Assembly (NCBI GenBank): GCA_001880285.1
Contig: CP016269.1
Coordinates: forward strand, 868,001 to 932,000
Source of the DNA: Flavobacteriaceae bacterium UJ101
Lineage (GTDB): Bacteria > Bacteroidota > Bacteroidia > Flavobacteriales > UJ101
Reading direction: 5' to 3'
DNA length: 64,000 bases
The translations under genes were made by a program, and so were the position numbers. Position 1 is the first letter of the stretch. Every line of letters starts with the position of its first letter. Of this stretch, positions 1-64,000 are shown piece by piece. Under the pieces are notes generated by a model. It ran no database searches. It saw nothing but the letters and a program-made list of their open reading frames with translations, and had not been told where the DNA came from.

Positions 1-959
1 GTAATACGTCCGTTAGCGACAGGCCAAGGTAATTTTCCTTTATTGGCTACAAAACTAGAAGCTAATGCCTTTGCTTCTTTAGTTAGAGGCATACTAGTCA
101 CCTTAGCAGGAGTTTTGGGTTTAGGAGGTACTTTTTTCCCTTCTTTTTTTGCTTTTTCTCTTGCTAATCTCGCTTCTCTCTCTGCCTTTTCACGGGCTAA
201 ACGGGCTTCTCGTTCTGCTTTTTCACGTGCAATTCGAATTTCTTCTTTTATAATTGCTTCTATTTGAACTTGAACTTTTCGAGCTCTCTCTTCTTTTTTC
301 TTAATCTGAGCTACAATTTCCTTTTTCTTAGATTCTAACTTTACAAGTAATTGTTGTTGTTCTTTCTTTTCTAAGGCTACTTTTGTTTTTTCTCTTTTTT
401 GCTCTTCTAAGAGTTTTTCTTTTTCTTTTTTATCTTTTTCTAAGACTACAATATTCTCTTGAACGATCGTTTCCTTTTCTTTGATTTCTCTTACTTGTTC
501 TTTTCGATAATTACCATAAGTTTTTATGTATTGGTAACGACGGTACATTTGTGAAAAATCATCTGCTGACAATATAAAAAGCAACGAATTAGTTTCATTT
601 TTTCTTTGGTAAGAATTAACTAGAACCTGTTTATATTGCTTTTTTAATTGTGCTACTTCATCTTGTAATTGTTGAACTTCTTTTTGTTTTTCTTGAATTT
701 CAGACTGTAAGATACTTTTCTCTTGTGCTATGTTTTGAATGATTTTTTCACGTGCTTTAATTTTACGTTCTAAATCTTGAACATAATCCAACAAAGTAGT
801 AGCCTCTTTTTTATTTTGACTTAATTTAGTATTTAAACTTTTTATTTCCGATCGTAACTTTTTATTTTCAGCCTGTAATTTTGTTTTCTTACTTTGTGCA
901 AGTAAAAAACTTGATAAAAAAACAGCTACAAATAAACTAAGTCGAAAAAAATATCGCAT
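1..959 (-). CDS. EnvC-like murein hydrolase activator, 3' end cut by window edge
   Basis: The reading frame is open from an ATG at 957-959 down to base 1, giving 319 residues without a stop. The start MRYFFRLSLFVAVFLSSFLLAQ is a signal peptide (shown in two parts it is a basic n-region, then a hydrophobic core ending LLAQ). It is followed by about 200 residues of charged, heptad-like coiled coil, including repeated AREKAEREARL units near the edge, and then the sequence KGKLPWPVANGRIT, which is how the C-terminal M23/LytM domain begins. This order is that of EnvC-type proteins, which are usually degenerate M23 proteins that activate cell-wall amidases in the periplasm. The catalytic domain is outside the window, so peptidase versus activator cannot be decided. 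The ATG overlaps the TGA of the upstream DUF4292 gene (ATGA), so the two are co-translated. Confidence 0.85.
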   Translation of the reverse strand, partial: MRYFFRLSLFVAVFLSSFLLAQSKKTKLQAENKKLRSEIKSLNTKLSQNKKEATTLLDYVQDLERKIKAREKIIQNIAQEKSILQSEIQEKQKEVQQLQDEVAQLKKQYKQVLVNSYQRKNETNSLLFILSADDFSQMYRRYQYIKTYGNYRKEQVREIKEKETIVQENIVVLEKDKKEKEKLLEEQKREKTKVALEKKEQQQLLVKLESKKKEIVAQIKKKEERARKVQVQIEAIIKEEIRIAREKAEREARLAREKAEREARLAREKAKKEGKKVPPKPKTPAKVTSMPLTKEAKALASSFVANKGKLPWPVANGRI

Positions 960-1762
960 CAAAAATTAATTTTCTTATAATTAGTCGGTAATTTAAACGG
1001 TGTTTGTATTGCTGTATTGGTTTTAATGGATTTATGTTCCATATTGACCTCTATATTTTTTTTATCAAACACTTTCACTTGCATTTTTTTAGGAAAATAC
1101 TGTCCTCCCACTAATGTGAAATCAGAATATAAAACTTCTACTTTTGTGCCTGTATCAGGTTTAGTAAACGATTGCTTTGTTACTACAAAATTTTGGTTTA
1201 ACTCAATCGTTCTGGCTACATCCGTTTTTGATTTATCTTTAATCAATTTATCATTATCCTTGTATGTAAAAACATAACCAGCCGTATTCTTCTTAAAATC
1301 ATAATCTTGAGTATTCAGTTTAAAAAGAGGTCTTCCTGTTAATAATGATTCAATTTGCTCATATTCTAAATCTTTTAATTGAATTTTATCTTCAATAAAA
1401 GAATAATCAGAGTCAAAATATACTTTTTTAGGAAATTTAGCATATCCTTTCGCTCCGTCTGGTGTAATTAAAGCTCTTCCTAATGGGACAATCATGGAAG
1501 CATTTGCCCAAATCAATTCATTATTACGAATATTTGTTTGTATGCTTACCTTAGGTTGGCTACTCCCATTTTTTATATATTGCAACCGACTATTAAAAGA
1601 AATAGTAGAGTCTTGAATATAGGTTTTCTGAACCTGGTCCAAAACTGCTGTAAAATTGGCTACGTCTTTTGAAGGATTTTCTTTATCCACTATTTTTTTA
1701 TGAGTTCCACAACTCACAAATAAAGCAATAGTAAAAACTGTATAAACTATTTTTTTAATCAT
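959..1762 (-). CDS. DUF4292 family lipoprotein
   Basis: A 267-residue protein. The N-terminus MIKKIVYTVFTIALFVSCG is a lipoprotein signal peptide with the lipobox Cys at residue 18. The rest lacks membrane segments and has a beta-rich pattern recalling LolA/LolB-type folds; the family is known in Bacteroidota as DUF4292, of unproven function. It overlaps the upstream nucleotidyltransferase gene by 8 bases and the downstream EnvC-like gene by 3 bases, so the three form a tight operon. A role in envelope lipoprotein or lipid handling is only an inference from fold-like appearance and neighbours. In several flavobacterial genomes I remember a TPR gene next to this one; none is present here. Confidence 0.75.
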   Translation of the reverse strand: MIKKIVYTVFTIALFVSCGTHKKIVDKENPSKDVANFTAVLDQVQKTYIQDSTISFNSRLQYIKNGSSQPKVSIQTNIRNNELIWANASMIVPLGRALITPDGAKGYAKFPKKVYFDSDYSFIEDKIQLKDLEYEQIESLLTGRPLFKLNTQDYDFKKNTAGYVFTYKDNDKLIKDKSKTDVARTIELNQNFVVTKQSFTKPDTGTKVEVLYSDFTLVGGQYFPKKMQVKVFDKKNIEVNMEHKSIKTNTAIQTPFKLPTNYKKINF

Positions 1763-2774
1763 TTTCTTTAAAATCTAATACCGAATAATCTCCCAAACTT
1801 ACATTACGAGCAACACCTACATAAGTTGCATTATTCCCAATCATGGCTTTATTTAAATTGGCATTGGTAATAACTGTATCTTTTTGAATTAAAGATTCGG
1901 TAATGTTACAATCTTCTATACGCGTTCTTTTTCCTACAGAAACATACGGTCCAATTTTTGAATTTTTAATTACAGCTCCTTCTCCAATATAGCAAGGAGG
2001 AATAATCAAAGTATCTTCAATTAAAGCAGACTCATCAATCAATTGTTCAACACCGTCTTTTAATTTCAATGTTTTTGAATTGGTTTCAATCGTTACCTTT
2101 TTATTCCCACAATCCATCCATTCATTTACCTTTCCTGGAATAAATTGGGTTCCTTTTTCTTTTAAATTTTCTAATGCATCTGTTAATTGATACTCTCCAT
2201 TAACAATAACTTTATTATCAATTAAATATTGTAATTCATTTTTTAAAGCATTCCCATCTTTAAAATAATAAATTCCAATAATAGCCAAATCAGAAACAGG
2301 TGTTTGAGGTTTTTCAATCAATTCTGTAATAAACCCATCATCATCTAATTTTACTACACCAAAGGCACTTGGATCATCTACTTGCTTTACCCAAATTACA
2401 CCATCTGAATCAGCATCAATTTTAAAATCAGCTGTAAATAACGTATCGGCAAAAGCCACCACAACAGGTCCTTCAAGAGAATCTTTTGCACAATGAATCG
2501 CATGTGCAGTTCCTAGAGGCTGATCTTGTTGGTAGATAGTCCCTTTTGCACCAAGGCGTTCTGCTATCGTAATTAAATCATCTTCTACTTCTTTTCCAAA
2601 ATCTCCTATAATGAAAGCAATTTCTTCTACTTTTTCATTTAAAACCTCCGTGATATCTTCAACTAATCGTTGTACAATTGGTTTTCCTGCGATAGGAATT
2701 AATGGTTTTGGTACGGTTAAAGTATGAGGACGAAGTCTAGATCCGCGTCCTGCCATTGGAACAATAATTTTCAT
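1755..2774 (-). CDS. Sugar-phosphate nucleotidyltransferase with left-handed beta-helix tail
   Basis: A 339-residue protein. Residues 1-240 form a nucleotidyltransferase domain: MKIIVPMAGRGSRLRPHT is the NTP-binding GxGxRLxP loop, followed by PKPLIPIAGKPI, and FADTLF contains the metal-binding Asp. Residues 250-339 show short hexapeptide-like steps (IPPCYIGEGAVIKNSKIGP and similar), a left-handed beta-helix as in GlmU- or RmlA-long type enzymes. Such proteins make NDP-sugars from sugar-1-phosphate plus NTP; the exact sugar cannot be read from sequence. It follows dut and overlaps the DUF4292 lipoprotein gene by 8 bases. A role in supplying activated sugar to envelope glycans fits the flippase two genes upstream. 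Confidence 0.8.
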   Translation of the reverse strand: MKIIVPMAGRGSRLRPHTLTVPKPLIPIAGKPIVQRLVEDITEVLNEKVEEIAFIIGDFGKEVEDDLITIAERLGAKGTIYQQDQPLGTAHAIHCAKDSLEGPVVVAFADTLFTADFKIDADSDGVIWVKQVDDPSAFGVVKLDDDGFITELIEKPQTPVSDLAIIGIYYFKDGNALKNELQYLIDNKVIVNGEYQLTDALENLKEKGTQFIPGKVNEWMDCGNKKVTIETNSKTLKLKDGVEQLIDESALIEDTLIIPPCYIGEGAVIKNSKIGPYVSVGKRTRIEDCNITESLIQKDTVITNANLNKAMIGNNATYVGVARNVSLGDYSVLDFKEND

Positions 2775-2868
2775 CTTTTCTAAGTAGTTTTATTATTTTA
2801 GACTTTTTTAATTATCTAAAAGTGTATTCATTTTTTCATTTCATTTTTTTATTCAAAGAACGGGAAGG

Positions 2869-3300
2869 TTATACTCCTGTACTTCCAAATCCTCCAGCTC
2901 CTCTTTCTGTTTCATCCAAATTGGTAACCTCTTCCCATTCAGCACGCTCATGCTTTGCAATAACCATTTGAGCTACACGCATTCCGTCTTTTACAACAAA
3001 ATCTTCATTTGAAACATTAGCTAAAATCACGCCAATTTCACCACGATAATCAGCATCGATCGTTCCTGGAGAATTTAAGCATGTAATTCCTTTTTTTAAA
3101 GCTAAACCACTTCTTGGGCGAACTTGAGCCTCAAAACCAACTGGAACAGCCATAAAAAGACCTGTTGGAATCAATTTCCTCTCTAATGGTTTTAAAACTA
3201 TATCGTCTTCTATATTCGCACGCAAATCCATTCCAGCAGAAGCTATCGTCTCATAAGATGGTAATTCATGCTTGGACTTATTTATAATATTAATTTTCAT
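2869..3300 (-). CDS. dut: dUTP diphosphatase
   Basis: At 143 residues this is a normal-length trimeric dUTPase, which hydrolyses dUTP to dUMP and pyrophosphate, keeping uracil out of DNA and feeding thymidylate synthesis. All five family motifs are visible in order: [28 protein letters not shown] (catalytic Asp), RVAQMVI, and the C-terminal [10 protein letters not shown] arm. It starts 12 bases after the stop of the flippase gene and precedes the sugar nucleotidyltransferase by 94 bases, so it is probably co-transcribed with an envelope gene cluster; its biochemical job is unrelated to theirs. Confidence 0.97.
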
Positions 3301-3312
3301 TTCTTCACTCTT

Positions 3313-4734
3313 TTATCTTCTGATAAATTGTTTTATCATTTTAAATTCTACCAAAAATATAACGATTAAATAGATTATCAAAATTATGTTATTGATGATT
3401 ATTCCTAAATCATAGTTAAATAAAATATATGCTAAAGCAGAACTTGTTAATAAATAACTTAGAATTCTCTTTACTTCGTATGGTATTGGGTTATTTTTTC
3501 GACTTAAAATATACGATAAAATCAACATTATGGAATAGGCCACCAAGGTAGTCCATGCCGCTACAACAAAATTTTTTGTTACAGCTAAAACTCCCATATT
3601 TCCTATGAATGTAATTACAACTCCTGCTAATGAAAAAAACATTCCATAATAGGTTTTATCAATTACTTTATACCAAATGGACATATTACGGTAAATTCCC
3701 AATATCAAGTTGGCTAACAAGATAATGGGAACAATTGTTATTGCTGTAAAATAAATTGGATTCCCAATTACAAGATTTTTTAACCAATCTAAATTGGCCA
3801 ATACCCCTATATAAACGACACATCCTAAAATGGTGTATACAGTAATTGCCTTGGCATAAATTTGATCCTTTCCTTTATTTCCCATTTGTTTGAAAAAAAA
3901 AGGCTCTACCCCCATTCGAAAAGCCATTTCATACAACATGATAAAGACCCCTAATTTATAACACGCTCCATAAGCTCCCGTTATTTCTTCACCTAGTGTT
4001 GTTTTCATAAAGATTTTATCAAATGTCTCATTTAAAGCATATGCTATCGAAGCTAATGCAATAGGAGCTCCAAAGCGAAACATTTTTTTAGATAAAGACA
4101 GATTAAACACTCCTTTTCTCAAAATGGTTACAAACTCACTGCTGATAAATAGAAAACTACAAAAACTTGCTATCAATGTAGCTAAAACAATCATCCCTCC
4201 TTCATTTGTACTTTCTTTTATTCTATTTATAAGAGGATTATCCCAGTTAAACAATAAAACTAAGGCTAAAGTATTTACAACAACATTTAAAAATTTTAGT
4301 GTTGAAAATTTAATGGACTTCTCTTCTAATCTCAAATAAGTATAACCTAATGCCAAGAAGGTATCAAAAGTGACAATTAAAATAGCAAACAAAGCATATT
4401 CAGGAGGGTAATTTCTAAAAGCAGCCAATTCGGGGTAAAATGAAAAGCCTAGAATTAAAAACATCATAACTCCTACTCCGACCGTATAAATAGCTGTTTT
4501 AGTAACCGTATGTTTATTATTCTCTTGTGATGCAAAACGGAAGATTGCAGTTTCAAACCCAAATGTTAAAACTTGAATCATCAAAAAATCGAACAAAAAC
4601 ACATCATTTACATTAGCAAAGGCTTCTTTGGGTAAAATCTTTGTAAAAAAATAGGTGAATACTAAATTTATAGCACGTGGCAAAGCTGTTCCTGCACCAT
4701 AAATGATAATATCTTTAATGAGTTTTTTATACAA
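3313..4734 (-). CDS. Polysaccharide flippase (Wzx/MATE-like exporter)
   Basis: A 473-residue integral membrane protein with about 12-14 hydrophobic segments. The start MYKKLIKDIIIYGAGTALPR is typical of the PST/oligosaccharide-flippase (MurJ/Wzx-like) superfamily. Such proteins move lipid-linked saccharide units across the inner membrane. It is the first gene of a minus-strand run with dut, a sugar nucleotidyltransferase, a DUF4292 lipoprotein and an EnvC-like protein. No Wzy polymerase or glycosyltransferase lies nearby, so the substrate is unknown. It is divergent from gpsA across a 121-base gap. Confidence 0.8.
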   Translation of the reverse strand: MYKKLIKDIIIYGAGTALPRAINLVFTYFFTKILPKEAFANVNDVFLFDFLMIQVLTFGFETAIFRFASQENNKHTVTKTAIYTVGVGVMMFLILGFSFYPELAAFRNYPPEYALFAILIVTFDTFLALGYTYLRLEEKSIKFSTLKFLNVVVNTLALVLLFNWDNPLINRIKESTNEGGMIVLATLIASFCSFLFISSEFVTILRKGVFNLSLSKKMFRFGAPIALASIAYALNETFDKIFMKTTLGEEITGAYGACYKLGVFIMLYEMAFRMGVEPFFFKQMGNKGKDQIYAKAITVYTILGCVVYIGVLANLDWLKNLVIGNPIYFTAITIVPIILLANLILGIYRNMSIWYKVIDKTYYGMFFSLAGVVITFIGNMGVLAVTKNFVVAAWTTLVAYSIMLILSYILSRKNNPIPYEVKRILSYLLTSSALAYILFNYDLGIIINNIILIIYLIVIFLVEFKMIKQFIRR

Positions 4735-4842
4735 TTTTATTTTTGATTTAAGTTAAACTTAACCACTACAAATGTAACAGATATTTTATCATTAAAATAA
4801 TTTGAAATAGAATTCCTAACTCTTATTAAAATAACTTTTGTT

Positions 4843-4850
4843 TATATTTG
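4843..4850 (+). promoter_or_regulatory. -7 box of gpsA (TATATTTG)
   Basis: An exact match to the Bacteroidota -7 consensus TAnnTTTG, ending 5 bases before the gpsA ATG at 4856. With this spacing transcription should begin at or next to the start codon, so the mRNA would be leaderless or nearly so. No convincing -33 TTG element is seen at normal distance. Confidence 0.6.
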
Positions 4851-4855
4851 CCTTT

Positions 4856-5845
4856 ATGAATTCAAAAATTGGTGTCATAGGGAACGGTAGTTGGGCTACG
4901 GCAATTGTTAAAATGCTAACGGAAACTCAAGATGAAATTTACTGGTGGTTTCGTTCAAGAACTTCTGCTAAATATCTATTAGAAAATGAACATAACCCTA
5001 ATTATTTAAGTTCTGTTGAATTTGATTTAGAAATGCTTAAAGTCACAACGGATATCAACGAAATTGTTTCTCAATGTGATTATTTAATTTTGGCAGTCCC
5101 TTCTATTTATGTAACCAATGCTTTTAAAAAACTAACTATTCCATTAGATAATAAATTCATTTTTTCAGCTATCAAAGGTATTGTCCCTGAAGACAACATG
5201 ATTGTAGGGGATTTTTTACATAAAAAATATGATGTTGATTACAAAAACATTGGTGTGATTTCAGGTCCATGTCATGCTGAAGAAGTAGCTATGGAACGTT
5301 TATCATATTTAACCATTGCATGTAAACAGGAAAGTCAAGCACAATTTATAGCTCAGGCTTTATCTTCTGACTTTATTAAGACCAAAATTTCAGATGATAT
5401 TTTTGGAACTGAATACGGTACTGTTTTAAAAAATATTTATGCTATTGCAGCAGGAATTGCACATGGGTTAGGTTATGGAGATAATTTTCAAGCTATTTTA
5501 ATGTCTAATGCGATTCGTGAAATGGAAAACATTGTACAGCAAGTTCATCCAATCGACCGAAACATCAATAATTCAGCTTATTTAGGAGATTTATTGGTAA
5601 CAGGTTATTCTTTCTTTAGTCGTAATAGAATGCTTGGAAATATGCTTGGAAAAGGTTATACTGTTCGTTCTGCTATTTTGGAAATGAGTATGGTTGCAGA
5701 AGGTTATTATGCTTCTAAAGGGATTCATAAAATAGTAAAAAGCAAAAACATTAACGCTCCTATTTCTGAGACTGTTTATCGTATTTTATATAAAGAAAAA
5801 AATCCAAAACGCGAATTTGAAAAACTTTGTGATGTCTTAGACTAA
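4856..5845 (+). CDS. gpsA: NAD(P)H-dependent glycerol-3-phosphate dehydrogenase
   Basis: This 329-residue cytosolic enzyme reduces dihydroxyacetone phosphate to sn-glycerol-3-phosphate for phospholipid synthesis. The Rossmann motif GVIGNGSWATAI begins at residue 5; GPCHAEEVA and the catalytic-lysine motif VLKNIYAIAAGIAHGLGYGDN follow the family (given here as one stretch of the active site near residue 200). The frame is open 6 codons further upstream (position 4838), but the -7 box at 4843-4850 lies inside that extension, so the ATG at 4856 is chosen. It is monocistronic, convergent with the patatin gene 22 bases away. Confidence 0.95.
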   Translation: MNSKIGVIGNGSWATAIVKMLTETQDEIYWWFRSRTSAKYLLENEHNPNYLSSVEFDLEMLKVTTDINEIVSQCDYLILAVPSIYVTNAFKKLTIPLDNKFIFSAIKGIVPEDNMIVGDFLHKKYDVDYKNIGVISGPCHAEEVAMERLSYLTIACKQESQAQFIAQALSSDFIKTKISDDIFGTEYGTVLKNIYAIAAGIAHGLGYGDNFQAILMSNAIREMENIVQQVHPIDRNINNSAYLGDLLVTGYSFFSRNRMLGNMLGKGYTVRSAILEMSMVAEGYYASKGIHKIVKSKNINAPISETVYRILYKEKNPKREFEKLCDVLD

Positions 5846-5867
5846 ATTAAATAGCTAGCAAAAAGGT

Positions 5868-8078
5868 TTAAAACCAAAAACCTAAACCTATATTAAATGT
5901 ACTAGTTTCTGTTTCAGTAGTAAAAGCATAATTAAAAATTAAAGGTCCCAAAGGAGAGTTATATCCATACTGAACTCCTAACCCAAAATGATCATCATAT
6001 CGACTTAAATCTTTGATTTCTTTTCCTGAACTTAAAACATTCATAAAACCATTAATATAATGATTTTTAAACAAATTATATTGTAGATTACCTCCTAATA
6101 ATATATAGTTATTTGTTCTAATTTCCATAAAATCATACCCATAGAACTTTTGATAATTCACTAAAGATTGCTCATTAAAGCCTCCTAAGTAAAATTGTTG
6201 TCCATAAGGCAAATCTTCATCCGATAATGTCAACCCTAGACCACCATTTAATTTAAATGTGAAATTTTTATTGATTGGGAAATTAAATTCAGAGTTTACT
6301 TTAAAATATGAATTGGTTTCAGATGTTGTCTCATCATTAGATGCTACAATCCATTTGTATTTTGCACTAGCCAACACCCCTTTTTTTGCAAAATTAGGTT
6401 GGTCTCTATTATCAATCTTTGTGTATAGGTAAGGTCCAAAATAATTATTCCGACCTAAATTTGTAATATCAGAATCTACAACTAAGCTATTATTTTTTAT
6501 CTTAATATTATCATATTCTAACCCCAAACCGAAAGCATAACGATCAAATAAAGTAGATTGAATAAAAGCTTGAAAATTATGTACTCTAAACTCATATTCT
6601 AAATCAAAAAGTTTTGCTTCGTCAAAAATACCATTAAACTCTACATCTCGATACGAATAATTAACTCCAAAACTTGGTTTTGCACCATTATCAATTAAAT
6701 AATTTACATTAAATCGTAACTTATCTCCTAAAATAACGTCAGTTGACAAAAAAGAGTTCTTCCAAAAAATATTTTTAACAGTTAAATTAGTTAAAAACCC
6801 CGTTTTGTACACATTGTCATAATGAAGTCCAAATTTCAGGTACATTCTACTTTTTTCTTCTTCTAATTGATATACAATTCTTTTCCCGTACAAATCATCT
6901 CGCACTAAAAAATCAATTTGTGAAAAATTACCAGTAGCATAGAGTCGATCAATTGAATTAACTATTTCATTGTATGGTATTTCTTGAGGCACATCAATAT
7001 CAATCTTACCCAATAAATAATCTGATGTATAATGTTCTGCTCCAATCAATTCTATTGAGGTTACGACTAAAGAATCTTGTTTATGAATATCATGTTTAAT
7101 AGTTCTAAAAGTATTGGGCTTTCTACAATGCTCTGGAATTAACTTCAAAATAGTATCTAGTTTATTTTCAGTAGCGGTTACACCTCTTTCAATTAAATCC
7201 TTTTTCGCATCAAAATCGGTCACACCATAGCCCTCTACATTGGCATTAATGAAGATATCAGTATGTTTTTTTTGAAACTCTAAATTTTCCTGACTTTTTA
7301 AAGTCGCAATTTGTTCTAAAATTTTTGTAATGCTTTTCATTTCTTCACGTGAAACATTATCATCCTGAACATCAACTCCGATAACTAAATCAGCTCCTTT
7401 ATCACGCATTTCTTTCACAGGAAAATTATTCACAACTCCTCCATCTACCAATAATCTCCCGCCAATTTCCTGAGGAGCAACTAAAGTTGGGAAAGCACCA
7501 CTAGCTAAAATATCATGTGCTAAAAAACCTTTATCTAAAATTACTTGATCTCCTGTTTCTAAATCAGTTGCAATACAGTAAAAAGGTGTAGACAGCTGTT
7601 CAAAATCATTTACACTATGTACATGCCGTGTTAACGTAGTTAAAACCTTATTGGTTCCTTGTCCTTTTGAAATAGCGTGGGGCATTTTAATTTTAAAATT
7701 ATCAAAAGGTAATTGCAAAATATATTTCTCGGCATATTTTTTATCAAAAAAAGGAATCATTTTTCGTTTACGAGGAGAAAGAATTGCTTCTCCTAAATCA
7801 ATATTGTATACAATACTATCTAATTCTTCCGCAGTGTACCCAGACGCGTATAGTCCACCAATAATAGCTCCCATACTCGTACCTCCAACTCGATCGGGAT
7901 AAATATTATTTTTTTCCAATACTTTAAGTGCTCCAATATGTGCATATCCTTTTGCTCCACCACCACTTAATACAAGTCCTATAGTAGGACATATAGAATC
8001 ATTTTTTTCTTGTCCCCCTAAAAAAAGAGTCATCAAAAAAACGAAGAAAAAGGTATATGTAACTTTTGAAAATCGCAT
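5868..8078 (-). CDS. Patatin-like phospholipase with BamA-type outer-membrane domain
   Basis: A 736-residue protein with a signal peptide (residues 1-23), a patatin domain (about 33-240) and a C-terminal POTRA plus 16-strand-like Omp85 barrel (about 340-736) ending in FNIGLGFWF with a terminal aromatic. The oxyanion-hole GGGAKG (39-44), nucleophile motif GTSMG with Ser68, and the DGG of the Ser-Asp dyad (Asp212) are all intact, so it should be an active lipid hydrolase or acyl transferase. This layout matches PlpD-like type Vd autotransporters, in which the barrel exports the patatin domain to the cell surface. A -7 box ends 5 bases before its ATG. Confidence 0.92.
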   Translation of the reverse strand: MRFSKVTYTFFFVFLMTLFLGGQEKNDSICPTIGLVLSGGGAKGYAHIGALKVLEKNNIYPDRVGGTSMGAIIGGLYASGYTAEELDSIVYNIDLGEAILSPRKRKMIPFFDKKYAEKYILQLPFDNFKIKMPHAISKGQGTNKVLTTLTRHVHSVNDFEQLSTPFYCIATDLETGDQVILDKGFLAHDILASGAFPTLVAPQEIGGRLLVDGGVVNNFPVKEMRDKGADLVIGVDVQDDNVSREEMKSITKILEQIATLKSQENLEFQKKHTDIFINANVEGYGVTDFDAKKDLIERGVTATENKLDTILKLIPEHCRKPNTFRTIKHDIHKQDSLVVTSIELIGAEHYTSDYLLGKIDIDVPQEIPYNEIVNSIDRLYATGNFSQIDFLVRDDLYGKRIVYQLEEEKSRMYLKFGLHYDNVYKTGFLTNLTVKNIFWKNSFLSTDVILGDKLRFNVNYLIDNGAKPSFGVNYSYRDVEFNGIFDEAKLFDLEYEFRVHNFQAFIQSTLFDRYAFGLGLEYDNIKIKNNSLVVDSDITNLGRNNYFGPYLYTKIDNRDQPNFAKKGVLASAKYKWIVASNDETTSETNSYFKVNSEFNFPINKNFTFKLNGGLGLTLSDEDLPYGQQFYLGGFNEQSLVNYQKFYGYDFMEIRTNNYILLGGNLQYNLFKNHYINGFMNVLSSGKEIKDLSRYDDHFGLGVQYGYNSPLGPLIFNYAFTTETETSTFNIGLGFWF

Positions 8079-8083
8079 CTATT

Positions 8084-8091
8084 CAAATGTA
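8084..8091 (-). promoter_or_regulatory. -7 box of patatin-BamA gene (TACATTTG)
   Basis: On the minus strand this reads TACATTTG, a TAnnTTTG match, with only 5 bases between it and the ATG at 8078. It suggests a leaderless or nearly leaderless transcript, like gpsA. Confidence 0.5.
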
Positions 8092-8155
8092 ATGAAAATT
8101 AGCCTCATACATCTATTAGTTAACCCTAAAAAATCTAATTTATTGTATCAATTTT

Positions 8156-8644
8156 TTATAAATCGAGTGTATGAGAATTTAAATTCTCTAAATTTTCATA
8201 ATAATGATCGATCTTTAACACCTCTTTTTTACTTGCTTGAACAGCTAAAAAATCACAACGTTCATTTTGAGGGTGATGATTATGTCCTTTTACCCATTGA
8301 AAAGACACCTTATGTTTTCGGTATACTTTTAAAAAACGTACCCATAAATCAGGGTTTTTTTTCCCTTTAAATTGTTTCTTCTCCCAACCTAAAACCCATT
8401 TTTTCTCAACAGCATTCACAACATATTTTGAATCTGTCGTAATTAAAACTTGTTGTTTTTCTTTCGTCAATTTCTCTAAAGCAACAATAATAGCAAGAAG
8501 TTCCATACGATTATTAGTTGTTTTTCGAAAGCCTTCTGAAAACTCCTTTATATAAGAAGTCCCTTCAACTTGCATCAAAATACCATAACCTCCCGGACCT
8601 GGATTACCTCGTGATGAACCATCTGTATAAATAAGGATTTTCAT
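8156..8644 (-). CDS. rnhA: Ribonuclease HI
   Basis: A 162-residue RNase HI that removes RNA from RNA-DNA hybrids. The catalytic carboxylates appear in the expected order: IYTDGSSRGNPG (first Asp), ELLAII (Glu), TTDSKYVV (Asp) and NERCDFLA (last Asp); WVKGHNHH carries the conserved His loop. The ATG overlaps the TAA of the upstream small membrane protein gene by one base (TAATG), so translation is probably coupled. A plus-strand frame over this gene (8092-8370) is only its antisense shadow. Confidence 0.96.
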   Translation of the reverse strand: MKILIYTDGSSRGNPGPGGYGILMQVEGTSYIKEFSEGFRKTTNNRMELLAIIVALEKLTKEKQQVLITTDSKYVVNAVEKKWVLGWEKKQFKGKKNPDLWVRFLKVYRKHKVSFQWVKGHNHHPQNERCDFLAVQASKKEVLKIDHYYENLENLNSHTLDL

Positions 8645-8913
8645 TAATTATTCTTTTTTTTAGAAAAACTGGAATAGGTTAAATGAATTATTGTTGCAGA
8701 CAAAGTACCAAAACAAACAAAAAAGAATGTTGTCGAAATCAATGGAGGAGGTCCACAATAAAACTTTTTTTCAATATTTAATTCAGGCACAAAAAAACTA
8801 GGAAAAATAAAATAATATCCTATTAAGATTAATAATAAAATAATCCTATTTGAAATAATAAAACCATAATAATCTTTTAACCAATAAAGACTAAATTGAA
8901 AAAAAGAAACCAT
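8644..8913 (-). CDS. Small membrane protein of unknown function
   Basis: An 89-residue protein starting at the ATG at 8913; an in-frame GTG at 8934 would add 7 residues. It shows three hydrophobic stretches (about residues 1-14, 20-42 and 60-80) and ends in a basic tail SFSKKKNN, so it is probably a small inner-membrane protein. I do not recognise the family. Its stop overlaps the rnhA start as TAATG, the main reason to accept it as a real gene. A near-consensus -7 box (TATTTTTA) sits just upstream of the ATG. Confidence 0.55.
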   Translation of the reverse strand: MVSFFQFSLYWLKDYYGFIISNRIILLLILIGYYFIFPSFFVPELNIEKKFYCGPPPLISTTFFFVCFGTLSATIIHLTYSSFSKKKNN

Positions 8914-8956
8914 TATTAAAAATATGACAACCACTATTTCTTATCTACTCATTAAT

Positions 8957-10798
8957 TTATGTAACAATTTTATCAATCACCCCAACCGATGCTGCATGAT
9001 ACATAGGTCTTGCCTTACCATACGTTTCTCTCGCTTCTTTTTCGTAACCATTTTCCATCAATAATGGATACATTACTTCTAAAAATTTTGTTCTCCCTAC
9101 TCGTTGCAAGAAATCTTCCACATAAGGTATTACCTTATCATATTTCTTTGGAATAGTAATCTCGGTCCAAGCTGAAAAAATTTCAGCATTTTTAGATTCT
9201 GACAAATGAAAAAGTTCATCAACCAATAATAGTGTTTCTATATCTTCATTTTTTAAACTTTGAATGAAGTAAATCCATTGTTGTGTATTCCAATTAATTG
9301 TTTGATTAGGATCCACTTCCTTTACATTTGGAATATTAGTAAAAACATCCATTTTTATTTCTGGAAAATTAGCAGGTGTTTCATCTGTAAAAATCCAATT
9401 TTCCAGTAAAACAGGATCTTTTCCAATTAAATTCTCCTTTAAATATGTTATAAAAGTATCGGTATCAATTGTTTTGAAGCGGTATTTCGAAAAATAAGAA
9501 TTAATAAATAAATCAAATTTATCACGTCCATATTTTTCTTCTAACATTTTCAAAAAGAAATATCCTTTTTCATAAGGAATATCAGTCACACCTTCATCAG
9601 GGTGTCTTCCTTCTAAATTCAATTTTAATTGAATATCTTGCTTTCGATCATTCTTTGTCAAGTAATCTACACTTCGATCATAATCCAATTTTCCTTTATA
9701 TTCCAACATTTCTTTTGCATCTTTACCATATAAATCTTCCATAATACGACGCTCAAAATACACTGTAAAGCCTTCATTTAGCCAGAAATCATCCCAAGTA
9801 GCATTAGTTACTAAATTTCCTGACCATGAATGAGCCAACTCGTGTGCAATTAAAGATGTTAACGACCGATCACCTACAATCACAGTTGGAGTCACAAAAG
9901 TTAATCGAGGATTTTCCATTCCTCCAAACGGAAAACTAGGTGGCATAACAATCAAATCATACTGTCCCCATGCATACGCTCCATATAATTTTTCTGCTGC
10001 CTGAATCATTTTTGGCGTCTCTAAAAATTCATCATAAGCAGCTGGTAATGTTGAAGGTTCTGCATAAATTCCTGACATTGAATCAAATGCTTTATAAGCT
10101 AAATCTCCTGCCGCTAGCGCTATCAAATAAGGAGGAATAGGTTGACGCATTTTAAAATGATATTCTCCTGAAGTATTTTTTTCTTTTGGATTTTCAGCAC
10201 TCATAACCGCCATCATTCCTTCAGGCACTTTTATTTTAGCTTCGTATGTCAAACGAATTTGAGGTGTATCTTGAATAGGAATCCAAGAACGGGTATAAAT
10301 AGATTGTCCTTGTGTATATAAAAAAGGAAACTTTTTATCAGCTGTTTGTTCAGATTTTAACCATTGTAAAGCTTCTGCTGAAGGTGATGTTTCGTAGAAA
10401 ATTGTTACATTTTTTGTTTCTGGTGTTATATCAATTGCTAAACCTTGCCCTAAATTCTCATCTTTTTTAGAAAATGAAAATGATGTAAGTTGACCATCTA
10501 CTAAAACCGAATCTACTTTCAAATCATATGTATCTAAAAAAAGATTTTCTGATTGAGATTCAATCGTATAAAACACTTTCCCTTTTAATATGTGCTGGTC
10601 AAAATCAACTGTTAAATTCAAATCCATATGGGTAATTTTTGCAGAATCCACCTGAGCATAGGTATGGTTCTTTTTTGAAAATTGAATAATTTCTTCTTTG
10701 ATTTCTGAATTTACCTCTTCATTCTTTGCTTTTTTCTCTTTACAAGAAAAAATAATCAATAATAAAGTGAATAGTGCAATTATATTTTTTGTTCTCAT
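8957..10798 (-). CDS. M1 family zinc metallopeptidase (LTA4 hydrolase-like aminopeptidase), lipoprotein
   Basis: A protein of about 613 residues with a lipoprotein signal MRTKNIIALFTLLLIIFSC. The M1 signature is complete: GGMEN exopeptidase motif, HELAHSW zinc site near residue 317 and the second zinc ligand in NEGFTVYFE about 18 residues later. The C-terminal third resembles the helical domain of leukotriene-A4-hydrolase-type members. It should trim N-terminal residues from peptides, anchored on the periplasmic or outer face of the envelope. The frame extends 5 codons further up (10813), overlapping the acyltransferase gene; I chose the ATG at 10798 because it gives the cleaner lipoprotein signal. 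Confidence 0.93.
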   Translation of the reverse strand: MRTKNIIALFTLLLIIFSCKEKKAKNEEVNSEIKEEIIQFSKKNHTYAQVDSAKITHMDLNLTVDFDQHILKGKVFYTIESQSENLFLDTYDLKVDSVLVDGQLTSFSFSKKDENLGQGLAIDITPETKNVTIFYETSPSAEALQWLKSEQTADKKFPFLYTQGQSIYTRSWIPIQDTPQIRLTYEAKIKVPEGMMAVMSAENPKEKNTSGEYHFKMRQPIPPYLIALAAGDLAYKAFDSMSGIYAEPSTLPAAYDEFLETPKMIQAAEKLYGAYAWGQYDLIVMPPSFPFGGMENPRLTFVTPTVIVGDRSLTSLIAHELAHSWSGNLVTNATWDDFWLNEGFTVYFERRIMEDLYGKDAKEMLEYKGKLDYDRSVDYLTKNDRKQDIQLKLNLEGRHPDEGVTDIPYEKGYFFLKMLEEKYGRDKFDLFINSYFSKYRFKTIDTDTFITYLKENLIGKDPVLLENWIFTDETPANFPEIKMDVFTNIPNVKEVDPNQTINWNTQQWIYFIQSLKNEDIETLLLVDELFHLSESKNAEIFSAWTEITIPKKYDKVIPYVEDFLQRVGRTKFLEVMYPLLMENGYEKEARETYGKARPMYHAASVGVIDKIVT

Positions 10799-10802
10799 AT
10801 TT

Positions 10803-11585
10803 CTAATTATCAAATTCTTTTAATTGTTTTGAAATAACTGTATAAATTTCTTCTTTAATTCTATTTACATCTTTTTTTATTAATCCTTTTGTTTCTATTA
10901 TAGGATGTTTTTTAACTCGAATACTTCCTGGATTTCCTCTTAAAAGTGAAAAAGGGAAACGTTTTTTTACATCCCCAAAAGTATAGATAACAATAGGTAG
11001 TTGATGTTCTATTGCCATTCCAAAAGCACCATCCTTAAACTTATTTAATTGTATCGATTCATCAGGAACACCTCCTTCTGGAAAAATACAAATACTTAAA
11101 CCTTGATGAACTTTCTTTTTAACTTCATCATATACTTGCATTCTGCTGTTCCGATCTTTTCGATCTACCAAAATATGGGCTTTCTTAAAAACATAACCCA
11201 ATAATGGGTAATATTTAACTTCCGATTTACCAACAAAAACAATAGGATTTCGAGGATGCAGTATAAACATAATCATAATATCCAATACAGAAGTATGATT
11301 AGAAATAACCATATATTGTTTGGTAGGATCTAATTTTTGAGAAAATCCCTCTTTTTTAAAGTAAAATCCACTAGTATAAAAAACAAACAATGCCCACAGC
11401 CTTTCCGTCTGATAAAACGCTTTATATTGATTTAACAAAATCAACACAACACATGTAGGCACAATAAAAGGTAACGAAATCACATTCATTAACAGAAACC
11501 ATACTTTCCATAATAAGATTAGTGTTGTTTTTATCCACTGCATTCCGTAAAAATAATGATATTTTTTAAACTTCAGAGATAACAT
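10803..11585 (-). CDS. 1-acyl-sn-glycerol-3-phosphate acyltransferase (PlsC family)
   Basis: A 260-residue membrane-bound acyltransferase. The catalytic HX4D motif is NHTSVLD (His97, Asp102) and the glycerol-phosphate-binding motif is FPEGG (168-172); an N-terminal hydrophobic region (about 18-50) anchors it. It probably transfers an acyl chain to lysophosphatidate to make phosphatidate. An internal ATG 14 codons in (11543) follows a near -7-like stretch and gives the start MQWIKTTLILLWK, so the true start is uncertain. The stop is 4 bases from the start of the M1 peptidase, so they share an operon. Confidence 0.88.
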   Translation of the reverse strand: MLSLKFKKYHYFYGMQWIKTTLILLWKVWFLLMNVISLPFIVPTCVVLILLNQYKAFYQTERLWALFVFYTSGFYFKKEGFSQKLDPTKQYMVISNHTSVLDIMIMFILHPRNPIVFVGKSEVKYYPLLGYVFKKAHILVDRKDRNSRMQVYDEVKKKVHQGLSICIFPEGGVPDESIQLNKFKDGAFGMAIEHQLPIVIYTFGDVKKRFPFSLLRGNPGSIRVKKHPIIETKGLIKKDVNRIKEEIYTVISKQLKEFDN

Positions 11586-11627
11586 AATTCTTATACCTCA
11601 TTTATATATTATATATCAATACAAAAA

Positions 11628-11749
11628 AACCTCCAACTATTCACATAATTGGAGGTTAAACCTAATTAATTTAAACTATGAAAAAGCTACCAAATCAAAG
11701 TAGTTTTAATATTCTAATATACAATTTATTTTTTGAAATTCAAAATTTA
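11628..11749. ncRNA. Tandem intergenic structured element, copy 1
   Basis: The unit starts with a 9-bp perfect stem (11628-11636 with 11649-11657, AACCTCCAA/TTGGAGGTT). Next comes a block nearly identical to copy 2 (AAACCTAAYTAATTTAAAY then TATGAAAAAGCTACC), a second weak stem (CTAC...GTAG), and a 29-base tail (11721-11749) that matches copy 2 at 28 of 29 positions. The first stem differs in sequence from that of copy 2 yet pairs fully in both, which favours a functional RNA hairpin. Copy 1 holds a 25-codon frame from ATG 11678, but the same frame in copy 2 stops after 5 codons, so a conserved peptide is unlikely. Strand and function are unknown. Confidence 0.5.
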
Positions 11750-11792
11750 AAATAACTGTACTTTTCTTAAAAGAGAAATTTCACATAAAAAA

Positions 11793-11907
11793 TCTCCACA
11801 AGTAAAAACGTGTGGAGAAAACCTAACTAATTTAAATTATGAAAAAGCTACCTTAAAGTAGTTTTAAGTTACTAAATTACAGTTTATTTTTTGAAATTCA
11901 AAATTTA
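11793..11907. ncRNA. Tandem intergenic structured element, copy 2
   Basis: The second copy starts with an 8-bp stem (11793-11800 with 11811-11818, TCTCCACA/TGTGGAGA), followed by the shared block, the short CTAC/GTAG stem and the shared 29-base tail (11879-11907). It ends 63 bases upstream of the -7 box of the GDPD gene, so it is not in that transcript if the box is used. Together with copy 1 it fills most of the 413-base gap between the acyltransferase and GDPD genes. An sRNA, a leader on either strand, or a dispersed repeat remain possible. Confidence 0.5.
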
Positions 11908-11970
11908 CAAAACCAGAAAACATCTTTTTTCACTTTATTTACACTCTAACCTTTACTATTTATATTCTCT

Positions 11971-11978
11971 TATATTTG
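11971..11978 (+). promoter_or_regulatory. -7 box of GDPD gene (TATATTTG)
   Basis: A perfect TAnnTTTG box 20 bases before the ATG at 11999. It rules out the longer open frame from 11891 because that start would lie upstream of the transcript. Confidence 0.65.
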
Positions 11979-11998
11979 TATTATTAAAATTAATTTTT

Positions 11999-12886
11999 AT
12001 GTTTAGATCTCTTACCGTATTTATTTTATTATTAGTAACCTTTTTTTCATGTAAACAAGCACCTGACTTATCTACTGAAAGCACTGTTTCTAGCAAGAAA
12101 ACTATATCTGCTTATGACCTAGTCTACTCTCCAAAAGAGATACATTATTTTATTAGTGCTCATCGTGGAGGAAAAGGTTATATGGGATATCCAGAAAATT
12201 GTTTAGAAACCATTGATTTTCTTTTAAACGAAGGAGTACAAATATTAGAAATTGATTTAGCTGCTACCAAAGATGGTAAACTTGTTCTTTTACATGACGA
12301 TCAATTAAATAGAACAACTACTGGAAAAGGTAATTTACATGATTTTACTTACAAAGAATTAGAAAAAATTCATTTAATAGATGATTATAAAAAGACAACT
12401 AATTTTAAAATCCCTTTATTGGTAGATGTATTACAATTGGCCAAAGAAAAGGATGCAATTTTAATGTTAGATTTCAAAAAATCAGTAGCATATAAACAAG
12501 TTATTGACTTAGTTAAAAAAATGGGAGCTGAAAAAAATGTTGTATTAATTTCTTATAATCAAAATCAAGCAGAAAAATTACACAGGTTAGCTCCTAATAT
12601 GATGTTATCTGTATCTTTAAGAAACCAAAATGAATATCAAAGACACTTACAAAAAGGAATTCCTACTGAAAAAATGATTGCATTTGTAGGAGTTCGTGAA
12701 CCTAAAAAAGAGCATTATGATTTTTTACATCAAAAAGGAATTATGACCATTTTAGGAACACTTGGAAACTTAGATAAACGTGCAGCCACTCGTGGAGATC
12801 AAATTTATAAACAATTTTTACAAAATGGTGCTGATATTTTGTCATCAGATCGAGCTGTTGAAGCACAGAAAGGAATTAAGAATTAA
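11999..12886 (+). CDS. Glycerophosphodiester phosphodiesterase family lipoprotein
   Basis: A protein of 295 residues. MFRSLTVFILLLVTFFSC is a lipoprotein signal. The GDPD core is clear: AHRGG near residue 55, PENCLETI, EIDLAATKDG and LVLLHDDQLNRTT carry the metal and catalytic residues (His/Arg of HR, Glu/Asp of ExD, His of LHD). It should release sn-glycerol-3-phosphate from glycerophosphodiesters at the periplasmic or outer surface. The start at 11999 is supported by the lipobox and the -7 box at 11971. The TIGR02757 gene follows after 5 bases, so the two are co-transcribed. Confidence 0.9.
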   Translation: MFRSLTVFILLLVTFFSCKQAPDLSTESTVSSKKTISAYDLVYSPKEIHYFISAHRGGKGYMGYPENCLETIDFLLNEGVQILEIDLAATKDGKLVLLHDDQLNRTTTGKGNLHDFTYKELEKIHLIDDYKKTTNFKIPLLVDVLQLAKEKDAILMLDFKKSVAYKQVIDLVKKMGAEKNVVLISYNQNQAEKLHRLAPNMMLSVSLRNQNEYQRHLQKGIPTEKMIAFVGVREPKKEHYDFLHQKGIMTILGTLGNLDKRAATRGDQIYKQFLQNGADILSSDRAVEAQKGIKN

Positions 12887-12891
12887 ATACA

Positions 12892-13656
12892 ATGACTTTC
12901 CAAGAACGTACTGATTTTTTAAACGAAAAAGTAATTCAATACAATAATATAAGCTTTATTGAAACGGATCCGATTCAAATTCCTCATTCTTTTTCTAAAA
13001 AGGAGGATATAGAAATCAGTGGTTTTTTAGCTTCTACCATTGCATGGGGTAATCGGAAAATGATTATCAAAAATGCGAATCAAATGGTTGATTTAATGGA
13101 TCGTGCTCCTTATGACTTCATCATCAATCATAAGAAAAAAGATTTAGATGTATTCAATCATTTTGTTCATCGAACATTTAACTCGGAAGATATAAAGTTC
13201 TTTCTTCAATCTTTACAAAACATATATCAAAATCATAATGGATTAGAATTTCTTTTTCAAACTCAAGAAAAAGAGCAAACCATGAAAGAAGCTTTAGGAC
13301 GTTTTCGAGAAACATTTTTCTCGATAGAACATCCTAAAAGAACTGAAAAACATGTTTCAAATGCTTTAAAAGGATCTGCTTCAAAACGGTTAATTATGTT
13401 TTTACGATGGATGGTTCGTCAAGATCATTGTGGTGTTGATTTTGGAATTTGGGAACATATTTCTCCTTCAAAATTAACTATTCCACTAGATGTTCATAGT
13501 GGAAAAGTAGCTAGATCATTGGGCTTGATAAAACGAAAAGCTAACGATTGGAAAACGTTAGAAGAAATTGATGTCCATTTAAGAAAAATGGATCCTCAAG
13601 ATCCTGCTAAATATGATTATGCTTTATTTGGATTAAGTGCCTTTGAAGAATTTTAA
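12892..13656 (+). CDS. TIGR02757 (DUF2400) family protein
   Basis: A 254-residue soluble protein typical of Bacteroidota, recognised by ISGFLASTIAWGNRKMI near the N-terminus, the region FLRWMVRQDHCGVDFGIW and PLDVHSGKVARSLGL. The helical layout with a conserved VHxGxVAR stretch recalls helix-hairpin-helix DNA glycosylases, but no catalytic role is established for the family. It sits 5 bases after the GDPD gene and 35 bases before the glycosidase gene. Confidence 0.8.
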   Translation: MTFQERTDFLNEKVIQYNNISFIETDPIQIPHSFSKKEDIEISGFLASTIAWGNRKMIIKNANQMVDLMDRAPYDFIINHKKKDLDVFNHFVHRTFNSEDIKFFLQSLQNIYQNHNGLEFLFQTQEKEQTMKEALGRFRETFFSIEHPKRTEKHVSNALKGSASKRLIMFLRWMVRQDHCGVDFGIWEHISPSKLTIPLDVHSGKVARSLGLIKRKANDWKTLEEIDVHLRKMDPQDPAKYDYALFGLSAFEEF

Positions 13657-13691
13657 ACCCTAAGAAAAAATGCTTATGATACAATATATTG

Positions 13692-15521
13692 ATGAATATG
13701 AGTAAAAAATTATTTCAATTTTTATTATTTGCTCTTCTAGTTCCAACACTAGAATTCAATTTAAATGCTCAAACTTTTGTAAAAAAAACAAAAGGTAATT
13801 GGGAACTTATCGTTGATAAAAAACCCTTTAAAATTAAAGGTGTCACTTTTGGTTATGACCAAGAAATACAGAATTATGATCATTACTTTCAAGATCTAAA
13901 ATCTCTTGGTGTCAATACTATCCGTACTTGGGCAACTAACAAGAACACAAAAAAACTACTTGATACAGCTCAAAAATATAATATAAAAGTAATGGTTGGA
14001 ATATGGATGAGACATGGAAAACCTGGAATGGAAGATGATGATCATTTTAATTATTTAGATGATTCTGAAGGAATGGACATAATGTTTCATAACGCTATTA
14101 AAACAGTGGAAAATTATCAACATCATCCTGCAGTATTAACATGGGGTATAGGAAACGAAGTATACCTAAATATCGCTACAGATTCTGAAAAAGAAGCTTA
14201 TTCCAAATTCTTAGAAAAAATATGCAGTACTATAAAAAAAATGGATCCTTATCATCCTATTACCTCAATTGAAGCTTGGACTTTCGGGTTAGATTGGTGG
14301 GAAAATTTTGTTCCTTCACTAGATATCTATGGATTAAACAGTTACGGTCCTGGAGCAAACTTTTTAAATGAAGAATTAAATTCAAGAAAAATTGATAAAC
14401 CTTACATTATCACTGAATTTGGAGTAACAGGTGAATGGGACATAAAAGAAAAAAAGAATACGATTAAAGTTGAACCAACTGACAGTCAAAAATACAATAC
14501 TATTGTAAACGGTTACCATAACTGGATTCAAAATAAACCTTCATGTCTTGGTGTATATGTTTTTAATTATGCTAGTGGAGATGATTTTATATCTATTTGG
14601 TTAAATACACACTATAAAAATATGTTTCGTCCCCAATACTGGGCTATTCGAGAAGCTTACACAGGAAAAAAACCGCTTAATTATGTTCCTACAATTAAAA
14701 AGTTTGAACTATTAAAATTGAAAGAAAAAAATGATTCGTGGATTCCTGTAGATTTAACTATTTCTGATATTGAACAAGATGATTTAACACTCAATTTTTA
14801 TTACAACCAACGAACCGGTAGCAGAAAAAGGCGTAATCAAATCAAGCCTCTTTCATTTCAAATCAACCAGACTGGAAAATATGAAATTCAATTACCCAAT
14901 GAAGATGGTCCTATAAAAATATATGTTGTAGCTAAAGACTCTTATCATAACGCTGGAATTGCTTCCACTTCTATTGTCGTTACAAATCAAGAAGCTAAAA
15001 AAAGAAAATACCTTGTACCTGAGGCAACCTTACCTTTTTATATTTATAAAGATGATACGACTATCCTTCCTTACCTCCCTACTGCATACATGGGAAATCA
15101 TAAGGCGATTAACGTTAATTTAGACAATCAAGAAGAGGTACATTCAGGAAAATCAGCAATCAAAATAAGTTATAAAGACAATCATGATTGGTATGGTGTA
15201 GGTTTTGTAGATCCGGCAAATGATTGGGGAACAATTTTGGGTGGTTATGACATCTCAAACGCTAAAACATTTAGTTTCTGGGCAAAAACCAATCAAACTC
15301 ATTTAAAAGCAACTGTTGGATTTGGATTAATTGATAAAAACAAACCCTACCCTGATACTGCAAAAAAATCGAAAGAGATTATTTTAACTGATAAATGGAA
15401 AAAATATACCATCAAAACTAAAAAACTGGACCTAAGTTGTATTCGATCAGGTTTTGTTCTATTTTCAAGTAGTAATGGGTTCCCTCATGAAATCTATATT
15501 GACAATATTGTTTTTGAATAA
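13692..15521 (+). CDS. Secreted glycoside hydrolase (GH2/GH5-type TIM barrel) with C-terminal binding domain
   Basis: A protein of about 609 residues with a signal peptide ending near residue 26 (FNLNAQ). The barrel (about 35-330) opens with PFKIKGVTFGYD and GVNTIRTWATN; the acid/base motif is GNEVYLN within WGIGNEV, and the nucleophile is in ITEFGVTGEWD, the clan GH-A arrangement of two Glu. The last about 150 residues look like a jelly-roll carbohydrate-binding domain (SGKSAIKISY, SFWAKTNQ, IDNIVFE). Beta-glucan or another beta-linked glycan is plausible but not shown. Start codons ATG 13692 and ATG 13698 are both possible; 13689 is a TTG. No T9SS tail and no sugar transporter is adjacent. 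Confidence 0.82.
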   Translation: MNMSKKLFQFLLFALLVPTLEFNLNAQTFVKKTKGNWELIVDKKPFKIKGVTFGYDQEIQNYDHYFQDLKSLGVNTIRTWATNKNTKKLLDTAQKYNIKVMVGIWMRHGKPGMEDDDHFNYLDDSEGMDIMFHNAIKTVENYQHHPAVLTWGIGNEVYLNIATDSEKEAYSKFLEKICSTIKKMDPYHPITSIEAWTFGLDWWENFVPSLDIYGLNSYGPGANFLNEELNSRKIDKPYIITEFGVTGEWDIKEKKNTIKVEPTDSQKYNTIVNGYHNWIQNKPSCLGVYVFNYASGDDFISIWLNTHYKNMFRPQYWAIREAYTGKKPLNYVPTIKKFELLKLKEKNDSWIPVDLTISDIEQDDLTLNFYYNQRTGSRKRRNQIKPLSFQINQTGKYEIQLPNEDGPIKIYVVAKDSYHNAGIASTSIVVTNQEAKKRKYLVPEATLPFYIYKDDTTILPYLPTAYMGNHKAINVNLDNQEEVHSGKSAIKISYKDNHDWYGVGFVDPANDWGTILGGYDISNAKTFSFWAKTNQTHLKATVGFGLIDKNKPYPDTAKKSKEIILTDKWKKYTIKTKKLDLSCIRSGFVLFSSSNGFPHEIYIDNIVFE

Positions 15522-15662
15522 AATACATTCTAAAATATAAAAAGATTCCAAATCAAGTTTGGAATGGCAAATGAAATAAACATTCTGAAAAAATAAATTA
15601 AAAGGAAATTTTAATTTAATAATGTAAGATATTAGAAGATTTCTTTTAAAACTATAAAAAAA

Positions 15663-15699
15663 GAAAAGACTTTTTCAAACAATAAATAAAAGTCTTTTC
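15663..15699. terminator. Bidirectional terminator between glycosidase and accD
   Basis: A 12-bp perfect stem (15663-15674 GAAAAGACTTTT with 15688-15699) and 13-base loop, flanked by A-rich sequence on the left and T-rich on the right, so it can serve both convergent genes. A smaller 8-bp stem at 15545-15565 (ATTCCAAA/TTTGGAAT) lies upstream. Nothing else is seen in this 213-base gap. Confidence 0.7.
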
Positions 15700-15734
15700 T
15701 CTTTATTCTTTTTTCTTATCTCAATCGATAATAT

Positions 15735-16583
15735 TTATGATTGATAGAATGTAATTTCTAAATAATCACTAATGGTTTTTTTCAAATCTCTTCGATGTAT
15801 AATTTTATCTAAAAAACCATGTTCTAAGACAAATTCTGAAGTTTGAAATCCTTCGGGTAAATCTTTACCAATTGTTTCTTTAATAACTCGTGGTCCAGCA
15901 AAACCAATTAAAGCACCTGGCTCTGCAATATTGATATCTCCTAACATGGCATAAGAAGCTGTTACACCTCCTGTTGTGGGATCCGTCAATAATGAAATAT
16001 AAGGGATCTTAGCTTCAGAAAGTAATGCTAATTTAGCAGAAGTTTTAGCCATCTGCATTAAAGAAAATGCGGCTTCCATCATACGAGCTCCTCCTGATTT
16101 TGAAATTAATAAAAAAGGAAGTTTATTTTCAATACAAAAATCAATAGCACGTGCAATTTTTTCTCCTACAACTGATCCCATTGACCCTCCAATAAATGAA
16201 AAATCCATACAAGCAATTACGGTTTCATGTCCATTAATTTTACCGTAAGCTGTACGAATGGCATCTTTTAATTCAGTTTTCTTTTTAGCGTCCTTTAAAC
16301 GATCTGTATATTTTTTCTTATCCTCAAATTTTAAAGGATCCTTACTCTCCAGTTTTGGGTTTAATTCTTTAAATTTATTATCATCAAAAAGAATTTCAAA
16401 ATATTCTTTACTTCCAATTTTTACATGATAGCCATCTTCTGGACTTACATATAAATTCTTTTGTAACTCCTCTGTGTCAATTATCTTCCCACTAGGTGTT
16501 TTATACCATAAGCCTTTGGGTAGATCTTTTTTCTCTTCAGTAGGTGTCTGTATATTTTTTTTACTTCTTCTAAACCAAGCCAT
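15735..16583 (-). CDS. accD: Acetyl-CoA carboxylase carboxyltransferase subunit beta, lacking zinc cysteines
   Basis: A 282-residue carboxyltransferase beta subunit that, with AccA, moves CO2 from biotin to acetyl-CoA to start fatty-acid synthesis. The crotonase-type core is clear: [26 protein letters not shown] and [12 protein letters not shown] (oxyanion loops). The N-terminal segment aligns with the E. coli zinc ribbon, but all four Cys are absent: [17 protein letters not shown] and [11 protein letters not shown] stand where CxxC pairs are expected. The ATG at 16583 ([10 protein letters not shown]) is chosen over a start 12 codons upstream, on family N-termini and the -7 box at 16617-16624. 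Confidence 0.95.
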
Positions 16584-16616
16584 ATCGTCAGTTATTAAAT
16601 TTGAGTTTACACTTTC

Positions 16617-16624
16617 CAAATTTA
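16617..16624 (-). promoter_or_regulatory. -7 box of accD (TAAATTTG)
   Basis: On the minus strand TAAATTTG lies 33 bases before the accD ATG and overlaps the last codon of kdnB, so accD can be transcribed separately from the kdn genes. Confidence 0.5.
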
Positions 16625-17704
16625 CATTTTTTCATACATTTCTCGTAATTTTTCTCGAGTAATGGTTTTTTGCCACTCTTTTCCTAATGCATTTTCCCAA
16701 AGCGGAACTAGACTTAATGCTACATCAATCATAGTGTTAAATTGATCATCTGTCAAATCTTTACATAAACCTGTCGGAATATCAATATTATGTTTTTTAA
16801 CCATTTTCTTAAATTCTGCTACACCTTCTGGGTAAAATTCTTCTAATTGATCAAAAACAATACAATTTCCAATTCCATGTTTTGTTCCTAATAAATACGA
16901 TAGTCCATAGCTCATTGCGTGTGCTACTCCTACTTGTGAGTAAGCAATACTCATCCCTCCATGCCATGAAGCCATCATCAATTTATCTTGAGCGTCTTCA
17001 TCAATTTCATCTTTTTCTAAATAGACTTCTCGACAAAGATCTAATGCTTTTTCACCATAACTTTCAGAGAAAGCATTTAAATAGGTTCCTGTTAAAGATT
17101 CAATACAGTGAATATAACAATCCATTCCTGTATAAAACCATTGATTCGTAGGTACACCTTGTGTTAATTCAGGATCTAAAACAACCTGATCAAAAGGTGT
17201 ATAATCCGAATTCATTCCTAATTTACGTTCAGGACCTGTTAAAACCGTTGTCCTTGAAACTTCTGCTCCTGTCCCTGAAATAGTAGGAATTCCCACATGG
17301 TAAACCCCTTGGTTTTTAACCAAATCCCATCCTTGATAATCAGCTGAAGAGCCTGGGTTCGTCAACATCAACGCAATGGCTTTGGCATAATCCAACATGG
17401 TACCTCCTCCAATACCTATAATTCCTGAAGGAATTTCATCAAATTCAGCTACAATTTCATCACGATATTGATCTACATATTTGGTTTTAGGTTCTTCTTC
17501 AGCACTTACATAAATAATTTTATCATTATGATGTAACGGAATACGTTTTACAATAAAATCATTTCCTTTAAAAACATCATCTACTATAAATATAAATGGT
17601 GCCTTATCACTTTTTCGTTTTGGAGTCAAAATTTCATCTAATTGATTAAAACATCCTCGCCCAAAAACAACACGAGGAACCATTGGAAAATTTCTAAAAC
17701 TCAT
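16622..17704 (-). CDS. kdnB: Probable Kdo 8-oxidase (iron-containing alcohol dehydrogenase family)
   Basis: A 360-residue Fe-ADH family protein starting [17 protein letters not shown]. The nucleotide site [17 protein letters not shown] and the metal ligands ([30 protein letters not shown]) are intact. The Shewanella KdnB enzyme oxidises the C8 hydroxyl of Kdo to an aldehyde, which KdnA then aminates to give 8-amino-3,8-dideoxy-Kdo. I assign KdnB because of family resemblance and because kdnA and kdsB lie in the same run. Substrate is inferred; a general alcohol dehydrogenase is the alternative. Confidence 0.82.
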
Positions 17705-17762
17705 ATTCTATTTTTTTATCATTCAATAATCAATATAATTACTGAATTATTATATATCTATA

Positions 17763-18176
17763 TTAATTTTTAATTCTTTTTAATCGAACCATCAAACGTT
17801 TTGCATATTCATCAGACACTACTTCAAAATCAAATTTTTCATAGAGTTTATGTGCATATTTCGTTCTTAGATTCCAATTATCAATTGTTTTAAACCTATC
17901 ATCTGAAAAAATCTTTTCAAATAAAAATTGAGCATGACCATTAGCTCTATATTTTTCTTTCACAAAAACATCGCGAATATAAGCAAAAGTTGAACGATCA
18001 TTTATAACACGTACATAAGCAATAACTTCATCCTCTATCAAGGCAAAATTATCACTATGATTTAATGATTTAATGAGTTGTTCTTCCGATTTATCTATTG
18101 CCCAATGTTGCTTCATTAAATAACGAGCAATATCTACTTTTTGATCTTCAGTAAGTTTTGTTACAAAACTGGGCAT
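17763..18176 (-). CDS. GNAT family N-acetyltransferase
   Basis: A 137-residue GNAT protein. The acetyl-CoA loop is VFVKEKYRANGHAQFLFEKI (an R-x-x-G-H-A variant of the RxxGxG motif), followed by KLYEKFDFEV, the usual motif B ending. It starts 6 bases after kdsB and precedes kdnB, so it is in the Kdo8N operon. It may act on the amino group of the sugar or its intermediates, but this is inference from position; a general small-molecule acetyltransferase is equally possible. Confidence 0.8.
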   Translation of the reverse strand: MPSFVTKLTEDQKVDIARYLMKQHWAIDKSEEQLIKSLNHSDNFALIEDEVIAYVRVINDRSTFAYIRDVFVKEKYRANGHAQFLFEKIFSDDRFKTIDNWNLRTKYAHKLYEKFDFEVVSDEYAKRLMVRLKRIKN

Positions 18177-18182
18177 ATACTA

Positions 18183-18914
18183 TTATTTATTTAAATATTC
18201 TTTGGCTTTTATTAAATCTTCTGGGGTATCAATTTCAATTCCCATAAAGTCGGTTTCCACCATTTTTATTTTTTTCCCGTATTCTAAATAACGAATACAT
18301 TCAATTTTTTCAGTTGCTTCTAATGAACGCATCGGTAAATGATAAAAATCTAAAATGGCTTGTTTTCTGAAGGCATAAACTCCTATATGTTCAAAAAAGC
18401 GAGCTCCCGCTTCTTTATCACGTGGATAAGGTATCGGTGAACGTGAAAAATACAAAGCAAAGTTATTCTGATCTACAATTACTTTCACATAATTAGGATC
18501 GGTAATATCTTTCCAATTGGTCATTTCTTGCATTAAAGATGCTAAATCAATTTCTTCTGCTCCTTCTTCTTTAAAAACAGATATGACTTTTTCAAGTGGT
18601 TCTTTTTTCACAAAAGGTTCATCTCCTTGTACATTGACTACAATATCAACATCCATATTTTCAACGGCTTCTGCAATTCGATCACTTCCACATTCATGCT
18701 CTTTGATACTCATGATAGCTTTCCCACCATATTTTTCCAACTCATTTTTTATAATCTCACTATCTGTTACCACGTAAACTTCATCAAACAGATTGGTTGC
18801 AACTGTTGCTTCATAAGTACGGACAATAACAGGCTTTCCACCTAAATCAGCCATTAGCTTACCTGGAAAACGAGTAGCTCCATAACGAGCAGGTATCATT
18901 GCTATAATTTTCAT
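18183..18914 (-). CDS. kdsB: CMP-Kdo/Kdo8N synthetase (cytidylyltransferase)
   Basis: A 243-residue enzyme activating Kdo-type sugars with CTP for transfer onto lipid A. Family motifs: [21 protein letters not shown] (read as the N-terminal CTP loop, starting at residue 7), [10 protein letters not shown], and [12 protein letters not shown]. The ATG at 18914 gives the canonical [12 protein letters not shown] start. It lies between kdnA (41 bases upstream) and a GNAT gene. In Shewanella the KdsB in this context prefers the 8-amino sugar; whether this one does cannot be told from sequence. Confidence 0.95.
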
Positions 18915-18955
18915 AAGCCTATCCTAATTCTCTCTTAAAAGAGAAAAGTTTTAAT

Positions 18956-20149
18956 TTATAATACAGATTGAATTGCTTTCACCATTTTTTGTGCTCGTTC
19001 TCTCACCTCTTCTTCCGTCCATGACAACTTAATTAAACACGATATATTTCGTGCAATATAATCGTCTGATTGAGGGAAAGAAGCTGTATTCAAATCTTGC
19101 ATTCCTTTTTTAATTTGATCCGAAATTGGGAATAACGATTTCATATCTTTCAAATGATTCCATTTGCGAATGTAATGCCAATTATTTTCATAATAATTCC
19201 AATAACCATCAATCCCTGCTTCTTTAAACGCTACCACTACTTTCTTAGTTAATACTTCTGTAGGCATAAAAAATGATAAAAATGTTGCACTATCTCCGGC
19301 CTCATCTGGAATTCTTCTAAATTGAACTTCTGGAATGGTCGCTAAGGCATCTTTTATAATCTTTTTATTTTTACGTTGAATAGCTAAAAATTCATCTGTT
19401 CTACGAACCTGGGCTAATCCAACTGCTGCATTAAGTTCTGAAATTCGATAGTTATAACCAATAAAAGGATGATCTTCTGCTCCTCGATCATTTCCTACAT
19501 GATCATGTCCATGATCAGAATAATGATCCGCATTTTTAGCAAATGCATCGTTATCTGTAATCACAGCTCCTCCTTCTCCACAAGTGATGGTCTTCACAAA
19601 ATCGAAAGAAAAACATCCTACATCACCTATAGTTCCTAATGATTTTCCTTTGTAAGTTCCAGCATAAGCTTGGCAAGCATCTTCCAACAAGAAAATATTA
19701 TGTTTATCACAAATTGCTTTTAAAGCGTCTAAATCTGCCATAGAACCACACATGTGTACTGGCATAATCACTTTTGTTCTAGGAGTTATAGCTGCTTCTA
19801 CTGCTTTTGGATCAAGGGTTAACGTATCATCGATCTCAACTAAAATAGGGGTTGCCCCAGCTGCTAAAATAGATTCAAAACTTGCTACAAAAGTAAAAGT
19901 AGGCATAATCACCTCATCACCTGCTCCAACACCTAAGATAGCTAAGGCCAAATTCAAAGCTGTTGTTCCACTTGTTGTTAACTGTGCATGTTTTACACCT
20001 AATCTATTTTGTAATTCTGTTTCTAATTCTTTTGCTTTCCAGTGTCCATTACGCATTCCGTCAAAACCGTAACGCATTAAAACTCCTGTTTCTAGAACGT
20101 CATTCACTTCTTTACGTTCTGCATCTCCAAATAATTCAAATCCTGGCAT
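18956..20149 (-). CDS. kdnA: Probable 8-amino-3,8-dideoxy-Kdo transaminase (DegT/DnrJ/EryC1 family)
   Basis: A 397-residue PLP aminotransferase of the sugar-aminotransferase (DegT) family. TSGTTALNLAL binds the cofactor phosphate, LLEDACQA has the pyridine-binding Asp, and SFDFVKTITCGEGGAV contains the PLP lysine. The N-terminus MPGFELFGDAER matches KdnA, which converts the 8-aldehyde of Kdo to the 8-amine using glutamate. I chose the ATG at 20149 because a -7 box lies at 20180-20187 and a longer frame (20182) would start upstream of the transcript. First gene of the kdnA-kdsB-GNAT-kdnB run. Confidence 0.85.
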   Translation of the reverse strand: MPGFELFGDAERKEVNDVLETGVLMRYGFDGMRNGHWKAKELETELQNRLGVKHAQLTTSGTTALNLALAILGVGAGDEVIMPTFTFVASFESILAAGATPILVEIDDTLTLDPKAVEAAITPRTKVIMPVHMCGSMADLDALKAICDKHNIFLLEDACQAYAGTYKGKSLGTIGDVGCFSFDFVKTITCGEGGAVITDNDAFAKNADHYSDHGHDHVGNDRGAEDHPFIGYNYRISELNAAVGLAQVRRTDEFLAIQRKNKKIIKDALATIPEVQFRRIPDEAGDSATFLSFFMPTEVLTKKVVVAFKEAGIDGYWNYYENNWHYIRKWNHLKDMKSLFPISDQIKKGMQDLNTASFPQSDDYIARNISCLIKLSWTEEEVRERAQKMVKAIQSVL

Positions 20150-20179
20150 TATATTGTAGAATTTATGGTTAAATTTTAT

Positions 20180-20187
20180 CAAAGATA
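20180..20187 (-). promoter_or_regulatory. -7 box of kdnA operon (TATCTTTG)
   Basis: The minus strand reads TATCTTTG 30 bases upstream of the kdnA ATG, an exact TAnnTTTG match that also fixes the start codon choice. Confidence 0.6.
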
Positions 20188-20270
20188 GGGAAAATTATAA
20201 ACAAAAAAATCAGAATTACACAAATGAGAAAAATCAAACCAATTTAATAGAAAAAGTCTTTTATATGACT

Positions 20271-20278
20271 TATATTTG
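20271..20278 (+). promoter_or_regulatory. -7 box of folD (TATATTTG)
   Basis: An exact TAnnTTTG match 26 bases upstream of the folD ATG, in the divergent gap with kdnA. Confidence 0.6.
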
Positions 20279-20304
20279 TTACTCATCAAATTCATTATAG
20301 CACT

Positions 20305-21180
20305 ATGCAATTACTTGACGGTAAAAAACTTTCAAAAGAAATTAAAGAAGAAATTAAAATTTCAGTTCAAAAAATTGTTAAAGAAGGAAAACGCCCACCA
20401 CACTTGGCTGCTATTTTAGTAGGAAATGACGGTGCTAGTCAAACCTATGTTAACCATAAAGTAAAATCATGTGAGCAAGTTGGTTTTGAATCTACTTTAG
20501 TACGATTATCTGAAGAGACTACTGAAGAAGAATTGTTAGCAGAAATTGAAAAATTAAATCAAAACTCTAAAATTGATGGTTTTATTGTTCAATTACCTTT
20601 ACCGAAACAAATTGACCAAGATAAAGTAATTGGTGCCATTAACCCTAAAAAAGATGTAGATGGTTTTCATCCTGAAAATTTTGGTAGAATGGCTTTAGAT
20701 TTACCTACTTTTCTTCCTGCAACTCCTTATGGAATTATGATGTTATTAGAACGTAATAATGTTGATACTAAAGGGAAACATACTGTCGTAATAGGTAGAA
20801 GTAAAATTGTTGGCTCTCCAATGAGTATTTTATTAGCTCAACGTCATACTCCAGGAAATAGTACTGTTACACTAACTCATAGTGCAACTGAAAATTTATC
20901 AGAATTCACTAAAAAAGCAGATATTATTGTAGTAGCATTAGGGGTTCCTAATTTTTTAAAGGGTGATATGATTAAAGAAGGTGCTGTTATTGTTGATGTA
21001 GGAATTACACGTGTTGAAGATCAAACAAAGAAAAACGGTTTTCGCTTAATTGGAGATGTAGACTTTGAAGAAGTAGCTCCAAAAGCTTCATGGATTACAC
21101 CCGTTCCAGGAGGAGTTGGCCCCATGACGGTTACCATGTTAATGAAAAACACTTTGTTAGCCTACGAACGATTTGCATAA
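20305..21180 (+). CDS. folD: Bifunctional methylene-THF dehydrogenase/methenyl-THF cyclohydrolase
   Basis: A 291-residue one-carbon enzyme linking methylene-, methenyl- and formyl-tetrahydrofolate. [14 protein letters not shown] holds the catalytic Lys, [10 protein letters not shown] and [12 protein letters not shown] bind the substrate, [12 protein letters not shown] is the NADP site, and [15 protein letters not shown] is the C-terminal signature. It sits alone on its transcript with its own -7 box and a strong terminator. Functionally it feeds the metF and metH genes 3-8 kb away. Confidence 0.97.
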
Positions 21181-21208
21181 AGAATTTAGAAAACAAAAAA
21201 TACACTTA

Positions 21209-21253
21209 AACGATCTTATCAAGATTATAAAACCTTGACAAGGTCGTTTTTTA
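21209..21253 (+). terminator. Terminator of folD
   Basis: A long imperfect stem (21209-21223 with 21234-21248; AACGATCTTATCAAG against CTTGACAAGGTCGTT) followed by a T-run. Confidence 0.85.
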
Positions 21254-21296
21254 TAGCCCTAAAATTCTTTTAATTTTTTAGTTTTAGTTTACTTCG

Positions 21297-21304
21297 TACC
21301 TTTG
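21297..21304 (+). promoter_or_regulatory. -7 box of queE (TACCTTTG)
   Basis: An exact TAnnTTTG match 19 bases before the ATG at 21324. Confidence 0.6.
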
Positions 21305-21323
21305 TACGGTTTTTACAAAGGAT

Positions 21324-21923
21324 ATGACACAACAACTACCCATAATGGAATCATTTTACACCATCCAAGGAGAAGGTAATTATGCAGGTACTCCTGCCTA
21401 TTTTATTCGATTGGGAGGTTGTGATATAGGTTGCCATTGGTGTGATGTAAAAGAAAGTTGGGATGAAAATGCACATCCAAAAATGTCTATCAATCAAATT
21501 ATAAATGAAATCCCTAAAGAAGTTAAACTAGTAGTGATCACAGGAGGGGAACCTTGCATGTATGATTTAACCCTTTTAACTTCTAAACTAAAATCTAAAG
21601 GAATTCAAACTAATTTAGAAACTAGTGGTGCTTATGAAATTAAAGGAACATTTGACTGGATCTGTTTATCACCTAAAAAAAGAAAACTTCCTTTAGAATC
21701 TTCTTTAGAAAAAGCGCATGAATTAAAAGTGATTATCTACAATCAAGATGATTTTAAATTTGCTGAGCATTTTGCCAACTCAATTTCTCCTTCATGTAAA
21801 AAATACTTACAGGTCGAGTGGAGCAAACGTGATCAATTTCAAAACAAAATCCTCGATTATGTTATGAAAAATCCTACATGGAGTATTTCAACACAGACGC
21901 ACAAATATTTAAACATCAGATAG
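21324..21923 (+). CDS. queE: 7-carboxy-7-deazaguanine synthase (radical SAM)
   Basis: A 199-residue QueE, the radical SAM enzyme that turns 6-carboxytetrahydropterin into 7-carboxy-7-deazaguanine on the path to queuosine. The start reads IMESFYTIQGEGNYAGTPAY, then the cluster motif C-DIG-C-HW-C (CxxxCxxC) and TGGEPCMY for SAM binding. Length is normal for the family. Other que genes are not in the window. It is followed 76 bases later by a DUF3078 gene with its own -7 box. Confidence 0.93.
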   Translation: MTQQLPIMESFYTIQGEGNYAGTPAYFIRLGGCDIGCHWCDVKESWDENAHPKMSINQIINEIPKEVKLVVITGGEPCMYDLTLLTSKLKSKGIQTNLETSGAYEIKGTFDWICLSPKKRKLPLESSLEKAHELKVIIYNQDDFKFAEHFANSISPSCKKYLQVEWSKRDQFQNKILDYVMKNPTWSISTQTHKYLNIR

Positions 21924-21967
21924 AAGATCTATTTTTACCTCAAAATATTATATTAATTAAATTTTAT

Positions 21968-21975
21968 TAAATTTG
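21968..21975 (+). promoter_or_regulatory. -7 box of first DUF3078 gene (TAAATTTG)
   Basis: An exact TAnnTTTG match 24 bases before the ATG at 22000. Confidence 0.55.
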
Positions 21976-21999
21976 ACCTGTTAAAAAGATATTAATTAT

Positions 22000-22941
22000 A
22001 TGAAAAAGGTTTTAATTTGCGCATTTACCCTTACTTTGTTTGGAGGAATGTATGCACAAGAAGACGCTAAAGATCGTAAACTAAACGATGGTACAATGGC
22101 TGAAATTGAAAAAGAAGGATGGACAAAAAAAGGAACCAATTCTTTATTATTCAACCAAGCAGCTTTTAGTAATTGGGTAGCAGGAGGTGTTAATTCTGCT
22201 GGTCTTTTAGCTAATATGGATTATGAATTCAATTATAGAAAAGGAAAACATATGTGGGATAATCGCTTTATCTTAGGTTATGGTTTTCAAACAAATGAAG
22301 GTGAAGACACTAAAAAAACTGATGATATTATTGATTTAACATCTAAATATAGACGTCAAATTAATGAATCAAAATGGTATGTGGGTGCTGCAGCGAACTT
22401 CAAAACACAATTTACAAAAGGTTATGAATACAGTGACCTTGATGGAGATGGTACTGATGAAAGATATGTAACTTCAAATTTCATGGCCCCGGGATATTTA
22501 CAAATCGGTGCAGGATTTGACTATCTTCCTAATGAAAATTTTGAATTAAATATTCATCCTATCACTTCAAAAATGACTTTCGTTACAGATGATAAGGTTT
22601 TTAGAGAATACTCTGATCCTAATACTTATACTGAAGTAGAAAAATTTGGAGTTGACCCAGGGGATAGTTTCCGTTATGAATTGGGTATGTTTGTTGGAGC
22701 AAGACATAAAATGAATTTGATGAAAAACATTACATTAGATCATCAAATTGGATTGTATTCTAACTATTTTGATCATCCTGAGCGAGTGGATATTTCATAT
22801 TCAGCCTTGTTGAATATGCAAATTAACAAATACATTTCTGCTCAATTAACAGGAGATTTATTATATGATCACGATCAATTACGTGAATTACAAGTAAAAC
22901 AAACTTTAGGAATTGGTTTAACTTACGCGTTTGAAAAATAA
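22000..22941 (+). CDS. DUF3078 outer-membrane protein, paralogue 1
   Basis: A 313-residue protein with signal peptide (cleavage near residue 19, MYAQ) and a beta-rich body ending in LGIGLTYAFEK with alternating hydrophobics, consistent with an outer-membrane beta-barrel. The family hallmark is SLLFNQAAFSNWVAGGVNS (residues about 47-65), then MWDNRFILGYGFQ. Function of DUF3078 proteins is unknown; they are widespread in Bacteroidota. A second copy lies 119 bases downstream behind a terminator, so the pair arose by tandem duplication but is expressed separately. Confidence 0.85.
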   Translation: MKKVLICAFTLTLFGGMYAQEDAKDRKLNDGTMAEIEKEGWTKKGTNSLLFNQAAFSNWVAGGVNSAGLLANMDYEFNYRKGKHMWDNRFILGYGFQTNEGEDTKKTDDIIDLTSKYRRQINESKWYVGAAANFKTQFTKGYEYSDLDGDGTDERYVTSNFMAPGYLQIGAGFDYLPNENFELNIHPITSKMTFVTDDKVFREYSDPNTYTEVEKFGVDPGDSFRYELGMFVGARHKMNLMKNITLDHQIGLYSNYFDHPERVDISYSALLNMQINKYISAQLTGDLLYDHDQLRELQVKQTLGIGLTYAFEK

Positions 22942-22964
22942 AAATATATCGAACCTATTTCGAT

Positions 22965-22998
22965 AAAAAACGATGGAATTTAAATTCCATCGTTTTTT
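22965..22998. terminator. Terminator between the two DUF3078 genes
   Basis: A perfect 17-bp palindrome (22965-22981 with 22982-22998, core ACGATGGAATTT) with A-run on the left and T-run on the right. Confidence 0.85.
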
Positions 22999-23047
22999 TA
23001 TTTTTATAAACTTTCTATTTTTTAGCTTCACACTAATTTAGATTCTT

Positions 23048-23055
23048 TATTTTTG
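23048..23055 (+). promoter_or_regulatory. -7 box of second DUF3078 gene (TATTTTTG)
   Basis: An exact TAnnTTTG match with only 5 T residues between it and the ATG at 23061, predicting a leaderless or nearly leaderless transcript. Confidence 0.55.
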
Positions 23056-23060
23056 TTTTT

Positions 23061-24017
23061 ATGAAATACTTTAAAGGGCTAAGTATACTTTTTTGTTTTT
23101 GTCTTTCTTTATTAGAAGGGCAAGAAATTATCAATGGAAATCTAAACCCTTATAGTAGAAATCGTTTAGTAAATGTTTCTTTTGATCAAAAAGAAAAAAA
23201 GGATACACTTCATAGCTGGAAAATACAGTTAAACAATACTCTTTTATTCAATCAATTGATGGTAGAAAATTGGACAGCTGGTGGAGTAAACTCTTATTCA
23301 GGAACGGCTCGAATAGATTATGATTTTTATTACTCAAAAAAACGACATCGCTGGGACAATCGAATTATTGCAGCTTATGGACTAAAAAGTGAAGAGAATG
23401 ATGTTCATGGAGCTAGAAAAACAGAAGATGTGATTGACTTAACAACTAGTTATCGTTACCAATTAAAGAACAATTGGTACCTAGGAAGCTCTGTAAATGC
23501 AAAATCACAGTTTTCTAAAGGATATGAGTTTGATGATACAGAAAAAACCAAAATTTCTAATTTTCTAGCTCCAGGTTATGTTACAGTAGGGGCAGGATTA
23601 GACTATGTTTTAAAAGATAAATTAGAACTAAGTTTACATCCATTATCTTCCAGAACTACTATTGTATTAGATGAAGAGCTTCGTTCACGCTTTAATGTTG
23701 ATGAAAATAAAACTTATCAAACTTCTATTGGTATGTTTTTAGGAGGAAGACATCGTTTTAAAATTGTAGAAAATGTAAAGTTGGATCAAACTTTTGGTAT
23801 TTATTCAGAATATAGCAATAAACCTTTAAATTTAGATTTAGCTTACCGTGTATTGATAGATATGAAAATCAATAATTTTATGAGCACTAAAATTACATTT
23901 GAAACCCTTTATGATGAGGATCAAATTGAAAAAGTTCAAATAAAAGAAACCTTAGGTGTTGGTTTCACTTATAAATTTGAAAATCATAAAAAGAAGAAAA
24001 AGACTGAATCTTCTTAA
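23061..24017 (+). CDS. DUF3078 outer-membrane protein, paralogue 2
   Basis: A 318-residue protein with an N-terminal signal peptide (MKYFKGLSILFCFCLSLLEG). It repeats the hallmark of paralogue 1: TLLFNQLMVENWTAGGVNSY, RWDNRIIAAYGLKS, EDVIDLTTSYRYQL and a terminal LGVGFTYKFENHKKKKK. The lysine-rich tail after the last strand is an addition not seen in paralogue 1. It ends 16 bases from the convergent metF stop. Function unknown; outer-membrane location inferred from the strand pattern. Confidence 0.85.
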   Translation: MKYFKGLSILFCFCLSLLEGQEIINGNLNPYSRNRLVNVSFDQKEKKDTLHSWKIQLNNTLLFNQLMVENWTAGGVNSYSGTARIDYDFYYSKKRHRWDNRIIAAYGLKSEENDVHGARKTEDVIDLTTSYRYQLKNNWYLGSSVNAKSQFSKGYEFDDTEKTKISNFLAPGYVTVGAGLDYVLKDKLELSLHPLSSRTTIVLDEELRSRFNVDENKTYQTSIGMFLGGRHRFKIVENVKLDQTFGIYSEYSNKPLNLDLAYRVLIDMKINNFMSTKITFETLYDEDQIEKVQIKETLGVGFTYKFENHKKKKKTESS

Positions 24018-24033
24018 AAACTTTACATTTCTC

Positions 24034-24984
24034 TTAAAATAGTTCCTTGGCTATATTGTAAATATTATCTGATTTACCCATTGAATAAAAATGCAAGACT
24101 GGCACACCAAATTCCATTAATTCTTTGCATTGTTGAATAGCCCATTGCTCTCCTACATGACGAACCTCTTGATTATTTTTACATTTTTTTACTTCATCAA
24201 CCAATTCTTGTGGTAAATTTAAATGAAAGAACTGTGGAAGAATAGTTAAATGCCTTTGAATTGCGATAGGTTTTATCCCAGGTATAATAGGAACTGTAAT
24301 ACCATTTTCTCTACATAATTTTACAAAATCAAAATATTTTTGATTATCAAAAAACATTTGTGTCACAATATAATCAGCTCCTAACTCTACTTTTTGCTTT
24401 AAATATTTTAAATCTTCTTCTAAATTAGGAGCTTCGAAATGTTTTTCAGGATAACCTGCAACACCCATACAAAAATCAGTTGGAGCATTATCGGTTTGAT
24501 CTGAATCTAAATAAACCCCTTTATTTAATTTATTGATTTGTTTTAATAAATCGGTGGCATGACTATGTCCTTCTTTATTAGAAACAAAAGTTGATTCTCC
24601 TTTAATAGGATCCCCTCTTAACACCAACACATTATCAATTCCTAAAAAATCAAAATCAATTAAAGCTTCTTCAGTTTGATTTTTTGTAAACCCTCCACAA
24701 ATCACATGAGGAACAGCATCTACATTATATTTATTCATTAAAGAAGCGCAAATCCCCACTGTACCAGGGCGTTTACGAACTGAAAATTTTTTCAACCCCG
24801 ATTTGGTTTGTTTTAACACTAATTCCTCTCGATGATATGTTACATCAATAAAAGGAGGTTTAAACTCCATTAGTGGATCAATATTTTGAAATAGCTTCTG
24901 TATATTTTCTCCTTTCTTAGGAGGTAAAATTTCAAATGAAAACAAAGTTTCATTAGCATTTTTTATATGTTGTGTTATCTTCAT
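24034..24984 (-). CDS. metF: 5,10-methylenetetrahydrofolate reductase
   Basis: A 316-residue FAD-dependent TIM barrel producing 5-methyl-THF, the methyl donor for MetH. FSFEILPPKKGENI at the N-terminus has the catalytic Glu, VTYHREE follows, and the FAD region has LVLRGDPIKGE and TQMFFDNQ. It is the last gene of the metH operon, 39 bases after the larger metH gene, and is presumably under the same SAM riboswitch. Confidence 0.96.
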   Translation of the reverse strand: MKITQHIKNANETLFSFEILPPKKGENIQKLFQNIDPLMEFKPPFIDVTYHREELVLKQTKSGLKKFSVRKRPGTVGICASLMNKYNVDAVPHVICGGFTKNQTEEALIDFDFLGIDNVLVLRGDPIKGESTFVSNKEGHSHATDLLKQINKLNKGVYLDSDQTDNAPTDFCMGVAGYPEKHFEAPNLEEDLKYLKQKVELGADYIVTQMFFDNQKYFDFVKLCRENGITVPIIPGIKPIAIQRHLTILPQFFHLNLPQELVDEVKKCKNNQEVRHVGEQWAIQQCKELMEFGVPVLHFYSMGKSDNIYNIAKELF

Positions 24985-25023
24985 TTTTATCGTGTTTTAG
25001 TATGCTAGATATTGATTACTAAT

Positions 25024-27672
25024 TCATTCTGCCATATTAGGTCTTAGCCATTTTATAGCTTTTTCTAGGGTAATTTCTTTTCTCTCAGCAAAATCTTTCA
25101 CCTGACCTTCTGTTATTTTACCTACACCAAAATACTTGGCTTCTTTATTTCCAAAATAATAACCTGAAACAGAAGCTGCTGGATACATTGCCAAGCTTTC
25201 TGTTAACGATATTCCTGTTCGTTTTTCTACTTCTAACAACTTCCAAATCGTTTCTTTTTCAAGATGATCAGGGCAGGCTGGATATCCTGGAGCTGGACGT
25301 ATTCCTTTATATTGTTCTTTAATTAATTCCTCATTTGAAAGTGTTTCATTTTGAGCATAACCCCAAATTTCTTTTCGTACTTTTTCATGTAAATATTCCG
25401 CAAAAGCTTCTGCTAAACGATCAGCTAAGGCCTTCATCATAATACTTTTATAATCATCATGATCTGCTTCATATTGCTTTAACCATTTTTCAATTCCAAT
25501 TCCTGTTGTTACAGCAAAAACTCCGATATAGTCTTGTCTTTCTTCTTCTTTTGGGCAAATAAAATCTGCTAATGCAATATTAGGTGCACCTTTTCTCTTT
25601 TTTGTCTGTTGACGCAATGTTCTAAATACAAATTCTTCATCTTCATTCTGTAAAACAATATCATCACTAGCTATAGAATTGGCTTTAAACAACCCTAAAA
25701 CAGCATTTGCTTTTAATTTTTTATTCGAAACAATATCATCTAACATTTCTAAAGCATCATGGTAAACTTTCGTTGCTTCTTCTCCTACAACTTCATCTTC
25801 TAAAATTTGAGGGAATGGTCCTGCCAATTGCCATGTTTTGAAAAACGGTGTCCAATCCATATAATTTAATAATACTTCTAAAGGAAAATCTAATAACTCG
25901 TGAATTCCCAATTGATTAGGTTTTATGATTTCGCTTGTATTCCAATCTATCATAAATTTATTCTCACGTGCTTTTTCAATGGTTAAATATTCTTTCTTTG
26001 AACCACGATTTAAATAACCTTCACGCAAAGCTTCGTATTCTTCTTGTACATTTTTAATGTATTCTAAACGATCACTACCCAGTAAGCTATTTGTAACCGT
26101 AACACTTCGAGAAGCATCTAACACATGAACTACTCCCTGATCATATTCTGGAATGATTTTAACTGCTGTATGAGCTCGTGAAGTAGTTGCTCCTCCAATC
26201 AACAAAGGTATTTTCATATCCAAACGTTTCATTTCCTGTGCTACCTCAACCATAGCATCTAACGATGGTGTTATTAGACCACTCAAACCTATTGCATCTA
26301 CTTTTTCTTCTATAGCAGTTTGAATAATTTTTTCAGTAGGAACCATAACACCTAAATCTACAATTTCAAAATTATTACAAGCTAACACAACAGCTACAAT
26401 ATTCTTCCCTATATCGTGTACATCACCTTTTACCGTTGCTAATAAAATTTTCCCAGCCGTTGTTGCTTCTCCAGATTTTGTTGCTTCAATAAACGGTTGT
26501 AAATAAGCTACTGCTCGTTTCATCACTCGAGCTGATTTAACTACTTGTGGTAAAAACATTTTACCTGTCGCAAATAAATCCCCTACTACATTCATTCCAT
26601 CCATCAAAGGTTGTTCTATAACTGCTACAGGATTTTCTAATTTTATACGTGCTTCTTCTACATCTTCTACAATAAATTCCACTATTCCCTTTACTAAAGC
26701 ATATTCCAATCTTTTTTCAACTGGGTTTTCTCTCCACTTCAGATCACGTTCTTCTGTTTTACTTTTTATTCCTTTAACTTCTTGTGCAAAATCCAATAAT
26801 CGTTCAGTTGCATTTTCCTTTCTACACAACAAAACATCTTCTACACATTCTAAAAGCTCTTTATCAATATCATCATACACTTCTAATAATGCAGGATTTA
26901 CAATTCCCATGTCCATTCCATGTTGAATTGCATGGTATAAAAAAGCCGAATGCATGGCCTCTCGAACTGTATTATTTCCTCGAAAAGAGAAGGATACATT
27001 ACTAACTCCTCCAATAAGATGTGCATTAGGAAGATTTTCTTTGATCCATTTACAAGCTAAGAAATAATCTAACGCATTACGTTCATGTTCTTTCATTCCT
27101 GTTGCAACTGGAAATATATTCGCATCAAAAACAATATCATTTGAATCAAATCCCACTTTTTCTACTAAAATTTTATAGGATCTTTCACAAATCTCAATAC
27201 GTCGTTCATACGAATCGGCCTGTCCTTTCTCATCAAAAGCCATCACCACTGTCGCAGCTCCATATTTTCGAATTAATTTGGCTTGATTTACAAAACTTTC
27301 TTCTCCTTCTTTTAAGGAAATTGAATTTACAATCGCCTTACCTTGAACATTTTGTAACCCTGCCTCGATAATCTCCCATTTAGAGGAATCAATCATAATA
27401 GGAACTCGAGCAATATCAGGTTCTGAAGCAATTAGACGTAAAAACTGCACCATGGCATTTTTCCCATCTAACATACCATCATCCATATTAATATCGATAA
27501 TCTGAGCACCATTCTCTACTTGATGACGTGCAATTTCAAGTGCTTCATCGTAGCTTTCTTCTTTTATTAATCGTAAAAACTTACGTGAACCTGCTACATT
27601 TGTTCGTTCACCAACATTAATAAAATTTGCTTCTTTATTTATATGTAAAGGTTCTAAACCTGATAGTTTCAT
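25024..27672 (-). CDS. metH: Cobalamin-dependent methionine synthase, folate/B12/activation part (split MetH)
   Basis: An 882-residue protein that lacks the homocysteine domain. In order: the pterin-binding domain (about 10-290, [25 protein letters not shown]), the cap and B12-binding domain (about 310-560) with [11 protein letters not shown] near residue 415 carrying the cobalt-ligand His, and the SAM-dependent reactivation domain (to 882) with [12 protein letters not shown]. The homocysteine-binding half is the separate gene 52 bases upstream. Together they methylate homocysteine to methionine using 5-methyl-THF. Split MetH pairs are known in Bacteroidota. Confidence 0.96.
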
Positions 27673-27724
27673 ATACTTTTGGTTCTTTTATCTTTAACTT
27701 AATTGCTTTAAACAAATAACAACC

Positions 27725-28726
27725 TTAAACCAACAGCCCTCTAGGCTGATGTTTCTTTGCTTCTTCAGCAATCGCTTTTATATGTTCTGGAGTTGTCCCA
27801 CAACATCCTCCAACAATATTGAGCCATCCATTTTCTAAAAAACGTTTCATTTGAGCTACCATCATTTCAGGAGTTTCATCATACTGTCCAAAAGCATTAG
27901 GTAACCCTGCATTAGGATGTACACTGGTATAAAATTTTGATTTATCAGAAATCACTTTTATATAAGGTGTTAATGCATCGGCTCCCAAAGCACAATTTAA
28001 ACCTACTGATAACAAATCAATATGCTCCATGGATATAAGAAATGCCTCAGCTGTTTGACCACTTAAAGTTCTTCCACTAGCGTCGGTAATAGTTCCTGAA
28101 ACCATTAAAGGTACTTTTTTACCTGTTTTGACAAATGCATCTTCTATTCCAAAAAAACAGGCCTTCGCATTTAACGTATCGAAAACGGTTTCTACAAGTA
28201 ACAAATCAACTCCACCCTCTAATAATGCAACTGTTTGTTCTTCATATATTTTTGCTAAATCATGAAAGGAAACTTCACGAAAAGCAGGATCTTCCACATT
28301 AGGAGAAAGTGATGCTGTTTTATTGGTTGGACCTATTGAACCTGCTACATACCTTGGATGATCTTTTGTAGAATATTTTTCAGTGGCCTTTTTTGCTATT
28401 CTTGCTGACTCATAATTCAACTCATAAACCAAATCTACCTGATCATAATCAAGCATTGAAATCGAATTACTATTAAATGTATTGGTTTCAATAATATCTG
28501 CCCCAACTTTTAAATAAGCTTCATGAATTTCTTGAATAATTTCAGGCTGTGTTATAGAAAGTAAGTCATTATTTCCTTTCAAAGAAGTATGAAAATCTTT
28601 AAAACGTTCACCACGATAGTCTTCTTCAGACAAATTATATTGCTGAATCATCGTCCCCATAGCACCATCTAAGATTAAAATTCGTTTTTGTATTTCTTTC
28701 TCAATCACTTTTATCAATATTTTCAT
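27725..28726 (-). CDS. Homocysteine S-methyltransferase half of split MetH
   Basis: A 333-residue homocysteine-binding TIM barrel equivalent to the N-terminal module of MetH. DGAMGTMIQQY opens the barrel; the zinc cysteines are in GLNCALGA and GGCCGTTPEH. The ATG at 28726 is chosen: the frame stays open to a GTG at 28765 but that lies against the riboswitch aptamer, and the region between is probably the expression platform. First gene of the operon with the larger metH part and metF. Confidence 0.94.
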   Translation of the reverse strand: MKILIKVIEKEIQKRILILDGAMGTMIQQYNLSEEDYRGERFKDFHTSLKGNNDLLSITQPEIIQEIHEAYLKVGADIIETNTFNSNSISMLDYDQVDLVYELNYESARIAKKATEKYSTKDHPRYVAGSIGPTNKTASLSPNVEDPAFREVSFHDLAKIYEEQTVALLEGGVDLLLVETVFDTLNAKACFFGIEDAFVKTGKKVPLMVSGTITDASGRTLSGQTAEAFLISMEHIDLLSVGLNCALGADALTPYIKVISDKSKFYTSVHPNAGLPNAFGQYDETPEMMVAQMKRFLENGWLNIVGGCCGTTPEHIKAIAEEAKKHQPRGLLV

Positions 28727-28767
28727 TGTAAATTGTATCAAGAAATGCGAAGTGAAAATGGACACTT

Positions 28768-28867
28768 GTTATCTCTCCTTCCGGTAGAATTTAGCACCTT
28801 CTTTACAAGACTAAAGGGTTGCTAAGGCTCTCATTGGGTCTAATCCCTCTTGCCTTTCTTGATAACC
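28768..28867 (-). ncRNA. SAM-I (S-box) riboswitch upstream of split metH
   Basis: On the minus strand the sequence follows the S-box pattern: GGTTATCAAGAAAGGC, then GAGGGATTAGACCCAATGAG, GCCTTAGCAACC, and AAGGTGCTAAATTC, closing with GATAAC that pairs with GTTATC to form P1 (28861-28866 with 28768-28773). The aptamer spans about 100 nt. A 10-base stretch at 28736-28745 is an exact reverse complement of 28855-28864 in the 5' strand of P1, so it could form the competing helix 9 bases before the ATG. This predicts repression of metH and metF when SAM is plentiful. No -7 box matching the consensus exactly is seen upstream. Confidence 0.93.
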
Positions 28868-29081
28868 TAAGCGGTAAATATATACATTTTATTCTAAAAT
28901 AGTACTATAGAGTTTTAGAAAAAAGAATAAAGAGTGAAGAATTTACAATTATTAAATATTTTTGGTCGATTGGATTCTATAATACAAAAATCAAAGAGTT
29001 TATAATAGCACATTAAATTTTAAACTTATATTAACCTATTCTCCTAATATACCAATTACTCGTTTAGTAACATACTAGTAT

Positions 29082-29279
29082 TTATTCTTCAATAATTTCT
29101 TTAACTCTTCCCACCATACCATTCGTCAAACGTACTTTAATTCCGTGAGGATGTTTAGGAGATTTAGTTAATATACGTTGTACGATCCCACTATTTAGTT
29201 TCCCCGTTCGCTGATCTTCTTTCAATACAATATTAACTTTACAACCTAATGTTAAATTTGCTCTAATTGTTCCATCCAT
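29082..29279 (-). CDS. ywbE: YwbE family protein
   Basis: A 65-residue protein matching the YwbE family: MDGTIRANLTLGCKVNIVLK, then QRTGKLNSGIV, HPHGIKVRL and GRVKEI. It has a small beta-barrel, SH3/KOW-like look; function is unknown. The ATG at 29279 is taken; an in-frame TTG at 29288 adds 3 residues. It starts 12 bases after the obgE stop, so the two are co-transcribed. The 210 bases on its other side, up to the metH riboswitch, hold nothing I can identify. Confidence 0.85.
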   Translation of the reverse strand: MDGTIRANLTLGCKVNIVLKEDQRTGKLNSGIVQRILTKSPKHPHGIKVRLTNGMVGRVKEIIEE

Positions 29280-29290
29280 TTTAATCAATT

Positions 29291-30280
29291 TTAATCATTT
29301 AATTTTTTCCACAATAAATCTTTCAATTCTTGTACACCTTCTTGTGTTATCGAGGAAAAATAATGTGGTGTTAGTTCAGCAGGAAATTGTGCTGTAATCT
29401 CTTCTTTTAATTCATTATCTAACATATCAGCTTTTGAAATAGCTAAAACACGATCTTTATCCAACAACTCTGGATTATATTCTACCAATTCTTTTAAAAG
29501 AATTTCATATTCTTTTACATGGTCTTCAGAGTCAGCCGGAATTAAAAATAATAATGTAGAATTCCGTTCAATATGACGTAAGAAACGATGTCCTAATCCT
29601 TTTCCTTCTGCTGCACCTTCTATAATTCCAGGAATATCAGCCATAACAAAAGATTGAAAATCTCGATACTCAACAATTCCCAAATTAGGTGTTAAAGTTG
29701 TAAAGGCATAATTAGCAATCTTAGGTTTTGCTGCACTCACCACTGAAAGTAAAGTGGACTTCCCTGCATTTGGAAAACCTACTAGACCTACATCTGCCAG
29801 TACTTTTAATTCTAAAACATACCATCCTTCTTGGCCTTCTATACCAGGTTGAGCATATCGAGGAGTTTGATTGGTTGGAGATTTAAAATGCCAATTCCCT
29901 CTTCCTCCAATACCACCTTCTAATAAAATTTTTTGCTCTCCATCTTCTGTCACTTCAAATAAAAAGTCTCCATTTTCATCTTTGGCTACTGTTCCAATTG
30001 GAACTTTTAAAATCACATCACTTCCATCAGCTCCTGTTGATCTACTTTTTCCACCTGACTTACCATGTGTAGCTCTTACATGTCGATTGTATTTTAAATG
30101 AATCAATGTCCATGTATTTCGATCTCCTTGAAGAATTATATGGCCTCCACGACCTCCATCACCACCGTCTGGTCCTCCTTTATCAATAAATTTTTCACGG
30201 TGTAAACTTACCGAACCGGCTCCTCCGTTTCCACTTTTACAATGTATTTTTACGTAATCGACAAAATTATTATCTGACAC
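29291..30280 (-). CDS. obgE: Obg family GTPase
   Basis: A 329-residue ribosome-associated GTPase. The glycine-rich OBG domain ([20 protein letters not shown] region) occupies about 1-155; the G domain has G1 [12 protein letters not shown]3 [10 protein letters not shown] and G4 SKAD motifs. It lacks the extra C-terminal domain of longer Obg proteins, normal for this lineage. It follows its own -7 box at 30323-30330. Confidence 0.97.
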
Positions 30281-30322
30281 CTCTTTTTAATTAGAAATTA
30301 GTAATGATGAATTATATTATTG

Positions 30323-30330
30323 CAAAACTA
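30323..30330 (-). promoter_or_regulatory. -7 box of obgE-ywbE (TAGTTTTG)
   Basis: The minus strand reads TAGTTTTG 42 bases before the obgE ATG and just after the adk terminator. Confidence 0.5.
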
Positions 30331-30334
30331 CAAT

Positions 30335-30368
30335 AAAAAATAGGAAACCATTATGTTTCCTATTTTTT
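30335..30368 (-). terminator. Terminator of hpt-adk
   Basis: A perfect 14-bp stem (30335-30348 with 30355-30368, core TAGGAAAC/GTTTCCTA) with A/T runs at both ends; lies between the adk stop and the obgE promoter. Confidence 0.85.
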
Positions 30369-30396
30369 AAATTATATAAAGTAATGTAAACCTTTA

Positions 30397-30978
30397 TTAT
30401 GCAATTGTAACTACTGCTTTTTCTAGTCTCGTTGCAATTTCTTCAATAGTTCCTAAACCATTGATAACGGTTAATTTTTCTTGTTTTTGATAAAAATCTT
30501 TTAAAATAGCCGTATTTGCATAATATACAGATATTCTTTCACGAATGGTCTCTTCATTTTGATCATCTACCCTTCCAGAAGTTTTTCCTCTTTCCAAAAT
30601 ACGTTGAATCAACACCTCATCTTCAACTTCTAATGCTAATGCTATAGAAACTGGAATGTTTTGTTCATTTAAAAATGTATCTAAAACTTCTGCTTGGTGT
30701 GTATTACGAGGATATCCATCAAAAATAAATCCTTTTGCACCTATTTTAACATTTTCTAAAACAGCATCTTTTAGCATATCAACAGTTACTTGATCAGGAA
30801 CTAATTGTCCTTTATCCATATACGATTTGGCTAATTTTCCTAATTCCGTACCTTCTCCGATATTTTTTCGAAATAAGTCTCCTGTTGATAGATGAACCAA
30901 TTGAAATTTGTCGATTAAAAACTTAGCTTGTGTTCCTTTTCCAGCTCCTGGAGGGCCGAACAATACAATGTTTAACAT
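30397..30978 (-). CDS. adk: Adenylate kinase
   Basis: A 193-residue enzyme interconverting ATP plus AMP and two ADP. P-loop GPPGAGKGTQAKF, STGDLFR (AMP site), DGYPRNTHQAE and the short LID RGKTSGRVDDQNEETI mark it as the non-zinc short-LID type. It starts 6 bases after the hpt stop, forming a two-gene purine salvage operon closed by a terminator. Confidence 0.97.
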   Translation of the reverse strand: MLNIVLFGPPGAGKGTQAKFLIDKFQLVHLSTGDLFRKNIGEGTELGKLAKSYMDKGQLVPDQVTVDMLKDAVLENVKIGAKGFIFDGYPRNTHQAEVLDTFLNEQNIPVSIALALEVEDEVLIQRILERGKTSGRVDDQNEETIRERISVYYANTAILKDFYQKQEKLTVINGLGTIEEIATRLEKAVVTIA

Positions 30979-30984
30979 GTTTGT

Positions 30985-31521
30985 TTATTGTTTTAATTGA
31001 TAGATATCGGGTAAATTTCGTCCTAAACCATCGTAGTCTAAACCATAGCCTACAACAAATTTATTAGGAATTTCCATACCTACTTTATGTATTTTTAGAT
31101 CTTTTTTATAAACGTCAGGCTTTAAAAAAAGAGAAACAATGGTGCAACTGGAAATATCTTGCTGACTCACCATTTCATATAATTTTTTTAAAGTGTTTCC
31201 TGTATCTACGATATCTTCTACTAGAATAATATCTTTTCCTGAAAAATCTTCTTGAAAATCGATCATGGTTTTTACTTCTCCTGTCGATTCCGTTCCTTCA
31301 TATGAAGCTAAGCGAATAAAAGACATTTCACATTCTCCGTCAAAGTTTTTCAACAAATCACCCATCATGAGAACTACTCCATTTAAAACACCTATAAAAA
31401 CAGGTTGTTTACCTTTAAATTCTTCTGAGAGTTCTTGTCCTATTTTTCTAATTGTTGCTTGAATTTCATTCCTTGAGATATAAGGAACAAATGTTTTATC
31501 GTGAATTTGTATTTCTTTCAT
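30985..31521 (-). CDS. hpt: Hypoxanthine phosphoribosyltransferase
   Basis: A 178-residue purine salvage enzyme. The PRPP loop is ILVEDIVDTGNTL, preceded by GVLNGVVLMMGDL; the flexible loop region is SFIRLASYEGTESTG. The ATG at 31521 (MKEIQIHDK) is used; the longer frame begins with a TTG at 31533. A -7 box lies 16 bases upstream, and adk follows after 6 bases. In some Bacteroidota these two activities sit on one polypeptide; here they are separate genes. Confidence 0.95.
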   Translation of the reverse strand: MKEIQIHDKTFVPYISRNEIQATIRKIGQELSEEFKGKQPVFIGVLNGVVLMMGDLLKNFDGECEMSFIRLASYEGTESTGEVKTMIDFQEDFSGKDIILVEDIVDTGNTLKKLYEMVSQQDISSCTIVSLFLKPDVYKKDLKIHKVGMEIPNKFVVGYGLDYDGLGRNLPDIYQLKQ

Positions 31522-31537
31522 GTTGGTTTCCAAAACT

Positions 31538-31545
31538 CAAAAATA
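31538..31545 (-). promoter_or_regulatory. -7 box of hpt-adk (TATTTTTG)
   Basis: The minus strand reads TATTTTTG 16 bases before the hpt ATG. Confidence 0.55.
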
Positions 31546-31591
31546 CGGGTTTTATTGAAAGGATCAAATTTTTATACTCTCAATTATTGTA

Positions 31592-31879
31592 TCAAGTTGG
31601 CCGATAAGTTAATTTACATGTTTTACATACATATCCTTCACCTTCTTGTTTTAATTCTATATTAAGTAAACTTTTCTCTGCATATTGTTCAACCCATCCT
31701 TTTTTAGGATTATGAGAATTAATATCTACATCATAATTTCTTACTGCTTCATAGAACTTTCCTCCATATTCTTGCTTCCCCCAACAATTTGGACAAAATC
31801 CTTCTGGGGCCTCATTCTCTTTCGTTTCTCCTTTTTCTTTTTTTCTTAAAAATGCCAACAGGCGGTCTGCAATTCTCAT
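31592..31879 (-). CDS. Small zinc-ribbon-like protein, unknown function
   Basis: A 95-residue soluble protein. Two cysteine pairs, FCPNCWGKQEY (about residue 28) and VCKTCKLTY near the C-terminus, suggest a split zinc ribbon. A basic N-terminus (MRIADRLLAFLRKKEKG) precedes it. Similar short proteins occur in other flavobacteria, to my memory without assigned function. It stands between hemN and hpt with no overlap to either. Confidence 0.65.
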   Translation of the reverse strand: MRIADRLLAFLRKKEKGETKENEAPEGFCPNCWGKQEYGGKFYEAVRNYDVDINSHNPKKGWVEQYAEKSLLNIELKQEGEGYVCKTCKLTYRPT

Positions 31880-31928
31880 TTTCTTTATGGTTTTATTTTC
31901 TAATATAACATATTTTTATGTTATAAAG

Positions 31929-33290
31929 CTATATGGTCATAGAAAATATTCTACTTTCAGGTTTATTTCGGATCATTCTTAAATCTAGTGCCATGCAAAT
32001 ATTTCGTACAAAAGAACGTCCCTCTTCTTTTACGATCATTTTATTTTCATAAATTTCCAATAATCCATCATTTTTTAATTCTTCCATACGTTGTAAAGAA
32101 TCTTGTAACTCTGGAAATTGTAAAGTGTGATCTTCCCAAGATGTTTCTAATGTACACATCAAATTCAATATATGCCTTCGAATGATTAAGTCTTCTTGGT
32201 TCAATAAATGACCTCGGTAAACGGGCAATTCATTGTTATCAATCTTTTCGTTATATTCTTCTACTGTTTTAACATTTTGAGCAAAGCTATACCAACTATC
32301 ACTAATAGAAGAAACACCTAGACCTATCATTAACTGTGTTTTAGAAGAGGAGTATCCCATAAAATTACGGTGAATTGTTTTATTCATTAAAGATTGATAC
32401 AAAGTATCATCTTCTTTGGCAAAATGATCCATTCCTATTTCATGGTATCCAAAATCCTCCAACATCTGTTTTCCTATATCATATAATTGACGTTTTTCAT
32501 CACCATTAGGTAAATCATTTTCATCAAAACCTCTTTGTCCTACTCCTTTTATCCAAGGAACATGAGCATAACTATAAAAAGCGATACGATCAGGGTTTAA
32601 TTGTTGTATTTTGGTAATAGAATCTTGAATACTTTTTACTTTTTGAAAAGGTAATCCAAAAACTAAATCATGTGAAATAGAGGTATACCCAATTTCACGA
32701 GACCATTCGGTTACTTTTTTCACATTTTCAAAAGGCTGAATTCGGTTAATAGCTTTTTGAACTTTTAAATCAAAATCTTGAACCCCAAAACTCACACGAC
32801 GAAATCCTAAATTATAAAACATCTGTAAATGTTCCTTTGTAGTATTATTTGGATGTCCTTCAAAACTATATTCAGGGTTTTCTGCCACAACACTAGTTCC
32901 TAATATAAACTCTAATAATCGTTGTAAATTTTCAGGGCTAAAAAATGAAGGTGTTCCTCCTCCCAAGTGTAATTCTTTAATTACAGGCTTTTCTGGCAAA
33001 AGATCTAAATACATTTGCCATTCTTTCATCATTCTTTCAATATAAGGTTCTTCAACTGAATGTTGTTTAGTTATACGCTTATTACAGGCACAAAATGTAC
33101 ACAAACTTTCACAATATGGCATGTGAAGATACAACGATATTCCTTCTGACTGATTGGATTCAGTAAAAGATTGTTGCATCGTTTCAATCCATCCTTCTAC
33201 AGTAAAGTTTTCTTCATCCCAATAAGGAACAGTTGGATAACTAGTATAACGTGGCCCTGGTATATTATATTTTTTGATTAAATCGCTCAT
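31929..33290 (-). CDS. hemN: Oxygen-independent coproporphyrinogen III oxidase
   Basis: A 453-residue radical SAM enzyme of anaerobic haem synthesis, decarboxylating coproporphyrinogen III to protoporphyrinogen IX. The cluster motif is C-ESL-C-TF-C (CxxxCxxC) in MPYCESLCTFCACNK, with HLGGGTPSFFSPENL and GVQDFDLKVQKAINR following. The N-terminal YNIPGPRYTSYPT is typical of true HemN rather than HemW. The ATG at 33290 is chosen because the -7 box at 33317-33324 lies inside the longer open frame (to 33353). Confidence 0.96.
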   Translation of the reverse strand: MSDLIKKYNIPGPRYTSYPTVPYWDEENFTVEGWIETMQQSFTESNQSEGISLYLHMPYCESLCTFCACNKRITKQHSVEEPYIERMMKEWQMYLDLLPEKPVIKELHLGGGTPSFFSPENLQRLLEFILGTSVVAENPEYSFEGHPNNTTKEHLQMFYNLGFRRVSFGVQDFDLKVQKAINRIQPFENVKKVTEWSREIGYTSISHDLVFGLPFQKVKSIQDSITKIQQLNPDRIAFYSYAHVPWIKGVGQRGFDENDLPNGDEKRQLYDIGKQMLEDFGYHEIGMDHFAKEDDTLYQSLMNKTIHRNFMGYSSSKTQLMIGLGVSSISDSWYSFAQNVKTVEEYNEKIDNNELPVYRGHLLNQEDLIIRRHILNLMCTLETSWEDHTLQFPELQDSLQRMEELKNDGLLEIYENKMIVKEEGRSFVRNICMALDLRMIRNKPESRIFSMTI

Positions 33291-33316
33291 TGAGTTTTTA
33301 CTTCTTCGTAATTGAA

Positions 33317-33324
33317 CAAAGTTA
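33317..33324 (-). promoter_or_regulatory. -7 box of hemN (TAACTTTG)
   Basis: The minus strand reads TAACTTTG 26 bases before the hemN ATG at 33290. Confidence 0.6.
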
Positions 33325-33341
33325 TGAATATAAAAGGCAAT

Positions 33342-33373
33342 AAAAAACCCCAAGTAATTGATTTTACTTGAGG
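33342..33373 (-). terminator. Terminator of the outer-membrane barrel gene
   Basis: On the minus strand a 10-bp stem with one mismatch (33364-33373 with 33348-33357, CCTCAAGTAA/TTACTTGGGG) ends in a T-run, 25 bases after the stop at 33398. Confidence 0.8.
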
Positions 33374-33397
33374 CTCTATAATTTAAAATGATTATTC

Positions 33398-33985
33398 TTA
33401 ATTCAATAGGAATACTAATCCAGCATTCAGTGCACTACGTCCGTTACGAACTGTTTCTGAACTTTCTTCAAAAATATTCACTAAACCAGATTGCCCTTCA
33501 TATTCTACAAATAAATTTACATTATCTGCAATTGGGAATCTATGTCCAATCCCAAAAGCCAAACCAAAATCGGTACTTTTGAAACTATCTTTAAGATCTA
33601 TTCCAAACTCAGTATCCTCCGCACTAGCTAACACACCTATATATCCACCAAAATTAAAATACCATCTTCTTGTCCCTCCAAAATGATAATTAGCTGTTAT
33701 AGGAACTGTAATGTAATTTACTTTAAAATCTGTAATATCCTCCGACCAACCTTTACGATCGTATATTACTTTGGGTTTAATACTCCATCGATCATTAATA
33801 TAGAAGTCAGCAAAAGCCCCTACATTAAAACTTACCTTAGAATCAGCACTTCTATCTGAACTTGCTGCATTCGAAATATTCAGTCCAATTTGACCTCCTA
33901 ATTCAATATTTCCTTTGTCTTGTGCGTTTGTGGATAGACATATCCCAAGAATAAGCGCTAGGCTTAAAAGTGTTTTCTTTTTCAT
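33398..33985 (-). CDS. Outer-membrane beta-barrel protein (OmpA/PorT-like)
   Basis: A 195-residue protein with signal peptide (cleavage after TNAQ, residue 22) and eight or so amphipathic strands: IELGGQIGLNIS, FNVGAFADFYI, WYFNFGGYIGVLAS, FGLAFGIGHRF, ending ALNAGLVFLLN. This is the porin-family 'outer membrane beta-barrel' fold common in Bacteroidota; the specific role is unknown. It has its own -7 box and terminator, so it is monocistronic. Confidence 0.82.
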   Translation of the reverse strand: MKKKTLLSLALILGICLSTNAQDKGNIELGGQIGLNISNAASSDRSADSKVSFNVGAFADFYINDRWSIKPKVIYDRKGWSEDITDFKVNYITVPITANYHFGGTRRWYFNFGGYIGVLASAEDTEFGIDLKDSFKSTDFGLAFGIGHRFPIADNVNLFVEYEGQSGLVNIFEESSETVRNGRSALNAGLVFLLN

Positions 33986-34014
33986 AGTTTAATATGATTG
34001 GTTAATAATTTGAA

Positions 34015-34022
34015 CAAATATA
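34015..34022 (-). promoter_or_regulatory. -7 box of the outer-membrane barrel gene (TATATTTG)
   Basis: The minus strand reads TATATTTG 29 bases before the ATG at 33985. Confidence 0.6.
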
Positions 34023-34068
34023 TTTAAACTATTCTTTAAAAACAACTTTTTTACTTATACTTCATCCT

Positions 34069-34878
34069 TTAAATAATCACCTCTCTAATTCGAACTAATT
34101 TTTGAATTAGATCTTCTAATAAATCTAATTTTAACATATTAGCTCCATCACTTTTTGCTTTTGAAGGATCAGGGTGTGTTTCAATAAATAATCCATCTGC
34201 ACCGACTGCTACCCCTGCTTTCGCAACTGTTTCAATTAACTCAGGTCTACCACCCGTTACACCCGAAGTTTGATTAGGTTGTTGCAATGAATGTGTAATA
34301 TCTAAAATAACAGGTGCATATTGTTGCATGGTTGGAATTCCTCTGTAATCAATTACCATATCTTGATAACCAAAAGTAGTTCCTCTTTCAATAATGGCTG
34401 TTTTATTATTACCAGAATCTTTTACTTTATTTACGGCAAATTGCATTGCTTCTGGGGAAAGAAATTGACCTTTTTTCAACGTTACTACTTTTCCCGTTTT
34501 GGCTGCCGCCACAACTAAATCTGTTTGACGCACTAAAAAAGCAGGAATTTGTAAAACATCTACATATTCAGCTGCCATTTCAGCATTTTGTTCTGTATGA
34601 ATATCCGTTGTTGTAGGAATATCAAATTCTTTTCCTACTTTTTCTAAAATTTTTAGTGCTTTTTCATCTCCAATTCCAGTAAAACTATCAATTCGTGAAC
34701 GATTGGCTTTCTTAAACGAACCTTTAAAAATATATGGAATATTATAACGATCCGTAATAGAAACTACTTTTTCAGCAATTTGCATTGCCATTTCTTCTCC
34801 TTCTATAGCACAAGGTCCTGCTATTAAAAAAAAGTTTTTAGAATCTTTATGTTTTATATTTTTTAAATATTGTATCAT
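34069..34878 (-). CDS. kdsA: Kdo-8-phosphate synthase (2-dehydro-3-deoxyphosphooctonate aldolase)
   Basis: A 269-residue TIM barrel condensing phosphoenolpyruvate with arabinose-5-phosphate to Kdo-8-phosphate. Motifs: LIAGPCAIEGEEMA, FKGSFKKANRSRI, TTTDIHTEQ, IIERGTTFGYQD, DITHSLQQPNQTSG and FIETHPDPSKAKSD. The Cys in GPCAIE stands where metal-dependent KdsA enzymes carry their metal-binding Cys and where E. coli KdsA has Asn, so this should be the metal-dependent class. It supplies the Kdo that the kdnA/kdnB genes at 16.6-20.1 kb would modify. Confidence 0.96.
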   Translation of the reverse strand: MIQYLKNIKHKDSKNFFLIAGPCAIEGEEMAMQIAEKVVSITDRYNIPYIFKGSFKKANRSRIDSFTGIGDEKALKILEKVGKEFDIPTTTDIHTEQNAEMAAEYVDVLQIPAFLVRQTDLVVAAAKTGKVVTLKKGQFLSPEAMQFAVNKVKDSGNNKTAIIERGTTFGYQDMVIDYRGIPTMQQYAPVILDITHSLQQPNQTSGVTGGRPELIETVAKAGVAVGADGLFIETHPDPSKAKSDGANMLKLDLLEDLIQKLVRIREVII

Positions 34879-34898
34879 ATCGTACTTTAATTTTAATA

Positions 34899-34906
34899 CA
34901 AAGATA
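34899..34906 (-). promoter_or_regulatory. -7 box of kdsA (TATCTTTG)
   Basis: The minus strand reads TATCTTTG 20 bases before the kdsA ATG; the same octamer precedes kdnA. Confidence 0.55.
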
Positions 34907-35114
34907 TAAAATCATCATCAGAATCTAGAAACTAAGAATATTATTGCCTAACCTTAAAAATACACTATAATAATAAAAATGAAATTATTATCTCAAATGT
35001 TAATAAAAAAGTCCTATTCAAAACTTTTATTAAACAATGGAGTTAATCTAAATGAAGCACTATTGATTAAATTTAAACTTTATTATATATCAAATTTAAA
35101 ACAATAAATTTCGT

Positions 35115-36188
35115 ATGAAAAGCATTACTAAAACGCTTCTTTTTTCTATTTTCATCCTTTTCCTAATGATAAATACTACTTTTATTTATTCTCAAGTAGG
35201 AATAGGCACAGATTCCCCAAAAGGAATACTCGATTTAAAATCTTCTAATATGGGATTAGTGTTACCTAGAGTTGCAAATATTGATCACGTTAAAAGACCT
35301 GATGGTACTTCACCTGAAAAAGGAACATTAATTTATGATTCTATAAACAATCAAATTATGCTATTTGATGGTTCAAATTGGAGTTCTTTAAAAAAAAGTA
35401 CTACTCCAGTATCTAAATATTCTTCTACTAGAAAAATAAATAATGTGGAAGAGTCTTGCTCTGGATTTGACATCATCCTTCTAATGGGACAATCCAATAC
35501 ACATTATGGTGCTTATAAGGATAAAACTATCGACACCGTTCATTCTAAAGTTTATCAATTAAAAAGATATGATAACTTTAATTACTCTATTCAACCTATT
35601 ACTACTTACTTAGATAATTGGACACGAGATCAAAATAAAATCAGTTTTTCTACGACTTTTGCTAATCTATATACCAACAAATATTTAAAATCAAATAGGC
35701 GTACTTTGATCATTCCTTGTGGCTGGGCGGGGACTTCCATCAACGGTTATTGGAGAAAGGGAGATCGTCTTTACGAAGACGCAATCAAAAGAGTTAATTA
35801 TGTTTTAGACATTTTTCCAGGAAGTATTTTAGTCGCTACCTTATGGCATCAAGGAGAAGCAGATGTCGGAAACAGGAATTATCAAACACAATTGGATACT
35901 ATGATTCAAAATTTTCGAAATGATTTAAATATTGACTATGCTTCAACTGTACCTTTTATTCTTGGAGGGATGGTTCCTTTTTGGGTAGATCAACAACCTC
36001 TAAGGCAACAACAAAATAACATTATAAAAGACACCCCTAATAGAGTTCCAAATACTGGTTATGCCGATCCCAGATCACCTTGTGTTATACAAAAAACCAA
36101 TAACTACGTTGATGATATCCATTTTGATGCAAAAGGTCAAAGAGAAATGGGAAGACGATATTTTAATATATTTGAGACTATGCAATAA
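35115..36188 (+). CDS. Secreted SASA-type carbohydrate esterase with N-terminal QVGIGT module
   Basis: A 357-residue protein. A signal peptide (to about residue 26) is followed by QVGIGTDSPKGILDLKS and GLVLPRVANIDHV, a short module common at the N-terminus of Bacteroidota surface proteins. Residues about 115-357 are a sialate O-acetylesterase/DUF303-like SGNH hydrolase: ILLMGQSNTHYG has the nucleophile Ser, ATLWHQGEADVG the HQGE block, and DDIHFDAKGQREMGRR the Asp-His pair. It probably removes acetyl groups from glycans at the cell surface. No T9SS tail is present. The upstream gap (34907-35114) holds no exact -7 box. Confidence 0.8.
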   Translation: MKSITKTLLFSIFILFLMINTTFIYSQVGIGTDSPKGILDLKSSNMGLVLPRVANIDHVKRPDGTSPEKGTLIYDSINNQIMLFDGSNWSSLKKSTTPVSKYSSTRKINNVEESCSGFDIILLMGQSNTHYGAYKDKTIDTVHSKVYQLKRYDNFNYSIQPITTYLDNWTRDQNKISFSTTFANLYTNKYLKSNRRTLIIPCGWAGTSINGYWRKGDRLYEDAIKRVNYVLDIFPGSILVATLWHQGEADVGNRNYQTQLDTMIQNFRNDLNIDYASTVPFILGGMVPFWVDQQPLRQQQNNIIKDTPNRVPNTGYADPRSPCVIQKTNNYVDDIHFDAKGQREMGRRYFNIFETMQ

Positions 36189-36216
36189 AGAGATTTTTAC
36201 TACTCAAAAAAGAATG

Positions 36217-36224
36217 TATATTTG
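36217..36224 (+). promoter_or_regulatory. -7 box of small membrane protein gene (TATATTTG)
   Basis: An exact TAnnTTTG match 22 bases before the ATG at 36247; it supports the short start of that gene over longer open frames. Confidence 0.55.
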
Positions 36225-36246
36225 TCCAAAACAAAATGTAGTTATT

Positions 36247-36462
36247 ATGGACAAATATACTTCATGGGTGGGTTATCTAGCTTCTGCGGTTTTGGTAATT
36301 TCTTTTATTTTTACCGACACTCAATTTACTCTTTTTCTAACTTTAAACTCTTTAGGTTGTCTTTTATTTATTATTTATGGATTTTTATTAGGAAGAAACT
36401 GGCCCATTATTATTCCGAATGTGTTTATTCTTTGTTTAAATTTATCTAAATTATGGTTTTAA
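36247..36462 (+). CDS. Small membrane protein (YgjV-like look)
   Basis: A 71-residue protein, almost wholly hydrophobic, with about three membrane segments (residues 8-24, 28-48 and 52-70). WVGYLASAVLVISFIF at the N-terminus and a following NSLGCLLFIIYGFLLGRNWP resemble short Imp-YgjV-type membrane proteins; this is a family impression, not a firm match. Its stop lies one base from the stop of the convergent DUF3857 gene. Confidence 0.6.
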   Translation: MDKYTSWVGYLASAVLVISFIFTDTQFTLFLTLNSLGCLLFIIYGFLLGRNWPIIIPNVFILCLNLSKLWF

Positions 36463-36463
36463 A

Positions 36464-38299
36464 TTATTCTTTAAAAAGCATAATTTGATTATTCAATTTA
36501 ACTTGTAATTTTTCAAAAAAAGATTTTAATTCTTTTTGTTTATTCTCAGGAATTACCGTTTTATAGAATACGAATTTGTAATTTAATAGAATACTATTAG
36601 TCTTTTCTTCTATTTTTTGACTATATAACAAACCTAATTCGGGATCCAGCATTTTATCTGAAAAGTTTTCACTATTTTTTATTTTAGTACTTTCTGAAGA
36701 CTTTATAATTACCCTTACTTCTACTGCATATGGAAACTCAAACTCAAAAGGAGCAAATCGATTCTCTTCATTAAAATCGTAATCACGTATCAATGAAGCT
36801 AAAGGATTTTGAATAAAAATCATATCATTTTCCTCCTCTATAACATAAGTCTGATTTAGTTTTATTTTATTTCCTTTTATATTCTTCTCTTCAGAGAGCT
36901 TATTCCAATCTTCTTTATCAATAGCATCTTTAACACCTTCCTTTTTCACATCTTCATTTTCAACAAAATAACCTCCCGCTACTGTTTTTTTTGAGTATTG
37001 TTTTGCATTATAATCATAATATTGCGTTTCAATAATTTCTGATAATAACATTCTAGGTTCTACCCATTTTTCTTCTTTACCTATTACCAAACCAAGATAA
37101 TTGTAATTTTCAGGTGGTGCATACCCAAAAGGATATTGATTTAAATTCGTAGCATCAAATAAATACCCTCCTCCATTTAAATACACAACAGTTAAACCTC
37201 CTGTAAACTGTTGTAAACTTGGGTAAGAAACAATAGGTCTACCATAGTAACGTTGTCCTATTAAAACCAAATCCGTTTTAAATCCTGCTTCCTTTATCAA
37301 AGCATTTAATAAAACATTCAATTCTGAACGAGATCCCTTTTTAAAATTAAGAACCTCTTTTTGTGACTTTGAAAGACTAGCTCCAATAATATTCTTCGAA
37401 TTCCACGCATAATGTGAATCAAAATATTGAACAATATTTTTTAAATATTGTAATGAATCATTCGATTTTTTTACTTTAGACAATACTTCTTGTAATGGCT
37501 TAGATCGATAATAAGGTTTGTACTCTCCATCTACTGTTCTTAATAAATCTTTCCATTTAGATACAAAGGTTGTCCCTGAGTAGCCATAATTTTCTAATTG
37601 AAAACTAATTTTATTAATGTAATCTCGAATGTTATATGTATAAGCAATATCAGAATAACTCTGTACTTGCTCCAAAATCCATTTTGACTGAGACCTTTTT
37701 TCATTTTTCATTTTATTCAACAACTTTCTTCCTTGAACAATAGGTCTATATGACATTTTATCTTCTATTTCTACATTAAATTCACTATATTCTGTAGGAA
37801 TTTCATGCTGAAACTCCCAAGTTTCCAAAAAAACTACATTTTTACTATGTAAAGTATATTGATATTCAATAATGCATCCTTTTTTTAATCCAGGAAAAGT
37901 AAATTCATACTTCTTCCAAGTTTTTGTAACATCTTTTAAATAAAAATCTTTTGCAGAAAGTGTTATCGGTTTTTGGTAATAATCATCTGGATAAAAAACT
38001 TGTGCTTTTAAATTTCTAATTTCTTCAAAATCATTTTCTGCTTGAAATTTTATTTCAATCGTTCCACTTTCTATTCCTTTTGGGTCTAAAATCTTAATTC
38101 GTCTAAAAACCTGGCTCGAAACACCATCATAATTTACATACATTTTTCCTTTTTCGGCTAGGATAACAGCATTCGCTTCTTTTTCGAAATTACAGATTTT
38201 ATAATTCTTCTCTTCTTGAGAAATTTTGCCCCATGTTGGTTTAAAATTTGCGTGAAGTATAAGAGAAATCCAACATACTAAAAAGGTAATCTTTTTCAT
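36464..38299 (-). CDS. DUF3857/transglutaminase-like exported protein, probably inactive
   Basis: A 611-residue protein with signal peptide MKKITFLVCWISLILHA. The N-terminal half (about 45-240) is a DUF3857 beta-sandwich (VSSQVFRRIKILDPKGIES), the middle (about 255-385) a transglutaminase-like core, and the last about 130 residues a DUF3858-type sandwich. In the core the usual catalytic-Cys motif is replaced by FKKGSRSELNVLLNALIKEA, with no Cys, while the later LFDATN is kept, so protease or transglutaminase activity is unlikely. Start ATG 38299 is used; the frame is open to 38350. Location periplasm or outer membrane. Confidence 0.8.
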   Translation of the reverse strand: MKKITFLVCWISLILHANFKPTWGKISQEEKNYKICNFEKEANAVILAEKGKMYVNYDGVSSQVFRRIKILDPKGIESGTIEIKFQAENDFEEIRNLKAQVFYPDDYYQKPITLSAKDFYLKDVTKTWKKYEFTFPGLKKGCIIEYQYTLHSKNVVFLETWEFQHEIPTEYSEFNVEIEDKMSYRPIVQGRKLLNKMKNEKRSQSKWILEQVQSYSDIAYTYNIRDYINKISFQLENYGYSGTTFVSKWKDLLRTVDGEYKPYYRSKPLQEVLSKVKKSNDSLQYLKNIVQYFDSHYAWNSKNIIGASLSKSQKEVLNFKKGSRSELNVLLNALIKEAGFKTDLVLIGQRYYGRPIVSYPSLQQFTGGLTVVYLNGGGYLFDATNLNQYPFGYAPPENYNYLGLVIGKEEKWVEPRMLLSEIIETQYYDYNAKQYSKKTVAGGYFVENEDVKKEGVKDAIDKEDWNKLSEEKNIKGNKIKLNQTYVIEEENDMIFIQNPLASLIRDYDFNEENRFAPFEFEFPYAVEVRVIIKSSESTKIKNSENFSDKMLDPELGLLYSQKIEEKTNSILLNYKFVFYKTVIPENKQKELKSFFEKLQVKLNNQIMLFKE

Positions 38300-38409
38300 T
38301 TTATTGTTCAGTTTAATTTCACAGCAATTTACTCCATTTTTTTGAACCAATCAACAAAAAATTATAATTGTAGGATTATTTATTATCTTGCAATAGAAAA
38401 CAACTCAAA

Positions 38410-39651
38410 ATGACTCATAGAAAACTCTGGAAGAAAAAAACACAAGAAGAAATTAAACACCGTATTTTCTCAGCATTAAAAGAAAATGTTTATTATAAAG
38501 AAGAATATATTTTAGGTGTCCCAGGGTCACATTTAGATGAAAAAGTTTTCCCTCAAGAAGATGTCCCTTTTATTGCAGATGCTCCTTTTATTTCAACCTT
38601 GGTTCATAATCCTAATCATATTGGTTGTCATACACTTGGGAAATCAGAATCTTTCTTTTCAGGTACACAGGAAATCGAAAGAGAATTAATCGATATTTGT
38701 GCTGTTGACATTTTGAAAGGAAAATCGGGTCAACAAGATGGTTATGTTGCTTCTGGTGGAACAGAAGCAAATTTACAAGCTATTTGGATTTACCGAAATT
38801 ATTTCAAACAAGAATTCAATGCTTCTCTAGAAGAAATTTGTATCATCACCAGTGAAGACAATCATTATTCTATGGATAAGGCAGCTAATGTACTATCTAT
38901 TGATGTATTTAAAGTAGATGTTGTCGATCATAATAGAGAAATCACCCATAAATCAGTTCAAGAAACACTTCAAAAAGCAATTAATCTAGGTAAGAAACAT
39001 TTTATTGTTGTGGTTAATATGATGACAACTATGTTTGGTTCTGTTGATTCTATTTCCTGTTATATTGAAGAACTTTCAAAACTAAATCTTTCATTCAAAA
39101 TACATGTTGATGGTGCCTACGGAGGATTTTATTATCCATTTTCGAATCCTAATAACATATTAAATTTTGAAAACTCTCATATTGATTCATTTACTTTGGA
39201 TGCACACAAAATGGCCCAAGCCCCCTATGGAACGGGTATTTTTCTTATTCGTAAAGGATTAATTCAGTATGCTAACACAAAAGCAGGTTATGTTGAGGGA
39301 GAAGATTTCACTTTAATAGGGAGTCGTTCTGGCGCAAACGCTATTGCAGTTTGGATGATTTTAATGAAACACGGACCTTTTGGTTGGGAAGAAAAGATCT
39401 TTATTTTACAAAAAAGAACACAATGGCTATGTGATCAACTATCACAATTAAATATTGAATTTTACCGTCATCCTGATGCTAATATTGTAACTATTAGAAA
39501 TTCCTATGTATCAGAAACTATTGCAAAAAAATATTGGTTGGTTCCAGATAATCATCAAAATCCAAACTGGTTTAAAATTGTAGTAATGGACCATGTTACT
39601 ATTGAAAAACTAGTTCCATTAATTGAAGATTTAAAATCCAATTTAAGATAA
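38410..39651 (+). CDS. PLP-dependent group II decarboxylase
   Basis: A 413-residue soluble enzyme. GYVASGGTEANLQAIW binds cofactor phosphate, HVDGAYGGFYYPF has the pyridine-binding Asp, and SFTLDAHKMAQAPYG holds the PLP Lys. It belongs with aromatic-amino-acid/histidine/glutamate-type decarboxylases, but the substrate cannot be told. The first about 80 residues (FIADAPFISTLVHNPNHIGCHTLGKSE) fit the substrate-loop region of the family. Monocistronic by layout; no matching permease is nearby. The region upstream has only a poor -7 box (TATCTTG). Confidence 0.82.
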   Translation: MTHRKLWKKKTQEEIKHRIFSALKENVYYKEEYILGVPGSHLDEKVFPQEDVPFIADAPFISTLVHNPNHIGCHTLGKSESFFSGTQEIERELIDICAVDILKGKSGQQDGYVASGGTEANLQAIWIYRNYFKQEFNASLEEICIITSEDNHYSMDKAANVLSIDVFKVDVVDHNREITHKSVQETLQKAINLGKKHFIVVVNMMTTMFGSVDSISCYIEELSKLNLSFKIHVDGAYGGFYYPFSNPNNILNFENSHIDSFTLDAHKMAQAPYGTGIFLIRKGLIQYANTKAGYVEGEDFTLIGSRSGANAIAVWMILMKHGPFGWEEKIFILQKRTQWLCDQLSQLNIEFYRHPDANIVTIRNSYVSETIAKKYWLVPDNHQNPNWFKIVVMDHVTIEKLVPLIEDLKSNLR

Positions 39652-39670
39652 ATTTGACCTCTTATCTTTA

Positions 39671-40981
39671 TTATGATTCATTTAAAAAAAGACCTGTCGA
39701 ATAACTCATAGAAGATCTTGTTAATTGATTAATTATAATCGTAATAGCATTTAATTCTTTTTTCAATTCAAGATCAATTGTTTTGGTAAATGATTTTTTG
39801 GAAGCTAACGTAGTATCAGGAATTTTAACGAGTAAATCACCTGTATCAAAATCTACTATTGAAATATTAAATCGTCCTTCATTTCTATTTCCTCTATTAT
39901 AAACTGACACATCAAAAGAATAAGGTCCTGATTTCAAATTTCTAATATTTTTTTTCTCTGTCTTTATTTCCCATACAATACTTTTTCTCCAATCATCTGT
40001 AAAATTATTCAAAATATATAATGGTGCTTCATATACTTTATTATTCTCAAAATATATTGGAAAATAAATATGTGTATTTTCATTTACAAGAGTGTGTGGA
40101 AGTGATGATGACTGCACATCAATCGAATATTCTAAATTTCCACTCGGATTATAGGTAAAATCAAGCCTAGGATTACGAATTGAATAGCGAAACACTCCTG
40201 AAGAATGTTCTTTATTTATTTCTACTTTTTCATCAACAATACCGATCCCTTCAGTATAAGGTATTTTTACTAAAATATCTGGACTTTTTGAAAAAGAAGG
40301 TAAAGCACCACTTTCTTTTGCAAAAATGGGATCAATTATTACATTTTCTAAATCTAATTTAGCCTTAGAAGAAGATACATATAATTTACTTGAACATTGA
40401 TTACCGTATTGTTTAAATGTAATATCATAATAACCTTCTACTAAATCATTCTTCCCTTTAATAGTATATTGAATACTCTTTTTTTCATGAGCATCGAAAA
40501 ATTCAAGAGGTTGAAATGGTTCCACTTTCAAACTTGAAAACGATGTTCTTGGGGATTCTAAAGTTATTTTTACGTTTGTTGGGAAAAAAGATTTTACTGG
40601 AATACTCACATTCCCCGTAAAAGGGACTCCTTCTACAAATTCTCCTTCAAAAATAGCTTCTTCACAAAAAAAAGAAACCACCTCTTCTGGCAATACTATT
40701 TCTGAATCGATATTCAAGCAGTACCAATCAGAAACTGTTGTTGTACCTAAATTAATACTAAAACAACCTTCATTACAATCTGTGCAAAAAAGCATTAACC
40801 CTTTTGCTGGTTTTTTAATTAAGTCTCTTTGATTTTTAGTCATTCTTGGAAGCAAAACACCTTTGGTTTTACTTACAACATCTAACACGGCACTTTTATC
40901 TGGAGTAAGTGTACCAATACCCACTTGACTCAATACCATTCCCCATATCATACTACTTAAAAGTAGACATCCTTTCTTCAT
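39671..40981 (-). CDS. Large exported protein with QVGIGT module, unknown function
   Basis: A 436-residue protein with a signal peptide (to about residue 19) then QVGIGTLTPDKSAVLDVVSK, GVLLPRMTKNQRDLI and KKPAKGLMLFCTDCNEGC ... WYCLN, the four-Cys version of the module. The remaining about 320 residues are beta-rich with repeated Ig-like sandwich patterns and no recognised catalytic motif or T9SS tail. It follows the 97-residue module-only gene by 2 bases and ends 19 bases from the convergent decarboxylase gene. An adhesin or structural surface role is possible but unproven. Confidence 0.6.
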   Translation of the reverse strand: MKKGCLLLSSMIWGMVLSQVGIGTLTPDKSAVLDVVSKTKGVLLPRMTKNQRDLIKKPAKGLMLFCTDCNEGCFSINLGTTTVSDWYCLNIDSEIVLPEEVVSFFCEEAIFEGEFVEGVPFTGNVSIPVKSFFPTNVKITLESPRTSFSSLKVEPFQPLEFFDAHEKKSIQYTIKGKNDLVEGYYDITFKQYGNQCSSKLYVSSSKAKLDLENVIIDPIFAKESGALPSFSKSPDILVKIPYTEGIGIVDEKVEINKEHSSGVFRYSIRNPRLDFTYNPSGNLEYSIDVQSSSLPHTLVNENTHIYFPIYFENNKVYEAPLYILNNFTDDWRKSIVWEIKTEKKNIRNLKSGPYSFDVSVYNRGNRNEGRFNISIVDFDTGDLLVKIPDTTLASKKSFTKTIDLELKKELNAITIIINQLTRSSMSYSTGLFLNES

Positions 40982-40983
40982 TT

Positions 40984-41277
40984 TTAATCATTTTTTTGTA
41001 ATCTCAAGCAATACCAATTAGGAATTATTTCTGTACCTATATTAACTTTTAAACACCCTCTCTCGTTACAATTTATACAGAATAACATCAATCCTTTTTC
41101 AGGCTCTTTAATTTCATCAAACTCTTCTTCCATGATTCTAGGAATTAAAAATCCTTTCGTTTCACTTTTAAGCTCTATGATGGAGCTTTCATGTGGATTA
41201 TTAGTATTAATTCCTACTTGAGCATTAAATTTACAAACACTCACTATAATAAAAGTAATAATGAATTTAATTTTCAT
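40984..41277 (-). CDS. Module-only QVGIGT exported protein
   Basis: A 97-residue protein that is little more than a signal peptide (to about residue 19) plus one QVGIGT module: QVGINTNNPHESSIIELKS, GFLIPRIMEEEFDEIKEPEK, GLMLFCINCNERGC and NWYCLRLQ. The cysteine pattern matches that of the following gene (39671-40981), so one copied module may have been the start of the other. It is either a stand-alone cap protein or the relic of a longer gene. Confidence 0.6.
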   Translation of the reverse strand: MKIKFIITFIIVSVCKFNAQVGINTNNPHESSIIELKSETKGFLIPRIMEEEFDEIKEPEKGLMLFCINCNERGCLKVNIGTEIIPNWYCLRLQKND

Positions 41278-41539
41278 ATAATGAATTTATTAAATAGTTC
41301 TTTTCAAAACAATAAATTTAGCCGAATAGCCACTTAGCTCTGACAAACAATAATTTACAAGCGTTTAAATCATTATTTATTAATAACACAACTCAATAAT
41401 AGAAGCTTTTATATCCTTAAAAAAAATACTATAAATTGAATATCAAATTACAACAGTTTATCATTTAAGAACAAAGAATAAAATAGAGAAAACTTTAATC
41501 CAATTATAAACTTATCTTAAAAAGATGAATTAGTATTAG

Positions 41540-41547
41540 TATATTTG
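41540..41547 (+). promoter_or_regulatory. -7 box of lipoprotein gene (TATATTTG)
   Basis: An exact TAnnTTTG match 19 bases before the ATG at 41567. The rest of the 289-base gap from 41278 shows nothing else I can name. Confidence 0.6.
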
Positions 41548-41566
41548 CTACTCTAATTCATCCAAA

Positions 41567-42475
41567 ATGAAAAAAAACAATCTTTTATACATTGCAGTTA
41601 TACTGCTATTTACAAACTGCGTTACTCAAAATACCTTAACTAAAAATTACACTACTGTAAATCAAGGAATTACACGAGATTCTCTTTCTATAAAAAACAT
41701 TCAACCTATCTTTACATTTCCCAAAGAGTTAAATGAAAATTCAGGAATGGAAGTAGATCAAGATTTCATTTGGACTTTTAATGATAGTGGTGGAAAAAAT
41801 AGTATCTACAAAGTTGACTTTAAAGGAAATATTGTTCAAGAAGTTGAAATTCAAAATGCTAAAAATCGTGATTGGGAAGATATAACTTCCGATGAAAATT
41901 TTATTTATGTAGGTGATTTTGGGAATAATAATGGAAACAGACAAGACTTAACTATTTATAAAATTAATAAATCAACTATAACCACTAAACCTCAACAAAG
42001 CGTAGTGGCAGAAACCATTACATTCGAATACAATAATCGAAATGATTTTTCCAAAAAACCTTATCAACATGATTTTGATTGTGAATCAATGTTTATTTAT
42101 AAAAATCAAATTCATTTATTAACAAAAGCTTGGAAAACAGGCATTAGTTCACATTATGTATTACCTACTGTAGCTGGAAATTATAAAGCTCAATATTTAG
42201 AAAAGCTTAATACACAAGGTTTTTTAACAGCTGCTGATATAAATGGAAAACAAGTTTCAGCTGTTCAATATACACGAGAAGGAGAAGTAGTTTTATGGAA
42301 TTTTTCTTTCGATAAAAATAGTTTATTATTTAATAACCCTATTCAAGCAACCTATCTAGGAAACACTTCTGAATTAGGCCAAATAGAAGGTATCATGTTT
42401 TTCAAGAATAAACTGTATATTAGCGGTGAGGAAATGAATGGAATACCTCCAACATTGTATTTAATTCAAAGGTAA
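41567..42475 (+). CDS. Beta-propeller-like lipoprotein, unknown function
   Basis: A 302-residue protein with a lipoprotein signal (MKKNNLLYIAVILLFTNC). The body has repeated blade-like segments (NENSGMEVDQDFIWTFNDSG, NRDWEDITSDENFIYVGDFG, FDCESMFIYKNQIHLLTKAW, LGQIEGIMFFKNKLYISGEE), which suggests a six- or seven-blade propeller. DWEDI followed by VGDFGNN is a recurring signature in such flavobacterial proteins. Function unknown. It is followed by the prenyl synthase gene after 3 bases. Confidence 0.65.
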   Translation: MKKNNLLYIAVILLFTNCVTQNTLTKNYTTVNQGITRDSLSIKNIQPIFTFPKELNENSGMEVDQDFIWTFNDSGGKNSIYKVDFKGNIVQEVEIQNAKNRDWEDITSDENFIYVGDFGNNNGNRQDLTIYKINKSTITTKPQQSVVAETITFEYNNRNDFSKKPYQHDFDCESMFIYKNQIHLLTKAWKTGISSHYVLPTVAGNYKAQYLEKLNTQGFLTAADINGKQVSAVQYTREGEVVLWNFSFDKNSLLFNNPIQATYLGNTSELGQIEGIMFFKNKLYISGEEMNGIPPTLYLIQR

Positions 42476-42478
42476 AAC

Positions 42479-43456
42479 TTGAAAAAACGAGTAGAAAAAA
42501 TAAAAGCTCCTATAACTGCTGAAATGGAAATCTTTGAAGATAAGTTCCGTTCAGCAATGCGATCTAGAGTTCCTTTATTAGATCGAATCACACATTATAT
42601 TGTTCGTAGGAAAGGTAAGCAAATGCGTCCAATGTTTGTTTTTTTAGTTGCCAAAATGCTAGGTGATGTTGAGGAACGAACTTATCGTGCCGCCTCCCTA
42701 ATTGAATTAATTCATACCGCGACATTAGTTCATGATGATGTAGTAGATGACAGTAATATGCGACGTGGTTTTTTCTCTATTAATGCTTTATGGAAAAATA
42801 AAATTGCCATTTTAGTAGGTGATTATTTATTATCTAAAAGTCTTTTAATGGCTGTTGATCATAATGACCATGATTTATTGAAAGTAGTTTCACGCTCTAT
42901 TAAAGAAATGAGTGAGGGGGAATTATTACAAATTGAAAAAGCACGTAAATTAGATATTACGGAATCCGTTTATTACGATATCATTCGAATGAAAACAGCA
43001 ACTTTAATTGCTTCTTGTTGTGAAGGAGGAGCTCGTTCAGTAAATGTTTCGGACGAACAAGCCAAAACCATGCATCATTTTGGAGAATGCATTGGAATGG
43101 CTTTTCAAATTAAAGATGATTTATTTGACTATCAACAAACCAATTTAATTGGAAAACCTGTCGGCATTGATATTCAAGAACGTAAAATGACACTACCATT
43201 AATATATGCCATCAACCATGCTTCTGAAAAAGATAGAAAATGGCTTATTCAATCAATAAAAAAGCACAATAAAAATAAAAAACGAGTTCGAGAAGTAATC
43301 GATTATGTAAAAAAATCAGGGGGTATTGAGTACACCATTCAAAAAATGAAAGACTATCAAAATAAAGCTTTACAAATTATTACTGATCAACCTAACTCAC
43401 CTGCAAAAGAATCATTAATTGAAATGATTAACTACGTTATTGAGCGTAAAAAATAG
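42479..43456 (+). CDS. Polyprenyl (trans-isoprenyl) diphosphate synthase
   Basis: A 325-residue enzyme. Both Asp-rich motifs are present: LVHDDVVDDSNMRRG and FQIKDDLFDYQ, with the GKQMRP motif RRKGKQMRPMFVFL before the first. It lengthens farnesyl diphosphate or similar by C5 units, likely to the menaquinone side chain; chain length is not readable. The frame starts with TTG at 42479, 3 bases after the previous stop; I keep it because the sequence KKRVEKIKAPITAEM that follows fits the family N-terminus and the next ATG would truncate it. Confidence 0.9.
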   Translation: MKKRVEKIKAPITAEMEIFEDKFRSAMRSRVPLLDRITHYIVRRKGKQMRPMFVFLVAKMLGDVEERTYRAASLIELIHTATLVHDDVVDDSNMRRGFFSINALWKNKIAILVGDYLLSKSLLMAVDHNDHDLLKVVSRSIKEMSEGELLQIEKARKLDITESVYYDIIRMKTATLIASCCEGGARSVNVSDEQAKTMHHFGECIGMAFQIKDDLFDYQQTNLIGKPVGIDIQERKMTLPLIYAINHASEKDRKWLIQSIKKHNKNKKRVREVIDYVKKSGGIEYTIQKMKDYQNKALQIITDQPNSPAKESLIEMINYVIERKK

Positions 43457-43549
43457 ATTCCACAAGCACTTTTTAACCTTTTCATATAAGAGGTAAAATT
43501 TTTCTTAAATCTTACACTCCATAAAATTGGATATTCATTCGGCAAACAT

Positions 43550-43557
43550 TATATTTG
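43550..43557 (+). promoter_or_regulatory. -7 box of secDF (TATATTTG)
   Basis: An exact TAnnTTTG match 32 bases before the secDF ATG at 43590. Confidence 0.6.
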
Positions 43558-43589
43558 CACGTTATATAAGTTAAAAAATAAAAAACAAA

Positions 43590-46550
43590 ATGCGTAATAA
43601 AGGATTTTTTACTGCAATTTTATTGATTCTAACCGCTATTTGCTTTTACTACTTTAGTAAAACATTTTATGCTCAAGGAATCGAATCAGATGCAAAAGCG
43701 TACGCTTCTATACAAAAAGATGGAGATATTTATGTAGATCCAATTAAAGAAAAGAAGTATTTAGATTCAATAGCAATTGTAGATTCAACAGGATTCTTCA
43801 CTTATGAAGATGCGAGAAAAGATGAGTTAAATTTAGGACTTGACCTTAAAGGAGGTATCAATGTTATTTTAGAAGTATCTGAAAAAGATATCATTGTAGA
43901 TTTGGCTAATTATTCTCAAAACCCTGTATTCTTAGCTGCTTTAACAGCTACTGATGAGCAAATGAAGAACAGCCAAGAATCTTATAGAGACTTATTTTTT
44001 CAAAATTTCCAATTAGAAAAACAAAAAGCAGGCTCTTCTATCAATTTAGCCTCCTCTCAAATTTTTGGAAATGCCAAAATGGGAGGAATTATCAGTACGA
44101 ACACTTCAGATGCTGATGTTCAAAAAGAAGTTTCTTCAAAAATCCGATCTGCAGTAAGTGATGCAAAGCGTATTATTGAACAACGTATTGATAAATTTGG
44201 TGTAGCACAACCTGTAGTTCAACAAATTGAAAATACAGGGCGTATTATTGTTGAGTTACCAGGTGTTCAGGATACTGAACGTGTTAAAAAACTTTTACAA
44301 TCAACTGCTAAATTAGAGTTTTGGAAGCTTGATTATAATACAACAGCATTTTTCCAAAATATTGAATTATTAAATCGTCAGAAAACAGCTTCTAAGATTC
44401 AAAAAGAAGAAATTAAAGATACTGTAACGACTAAGAATGATTCTATCAAAACATCTTCTTTAGAAGATAAAGCCAATACAACGGAAGAAGTTACAGCTAC
44501 TGAAGAAGCAAAACCTTTATTTGTAGGGATTCAAGCGGGACAAGCATTAGCAAATGTTGCTGACACTGCTACTATCAATAAATATTTAAAATCTCACGAA
44601 GCTCGTCAAGCTCTAACAGGAAGAAGTCGTTACGATCGTTTTGTATGGGATGCTAAACCTTTACAAAGTAACCCTGATCAAATTTACTTATACGCATTAG
44701 AAGGAAACCGTCAAGGAAAAGCAACTTTAGGGGGAGATGTAGTTCAAACAGCTACAAACAATCGTAGCCAATATGGACAAGTATCGGTTGATTTACAAAT
44801 GACCACTCCTGGAGCCAAAGAATGGGCAAAAGTAACTAAAGCAAACATTGGAAATCAATTAGCTATTGTTTTAGATAATCAAGTATATTCGGCTCCTGTA
44901 ATTCGAGGAGAAATGAATACAGGAACAGCTTCTATTACAGGGCAATTTTCTGATGCTGAAGCAAAAGATTTAGCTGACATTTTAAATGCAGGTAAATTAC
45001 CCGCTTCTGCTAAAATTATACAAGCCGAAGTAGTAGGTCCTTCATTAGGACAAGAAGCTATTGATGCAGGTTTAATGTCCTTTGCGATTGCTTTAATATT
45101 AGTATTGATTTGGATGTTATTCTATTACGCTGGAGCTGGTGTTATTGCTGATATTTCATTAGCAGCCAATTTAATCTTCGTTTTAGGAGTTTTAATTTCA
45201 ATCCATGGAGTATTAACATTACCTGGTATTGCGGGTATTGTATTAACCATTGGTATGGCAGTGGATGCTAACGTATTAATTTTCGATCGTATTCGTGAAG
45301 AGTTATATAAAGGAAAAGATAAACGTCAAGCAATTAAAGATGGATACAACTTTGCATTATCTTCTATTTTAGATGCAAACGTTACCACTTTCTTAACTGC
45401 TATTATTTTAGGAACTTTTGGATCAGGTCCTATTAAAGGATTTGCCGTTACATTAGGTATTGGTATTATTACTTCTTTAATCAGTTCATTGATTTTATCA
45501 AGATTATTAATTGAATTGTTCCCTAAAGTAAACTTCTCAACATCTATGACCAAAAACTGGTTCATGGATATGAATATCGACTTTTTAGGAAAGAGAAAAA
45601 TTGCTTATATGATCTCTGGAGGTTTAATTCTAGTAGGATTAGCTTCTTTAGTTACGAGAGGACTAGATTTAGGAGTTGATTTCGTTGGAGGAAGAACTTA
45701 CACCATTCAATTAGAACAACCTGTTAAGTCTGATCAATTAGCAACTGAATTAACGGCTCTATTTGTAGATGGCGATGGAAAAACCTATGCTCCTCAAGTA
45801 AAAACATTAGGAACAGATAATAAAATAAAGATCACTACAAAGTATATGATTAATGAAAATGACGATACGAAAGTAGATGAGAAGATCTTTGATGCTCTAT
45901 ATAAGGGAATGAAACCTTATTTACCAGCAGATATGTCACGTGAAACTTTTGCAAAAGGAGGTGAAACTAAAAAATACGGTGTACTTTCTTACAACAAAGT
46001 AGGACCTACAATTGCTGATGATATTAAACAAGAAGCTTTCTTAGCCGTTGGTTTATCTTTAGCTGTTATTTTCTTATATATCTTAATTCGATTTAGAAAA
46101 TGGCAATTCTCAGCTGGTGCAGTAATCGCAGTATTCCACGATGTTTTATTAGTATTAGGGATTTTCTCTATAGCAAAAGATATTTTACCTTTTTCTTTAG
46201 AAATAGACCAAGCATTTATTGCTGCTATTCTAACCGTAATTGGTTACTCTTTAAATGACACGGTGGTTGTATTTGACCGTATACGTGAATACTTATATGA
46301 AAATAAGTCTATGCCTTTCGGTCAATTGATGAATAAAGCTTTAAATAGTACATTAAGTCGTACAGTAAATACTTCCTTTACAACATTAATTGTATTATTA
46401 ATTATCTTCTTCTTTGGAGGAGACACAATTAAAGGATTTATGTTTGCTTTAATTGTTGGGGTTATAGTAGGTACTTACTCATCATTATTTGTAGCATCTC
46501 CTGTAACATACGATTTAACGAAAGGATCATTAAAAAATAGAAAAGCATAA
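43590..46550 (+). CDS. secDF: Fused protein-export membrane protein SecDF
   Basis: A 986-residue fusion of SecD and SecF, the proton-driven helper of the Sec translocon. The SecD half (about 1-650) has DLKGGINVILEV, a large periplasmic P1 domain with PGVQDTERVKKLL, and GLMSFAIALILVLIWMLFYY opening its membrane block, then GMAVDANVLIFDRIRE. The SecF half (about 670-986) has GVDFVGGRTY and VIGYSLNDTVVVFDRIREYL. Twelve membrane segments are expected. Fusion is the usual state in Bacteroidota. It lies alone on its transcript with a strong terminator after it. Confidence 0.97.
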   Translation: MRNKGFFTAILLILTAICFYYFSKTFYAQGIESDAKAYASIQKDGDIYVDPIKEKKYLDSIAIVDSTGFFTYEDARKDELNLGLDLKGGINVILEVSEKDIIVDLANYSQNPVFLAALTATDEQMKNSQESYRDLFFQNFQLEKQKAGSSINLASSQIFGNAKMGGIISTNTSDADVQKEVSSKIRSAVSDAKRIIEQRIDKFGVAQPVVQQIENTGRIIVELPGVQDTERVKKLLQSTAKLEFWKLDYNTTAFFQNIELLNRQKTASKIQKEEIKDTVTTKNDSIKTSSLEDKANTTEEVTATEEAKPLFVGIQAGQALANVADTATINKYLKSHEARQALTGRSRYDRFVWDAKPLQSNPDQIYLYALEGNRQGKATLGGDVVQTATNNRSQYGQVSVDLQMTTPGAKEWAKVTKANIGNQLAIVLDNQVYSAPVIRGEMNTGTASITGQFSDAEAKDLADILNAGKLPASAKIIQAEVVGPSLGQEAIDAGLMSFAIALILVLIWMLFYYAGAGVIADISLAANLIFVLGVLISIHGVLTLPGIAGIVLTIGMAVDANVLIFDRIREELYKGKDKRQAIKDGYNFALSSILDANVTTFLTAIILGTFGSGPIKGFAVTLGIGIITSLISSLILSRLLIELFPKVNFSTSMTKNWFMDMNIDFLGKRKIAYMISGGLILVGLASLVTRGLDLGVDFVGGRTYTIQLEQPVKSDQLATELTALFVDGDGKTYAPQVKTLGTDNKIKITTKYMINENDDTKVDEKIFDALYKGMKPYLPADMSRETFAKGGETKKYGVLSYNKVGPTIADDIKQEAFLAVGLSLAVIFLYILIRFRKWQFSAGAVIAVFHDVLLVLGIFSIAKDILPFSLEIDQAFIAAILTVIGYSLNDTVVVFDRIREYLYENKSMPFGQLMNKALNSTLSRTVNTSFTTLIVLLIIFFFGGDTIKGFMFALIVGVIVGTYSSLFVASPVTYDLTKGSLKNRKA

Positions 46551-46605
46551 TACACTTTTTAGTGTATTCATCTTCTAGGTAATACACCTAGAATCTATAT
46601 ATAAC

Positions 46606-46637
46606 AAATCCGTCTTATGAATAAGACGGATTTTTTT
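46606..46637 (+). terminator. Terminator of secDF
   Basis: A 12-bp stem (46606-46617 with 46622-46633, core AATCCGTCTTA/TAAGACGGATT), 4-base loop, then a T-run. A second small hairpin around TTCTAGGT/ACCTAGAA (46573-46592) precedes it. Confidence 0.85.
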
Positions 46638-46684
46638 ATGATAAATATTCCTCAAATAATACCACATTCTTAATACTAAATTCT

Positions 46685-46692
46685 TAATTTTG
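46685..46692 (+). promoter_or_regulatory. -7 box of tatA (TAATTTTG)
   Basis: An exact TAnnTTTG match with only 4 bases before the ATG at 46697, predicting a leaderless or nearly leaderless transcript. Confidence 0.5.
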
Positions 46693-46696
46693 TAAA

Positions 46697-46999
46697 ATGT
46701 TTCACACAATTCTTTTTATAGGGTTTCCTGAAATCATTACAGTACTTATTATTGCTGTAATGTTATTTGGTGCAGATAAACTTCCTGAAATTGCCCGTAC
46801 TTTTGGAAAAACAGTACGTCAAATGCGTGATGCTTCAGACGACATTAAACGCGAAATTATGAAACCTGTTGATGATGTCAAAAACGAAGTTAAGACTCAA
46901 ACTGATGAAGTATCGCCTTTTCAAGAAGTTCAAAAAGAAATTGCCGATGCTCGTGAAGAAATTGAGGAATTTACACGAGGCCCTGTTAAACGAGATTAA
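46697..46999 (+). CDS. tatA: Sec-independent translocase protein TatA/E
   Basis: A 100-residue single-pass membrane protein: hydrophobic segment about 4-22 (FIGFPEIITVLIIAVMLFG), a conserved hinge ADKLPEIARTFGKTVRQMRD and an amphipathic then charged tail. It forms the pore or membrane-thinning part of the Tat export system. No tatB or tatC is in the window. The stop is 4 bases from the convergent O-methyltransferase stop. Confidence 0.9.
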   Translation: MFHTILFIGFPEIITVLIIAVMLFGADKLPEIARTFGKTVRQMRDASDDIKREIMKPVDDVKNEVKTQTDEVSPFQEVQKEIADAREEIEEFTRGPVKRD

Positions 47000-47003
47000 A
47001 TTC

Positions 47004-47648
47004 TCAAAGCTTTCTCGCTATTGAAATACCATCTCGAATAGGTAGGATGATATGTTCCACTCTTGGATCTTCATGAAGTTTCTTATTAAACTCATCAATA
47101 GAATGAATTATCTTAGCGTGCTTATCCTCTTTCTCTATTGTTTCAGCTACTTTTCCCTTCCATAAAATATTATCTGATAAAATAACTCCTCCTGTACTCA
47201 TCTTAGGTAGAACTAAATCAAAATAGTTTTTATAATTCCCTTTATCTGCATCAATAAAAACCATATCAATTGTTTCTTTAAGAGTTGGTATCGTTTCTAA
47301 TGCATCTCCATATTTAACTTCAATTTGAGAATTTTGGTTTAAAAATTTCGTATGTAAAACTTCTAAATCTCGGTTTCTCTCTAAAGAAATCAATTTCCCT
47401 CCTTTTTGAACCCCTTCAGCTAAACATAATGCAGAATATCCTGTATACGTTCCAATTTCTAAAATAACTTTAGGATTGACTAACTTCGAAATCATACTTA
47501 ACAAACGTCCTTGATAATGTCCCGAAATCATATGTGATCCATGTATATGTTTTTGAGTATACTCATTCAATTTTTTTAAAAGAATAGGCTCTTCATCACA
47601 CAAATTTTCAATATAAGATTCTACTGTTGGATAAATGATTTTTCTCAT
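47004..47648 (-). CDS. Class I SAM-dependent O-methyltransferase
   Basis: A 214-residue catechol/caffeoyl-CoA-type O-methyltransferase. The SAM-binding glycine motif is VILEIGTYTGYSALCLAEG; VFIDADKGNYKNYFD has the metal/catalytic Asp, followed by GGVILSDNILWKGKV. Length and motifs match the bacterial YrrM-like group, whose natural substrates are mostly unknown. It is divergent from the glgP-like gene. Confidence 0.88.
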   Translation of the reverse strand: MRKIIYPTVESYIENLCDEEPILLKKLNEYTQKHIHGSHMISGHYQGRLLSMISKLVNPKVILEIGTYTGYSALCLAEGVQKGGKLISLERNRDLEVLHTKFLNQNSQIEVKYGDALETIPTLKETIDMVFIDADKGNYKNYFDLVLPKMSTGGVILSDNILWKGKVAETIEKEDKHAKIIHSIDEFNKKLHEDPRVEHIILPIRDGISIARKL

Positions 47649-47726
47649 GCTTTAAAATTACAATACTCTTTTCTAACTAAAAAATAAGATTATATATAGA
47701 TTCCAATAACGTAACTCATCTATAGT

Positions 47727-47745
47727 TAGTGTCCTGTCGACACTA
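47727..47745. promoter_or_regulatory. Inverted repeat, possible operator of the glgP-like gene
   Basis: Half-sites TAGTGTC (47727-47733) and GACACTA (47739-47745) are perfect inverse copies separated by 5 bases. They lie 27 bases upstream of the -7 box at 47773, in the -33 region, a likely place for a regulator. No second copy was seen in the window. Confidence 0.35.
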
Positions 47746-47772
47746 TTTATTTGTTTTTTGCTAAAATTAACG

Positions 47773-47780
47773 TATTTTTG
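47773..47780 (+). promoter_or_regulatory. -7 box of glgP-like gene (TATTTTTG)
   Basis: An exact TAnnTTTG match 35 bases before the ATG at 47816. Confidence 0.55.
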
Positions 47781-47815
47781 GAATTCAAAACTATTTATAA
47801 TAAAAAAATATCACT

Positions 47816-49471
47816 ATGTCATCTTTACCAGAAGCATACAAACATCCTTATAATTTTGATAAAAAATACAATAAGAGTGTAGCTTATTTTTGCATGGATT
47901 ATGCAATCGATCAAAGTTTAAAAACCTATTCCGGAGGACTTGGTTTCTTGGCAGGTTCTCATATGAAAAGCGCCTACGATTTAAAACAAAATCTAATTGG
48001 AATTGGAATACTTTGGAAATATGGTTATTACGATCAAGTACGTAAACCTGATCAAACTATGGATGTTTTATTCCAAGAAAAAATATACAATTTTTTAATT
48101 GATACAAATATCAAATTCACTATTCAAATTGACGGTTATGACGTATGGGTAAAAGCTTATTTCTTAAAACCTGAAACATTTGGTACTGTTCCTATGTTTT
48201 TTCTTTCAACTGATGTAGCAGAAAATGATTACTTAGCAAAAACGACCACTTATAAACTTTACGACTCTGACCCAAGAGCAAAAATTGCTCAAACCATGGT
48301 TTTAGGTTTAGGAGGTGCTAAATTATTAGATCAGTTAAACTATCATCCTGATGTGTATCACTTAAACGAAGCACATGGTATTTCAGCTATCTTCCATGAA
48401 TATAATAAAATTCATAATTTAGAAGAAATCAAGAAAAAATTTGTTTTCACTACACATACACCTGTTGAAGCAGGTAATGAAAAGCATGACATTAATTTAC
48501 TAAATGAGATGGGCTTCTTTGGAGAAGTTCCTTTAGAAGAAGTTAGAAAAATTACAGGAATGCATGACGATACTTTTAATCATACATTAGCTACTTTACG
48601 CTTATCAAGAAAAGCCAATGGTGTATCAAAGTTACATGGAGAAGTAGCTCGTGAAATGTGGGGAAGTTATAATGGAATTTGTGAAATTGACCACGTCACT
48701 AATGCACAGCATGCTAACTGGTGGACTGATAAAGTAATTAAAGAAGCCGTTAAAAATAAAGATACAAAATCGTATAAAGCTCGAAAACTTCGTCTAAAAG
48801 AAAAGTTATTTGAAGATGTTGCAGACCAGACAGGTAAACTATTTGATCCGAATGTTTTAACTTTAGTATGGGCTCGACGATTTGCTGATTATAAACGTGC
48901 CGACTTGTTAACACGTGACGTAAAACGTTTTAGAGAATTATTAGAACGTGTTGAACAACCTGTACAAATTATCTGGGCTGGGAAACCTTACCCTATGGAT
49001 TATAATGCCGTAGGAACATTTAACAAACTAGTTCATTTAGCTAAAGAATTTGATAATATGGCTGTTTTAGTCGGTTATGAATTAAAATTGTCACGTAAAT
49101 TAAAAGAAGGATCTGATGTTTGGTTAAATACACCACGTGTTACGCGTGAAGCATCTGGTACTTCTGGAATGACAGCCGCGATGAATGGTTCTATTAATGT
49201 ATCAACTAACGATGGCTGGATTTGTGAATTTATCAAAGACGGTAAAAATGGTTTTGTTTTACCGACAACAGATCATAACTTACCTTTACGTGAACAAGAT
49301 CAAAAAGACATGGATAATTTATTCGATGTTATTGAAAACAAAGTAATTCCTACTTATTATGATGGAAAAGGAGCTAAATGGCAAAAGATTGTAAATCAAT
49401 CTATGGCTGATGTAGTACCCTTCTTTGGATCTGATCGTTTTGCAGCTGAGTACTACGAAAAAATGTACTAA
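47816..49471 (+). CDS. Alpha-glucan phosphorylase family protein with PLP lysine replaced
   Basis: A 551-residue member of the short GT35 phosphorylase group. Family blocks are clear: YSGGLGFLAGSHMKSAYDL near residue 39, TTHTPVEAGNEKHD, VWARRFADYKRADLL and IWAGKPYPMDYN. Phosphorylases release glucose-1-phosphate from glycogen. In the cofactor block EASGTSGMTAAMNG residue 453 is Thr (codon ACA at 49172-49174) where PLP-type phosphorylases carry Lys in GMK or NMK. So either the protein does not bind PLP covalently or works differently. The gene has its own promoter and a terminator; no other glycogen gene is adjacent. Confidence 0.85.
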   Translation: MSSLPEAYKHPYNFDKKYNKSVAYFCMDYAIDQSLKTYSGGLGFLAGSHMKSAYDLKQNLIGIGILWKYGYYDQVRKPDQTMDVLFQEKIYNFLIDTNIKFTIQIDGYDVWVKAYFLKPETFGTVPMFFLSTDVAENDYLAKTTTYKLYDSDPRAKIAQTMVLGLGGAKLLDQLNYHPDVYHLNEAHGISAIFHEYNKIHNLEEIKKKFVFTTHTPVEAGNEKHDINLLNEMGFFGEVPLEEVRKITGMHDDTFNHTLATLRLSRKANGVSKLHGEVAREMWGSYNGICEIDHVTNAQHANWWTDKVIKEAVKNKDTKSYKARKLRLKEKLFEDVADQTGKLFDPNVLTLVWARRFADYKRADLLTRDVKRFRELLERVEQPVQIIWAGKPYPMDYNAVGTFNKLVHLAKEFDNMAVLVGYELKLSRKLKEGSDVWLNTPRVTREASGTSGMTAAMNGSINVSTNDGWICEFIKDGKNGFVLPTTDHNLPLREQDQKDMDNLFDVIENKVIPTYYDGKGAKWQKIVNQSMADVVPFFGSDRFAAEYYEKMY

Positions 49472-49493
49472 TAAAATTATTATATCGTAATGT

Positions 49494-49528
49494 AAAAAGT
49501 GCTTTGAATTAATTTCAAAGCACTTTTT
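49494..49528. terminator. Bidirectional terminator between glgP-like gene and symporter
   Basis: A 15-bp stem (49494-49508 with 49514-49528, AAAAAGTGCTTTGAA with its complement) and 5-base loop, with A/T runs on both sides; it separates the convergent genes and marks the left border of the polysaccharide locus. Confidence 0.85.
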
Positions 49529-49552
49529 TATATTTCCTCTCTAATTAGTTTC

Positions 49553-51148
49553 TTAAGAAAAATATACGTAAACTCCTACTACAATTAAGCAAATCACCCC
49601 TCCTACCAATGTTGCGTACTTCCATGGTATTATATTCACTTTTCCTGAATCCGTCAATACAAAAGCCTCTTTTCTAGGATATATTTTTCCAATTATTAAC
49701 ATAATTAAAACATTCATAATAAACAAAATAGCCATTACATGTAAAAAATGAGGGTAATTTTCATCTCCTACCACATAAGGTTTTAATACAAATTGACTGA
49801 TACCATATAAAACACTACCTAAAATTACAGCAATTTTAGCTGCCACTGCAGGTACATATTTTGTTAAATAACCTACTACAATAATCGTTAAAATAGGAAT
49901 ACTATAACATCCATTCACCTCCTGTAAATATCCAAATAAACCATCAGGAGCATTTGCTATAAGTGGCGCAATAAACATTGATAAAATGGCTAGTATAATT
50001 CCAAAAACCTTTCCTGCTTTAACTGTCTCTTTATCAGATGCCCCTTTATTAATATATTCTCTATAAATATCCACTCCAAACAAAGTAACCGCACTATTCA
50101 AACCACTATTAAACGAGCTTAAAATAGCACCAAATAGAACAGCTGCAAAAAAGCCAATTAAATAAGTAGGTAATACATTATTTACCAATATAGGGTAAGC
50201 TTGATCAGCAATTTTAATTTGATCAGCATACAAATGATACGCAATCACACCTGGCAAAACAACAATTAAAGGACCCAATATTTTGAGAAAAGAAGCTAAC
50301 AATAATCCTTTTTGTCCCTCTTTTAAATTTTTTGCTCCAAGAGCTCTTTGAATAATAGCCTGATTGGTTCCCCAATAAAACAATTGAACCAACATCATAC
50401 CTGTAAAAATAGTAGAAAAAGGAATATAAGAATCTGGACCTCCTATCGAATTCATATGCTCTGGATGATCAGTAAACAATCGATCTATTCCTTCACTCAA
50501 ACTACCTTCTCCCATAACCATTAAACCAAAAAATGGAATTAACAATCCTCCAACTAATAATCCAATTGCATTAATTGTATCTGAAATGGCTACAGCTTTT
50601 AACCCACCAAAGATAGCATATACTGAACCTATTAAACCTATCCCCCATACGCATACCCAGATAGAGGTTGTATGACTAATACCTAACACATTAGGTATAT
50701 CAAATATTGTACTAACAGCTACTGCTCCAGAATATAATACAATAGGTAATAAAATCACCACATATCCTGACAAAAACAATATTGAAACTATAGTTTTTGT
50801 CGTCTTATCATAACGTTCTTCTAAAAATTGAGGAACTGTAGTAATTCCTCCTTTCAAATAACGAGGCAATAAAAATAAAGCTGTAACAACCATTGCAATA
50901 GCAGCTAATGTTTCCCACGCCATAACCAAAATTCCTTGCTCAAAAGCTTGTCCATTTAAACCAACAATTTGTTCTGTAGATAAATTGGTTAACAATAAAG
51001 AACCTGCAATCACCGGAGCTGTCAAACTTCTTCCTCCCAAGAAATAACCATCCGATGATGATTCATTATTTGACCGTGTCATAAAATAAGATACGAATGC
51101 TACTAACAACGTAAAACCAACAAATGAGATAATTCCAACAAGTTCCAT
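49553..51148 (-). CDS. SLC5-type sodium/solute symporter
   Basis: A 531-residue membrane protein with about 14 hydrophobic segments, of the solute:sodium symporter (SSS) family. The start region ELVGIISFVGFTLLVAFVSY, then GGRSLTAPVIAGSLLLTNLS and SNFNSGLNSA-like FNSGLNSAVTLFGVDIY, matches SglT-type sugar carriers. It is divergent from the sulfatase/beta-helix genes and shares with them an intergenic region bearing the palindrome at 51236-51260, so it probably imports the monosaccharide released from the same glycan. The substrate is not determined. Confidence 0.85.
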   Translation of the reverse strand: MELVGIISFVGFTLLVAFVSYFMTRSNNESSSDGYFLGGRSLTAPVIAGSLLLTNLSTEQIVGLNGQAFEQGILVMAWETLAAIAMVVTALFLLPRYLKGGITTVPQFLEERYDKTTKTIVSILFLSGYVVILLPIVLYSGAVAVSTIFDIPNVLGISHTTSIWVCVWGIGLIGSVYAIFGGLKAVAISDTINAIGLLVGGLLIPFFGLMVMGEGSLSEGIDRLFTDHPEHMNSIGGPDSYIPFSTIFTGMMLVQLFYWGTNQAIIQRALGAKNLKEGQKGLLLASFLKILGPLIVVLPGVIAYHLYADQIKIADQAYPILVNNVLPTYLIGFFAAVLFGAILSSFNSGLNSAVTLFGVDIYREYINKGASDKETVKAGKVFGIILAILSMFIAPLIANAPDGLFGYLQEVNGCYSIPILTIIVVGYLTKYVPAVAAKIAVILGSVLYGISQFVLKPYVVGDENYPHFLHVMAILFIMNVLIMLIIGKIYPRKEAFVLTDSGKVNIIPWKYATLVGGVICLIVVGVYVYFS

Positions 51149-51235
51149 ATTAAATTTAAGTTTTAAGAGTTCAATCTCCTATTTTTAATGTAGCTAATTT
51201 AGATGATTTGTCTATTATAAACAAGACTTTTTGAA

Positions 51236-51260
51236 AATAAATGTAATAAATACATTTATT
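51236..51260. promoter_or_regulatory. Putative locus operator, copy 1
   Basis: A perfect inverted repeat: AATAAATGTA (51236-51245), spacer ATAAA, TACATTTATT (51251-51260); one further base pair extends it on each side. It sits in the divergent gap between the symporter (start 51148) and the sulfatase unit, 5 bases before a near-consensus -7 box TATATTTA (51266-51273) on the plus strand. The same two half-sites with the same 5-base spacing recur at 61536-61560 before susC. A dimeric repressor or activator site is the natural reading; the regulator is not in the window. Confidence 0.6.
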
Positions 51261-51358
51261 TTTTATATATTTATACTCTCCTTGACTATTTTTATCTATT
51301 GAAACATCATTTAAAGAGTATTTTTTTTGAACTTGATCATTAAATTAACATAAAGTTT

Positions 51359-51535
51359 ATGAAAACAAAACATGTACTCATTACTCCTTTATTGGGAGTT
51401 TTTAGCATTTCTCTATTTGCTAATAAAAACCTTGACCTTGTAAAGAACTTCTTTACACACAATGATAATATATCATTGAAAAACTCAAATAGTACTTCTT
51501 TATTCAATAGTTTAACAAAAACAAGCTTGTTTTAA
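51359..51535 (+). CDS. 58-residue signal-peptide ORF, possible relic of a beta-helix gene
   Basis: ATG at 51359 to TAA at 51533-51535, 58 residues. The N-terminus MKTKHVLITPLLGVFSISLF is a signal peptide, followed by ANKNLDLVKNFFTHND. The beta-helix protein at 58115 begins MKTK...LSLFANKTSDPVKDSFTNN, the same pattern over about 35 residues, and the DNA is also similar there (for instance TATTTGCTAAYAAAA and CTGTAAAG or TTGTAAAG). Nothing after residue 40 matches, and the frame ends 31 bases before the sulfatase chimera. It could be a decayed N-terminus, a leader peptide gene, or a small secreted protein. Confidence 0.5.
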   Translation: MKTKHVLITPLLGVFSISLFANKNLDLVKNFFTHNDNISLKNSNSTSLFNSLTKTSLF

Positions 51536-51566
51536 TTTTATATCTAATTTTTATCAAAAATTAATT

Positions 51567-54500
51567 ATGAAAACAAAAATAATAACACTATTTCTATTTT
51601 TAGCTTTTTCATTATTCGGCCAAGATCAACCTAATATCATTATATTATTAGTAGATGACGCAGGATATGCCGATTGGGGTTACCAAGGATCAAAAACAGT
51701 TCAATCACCTAATGTAGATAAATTAGTATCAGATGGTATGAACTTCACACAAGGTTATGTAACAAATTCCGTTTGTGCACCTTCTAGAGCCGGGATATTA
51801 ACAGGTCAATATCAAAATAGATCTGGTTTTGAATATAATATTGTAAAATATTCTCCTGCTCCATCATATAATCAAGAAGATGTGGGGTTAGAAGTAGGAA
51901 TACCTACTATTGCTGATCGTCTTAGCGAGTTAGGATATTACACAGGTGCTTTTGGTAAATGGCACTTGGGTGAAGATGTAAGTAAATATCACCCTAAAAA
52001 AAGAGGTTTTGACTATTTTTATGGTTTATTAGGTGGTTCAAGATCGTATAATAAACGAGAAACCTCTTCTGATAAAAAATTAATGAGAAATTACACCTAT
52101 GATGAACCAAAAGGTGATTTTTATCTTACTGATCTTTTAACTGATGATTTTCTTGAATTCACTAAAAAATCAAAAGAAAAAGACAAACCTTTCTTTGCTT
52201 ATATGGCTTACACTGCACCTCATGGCCCTTTTGAAGCAAAAGAAATTGATAAAAAACCTTTTGAAAATCTTGGCTTATCCACTAAAAAATTAAAATACCA
52301 CGCAATGATCTACAACTTCGATAAAAATGTAGGAAGAATTGTAGATTATCTTAAAGAAGAAAACATGTATGAAAACACTTTATTTGTGTTTTTAAGTGAT
52401 AATGGAGGTAAAACTATCGTTTCTAACAACGGTATTTTTAGAGGAGGAAAATCTAGTCAATATGAAGGAGGAATTCGTGTCCCTTTTGCAATGACTTGGC
52501 CTGCCAAAATTAATGCTAATTCAAAATATGATGATCAAATTATTTCACTTGACATAGCACCTACTTTAATTGAAGCTGCAGGTGGAACGGTTCAAGAATG
52601 TCAAGAGCTTGATGGTGTGAGTTTATTACCTATTGCTGAAAATCCTAATTTAAAAGCTCATGATGAGTTATATTGGAGAAAATTAGATCAATGGGAAATT
52701 GTTTCAGATGGAACTAATAAAATTATTATAAATAATAATGATTGGGGAGATAGTGATAATGATACCATTATGGTAGATTTAAACAATAACGCTCAAGAAG
52801 ACCTAGAAAAAAATATTTATAATGAAAACCCTAACATTGCTGCACGTTTAGTCAATCTTCATAAATCTTGGAAAGAAGAGCTAGATCTTCCTCATTGGAT
52901 TGGAGACAATGTTTTACAAAAAATTTGTTCAGATGCCTCATCTGCAAAAACTTGTTATAAACTTAAGAATCGTTATGCTAACTTCACAAAACCAGTAATT
53001 GAAACACCTGAATGTGTTGATCCTATTATCTATTATGTGAGTACTTCTTCTGGAAATGATAGTAATAATGGAACATCAAGTGACTCTCCCTGGAAAACAC
53101 TAGAAAGAGTTAACACAGCTACTTTAAATCCAGGAGATCAGATTCTTTTTAAATCAGGCGATACTTTCTCAGGGCAATTAAATGTAGATCACTCAGGAAC
53201 TAAAGGGAAACCTATTAAATTTGGAAAATATGGTACAGGAGATAAACCTATTATAGATGGAGCTAATGCACCTGGAGGAGCTTATTTAGCTGCTATTTAT
53301 GTAAACAATCATGAATATATAGAGTTTGATGGATTACATATCACAAATGATCGTAAAATATCAAGAACTGGTGTTAGCAATAAAGAAGGTTATGGTATTT
53401 TAATTCATAATGATGGAGATCAAATTATGCATCACTTTAGATTCAATAATTTACATGTAGAAGGAGTTTATCCTATCAGTACTGCAGGACAGGAACATGA
53501 TGATTTGAAATCAGCCGGTATCTATGTTAAAACAGAAGCTAATGAAGCTGGTAAAGAAAAACATATCAAAGATGTTATTGTTGAAAACAGTTATTTTACC
53601 GATACTCAAAAATTTGGCTTTTGGTCTCAACATAAAGGTGGCTCAGGAGATGAAATCATGGTTCGCAACATGGATTTTGTGTTACGAAACAATCATTTCT
53701 ATAAAACAGGAGGATCAGGAATCACTCCAGGAAAAACTTATAACGTATTAGTAGAACATAATATTTTTGATTACCCTGGATCTAACATGGATTCAAGGAT
53801 GGCGAAACGAGGAAGTGGAGCTTGGTTTTTCAATTGTCGAAATGTAATTGCTCAACACAATATTTCACGACATGCTCGAGGTGATGGAGATACTTATGGA
53901 ATTCATATTGACATGAAAAACAAATATGTAATCGTACAATACAATTACAGCGAAGATAGTGAAGGAGGATTCGTTGAAGTTTTAGGAGATAATGAATACG
54001 CTACTTACCGCTACAACATTAGTGTCAATGATGCACTTAGAACAAAAAAAGGAAATACATTGTGGGTTTCTCCATATTCTTTCTCTTCAGGAAACACACG
54101 ATCTGACAAAGTTTATATTTATAACAACTCTGTTTATTTAAACAAAAATACAACTGGAGGAAATATGAAACCTGGTCTTTACTTTGAGAGTAAGAATGTA
54201 TACGTCTATAATAATGCCTTCTTTGCTGATGGAAACTCTTCCATGGGGATTAAAGAATATGTTGTAAAGACAGATTCGGGTACTGATGTTTACGTTGATC
54301 ATAATTTATTCCAAGGTAATATAAAAGCAAACTTTATATCAAGAGATAAAAATGCAGTTCGAGGAAATCCTTTATATGCTACTCCAGGTTCTTTTGAAGC
54401 TGAGGGATACAAATTACTTGAAGGAAGTCCTGCATTAAACGCTGGGAAATCTTTTACTGAACCACCATTTCCTATGGCTGGACAAGGAATTTTCAAAGAT

Positions 54501-55664
54501 ATTACAGCAAAAGCAACTAAAGACTATTTTGGAAATCCTGTAGATTTAACAAGTTCTACTCATATTGGAGCATATAATGGAACTCCATTACCCAATACTA
54601 ACCCTACTTCAAATATATACGAAGCTGAAAATGCAACGCTTTCAGGAAATGTCAATATACTTAATTGTAATCAAGCATCTGAAGGTAAAATGGCTTCAGG
54701 CTCTAATAATGGTGAAAGTAATCATGTTAACTTTGCTAATGTTACAGTTAATGAAACAGGAAAGTATAATCTTGTAATTAGTTATATGGCTACTTCTAAT
54801 AGAAATCTTTCTTATAAGATTAACAACGGAGCAACACAAACTATTTCTGTAAATGCATCAGGTAGCTGGTGTTATCAAGGAGGAGCCCCAGCTAATAAAA
54901 CTATTGAGATTAATTTAAATACAGGAGTAAATTCTATTAAATTCTTCAATTCACCTATAATTGATAAAATTGAAATAGTTCCAGCAATTAAAACAAGTTA
55001 CGAAGCAGAAGAAGCTCAGTTAGCAGGAACTGCTGCAATTGGAAACTGTAATACTTCTTCCAATAATCAATTGGTAAAATCAATTTTAAACGGAAGTAAT
55101 AATTCAGTTACCTTTAACAATGTTCAGACGACAGAAGCAGGTGCTTATACAATTAAAGTACATTACTTCTCAAACAATACTCGAACTTTCACTATTGAAA
55201 CAAATGGTGTTGCAGTAAATCATTCTGTACCTAGAAGTGGAAACTGGTGCTACCAAGGAGGATCACCTAGCTCTAAAACGTTTACTATAAATTTAAACAA
55301 AGGTTCAAATACCATTAAAATCTATAATATTCATTCTTTAGATAGAATAGAGATCAACAAAGCAAATTCTTCTAGCAGAATAGTTGATACAATAACACCT
55401 TCTGTGAAAGAGGAATTAACACCTGAGTCCAAAATGGTTATTTATCCAAATATTGTTAATAGAGGAGAGTTTATTAACCTTAAAAACGTTAAATCATCTT
55501 CTATTGTTACAATTTATAACTCAAGTGGACAATTAGTTTATAAAGCAAATAACCAAACTCGTAATCATCAAAAAATTCCAACTAGTAGATTACGTTCTGG
55601 TATTTATTTTATAAAAATAATAGATGGAAAACAAACACTTAACTCTAAAATCATCATTAAGTAA
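51567..55664 (+). CDS. Chimeric sulfatase/beta-helix enzyme with two binding modules and T9SS tail
   Basis: A 1365-residue secreted protein. Residues 1-18 are a signal peptide; about 20-480 an S1 (formylglycine) sulfatase with metal Asp30/Asp31 in LLVDDAGYADWG and the maturation motif C70-APSR; about 488-1008 a right-handed parallel beta-helix (YYVSTSSGNDSNNGTS, GDQILFKSGDTFSGQ, EYIEFDGLHITNDRK); about 1015-1137 and 1143-1265 two CBM6/35-like beta-sandwiches (YEAENATLSG...WCYQGG...DKIEI); 1289-1365 a type A T9SS sorting domain (MVIYPNIVNRGEF...SGIYFIKI). The beta-helix closely resembles that of the protein at 58115. It should desulfate and cleave a sulfated glycan at the cell surface; whether the helix is a lyase or hydrolase is unknown. 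First long gene of the locus. Confidence 0.88.
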   Translation: MKTKIITLFLFLAFSLFGQDQPNIIILLVDDAGYADWGYQGSKTVQSPNVDKLVSDGMNFTQGYVTNSVCAPSRAGILTGQYQNRSGFEYNIVKYSPAPSYNQEDVGLEVGIPTIADRLSELGYYTGAFGKWHLGEDVSKYHPKKRGFDYFYGLLGGSRSYNKRETSSDKKLMRNYTYDEPKGDFYLTDLLTDDFLEFTKKSKEKDKPFFAYMAYTAPHGPFEAKEIDKKPFENLGLSTKKLKYHAMIYNFDKNVGRIVDYLKEENMYENTLFVFLSDNGGKTIVSNNGIFRGGKSSQYEGGIRVPFAMTWPAKINANSKYDDQIISLDIAPTLIEAAGGTVQECQELDGVSLLPIAENPNLKAHDELYWRKLDQWEIVSDGTNKIIINNNDWGDSDNDTIMVDLNNNAQEDLEKNIYNENPNIAARLVNLHKSWKEELDLPHWIGDNVLQKICSDASSAKTCYKLKNRYANFTKPVIETPECVDPIIYYVSTSSGNDSNNGTSSDSPWKTLERVNTATLNPGDQILFKSGDTFSGQLNVDHSGTKGKPIKFGKYGTGDKPIIDGANAPGGAYLAAIYVNNHEYIEFDGLHITNDRKISRTGVSNKEGYGILIHNDGDQIMHHFRFNNLHVEGVYPISTAGQEHDDLKSAGIYVKTEANEAGKEKHIKDVIVENSYFTDTQKFGFWSQHKGGSGDEIMVRNMDFVLRNNHFYKTGGSGITPGKTYNVLVEHNIFDYPGSNMDSRMAKRGSGAWFFNCRNVIAQHNISRHARGDGDTYGIHIDMKNKYVIVQYNYSEDSEGGFVEVLGDNEYATYRYNISVNDALRTKKGNTLWVSPYSFSSGNTRSDKVYIYNNSVYLNKNTTGGNMKPGLYFESKNVYVYNNAFFADGNSSMGIKEYVVKTDSGTDVYVDHNLFQGNIKANFISRDKNAVRGNPLYATPGSFEAEGYKLLEGSPALNAGKSFTEPPFPMAGQGIFKDITAKATKDYFGNPVDLTSSTHIGAYNGTPLPNTNPTSNIYEAENATLSGNVNILNCNQASEGKMASGSNNGESNHVNFANVTVNETGKYNLVISYMATSNRNLSYKINNGATQTISVNASGSWCYQGGAPANKTIEINLNTGVNSIKFFNSPIIDKIEIVPAIKTSYEAEEAQLAGTAAIGNCNTSSNNQLVKSILNGSNNSVTFNNVQTTEAGAYTIKVHYFSNNTRTFTIETNGVAVNHSVPRSGNWCYQGGSPSSKTFTINLNKGSNTIKIYNIHSLDRIEINKANSSSRIVDTITPSVKEELTPESKMVIYPNIVNRGEFINLKNVKSSSIVTIYNSSGQLVYKANNQTRNHQKIPTSRLRSGIYFIKIIDGKQTLNSKIIIK

Positions 55665-55684
55665 GTTTAATTATTAAATTAAAA

Positions 55685-55719
55685 CATCCCCTATAAAATC
55701 ACTTATAGGGGTGTTTTTT
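55685..55719 (+). terminator. Terminator after the sulfatase/beta-helix gene
   Basis: A 9-bp stem (55688-55696 CCCCTATAA with 55703-55711) then TGTTTTTT, 15 bases before the next ATG. It closely resembles the terminator after the 58115 gene (61356-61393), which fits duplication of the gene together with its 3' flank. Readthrough into the second sulfatase seems likely given the short gap. Confidence 0.75.
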
Positions 55720-55733
55720 CTAAAATACAAAAT

Positions 55734-57938
55734 ATGAAAACAAAACTTTTACTACTACTATTTTCTATCTCTTCCCTATTTTTAAAAAGTCAAGAAAAAC
55801 CCAATATACTATTTATTATTGCTGATGATTTAGGAAAATATTTACCTATGTATGGTGACAGACAAGCACAAGCACCTACAATAGAAAAAATAGGAGAAAA
55901 TGGATTGATTTTCGATCGTGCTTACAGCAATTTCCCTGTTTGTGGCCCATCAAGAGCCAGTATGCTTACAGGACTCTACCCAGAAACTATTTTTAATGAA
56001 ACAGGAAAAGGTTATAATAATAATGACTTAAAAACTCATGAATTAGCAGACAAAATTTTAAAACAAATAGTTCCTGATGGAAAAACCTTAATGAATTATT
56101 TAAAAACAGAAGGAAACTATTATGTTCTTGGAGGAGGAAAAATCTATCATAGTGCAGAAAAATCACAAACCAACGATTATTCTAAAATGATCAACACCAG
56201 TAAACTCCCCGCTTATTCAAAAAATAAAAAAAATAAGGTAATTGTAGAAGATCACCATTACACTGAAGATTATGAACACCGAGATGGTTATTTAGCTAAT
56301 AATTTAGAAAAAAAAATACGTGAATATGCCAATGGAATAATAGGTGATGGAAAACCTTTATTTATGACGATGGGATTACAAAAACCTCATGGTCCTTACG
56401 CTGCTCCCACTCATTATTTTAATGATTTTCCAATCGATAGAACGCATATAAATGTAACCTCTTTTTTCGATCAACCTAATGACGTACTTTCAACATATAC
56501 ATTATCACCAGCTGAAAATATTTTAAAAAATTATAAAGATGTTGCTTTAAATAGTGAAAATTATGTTGATATAGCTCTTGGGCAACGTTTTTCTAACCTA
56601 AAGCCTGAATTACAGAAAAAAATTGTTCATGGATATTATACCTGTATCAGCTTTATTGATCAACAAATAAAAAAAGTTGTAGATGTTTTAAAAGAAAAAG
56701 GATTATATGACAATACAATCATTATCATTACTTCTGATCACGGATATAAACTGGGACATTATGATCGATTAGGTAAATACAGTACACATGAAACAGATAC
56801 TTCCGTTCCTCTTATTATTTCTGGACCTGGAATTACATCCAATACAAGAACCTCTTCAATTGCTCAACTTATTGATCTGTTCCCTACTCTTTGCGACCTT
56901 ACCTCTACTCCAATTCCTGATTGGATTCAAGGAACTAGCTTAAAACCTATATTATCAGATCCAACTCAAAAAGTAAATCAATATAGTTATACCGTTGTGA
57001 ATAAAGGAGGTAGTTGGCTAGGAAAAAGTATAATCAATGATGAAGGAATACGTTACACAAAATATGTAAATAAATTAACAGGTGATTATATAGACCCTCC
57101 CGGAAAATCACTTTCTCAAGAATTATATGATTATTCTAATGAAGTATATACCGCTGATAATAAAATATTAGATAACGAATACGCTCCTTTTATAACTAAT
57201 TTATCTGAAGCAATCAACTCCTTCTTTACAACAGGAAATTATGCTAAAGTTGTAAAACAAAATTTTGTATACGAAGCTGAAGATGCTGAAATATCTGGTA
57301 AAACGGCTATAGTGAATTGTAATACCTCTTCAAATCAAAAGCATGTAAAATCAATTACGAGCGGTAATAATCATGCCGTTACTTTTAATAATATTATGAT
57401 AGACGAAGCGGGAACATACAATATGAACCTTCATTATTTTTCTAATAGCTCTAGAACATTTAGTACACTTATTAATGGAAACACATCAAATTATTCGATT
57501 CCAAAAAGTGGCAAATGGTGCTATCAAGGAGGAACTCCTGCTGTAAAAACCATTAGTATCAATTTAAATCGAGGTATGAATACAATTAAAATCTACAATA
57601 TTCATTCTTTAGATAAAATTGAACTTGACAAAGTAACTATTTCAGCAAAAAAAGTACCCTTACCGATAAGCACTACTATTCAAAATCAATTACCATCAAA
57701 ACCCCAAATAGCAATCTATCCAAATATTGTTAACAAAGGAGAATTCATCAAACTTAAAAATGTAACCAAATTCTCCATTATTACCCTATATAATTCTAAT
57801 GGGCAATTAGTATACAAAAACACATTAAAAAATAGTTCTTCTGAAGAAATACCAACAAGTAAATTACAGGCTGGCTTGTATTTCGTAAAAATTATAAACA
57901 ACAAACAAATTTTCAACTCTAAAATAATGATTAAATAA
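55734..57938 (+). CDS. Iduronate-2-sulfatase-like sulfatase with binding module and T9SS tail
   Basis: A 734-residue protein. Signal peptide to about residue 19; S1 sulfatase about 20-500 with IIADDLGKY metal Asp pair (31-32) and the formylglycine motif C70-GPSR; LQKPHGPYAAP and DHGYKLGHYDRLGKYSTHE are the blocks of the iduronate-2-sulfatase-like branch. Residues about 511-633 form one CBM6/35-like module (YEAEDAEISG...WCYQGGTP...DKIEL), and 658-734 a T9SS type A tail (IAIYPNIVNKGEF). It probably removes a sulfate ester from the same glycan as the chimera. A sulfatase-maturing enzyme is not in the window. Confidence 0.9.
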   Translation: MKTKLLLLLFSISSLFLKSQEKPNILFIIADDLGKYLPMYGDRQAQAPTIEKIGENGLIFDRAYSNFPVCGPSRASMLTGLYPETIFNETGKGYNNNDLKTHELADKILKQIVPDGKTLMNYLKTEGNYYVLGGGKIYHSAEKSQTNDYSKMINTSKLPAYSKNKKNKVIVEDHHYTEDYEHRDGYLANNLEKKIREYANGIIGDGKPLFMTMGLQKPHGPYAAPTHYFNDFPIDRTHINVTSFFDQPNDVLSTYTLSPAENILKNYKDVALNSENYVDIALGQRFSNLKPELQKKIVHGYYTCISFIDQQIKKVVDVLKEKGLYDNTIIIITSDHGYKLGHYDRLGKYSTHETDTSVPLIISGPGITSNTRTSSIAQLIDLFPTLCDLTSTPIPDWIQGTSLKPILSDPTQKVNQYSYTVVNKGGSWLGKSIINDEGIRYTKYVNKLTGDYIDPPGKSLSQELYDYSNEVYTADNKILDNEYAPFITNLSEAINSFFTTGNYAKVVKQNFVYEAEDAEISGKTAIVNCNTSSNQKHVKSITSGNNHAVTFNNIMIDEAGTYNMNLHYFSNSSRTFSTLINGNTSNYSIPKSGKWCYQGGTPAVKTISINLNRGMNTIKIYNIHSLDKIELDKVTISAKKVPLPISTTIQNQLPSKPQIAIYPNIVNKGEFIKLKNVTKFSIITLYNSNGQLVYKNTLKNSSSEEIPTSKLQAGLYFVKIINNKQIFNSKIMIK

Positions 57939-58063
57939 TAATATGTTAAACATCATAAACACCTATTTATTAACAAAATACTCTTAGATATTTTTATGAA
58001 ACACTATTCTGTAAGAGTTACTTCAAAAAAACTAAACTATATTCTCAACTATTAAAAACCTAC

Positions 58064-58088
58064 TTAAAGCAGGGTTAATTTGCTTTAA
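58064..58088. repeat. Inverted repeat before the third enzyme gene
   Basis: TTAAAGCA (58064-58071) and TGCTTTAA (58081-58088) form an 8-bp stem with 9-base loop, 26 bases before the ATG at 58115. No T-run follows, so it may be an mRNA leader hairpin or a chance palindrome. The rest of the 176-base gap shows nothing clear. Confidence 0.3.
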
Positions 58089-58114
58089 TTATTAACTAAA
58101 AATGATTAGATTAG

Positions 58115-61100
58115 ATGAAAACAAAAAGTACACTTACTTTCAGTTTGTTAGTTCTTCTTAGCCTTTCGCTATTTGCTAACAAAACTTCTGACCCTGTAAA
58201 GGATTCCTTTACAAACAATCATGTATTATTATCATGGTTGAACTATTCACTATTTTCCAATGCAACGGAAGAGAATTCTTCTATGATTTATGAAGCTGAA
58301 GAAGCTACTTTACATGGAAAAAACCCTCTTATAAGATCCTGTAGTTCTGCTTCTAATGGAAAATTAGTCACTAGAACCATAGATGGATCCTGCAATTCCA
58401 TTACTTTTAAAAATATTAATGCAACTAAAGCAGGTTCTTATGATATTGTATTAGATTACATATCACCTGTAGAAAGAACTTTTACTATAGTACTTAATGG
58501 GGAAGTTACAAATTACACTATAGATAAAAGTGGAAAATGGTGCTATCAAGGGGGGGCTCCTGCTTCTAAAACAATTTCCGTAATTTTAAAAGAAGGTGCC
58601 AATACTTTAAAAATATACGACATCCATACCTTAGATAGAATCACCGTAAAAAAAACATCCGATGTTTATCATGTAAGTACTTCTGATGGAGATGATTCAA
58701 ATGATGGATTTTCACCTCAATCTCCATGGAAATCTTTAGATCGAGTAAATCAAGCAGTTCTAGCTCCAGGAGATCAAATTCTTTTCAAATCAGGTGATAC
58801 TTTTTTAGGACAATTAAATGTTGACCACTCAGGTACAGCTGAAAATCCTATTATCTTTGGACGATATGGTACAGGTGACAAACCTAAAATTGATGGAGCT
58901 AAGGCCCCAGGAGGAGCTTATTTAGCTGCAATTTATGTGAATAATCAAGAATATATTGAGTTTGATAATCTTTATATTACGAATGATCGTAAAACTTCAA
59001 GAGAAGGTGTTGATGATCTTCAAGGTTATGGTATTTATGTTCATAACTCAGGAACCAAACCTATGCATCATTTCAAATTTTCAAACTTAACTGTCGAAGG
59101 AATTTATGCGGTAAGTACTGAAGGACAAGATCATGATGCTTTAAAAACAGCTGGAATTTATGTTAAAAGTGAAAAAAACACTGTTCTTAATGAAGAAAAA
59201 TACGTCAAAGATGTATTAGTTGAAAATTCTTACTTCACTAATATAGCAAAGTTCGGATTTTGGTCACAACATAAAGGTAATGATAGTGGCATAGGAAATG
59301 ATATTGTAAATCGTAACAATGATTTTGTTTTTAGAAACAATCATTTCTACAAAACAGGAGGTTCTGGTATCACACCTGGAAGAACTTATAATGTATTAAT
59401 GGAACACAACCTTATCGAATATCCAGGTTCTGATATGGATCCTCGAATGGCAAAAAGAGGAAGTGGTGCTTGGTTTTTTAATTGTCATAACGTTATTGCT
59501 CAATACAATAGAGTCTACCACGCTCGTGGTGAAAACGATACCTACGGTATTCATATTGATATGAAAAATAAATACGTAGTAGTCCAATATAATTATACAG
59601 AAGATAGTGAAGGTGGTTTTGCTGAGATACTGGGAGATAATGAATACGCAACATACCGTTATAACATTAGTGTAAACGAAGGTTTAAGAGCAAAAAAAGG
59701 GAATACACTTTGGGTTTCTCCTTGGTCTTTTTCACAAGGAAATACGCGCTCTGATAAAGTTTATATTTACAATAACTCCATTTATGTTGAAAAAAATACT
59801 AATGGTAAATTTATGAACCCTGGACTTGCCTTTGAAAGTAAAAACGTTTATGTATATAACAATGCTTTTCATGTAATATCAGGTTCTACCATTGGTGTAA
59901 AAGAATTAAAACTTATCACCGATGACGGAACAGATGTACATATAGACAATAACCTCTATCAAGGATATATCATTGAAGGATTTACAAATAAAGATCAGAA
60001 TGCTATTTTTGATAATCCTCTTTATACCGACGCTGGAATTTTTGAAGCAGATGGTTACAAATTACAAGAAACCAGCCCTGCTTTAAATGCAGGTAGACCA
60101 ATTGAAGAACCTCCTTTCCCAATGGCTGGTCAAGGTATTTTTAAAGATATTCCTGCTAAAGCTACCAAAGATTACTTCGGAAACTCTGTTGATCTTTCTA
60201 AAAAGGTACATATTGGAGCTTATAATGGTGCTCCTACTCCATACACAGGACCAAAAGAAGAAACACCTATTACAGGAAATGAAAACGGTATATATGAAGC
60301 AGAAGATGCTATATTCTCTGGGAATTCCATATTATCTTCTTGTGATGCTGCTTCAATGGACCTTATGGTTGGTGGAGTTGCCAAAGATGATAAAAGTGCC
60401 GTACTATTTCCTTATGTTGATGTAGAAGTTTCAGGAAATTATTATTTAGATATAAGTTACATAACAGGTGCTGCACGTACATTGTATTACAAAATTAATG
60501 ATGGTAATTATATACCTCTAAAAGTTAATGCTACAGGATGGTGCGGTCAATTAGAACAGTCTGTGACCAATACTGTTCTAGTTAATCTAAAAAAAGGACG
60601 TAATACCATTAAATTATACAACGTTGGTAGCTTAGATAAAATCCAAGTTAGACTTAATGAAGAAAGCAACAATCTTATATATGAAGCTGAAAATGCAACC
60701 TTATCAGGTAATGCAAGCGTTATATCATGTGCTAATGCTTCACAAGAGTTAATGGTAAAAGAAGTTTCTGGTTCAAGTCAAAATGCCGTTACATTCTCAA
60801 ATGTAAATATTGAAAACGAAGGAAGTTATAAGCTTCATATTCATTATATCTCTGGAACAGCTAAAACAGCTAGTTATAGTGTAAATAATGGATCGGCTCA
60901 AACAGTCAATACTCCTGCTACTGGATGGTGTAATCAGGTGACACAGGCTGCTACAAAAACCGTTTCAATAGCATTAAACAAAGGAAATAATGTGATTAAA
61001 ATTTACAATATCGGTAGTCTTGATAAAATTTCTCTAGAAAAAACAGACGCATCTTCAGCTAGAAAGATTGTAAACCATTCTATCTCTTCTACCACTCAAG

Positions 61101-61342
61101 AAAAGTCTGATATTATTTTATATCCAAATATTGTAAGTAGAGGAGAATTTGTTCACCTTAAAAACACCAATCCATCTTCTACTATTGCTATCTACAATTC
61201 TAGTGGACAATTAGTTTATAAAAACAAAACTAAAAATAGTTCTTTTGAAAAAATTCATACCAACAAACTACGTTCCGGTATCTATTTTATAAAAGTAATA
61301 GATGGTAAACAAACCTTTAATTCAAAAATTATCATTAAATAA
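58115..61342 (+). CDS. Secreted beta-helix enzyme with three binding modules and T9SS tail
   Basis: A 1075-residue protein. Signal peptide (MKTKSTLTFSLLVLLSLSLF); CBM6/35-like module 1 about 57-180 (WCYQGGAP type); right-handed beta-helix about 185-708 (YHVSTSDGDDSNDGFSPQS, GDQILFKSGDTFLGQ, GGFAEILGDNEYATYRY); modules 2 and 3 about 724-847 and 853-975 (GWCGQ and GWCNQ types); T9SS type A tail about 1002-1075 (IILYPNIVSRGEF). The helix matches that of the chimera at 51567 along its length, so the two are paralogues. It is likely a polysaccharide lyase or glycosidase anchored to or released from the surface; GH141-like and PL-type helices are the families to test. Confidence 0.87.
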   Translation: MKTKSTLTFSLLVLLSLSLFANKTSDPVKDSFTNNHVLLSWLNYSLFSNATEENSSMIYEAEEATLHGKNPLIRSCSSASNGKLVTRTIDGSCNSITFKNINATKAGSYDIVLDYISPVERTFTIVLNGEVTNYTIDKSGKWCYQGGAPASKTISVILKEGANTLKIYDIHTLDRITVKKTSDVYHVSTSDGDDSNDGFSPQSPWKSLDRVNQAVLAPGDQILFKSGDTFLGQLNVDHSGTAENPIIFGRYGTGDKPKIDGAKAPGGAYLAAIYVNNQEYIEFDNLYITNDRKTSREGVDDLQGYGIYVHNSGTKPMHHFKFSNLTVEGIYAVSTEGQDHDALKTAGIYVKSEKNTVLNEEKYVKDVLVENSYFTNIAKFGFWSQHKGNDSGIGNDIVNRNNDFVFRNNHFYKTGGSGITPGRTYNVLMEHNLIEYPGSDMDPRMAKRGSGAWFFNCHNVIAQYNRVYHARGENDTYGIHIDMKNKYVVVQYNYTEDSEGGFAEILGDNEYATYRYNISVNEGLRAKKGNTLWVSPWSFSQGNTRSDKVYIYNNSIYVEKNTNGKFMNPGLAFESKNVYVYNNAFHVISGSTIGVKELKLITDDGTDVHIDNNLYQGYIIEGFTNKDQNAIFDNPLYTDAGIFEADGYKLQETSPALNAGRPIEEPPFPMAGQGIFKDIPAKATKDYFGNSVDLSKKVHIGAYNGAPTPYTGPKEETPITGNENGIYEAEDAIFSGNSILSSCDAASMDLMVGGVAKDDKSAVLFPYVDVEVSGNYYLDISYITGAARTLYYKINDGNYIPLKVNATGWCGQLEQSVTNTVLVNLKKGRNTIKLYNVGSLDKIQVRLNEESNNLIYEAENATLSGNASVISCANASQELMVKEVSGSSQNAVTFSNVNIENEGSYKLHIHYISGTAKTASYSVNNGSAQTVNTPATGWCNQVTQAATKTVSIALNKGNNVIKIYNIGSLDKISLEKTDASSARKIVNHSISSTTQEKSDIILYPNIVSRGEFVHLKNTNPSSTIAIYNSSGQLVYKNKTKNSSFEKIHTNKLRSGIYFIKVIDGKQTFNSKIIIK

Positions 61343-61355
61343 ATCAGTAAATCAC

Positions 61356-61393
61356 AACATCCCTATAAAAATATTATTTATAGGGATGTTTTT
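61356..61393 (+). terminator. Terminator after the beta-helix gene
   Basis: A 13-bp stem (61356-61368 AACATCCCTATAA with 61378-61390) followed by TTT, 13 bases after the stop. Its arms share ATCCC-CTATAA-type sequence with the terminator at 55685-55719. Confidence 0.8.
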
Positions 61394-61535
61394 ATAAAAC
61401 CATTATATGAAGAGTATTTTATACACCAATAAATTTCATTTTTAAAAACTAAAAAATATAAAAAATTATAACTCACTTAAATACAGAGCATTACATATCT
61501 TAAAGATAAATTAATTAAAAACTTTTACGAAAAAA

Positions 61536-61560
61536 AATAAATGTATAAAATACATTTATT
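61536..61560. promoter_or_regulatory. Putative locus operator, copy 2 (susC)
   Basis: AATAAATGTA (61536-61545), spacer TAAAA, TACATTTATT (61551-61560): both half-sites and the 5-base spacing are identical to the copy at 51236-51260. It abuts a near-consensus -7 box TATCTTTA (61560-61567), so a bound protein would cover the promoter; the susC ATG follows at 61593. The 250-base gap from 61343 otherwise has only the terminator. Confidence 0.6.
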
Positions 61561-61592
61561 ATCTTTAGAAAGAATTTAACACCAAAACTTTT

Positions 61593-64000
61593 ATGAAAAT
61601 GTTAATATTAAACCATGAGAAGTTATATCTCAAAAGGATGATAGGACTTATTTTGGTCTTGTTTATTAGTATTATCGGAACTACTAACTTATACGGACAA
61701 GAACAAAACAAAATTACGATTAAAGGAGTCGCCCAAGACAGTTCGGGAGAAGCACTTCCTGAAGTTTTAATTTATGAAAAAAATAATCCTGACAATGAAG
61801 TTTTCTCCGATATTGACGGGAACTATTCTATTCAAGCTAATCCAAACTCAACTTTAGTATTTGAATTTGTAGGCTTAGATACTCAAGAAATTGATGTAAA
61901 TGGACAAACAAATCTAAATGCAACATTAGGAACAGCACAAACAAACGATATAAACGAAGTTATTGTGGTGGGATTTGGAACAACTACAAAAGCAAATGTA
62001 ACAGGTGCTGTTTCACAAATTAAAATTGATGAAGTTTCACAGCCTGTATCCAATCCTACTCAATTATTATATGGGCAAGCATCAGGGGTAAACTTAGTTC
62101 AAAATAGTGGTGAACCAGGTAGTAACTCAACTATTAATATTCGTGGGGCAGGAATTGGAAGTACTCCTCCTCTCATTGTGGTAGATGGTATGATTGTCGA
62201 TTCATTTGATGAAGTTTCACCTTCTGACATAGAAACCTTTACTATTTTAAAAGATGCTGCTTCAGCTTCTATTTATGGATCTCAAGCTGCAAATGGTGTA
62301 ATACTTATTACAACTAAATCAGGTAAAACAGGTTCCATGAAAATTAACATAAATAGTTCTACTGGGTATACCACACCTACAACATTACCCGATATGTTAA
62401 GAAGCACAGATTATATGAATGCCATGAACGAACGTGAAATTTACGGTTTCGGGCAAGACCCTAATTCTATATACAGTGAAGAAGTTATACAAGCTTACCA
62501 AAATGGATCATTAGATAAAAATTATTATGGAGATACTGAATGGTTAGATGAATTATTCGGAACAGGTGCTTTTTCAGATCAATATTTATCAATTAGAGGA
62601 GGCAGTGAAAAAAGCAGGTATTTATTCTCCGCTCGATATAATAAACAAGAAGGGACACTAAAACATAATTCCGAACTGGATTCTTATCAAGTAAGAGCCA
62701 AGATGGAATTTGATATGACCGATTGGTTAACTCTAGGAACCAATATTACAGGAAATCAACGAGAAAGTATTTCTCCTAGACAAAGTATTGAAGATATCGT
62801 TCGAACTGCTATGCAAGCTAACCCATTACGTCCTGTTTATTATACAAATGGTGATTACAATGCAGTAGGAGCAACAGGCGTAGATGCTTTAAATTCTTTA
62901 GAAGATCCATCTTTAAGTCCTGTATACCGTTCTATTGACGGAAGAATTGAACGTGATCGTTTCCGATTAAACTCTCAATTTTATTTAAAAGTCAAATTAT
63001 TAGAAGGCTTAACCTATGAACCTACCTTTAATTATAAATACAGTAATACAAATGTTCAACGTTTAACACCTACTTATACGTTATATGATGGTCCTGACAG
63101 AGCAAATATTGCTTTGCAAAGAACTGAAAACACATTATTTAGAAATGCAATTCTTCAAAAGGACTTCCAAATTGATAACTTATTACGTTATAAAAGAAAC
63201 TTAGGAGAAAACCATAAAATAGGTGGTTTTATAGGACATCAATTGATTGTTGAACATGATGAAGGAACATTCAATACTACTGTTGAAAATCTACCAAGTG
63301 ATGGATTATCTGGCTTAGGAAATGGATCATTACCTATAACAACTGGGCAAGCAGATTCTGAATTTAGAATGCAATCTTTTTTTGGTCGTTTGGAATATTC
63401 CTTCAAAAACAAATACTTATTTGAAGCTAATATGAGAGTTGACGAAGCTTCTGTTTTTCCAGAATCAGATCGTCAAGCCTTCTTCCCTTCTTTTTCTGCA
63501 GGATGGAAAATCTCTGAAGAATCTTTCATGAATCAATTTAAAAACCTTAATCTATTAAAATTAAGAGGTAGTTGGGGACAATTAGGAAACACGAATAATT
63601 TAAGACAAATCTCAGAAGCACCTTATTTACAGACTTATAATATTACTGACGGTTATATCTTAGGAGATGATGTACTAAATACAGGTATTACACCAGGACG
63701 TCTAGCTGAAGATTTAACTTGGGAAACTTCTGAAAGTTTGGATTTTGGTATTGATTTAAGAATGTGGAATGCCCTATCTATAACTGCTGATTGGTATAAG
63801 CGTGATACATATGACATTATTCAATTAGATAATACTCCTGATTTAGCAGGAACATTACCAGCCTTTATCAACTCTGGAGATGTACGCAACACAGGATTTG
63901 AATTTGCTATCGATTATAACAATAATCATAATGCTTTTAAATATAACATAGGAGTTAATTTTAATATTAATGAGAATGAAATCACTTCACTTCCTGAAGG
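61593..64000 (+). CDS. susC: SusC/RagA-type TonB-dependent receptor, 3' end cut by window edge
   Basis: Open from ATG 61593 to the window edge, 802 codons and 2 bases without a stop. The N-terminus has a signal peptide (to about residue 38, LYGQ), a carboxypeptidase-regulatory-like domain (ITIKGVAQDSSGEALPEVL ... VFSDIDGNYSIQAN), then the plug with VVVGFGTTTKANVTGAV, ASGVNLVQNSGEPGSN and the SusC signature ILKDAASASIYGSQAANGV, followed by barrel strands. Such receptors form the outer-membrane channel of glycan import, capped by a SusD lipoprotein, which would be expected just beyond the edge. It is in the same orientation as the sulfatase genes and carries the shared operator. Confidence 0.95.
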   Translation, partial: MKMLILNHEKLYLKRMIGLILVLFISIIGTTNLYGQEQNKITIKGVAQDSSGEALPEVLIYEKNNPDNEVFSDIDGNYSIQANPNSTLVFEFVGLDTQEIDVNGQTNLNATLGTAQTNDINEVIVVGFGTTTKANVTGAVSQIKIDEVSQPVSNPTQLLYGQASGVNLVQNSGEPGSNSTINIRGAGIGSTPPLIVVDGMIVDSFDEVSPSDIETFTILKDAASASIYGSQAANGVILITTKSGKTGSMKININSSTGYTTPTTLPDMLRSTDYMNAMNEREIYGFGQDPNSIYSEEVIQAYQNGSLDKNYYGDTEWLDELFGTGAFSDQYLSIRGGSEKSRYLFSARYNKQEGTLKHNSELDSYQVRAKMEFDMTDWLTLGTNITGNQRESISPRQSIEDIVRTAMQANPLRPVYYTNGDYNAVGATGVDALNSLEDPSLSPVYRSIDGRIERDRFRLNSQFYLKVKLLEGLTYEPTFNYKYSNTNVQRLTPTYTLYDGPDRANIALQRTENTLFRNAILQKDFQIDNLLRYKRNLGENHKIGGFIGHQLIVEHDEGTFNTTVENLPSDGLSGLGNGSLPITTGQADSEFRMQSFFGRLEYSFKNKYLFEANMRVDEASVFPESDRQAFFPSFSAGWKISEESFMNQFKNLNLLKLRGSWGQLGNTNNLRQISEAPYLQTYNITDGYILGDDVLNTGITPGRLAEDLTWETSESLDFGIDLRMWNALSITADWYKRDTYDIIQLDNTPDLAGTLPAFINSGDVRNTGFEFAIDYNNNHNAFKYNIGVNFNINENEITSLPE

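Follow-up and report, generated by a model that had tools for sequence, protein, structure and literature searches.

A T9SS-secreted protein joining an S1 sulfatase to a GH136-like beta-helix in Flavobacteriaceae bacterium UJ101

A single reading frame in Flavobacteriaceae bacterium UJ101 joins a sulfatase to a right-handed beta-helix, followed by binding modules and a secretion signal. Is this chimera a real protein, what does its beta-helix do, and how did the two halves come together? The frame lies in a window of 64,000 nucleotides, which is the whole stretch of DNA that was analysed. Its features are collected in Table 1.

Table 1. Features of the chimera and of the neighbouring genes within the window.
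Feature	Position	Strand	Remarks
SSF-type sodium/solute symporter	49553..51148	-	PRK10484 family; divergent neighbour
Remnant ORF, 58 aa	51359..51535	+	matches signal peptide and pre-CBM segment of 58115 paralogue; fossil gene start
Chimera ORF, 1365 aa	51567..55664	+	open reading frame
Signal peptide, residues 1-19	51567..51623	+	MKTKIITLFLFLAFSLFGQ; inferred from sequence
S1 sulfatase domain, residues 20-452	51624..52922	+	nearest 6prm (S1_19 exo-4S-kappa-carrageenan sulfatase)
C70-APSR maturation motif	51774..51788	+	
Right-handed beta-helix, residues 485-1012	53019..54602	+	GH136-like
Putative catalytic pair D775 (acid/base) and D782 (nucleophile)	53889..53912	+	GDTYGIHID; roles from PMC7335108
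CBM35-like module 1, residues 1017-1126	54615..54944	+	
CBM35-like module 2, residues ~1142-1264	54990..55358	+	
T9SS type A sorting domain, residues 1292-1364	55440..55658	+	
S1 sulfatase, CBM35-like and T9SS protein, 734 aa	55734..57938	+	C70-GPSR
Paralogue, CBM - GH136-like beta-helix - CBM - CBM - T9SS, 1075 aa	58115..61342	+	
SusC-like TonB-dependent transporter	61593..63998	+	runs on past the window

The chimera had been predicted as one protein of 1365 residues, a claim that a stop or frameshift between residues 470 and 490 would have undone. The frame is open over its whole length, with neither a stop nor a frameshift. The sole internal start codon in residues 421-530 is GTG491, which has no obvious ribosome-binding site. 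With a continuous frame and no plausible internal start, a frameshift, a misassembly or the merging of two genes is rejected. Misassembly is also unlikely because the genome is a single contig (3.07 Mb, 99.95% complete) and because the chimera is strongly diverged from its paralogue at 58115 (47% of third positions differ). The chimera is a real, well-formed two-domain protein and is probably bifunctional. Like the sulfatase-glycosidase hybrid P36, it carries both catalytic domains in a single open frame.

Pfam finds Sulfatase at residues 22-339 (E 7e-58), CBM_35 in two stretches and Por_Secre_tail at 1292-1364. The sorting domain is also recognised at the C-terminus by the NCBIfam model TIGR04183 (residues 1292-1365, 45 bits against a cut-off of 23), as expected of T9SS type A cargo. 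The two binding modules and the T9SS tail of the original prediction are therefore recovered, the modules as CBM35-like. The tail of the chimera is mosaic as well, because the closest match of its terminal CBM, module 2, is the CBM of the adjacent 55734 sulfatase (59%).

The sulfatase half belongs to the S1 type, as predicted, both by Pfam and by its motifs. The PF00884 model scores 196.7 bits against a curated cut-off of 25, and an SGSH_C-type match reaches residue 371. The motifs C70-APSR, VDD29-31, FGKWH129-133, APH217-219, SDN277-279 and GGK293-295 are intact, and the metal and active-site motifs of S1 sulfatases (D30/D31, K131/H133, H219, D278/N279, K295) are all present. Searched separately, residues 20-452 find their best match, over their whole length, in the exo-4S-kappa-carrageenan sulfatase 6prm (E 1.9e-87); endo-4S sulfatases for iota-carrageenan and one sulfatase named S1_19 come next. 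Among solved chains, the top seven (1.9e-87 to 1.8e-70) are all carrageenan 4-sulfatases or the sulfatase named S1_19, and proximity to S1_19 is judged here from these solved-structure matches. Within the genome, the closest paralogue of the chimera sulfatase (46% identity) is a standalone sulfatase encoded in the same locus, which is also nearest to 6prm. Similarity of sequence points to O4-sulfated galactose as the target of the chimera sulfatase. In a two-domain structure model built from nine alignment rows, the sulfatase half has a pLDDT mostly below 50.

No Pfam family covers residues 485-1012. Searched on its own, this half is closest to the GH136 lacto-N-biosidases. They are the sole strong matches when a profile of 12 helices is compared with solved families (E 1.9e-53 to 3.8e-40), and the matches span the whole domain in four of five cases; the next solved family follows at 2e-6. 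Full-domain homology to GH136 is found with profile E values of 7.6e-52 and 1.7e-42 over 519/522 positions. An AlphaFold2 model (8 rows; pLDDT 80.9, pTM 0.85) is a right-handed beta-helix and, together with this homology, bears out the full helix that had been predicted. In Foldseek, ranks 1-6 with this model are all GH136. VIA-align gives Z scores of 31.5, 30.8 and 29.8 for GH136, with 443-464 residues aligned, the best match covering 464. Other beta-helices (BT_1002, epimerases, PL6) are found at Z 24-29 over shorter stretches. Fucanase-type and other beta-helix families were considered and rejected: fold alone would not decide, and GH136 is far ahead by sequence profile. GH174, GH187 and GH82 are absent from the helix match lists, an absence that carries no weight.

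The catalytic residues of GH136 can be located in the helix. In the alignment with E. ramulus ErLnb136, D775 and D782 fall on D568 and D575 (chain numbering in the alignment is two higher than in PMC7335108), of which D568 is the acid/base and D575 the nucleophile (PMC7335108). The two aspartates are seven residues apart in both proteins. Across the alignment of 12 helices, D775, D782, G778, H780 and E804 are invariant (positions converted from helix to chimera numbering). A helix without the catalytic site of any active family would have spoken against the original prediction; both GH136 aspartates are kept.

The chimera helix shares homology over the whole domain and the spacing of the aspartates with the GH136 lacto-N-biosidases (LnbX 5gqc, TnX 7v6m, ErLnb136 6kqs), but identity is 25-28% and its context is sulfated galactan rather than milk or mucin glycans. 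GH136 enzymes reportedly depend on a further helical domain or subunit (PMC8106489). The chimera contains no unassigned segment of this kind, and no adjacent unassigned ORF of at least 120 aa is present. The LnbX equivalog model NF047897 (NCBIfam) gives 52.6 bits against a cut-off of 2500. Because the helical partner is not seen and this score is far below the cut-off, the helix domain is best called GH136-like rather than a member of GH136. Nothing on point about GH136 in marine sulfatase loci was found in the literature.

Information about the substrate and its linkage is taken from the neighbouring genes. Beyond the window (contig 929001-948999) the locus continues with SusC and SusD, a GH2 beta-galactosidase, six additional S1 sulfatases, an aldose epimerase and an NrtR/AraR-like regulator. 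Farther on lie galactokinase (galK) and galactose-1-phosphate uridylyltransferase (galT). Since the locus combines SusC/D, GH2, six more sulfatases and genes for galactose catabolism, its target is probably a sulfated galactan. The wider list of substrates offered with the original prediction is narrowed accordingly: sulfated galactans are retained, and fucoidan, ulvan and chondroitin have no supporting neighbour at the locus. The genome encodes two GH16 proteins only, some 460 kb from the chimera locus. A promoter scan gave 66 against 60 expected, which is not informative.

Evidence for how the fusion arose is found both in the helix and in the DNA upstream of the chimera. The chimera helix and that of the 58115 paralogue form a sister pair with 100/99 support and share 72% identity. 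The chimera helix has the shorter branch and therefore is not decayed. The paralogue had been described as a helix alone; in fact it has one CBM before the helix and two after it. Relatives elsewhere likewise carry a CBM-like module ahead of the helix, and in the chimera the sulfatase occupies that place. Just upstream of the chimera lies the remnant of a gene start. Its product can be matched to residues 1-52 of the paralogue with a score of 90 (2000 shuffles: mean 31, sd 5.3, maximum 57), and the similarity in DNA reaches about 60 nt upstream of the remnant ATG. The start of the chimera itself matches that of the paralogue poorly (score 25).

The simplest reading is that a tandem copy of the 58115 gene received a sulfatase gene with its own signal peptide, which would have replaced the CBM and cut off the old gene start. 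The earlier proposal that a sulfatase was joined to a copy of the 58115 gene is supported by the sister helices and by the remnant upstream. The steps of the fusion are preserved within 10 kb, as an intact paralogue, the chimera and a leftover gene start. A comparison of the chimera with its unfused paralogue in the same locus can therefore show whether fusion couples desulfation to cleavage. These preserved traces and the identity of the helix are the most valuable parts of the analysis.

The explanation that we favour, and to which we give about an even chance, is that the chimera is a T9SS-secreted enzyme of a sulfated-galactan locus in which desulfation is followed by cleavage by the same protein, its gene having arisen when a sulfatase replaced the N-terminal CBM of a tandem 58115-type copy. 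The N-terminal S1_19-like sulfatase would take off a sulfate, probably from O4 of galactose. The GH136-like helix would then act as a retaining hydrolase on the beta-galactosidic bond next to the desulfated unit, giving a short oligosaccharide or a disaccharide. The CBMs would keep the chimera on the polymer. Products would enter via SusC/D; in the periplasm GH2 and the six additional sulfatases would complete their breakdown, and GalK/GalT would follow.

Such a coupling of desulfation to cleavage is plausible by analogy. The domains of P36 (GH78|S1_25), a hybrid that acts on ulvan, carry out consecutive steps (PMC8511951). In the use of carrageenan, S1_19B is followed by GH167, and the disaccharide is released only once the 4-sulfate has been removed (PMC6923384). 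With these two precedents, an order in which desulfation comes first is plausible here. Sulfatases also alternate with GH2 in the use of lambda-carrageenan (PMC12549532). Against the favoured explanation, the GH136 partner domain was not seen, and no canonical FGE/anSME was found in the genome.

Alternatively, both domains may be active with no coupling on one unit. The helix would then be an endo-acting surface hydrolase that opens the polymer, the sulfatase would work independently, and the fusion would save a secretion signal and CBMs. This is unlikely, though it has the most in its favour of the alternatives considered. The polymer must be cut outside the cell, and the only T9SS enzymes in the locus that are not sulfatases are the two helices, in the chimera and at 58115, with no GH16 nearby; all three proteins bear CBMs and T9SS tails, and the GH136 partner domain that is absent here helps to shape the active site. 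However, GH136, the nearest family, reportedly forms a pocket, which sets it apart from the endo-acting beta-helix enzymes (PMC8106489), and the closest sulfatase has an exo mode of action (PMC6923384).

It is improbable that the sulfatase half is catalytically inactive, with C70 left unmatured and the domain merely filling the place of the lost CBM as a binder or spacer. It does sit where a CBM stood, and in a genome that is 99.95% complete the search found no FGE-family protein with a CxxxxC active-site pair and no anSME at or above the cut-off, although absence in a search is not proof of absence. Against this, every S1 motif is intact, and 13 sulfatases in the genome, 8 of them in the chimera locus, make little sense without a route of maturation. 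An unrecognised maturase is more likely than an inactive half. Slighter still is the chance that the helix is a lyase, an epimerase or a binding domain rather than a hydrolase. The right-handed beta-helix is common to PL6 lyases, epimerases and tailspikes, which reach Z 24-29, but sequence profiles prefer GH136 over PL6 and the others by more than 30 orders of magnitude, and both catalytic aspartates of GH136 are kept without exception in the helix family.

To call the arrangement of the chimera unprecedented would be too strong. Sulfatase-glycosidase hybrids are already known from P36; it is the pairing of S1 with a GH136-like domain that is new. P36 of Formosa agariphila (PMC8511951) also combines a glycosidase with an S1 sulfatase in a single secreted polypeptide, and it too comes from a marine flavobacterial utilisation locus. 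It differs in its sulfatase subfamily, in an unrelated glycosidase family and in acting on ulvan where the chimera probably acts on galactan. Similarly, S1_19B (6prm; PMC6923384) is homologous to the chimera sulfatase over the whole domain and readies a unit for an exo enzyme that cleaves beta-galactosides, but S1_19B and GH167 are separate proteins, and GH167 belongs to clan GH-A rather than to the beta-helix enzymes. The lambda-carrageenan cascade of Pseudoalteromonas (PMC12549532) resembles the locus in its GH2 beta-galactosidase, its several alternating S1 sulfatases and galactose as end product. Unlike the chimera, it uses GH150 and GH110, separate proteins, and S1_8 and S1_15 sulfatases.

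Other examples of the two-domain architecture were looked for in 396 genomes from the same order, 395 from the class and 395 from the phylum (~1,060 distinct), and in 12 more from two related orders; the genus and family of UJ101 contain no other genome. No second frame with both domains was found in these genomes or at three named loci. Just the top few candidates per genome were scored, a sampling that is not exhaustive and that rare chimeras may escape. In the sampled genomes the helix is a separate protein, with close matches mostly of 550-1250 aa. Standalone relatives lie near sulfatases in other Flavobacteriales (L050, L052), and in Labilibacter they adjoin a GH50 beta-agarase.

A tentative proposal, somewhat short of an even chance, is that the beta-helix is the founder of a galactan-active family next to GH136. 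Such a family would occur across marine Bacteroidota, in agar-type loci and in loci rich in sulfatases, and would work without a helical partner. In this genome it would be linked to a sulfatase of its own, and a single protein would first desulfate a galactan unit and then cleave next to it. The chimera helix is itself a definite candidate for an unrecognised family of galactan-cleaving enzymes related to GH136, and its putative catalytic residues can be named. One subgroup of the helices has two extra residues between the aspartates (GDTYGAGGHID).

The genes of the chimera (sulfatase joined to a GH136-like beta-helix) and of the 58115 paralogue, which carries a related helix, end in similar terminator-like hairpins. 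These hairpins, each followed by a T run, suggest that the three secreted-enzyme genes (the chimera, the 55734 sulfatase and the 58115 paralogue) may be separate transcripts. Among solved structures, none is related to the secreted sulfatase adjoining the chimera (window 55734-57938) with an E-value of 1e-40 or lower.

Features in and beyond the window
Feature	Location	Description
Leftover gene start	window 51359-51535	58 aa; immediately upstream of chimera; homologous to N-terminus of 58115 paralogue
Terminator-like hairpin	window 55688-55711	CCCCTATAA...TTATAGGGG, then T run; end of chimera gene
Terminator-like hairpin	window about 61355-61395	CCCTATAAA...TTTATAGGG, then T run; end of 58115 gene
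Third helix paralogue, distant	G000:C1:486220-487614 (L018 8053-9702), minus strand	549 aa; 33% identity

The sulfatases of the chimera locus are all of the Cys type, and the whole UJ101 genome (L095-L099, L106) contains 13 sulfatase genes. No recognisable formylglycine-generating enzyme (FGE) is found in the genome, nor is there any anSME above the cut-off. The FGE-family matches all lack the CxxxxC pair and resemble gliding proteins, EgtB and a NirV-like protein.

The third UJ101 helix paralogue stands alone, flanked by uvrC and a subtilase-T9SS gene, and a similar gene is carried by another genome, G275. In Carboxylicivirga and Flammeovirga (L013, L014, L015), two helix subgroups are present in tandem. 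One of them has a 2-residue insertion separating the putative catalytic aspartates (GDTYGAGGHID), which may confer a different specificity.
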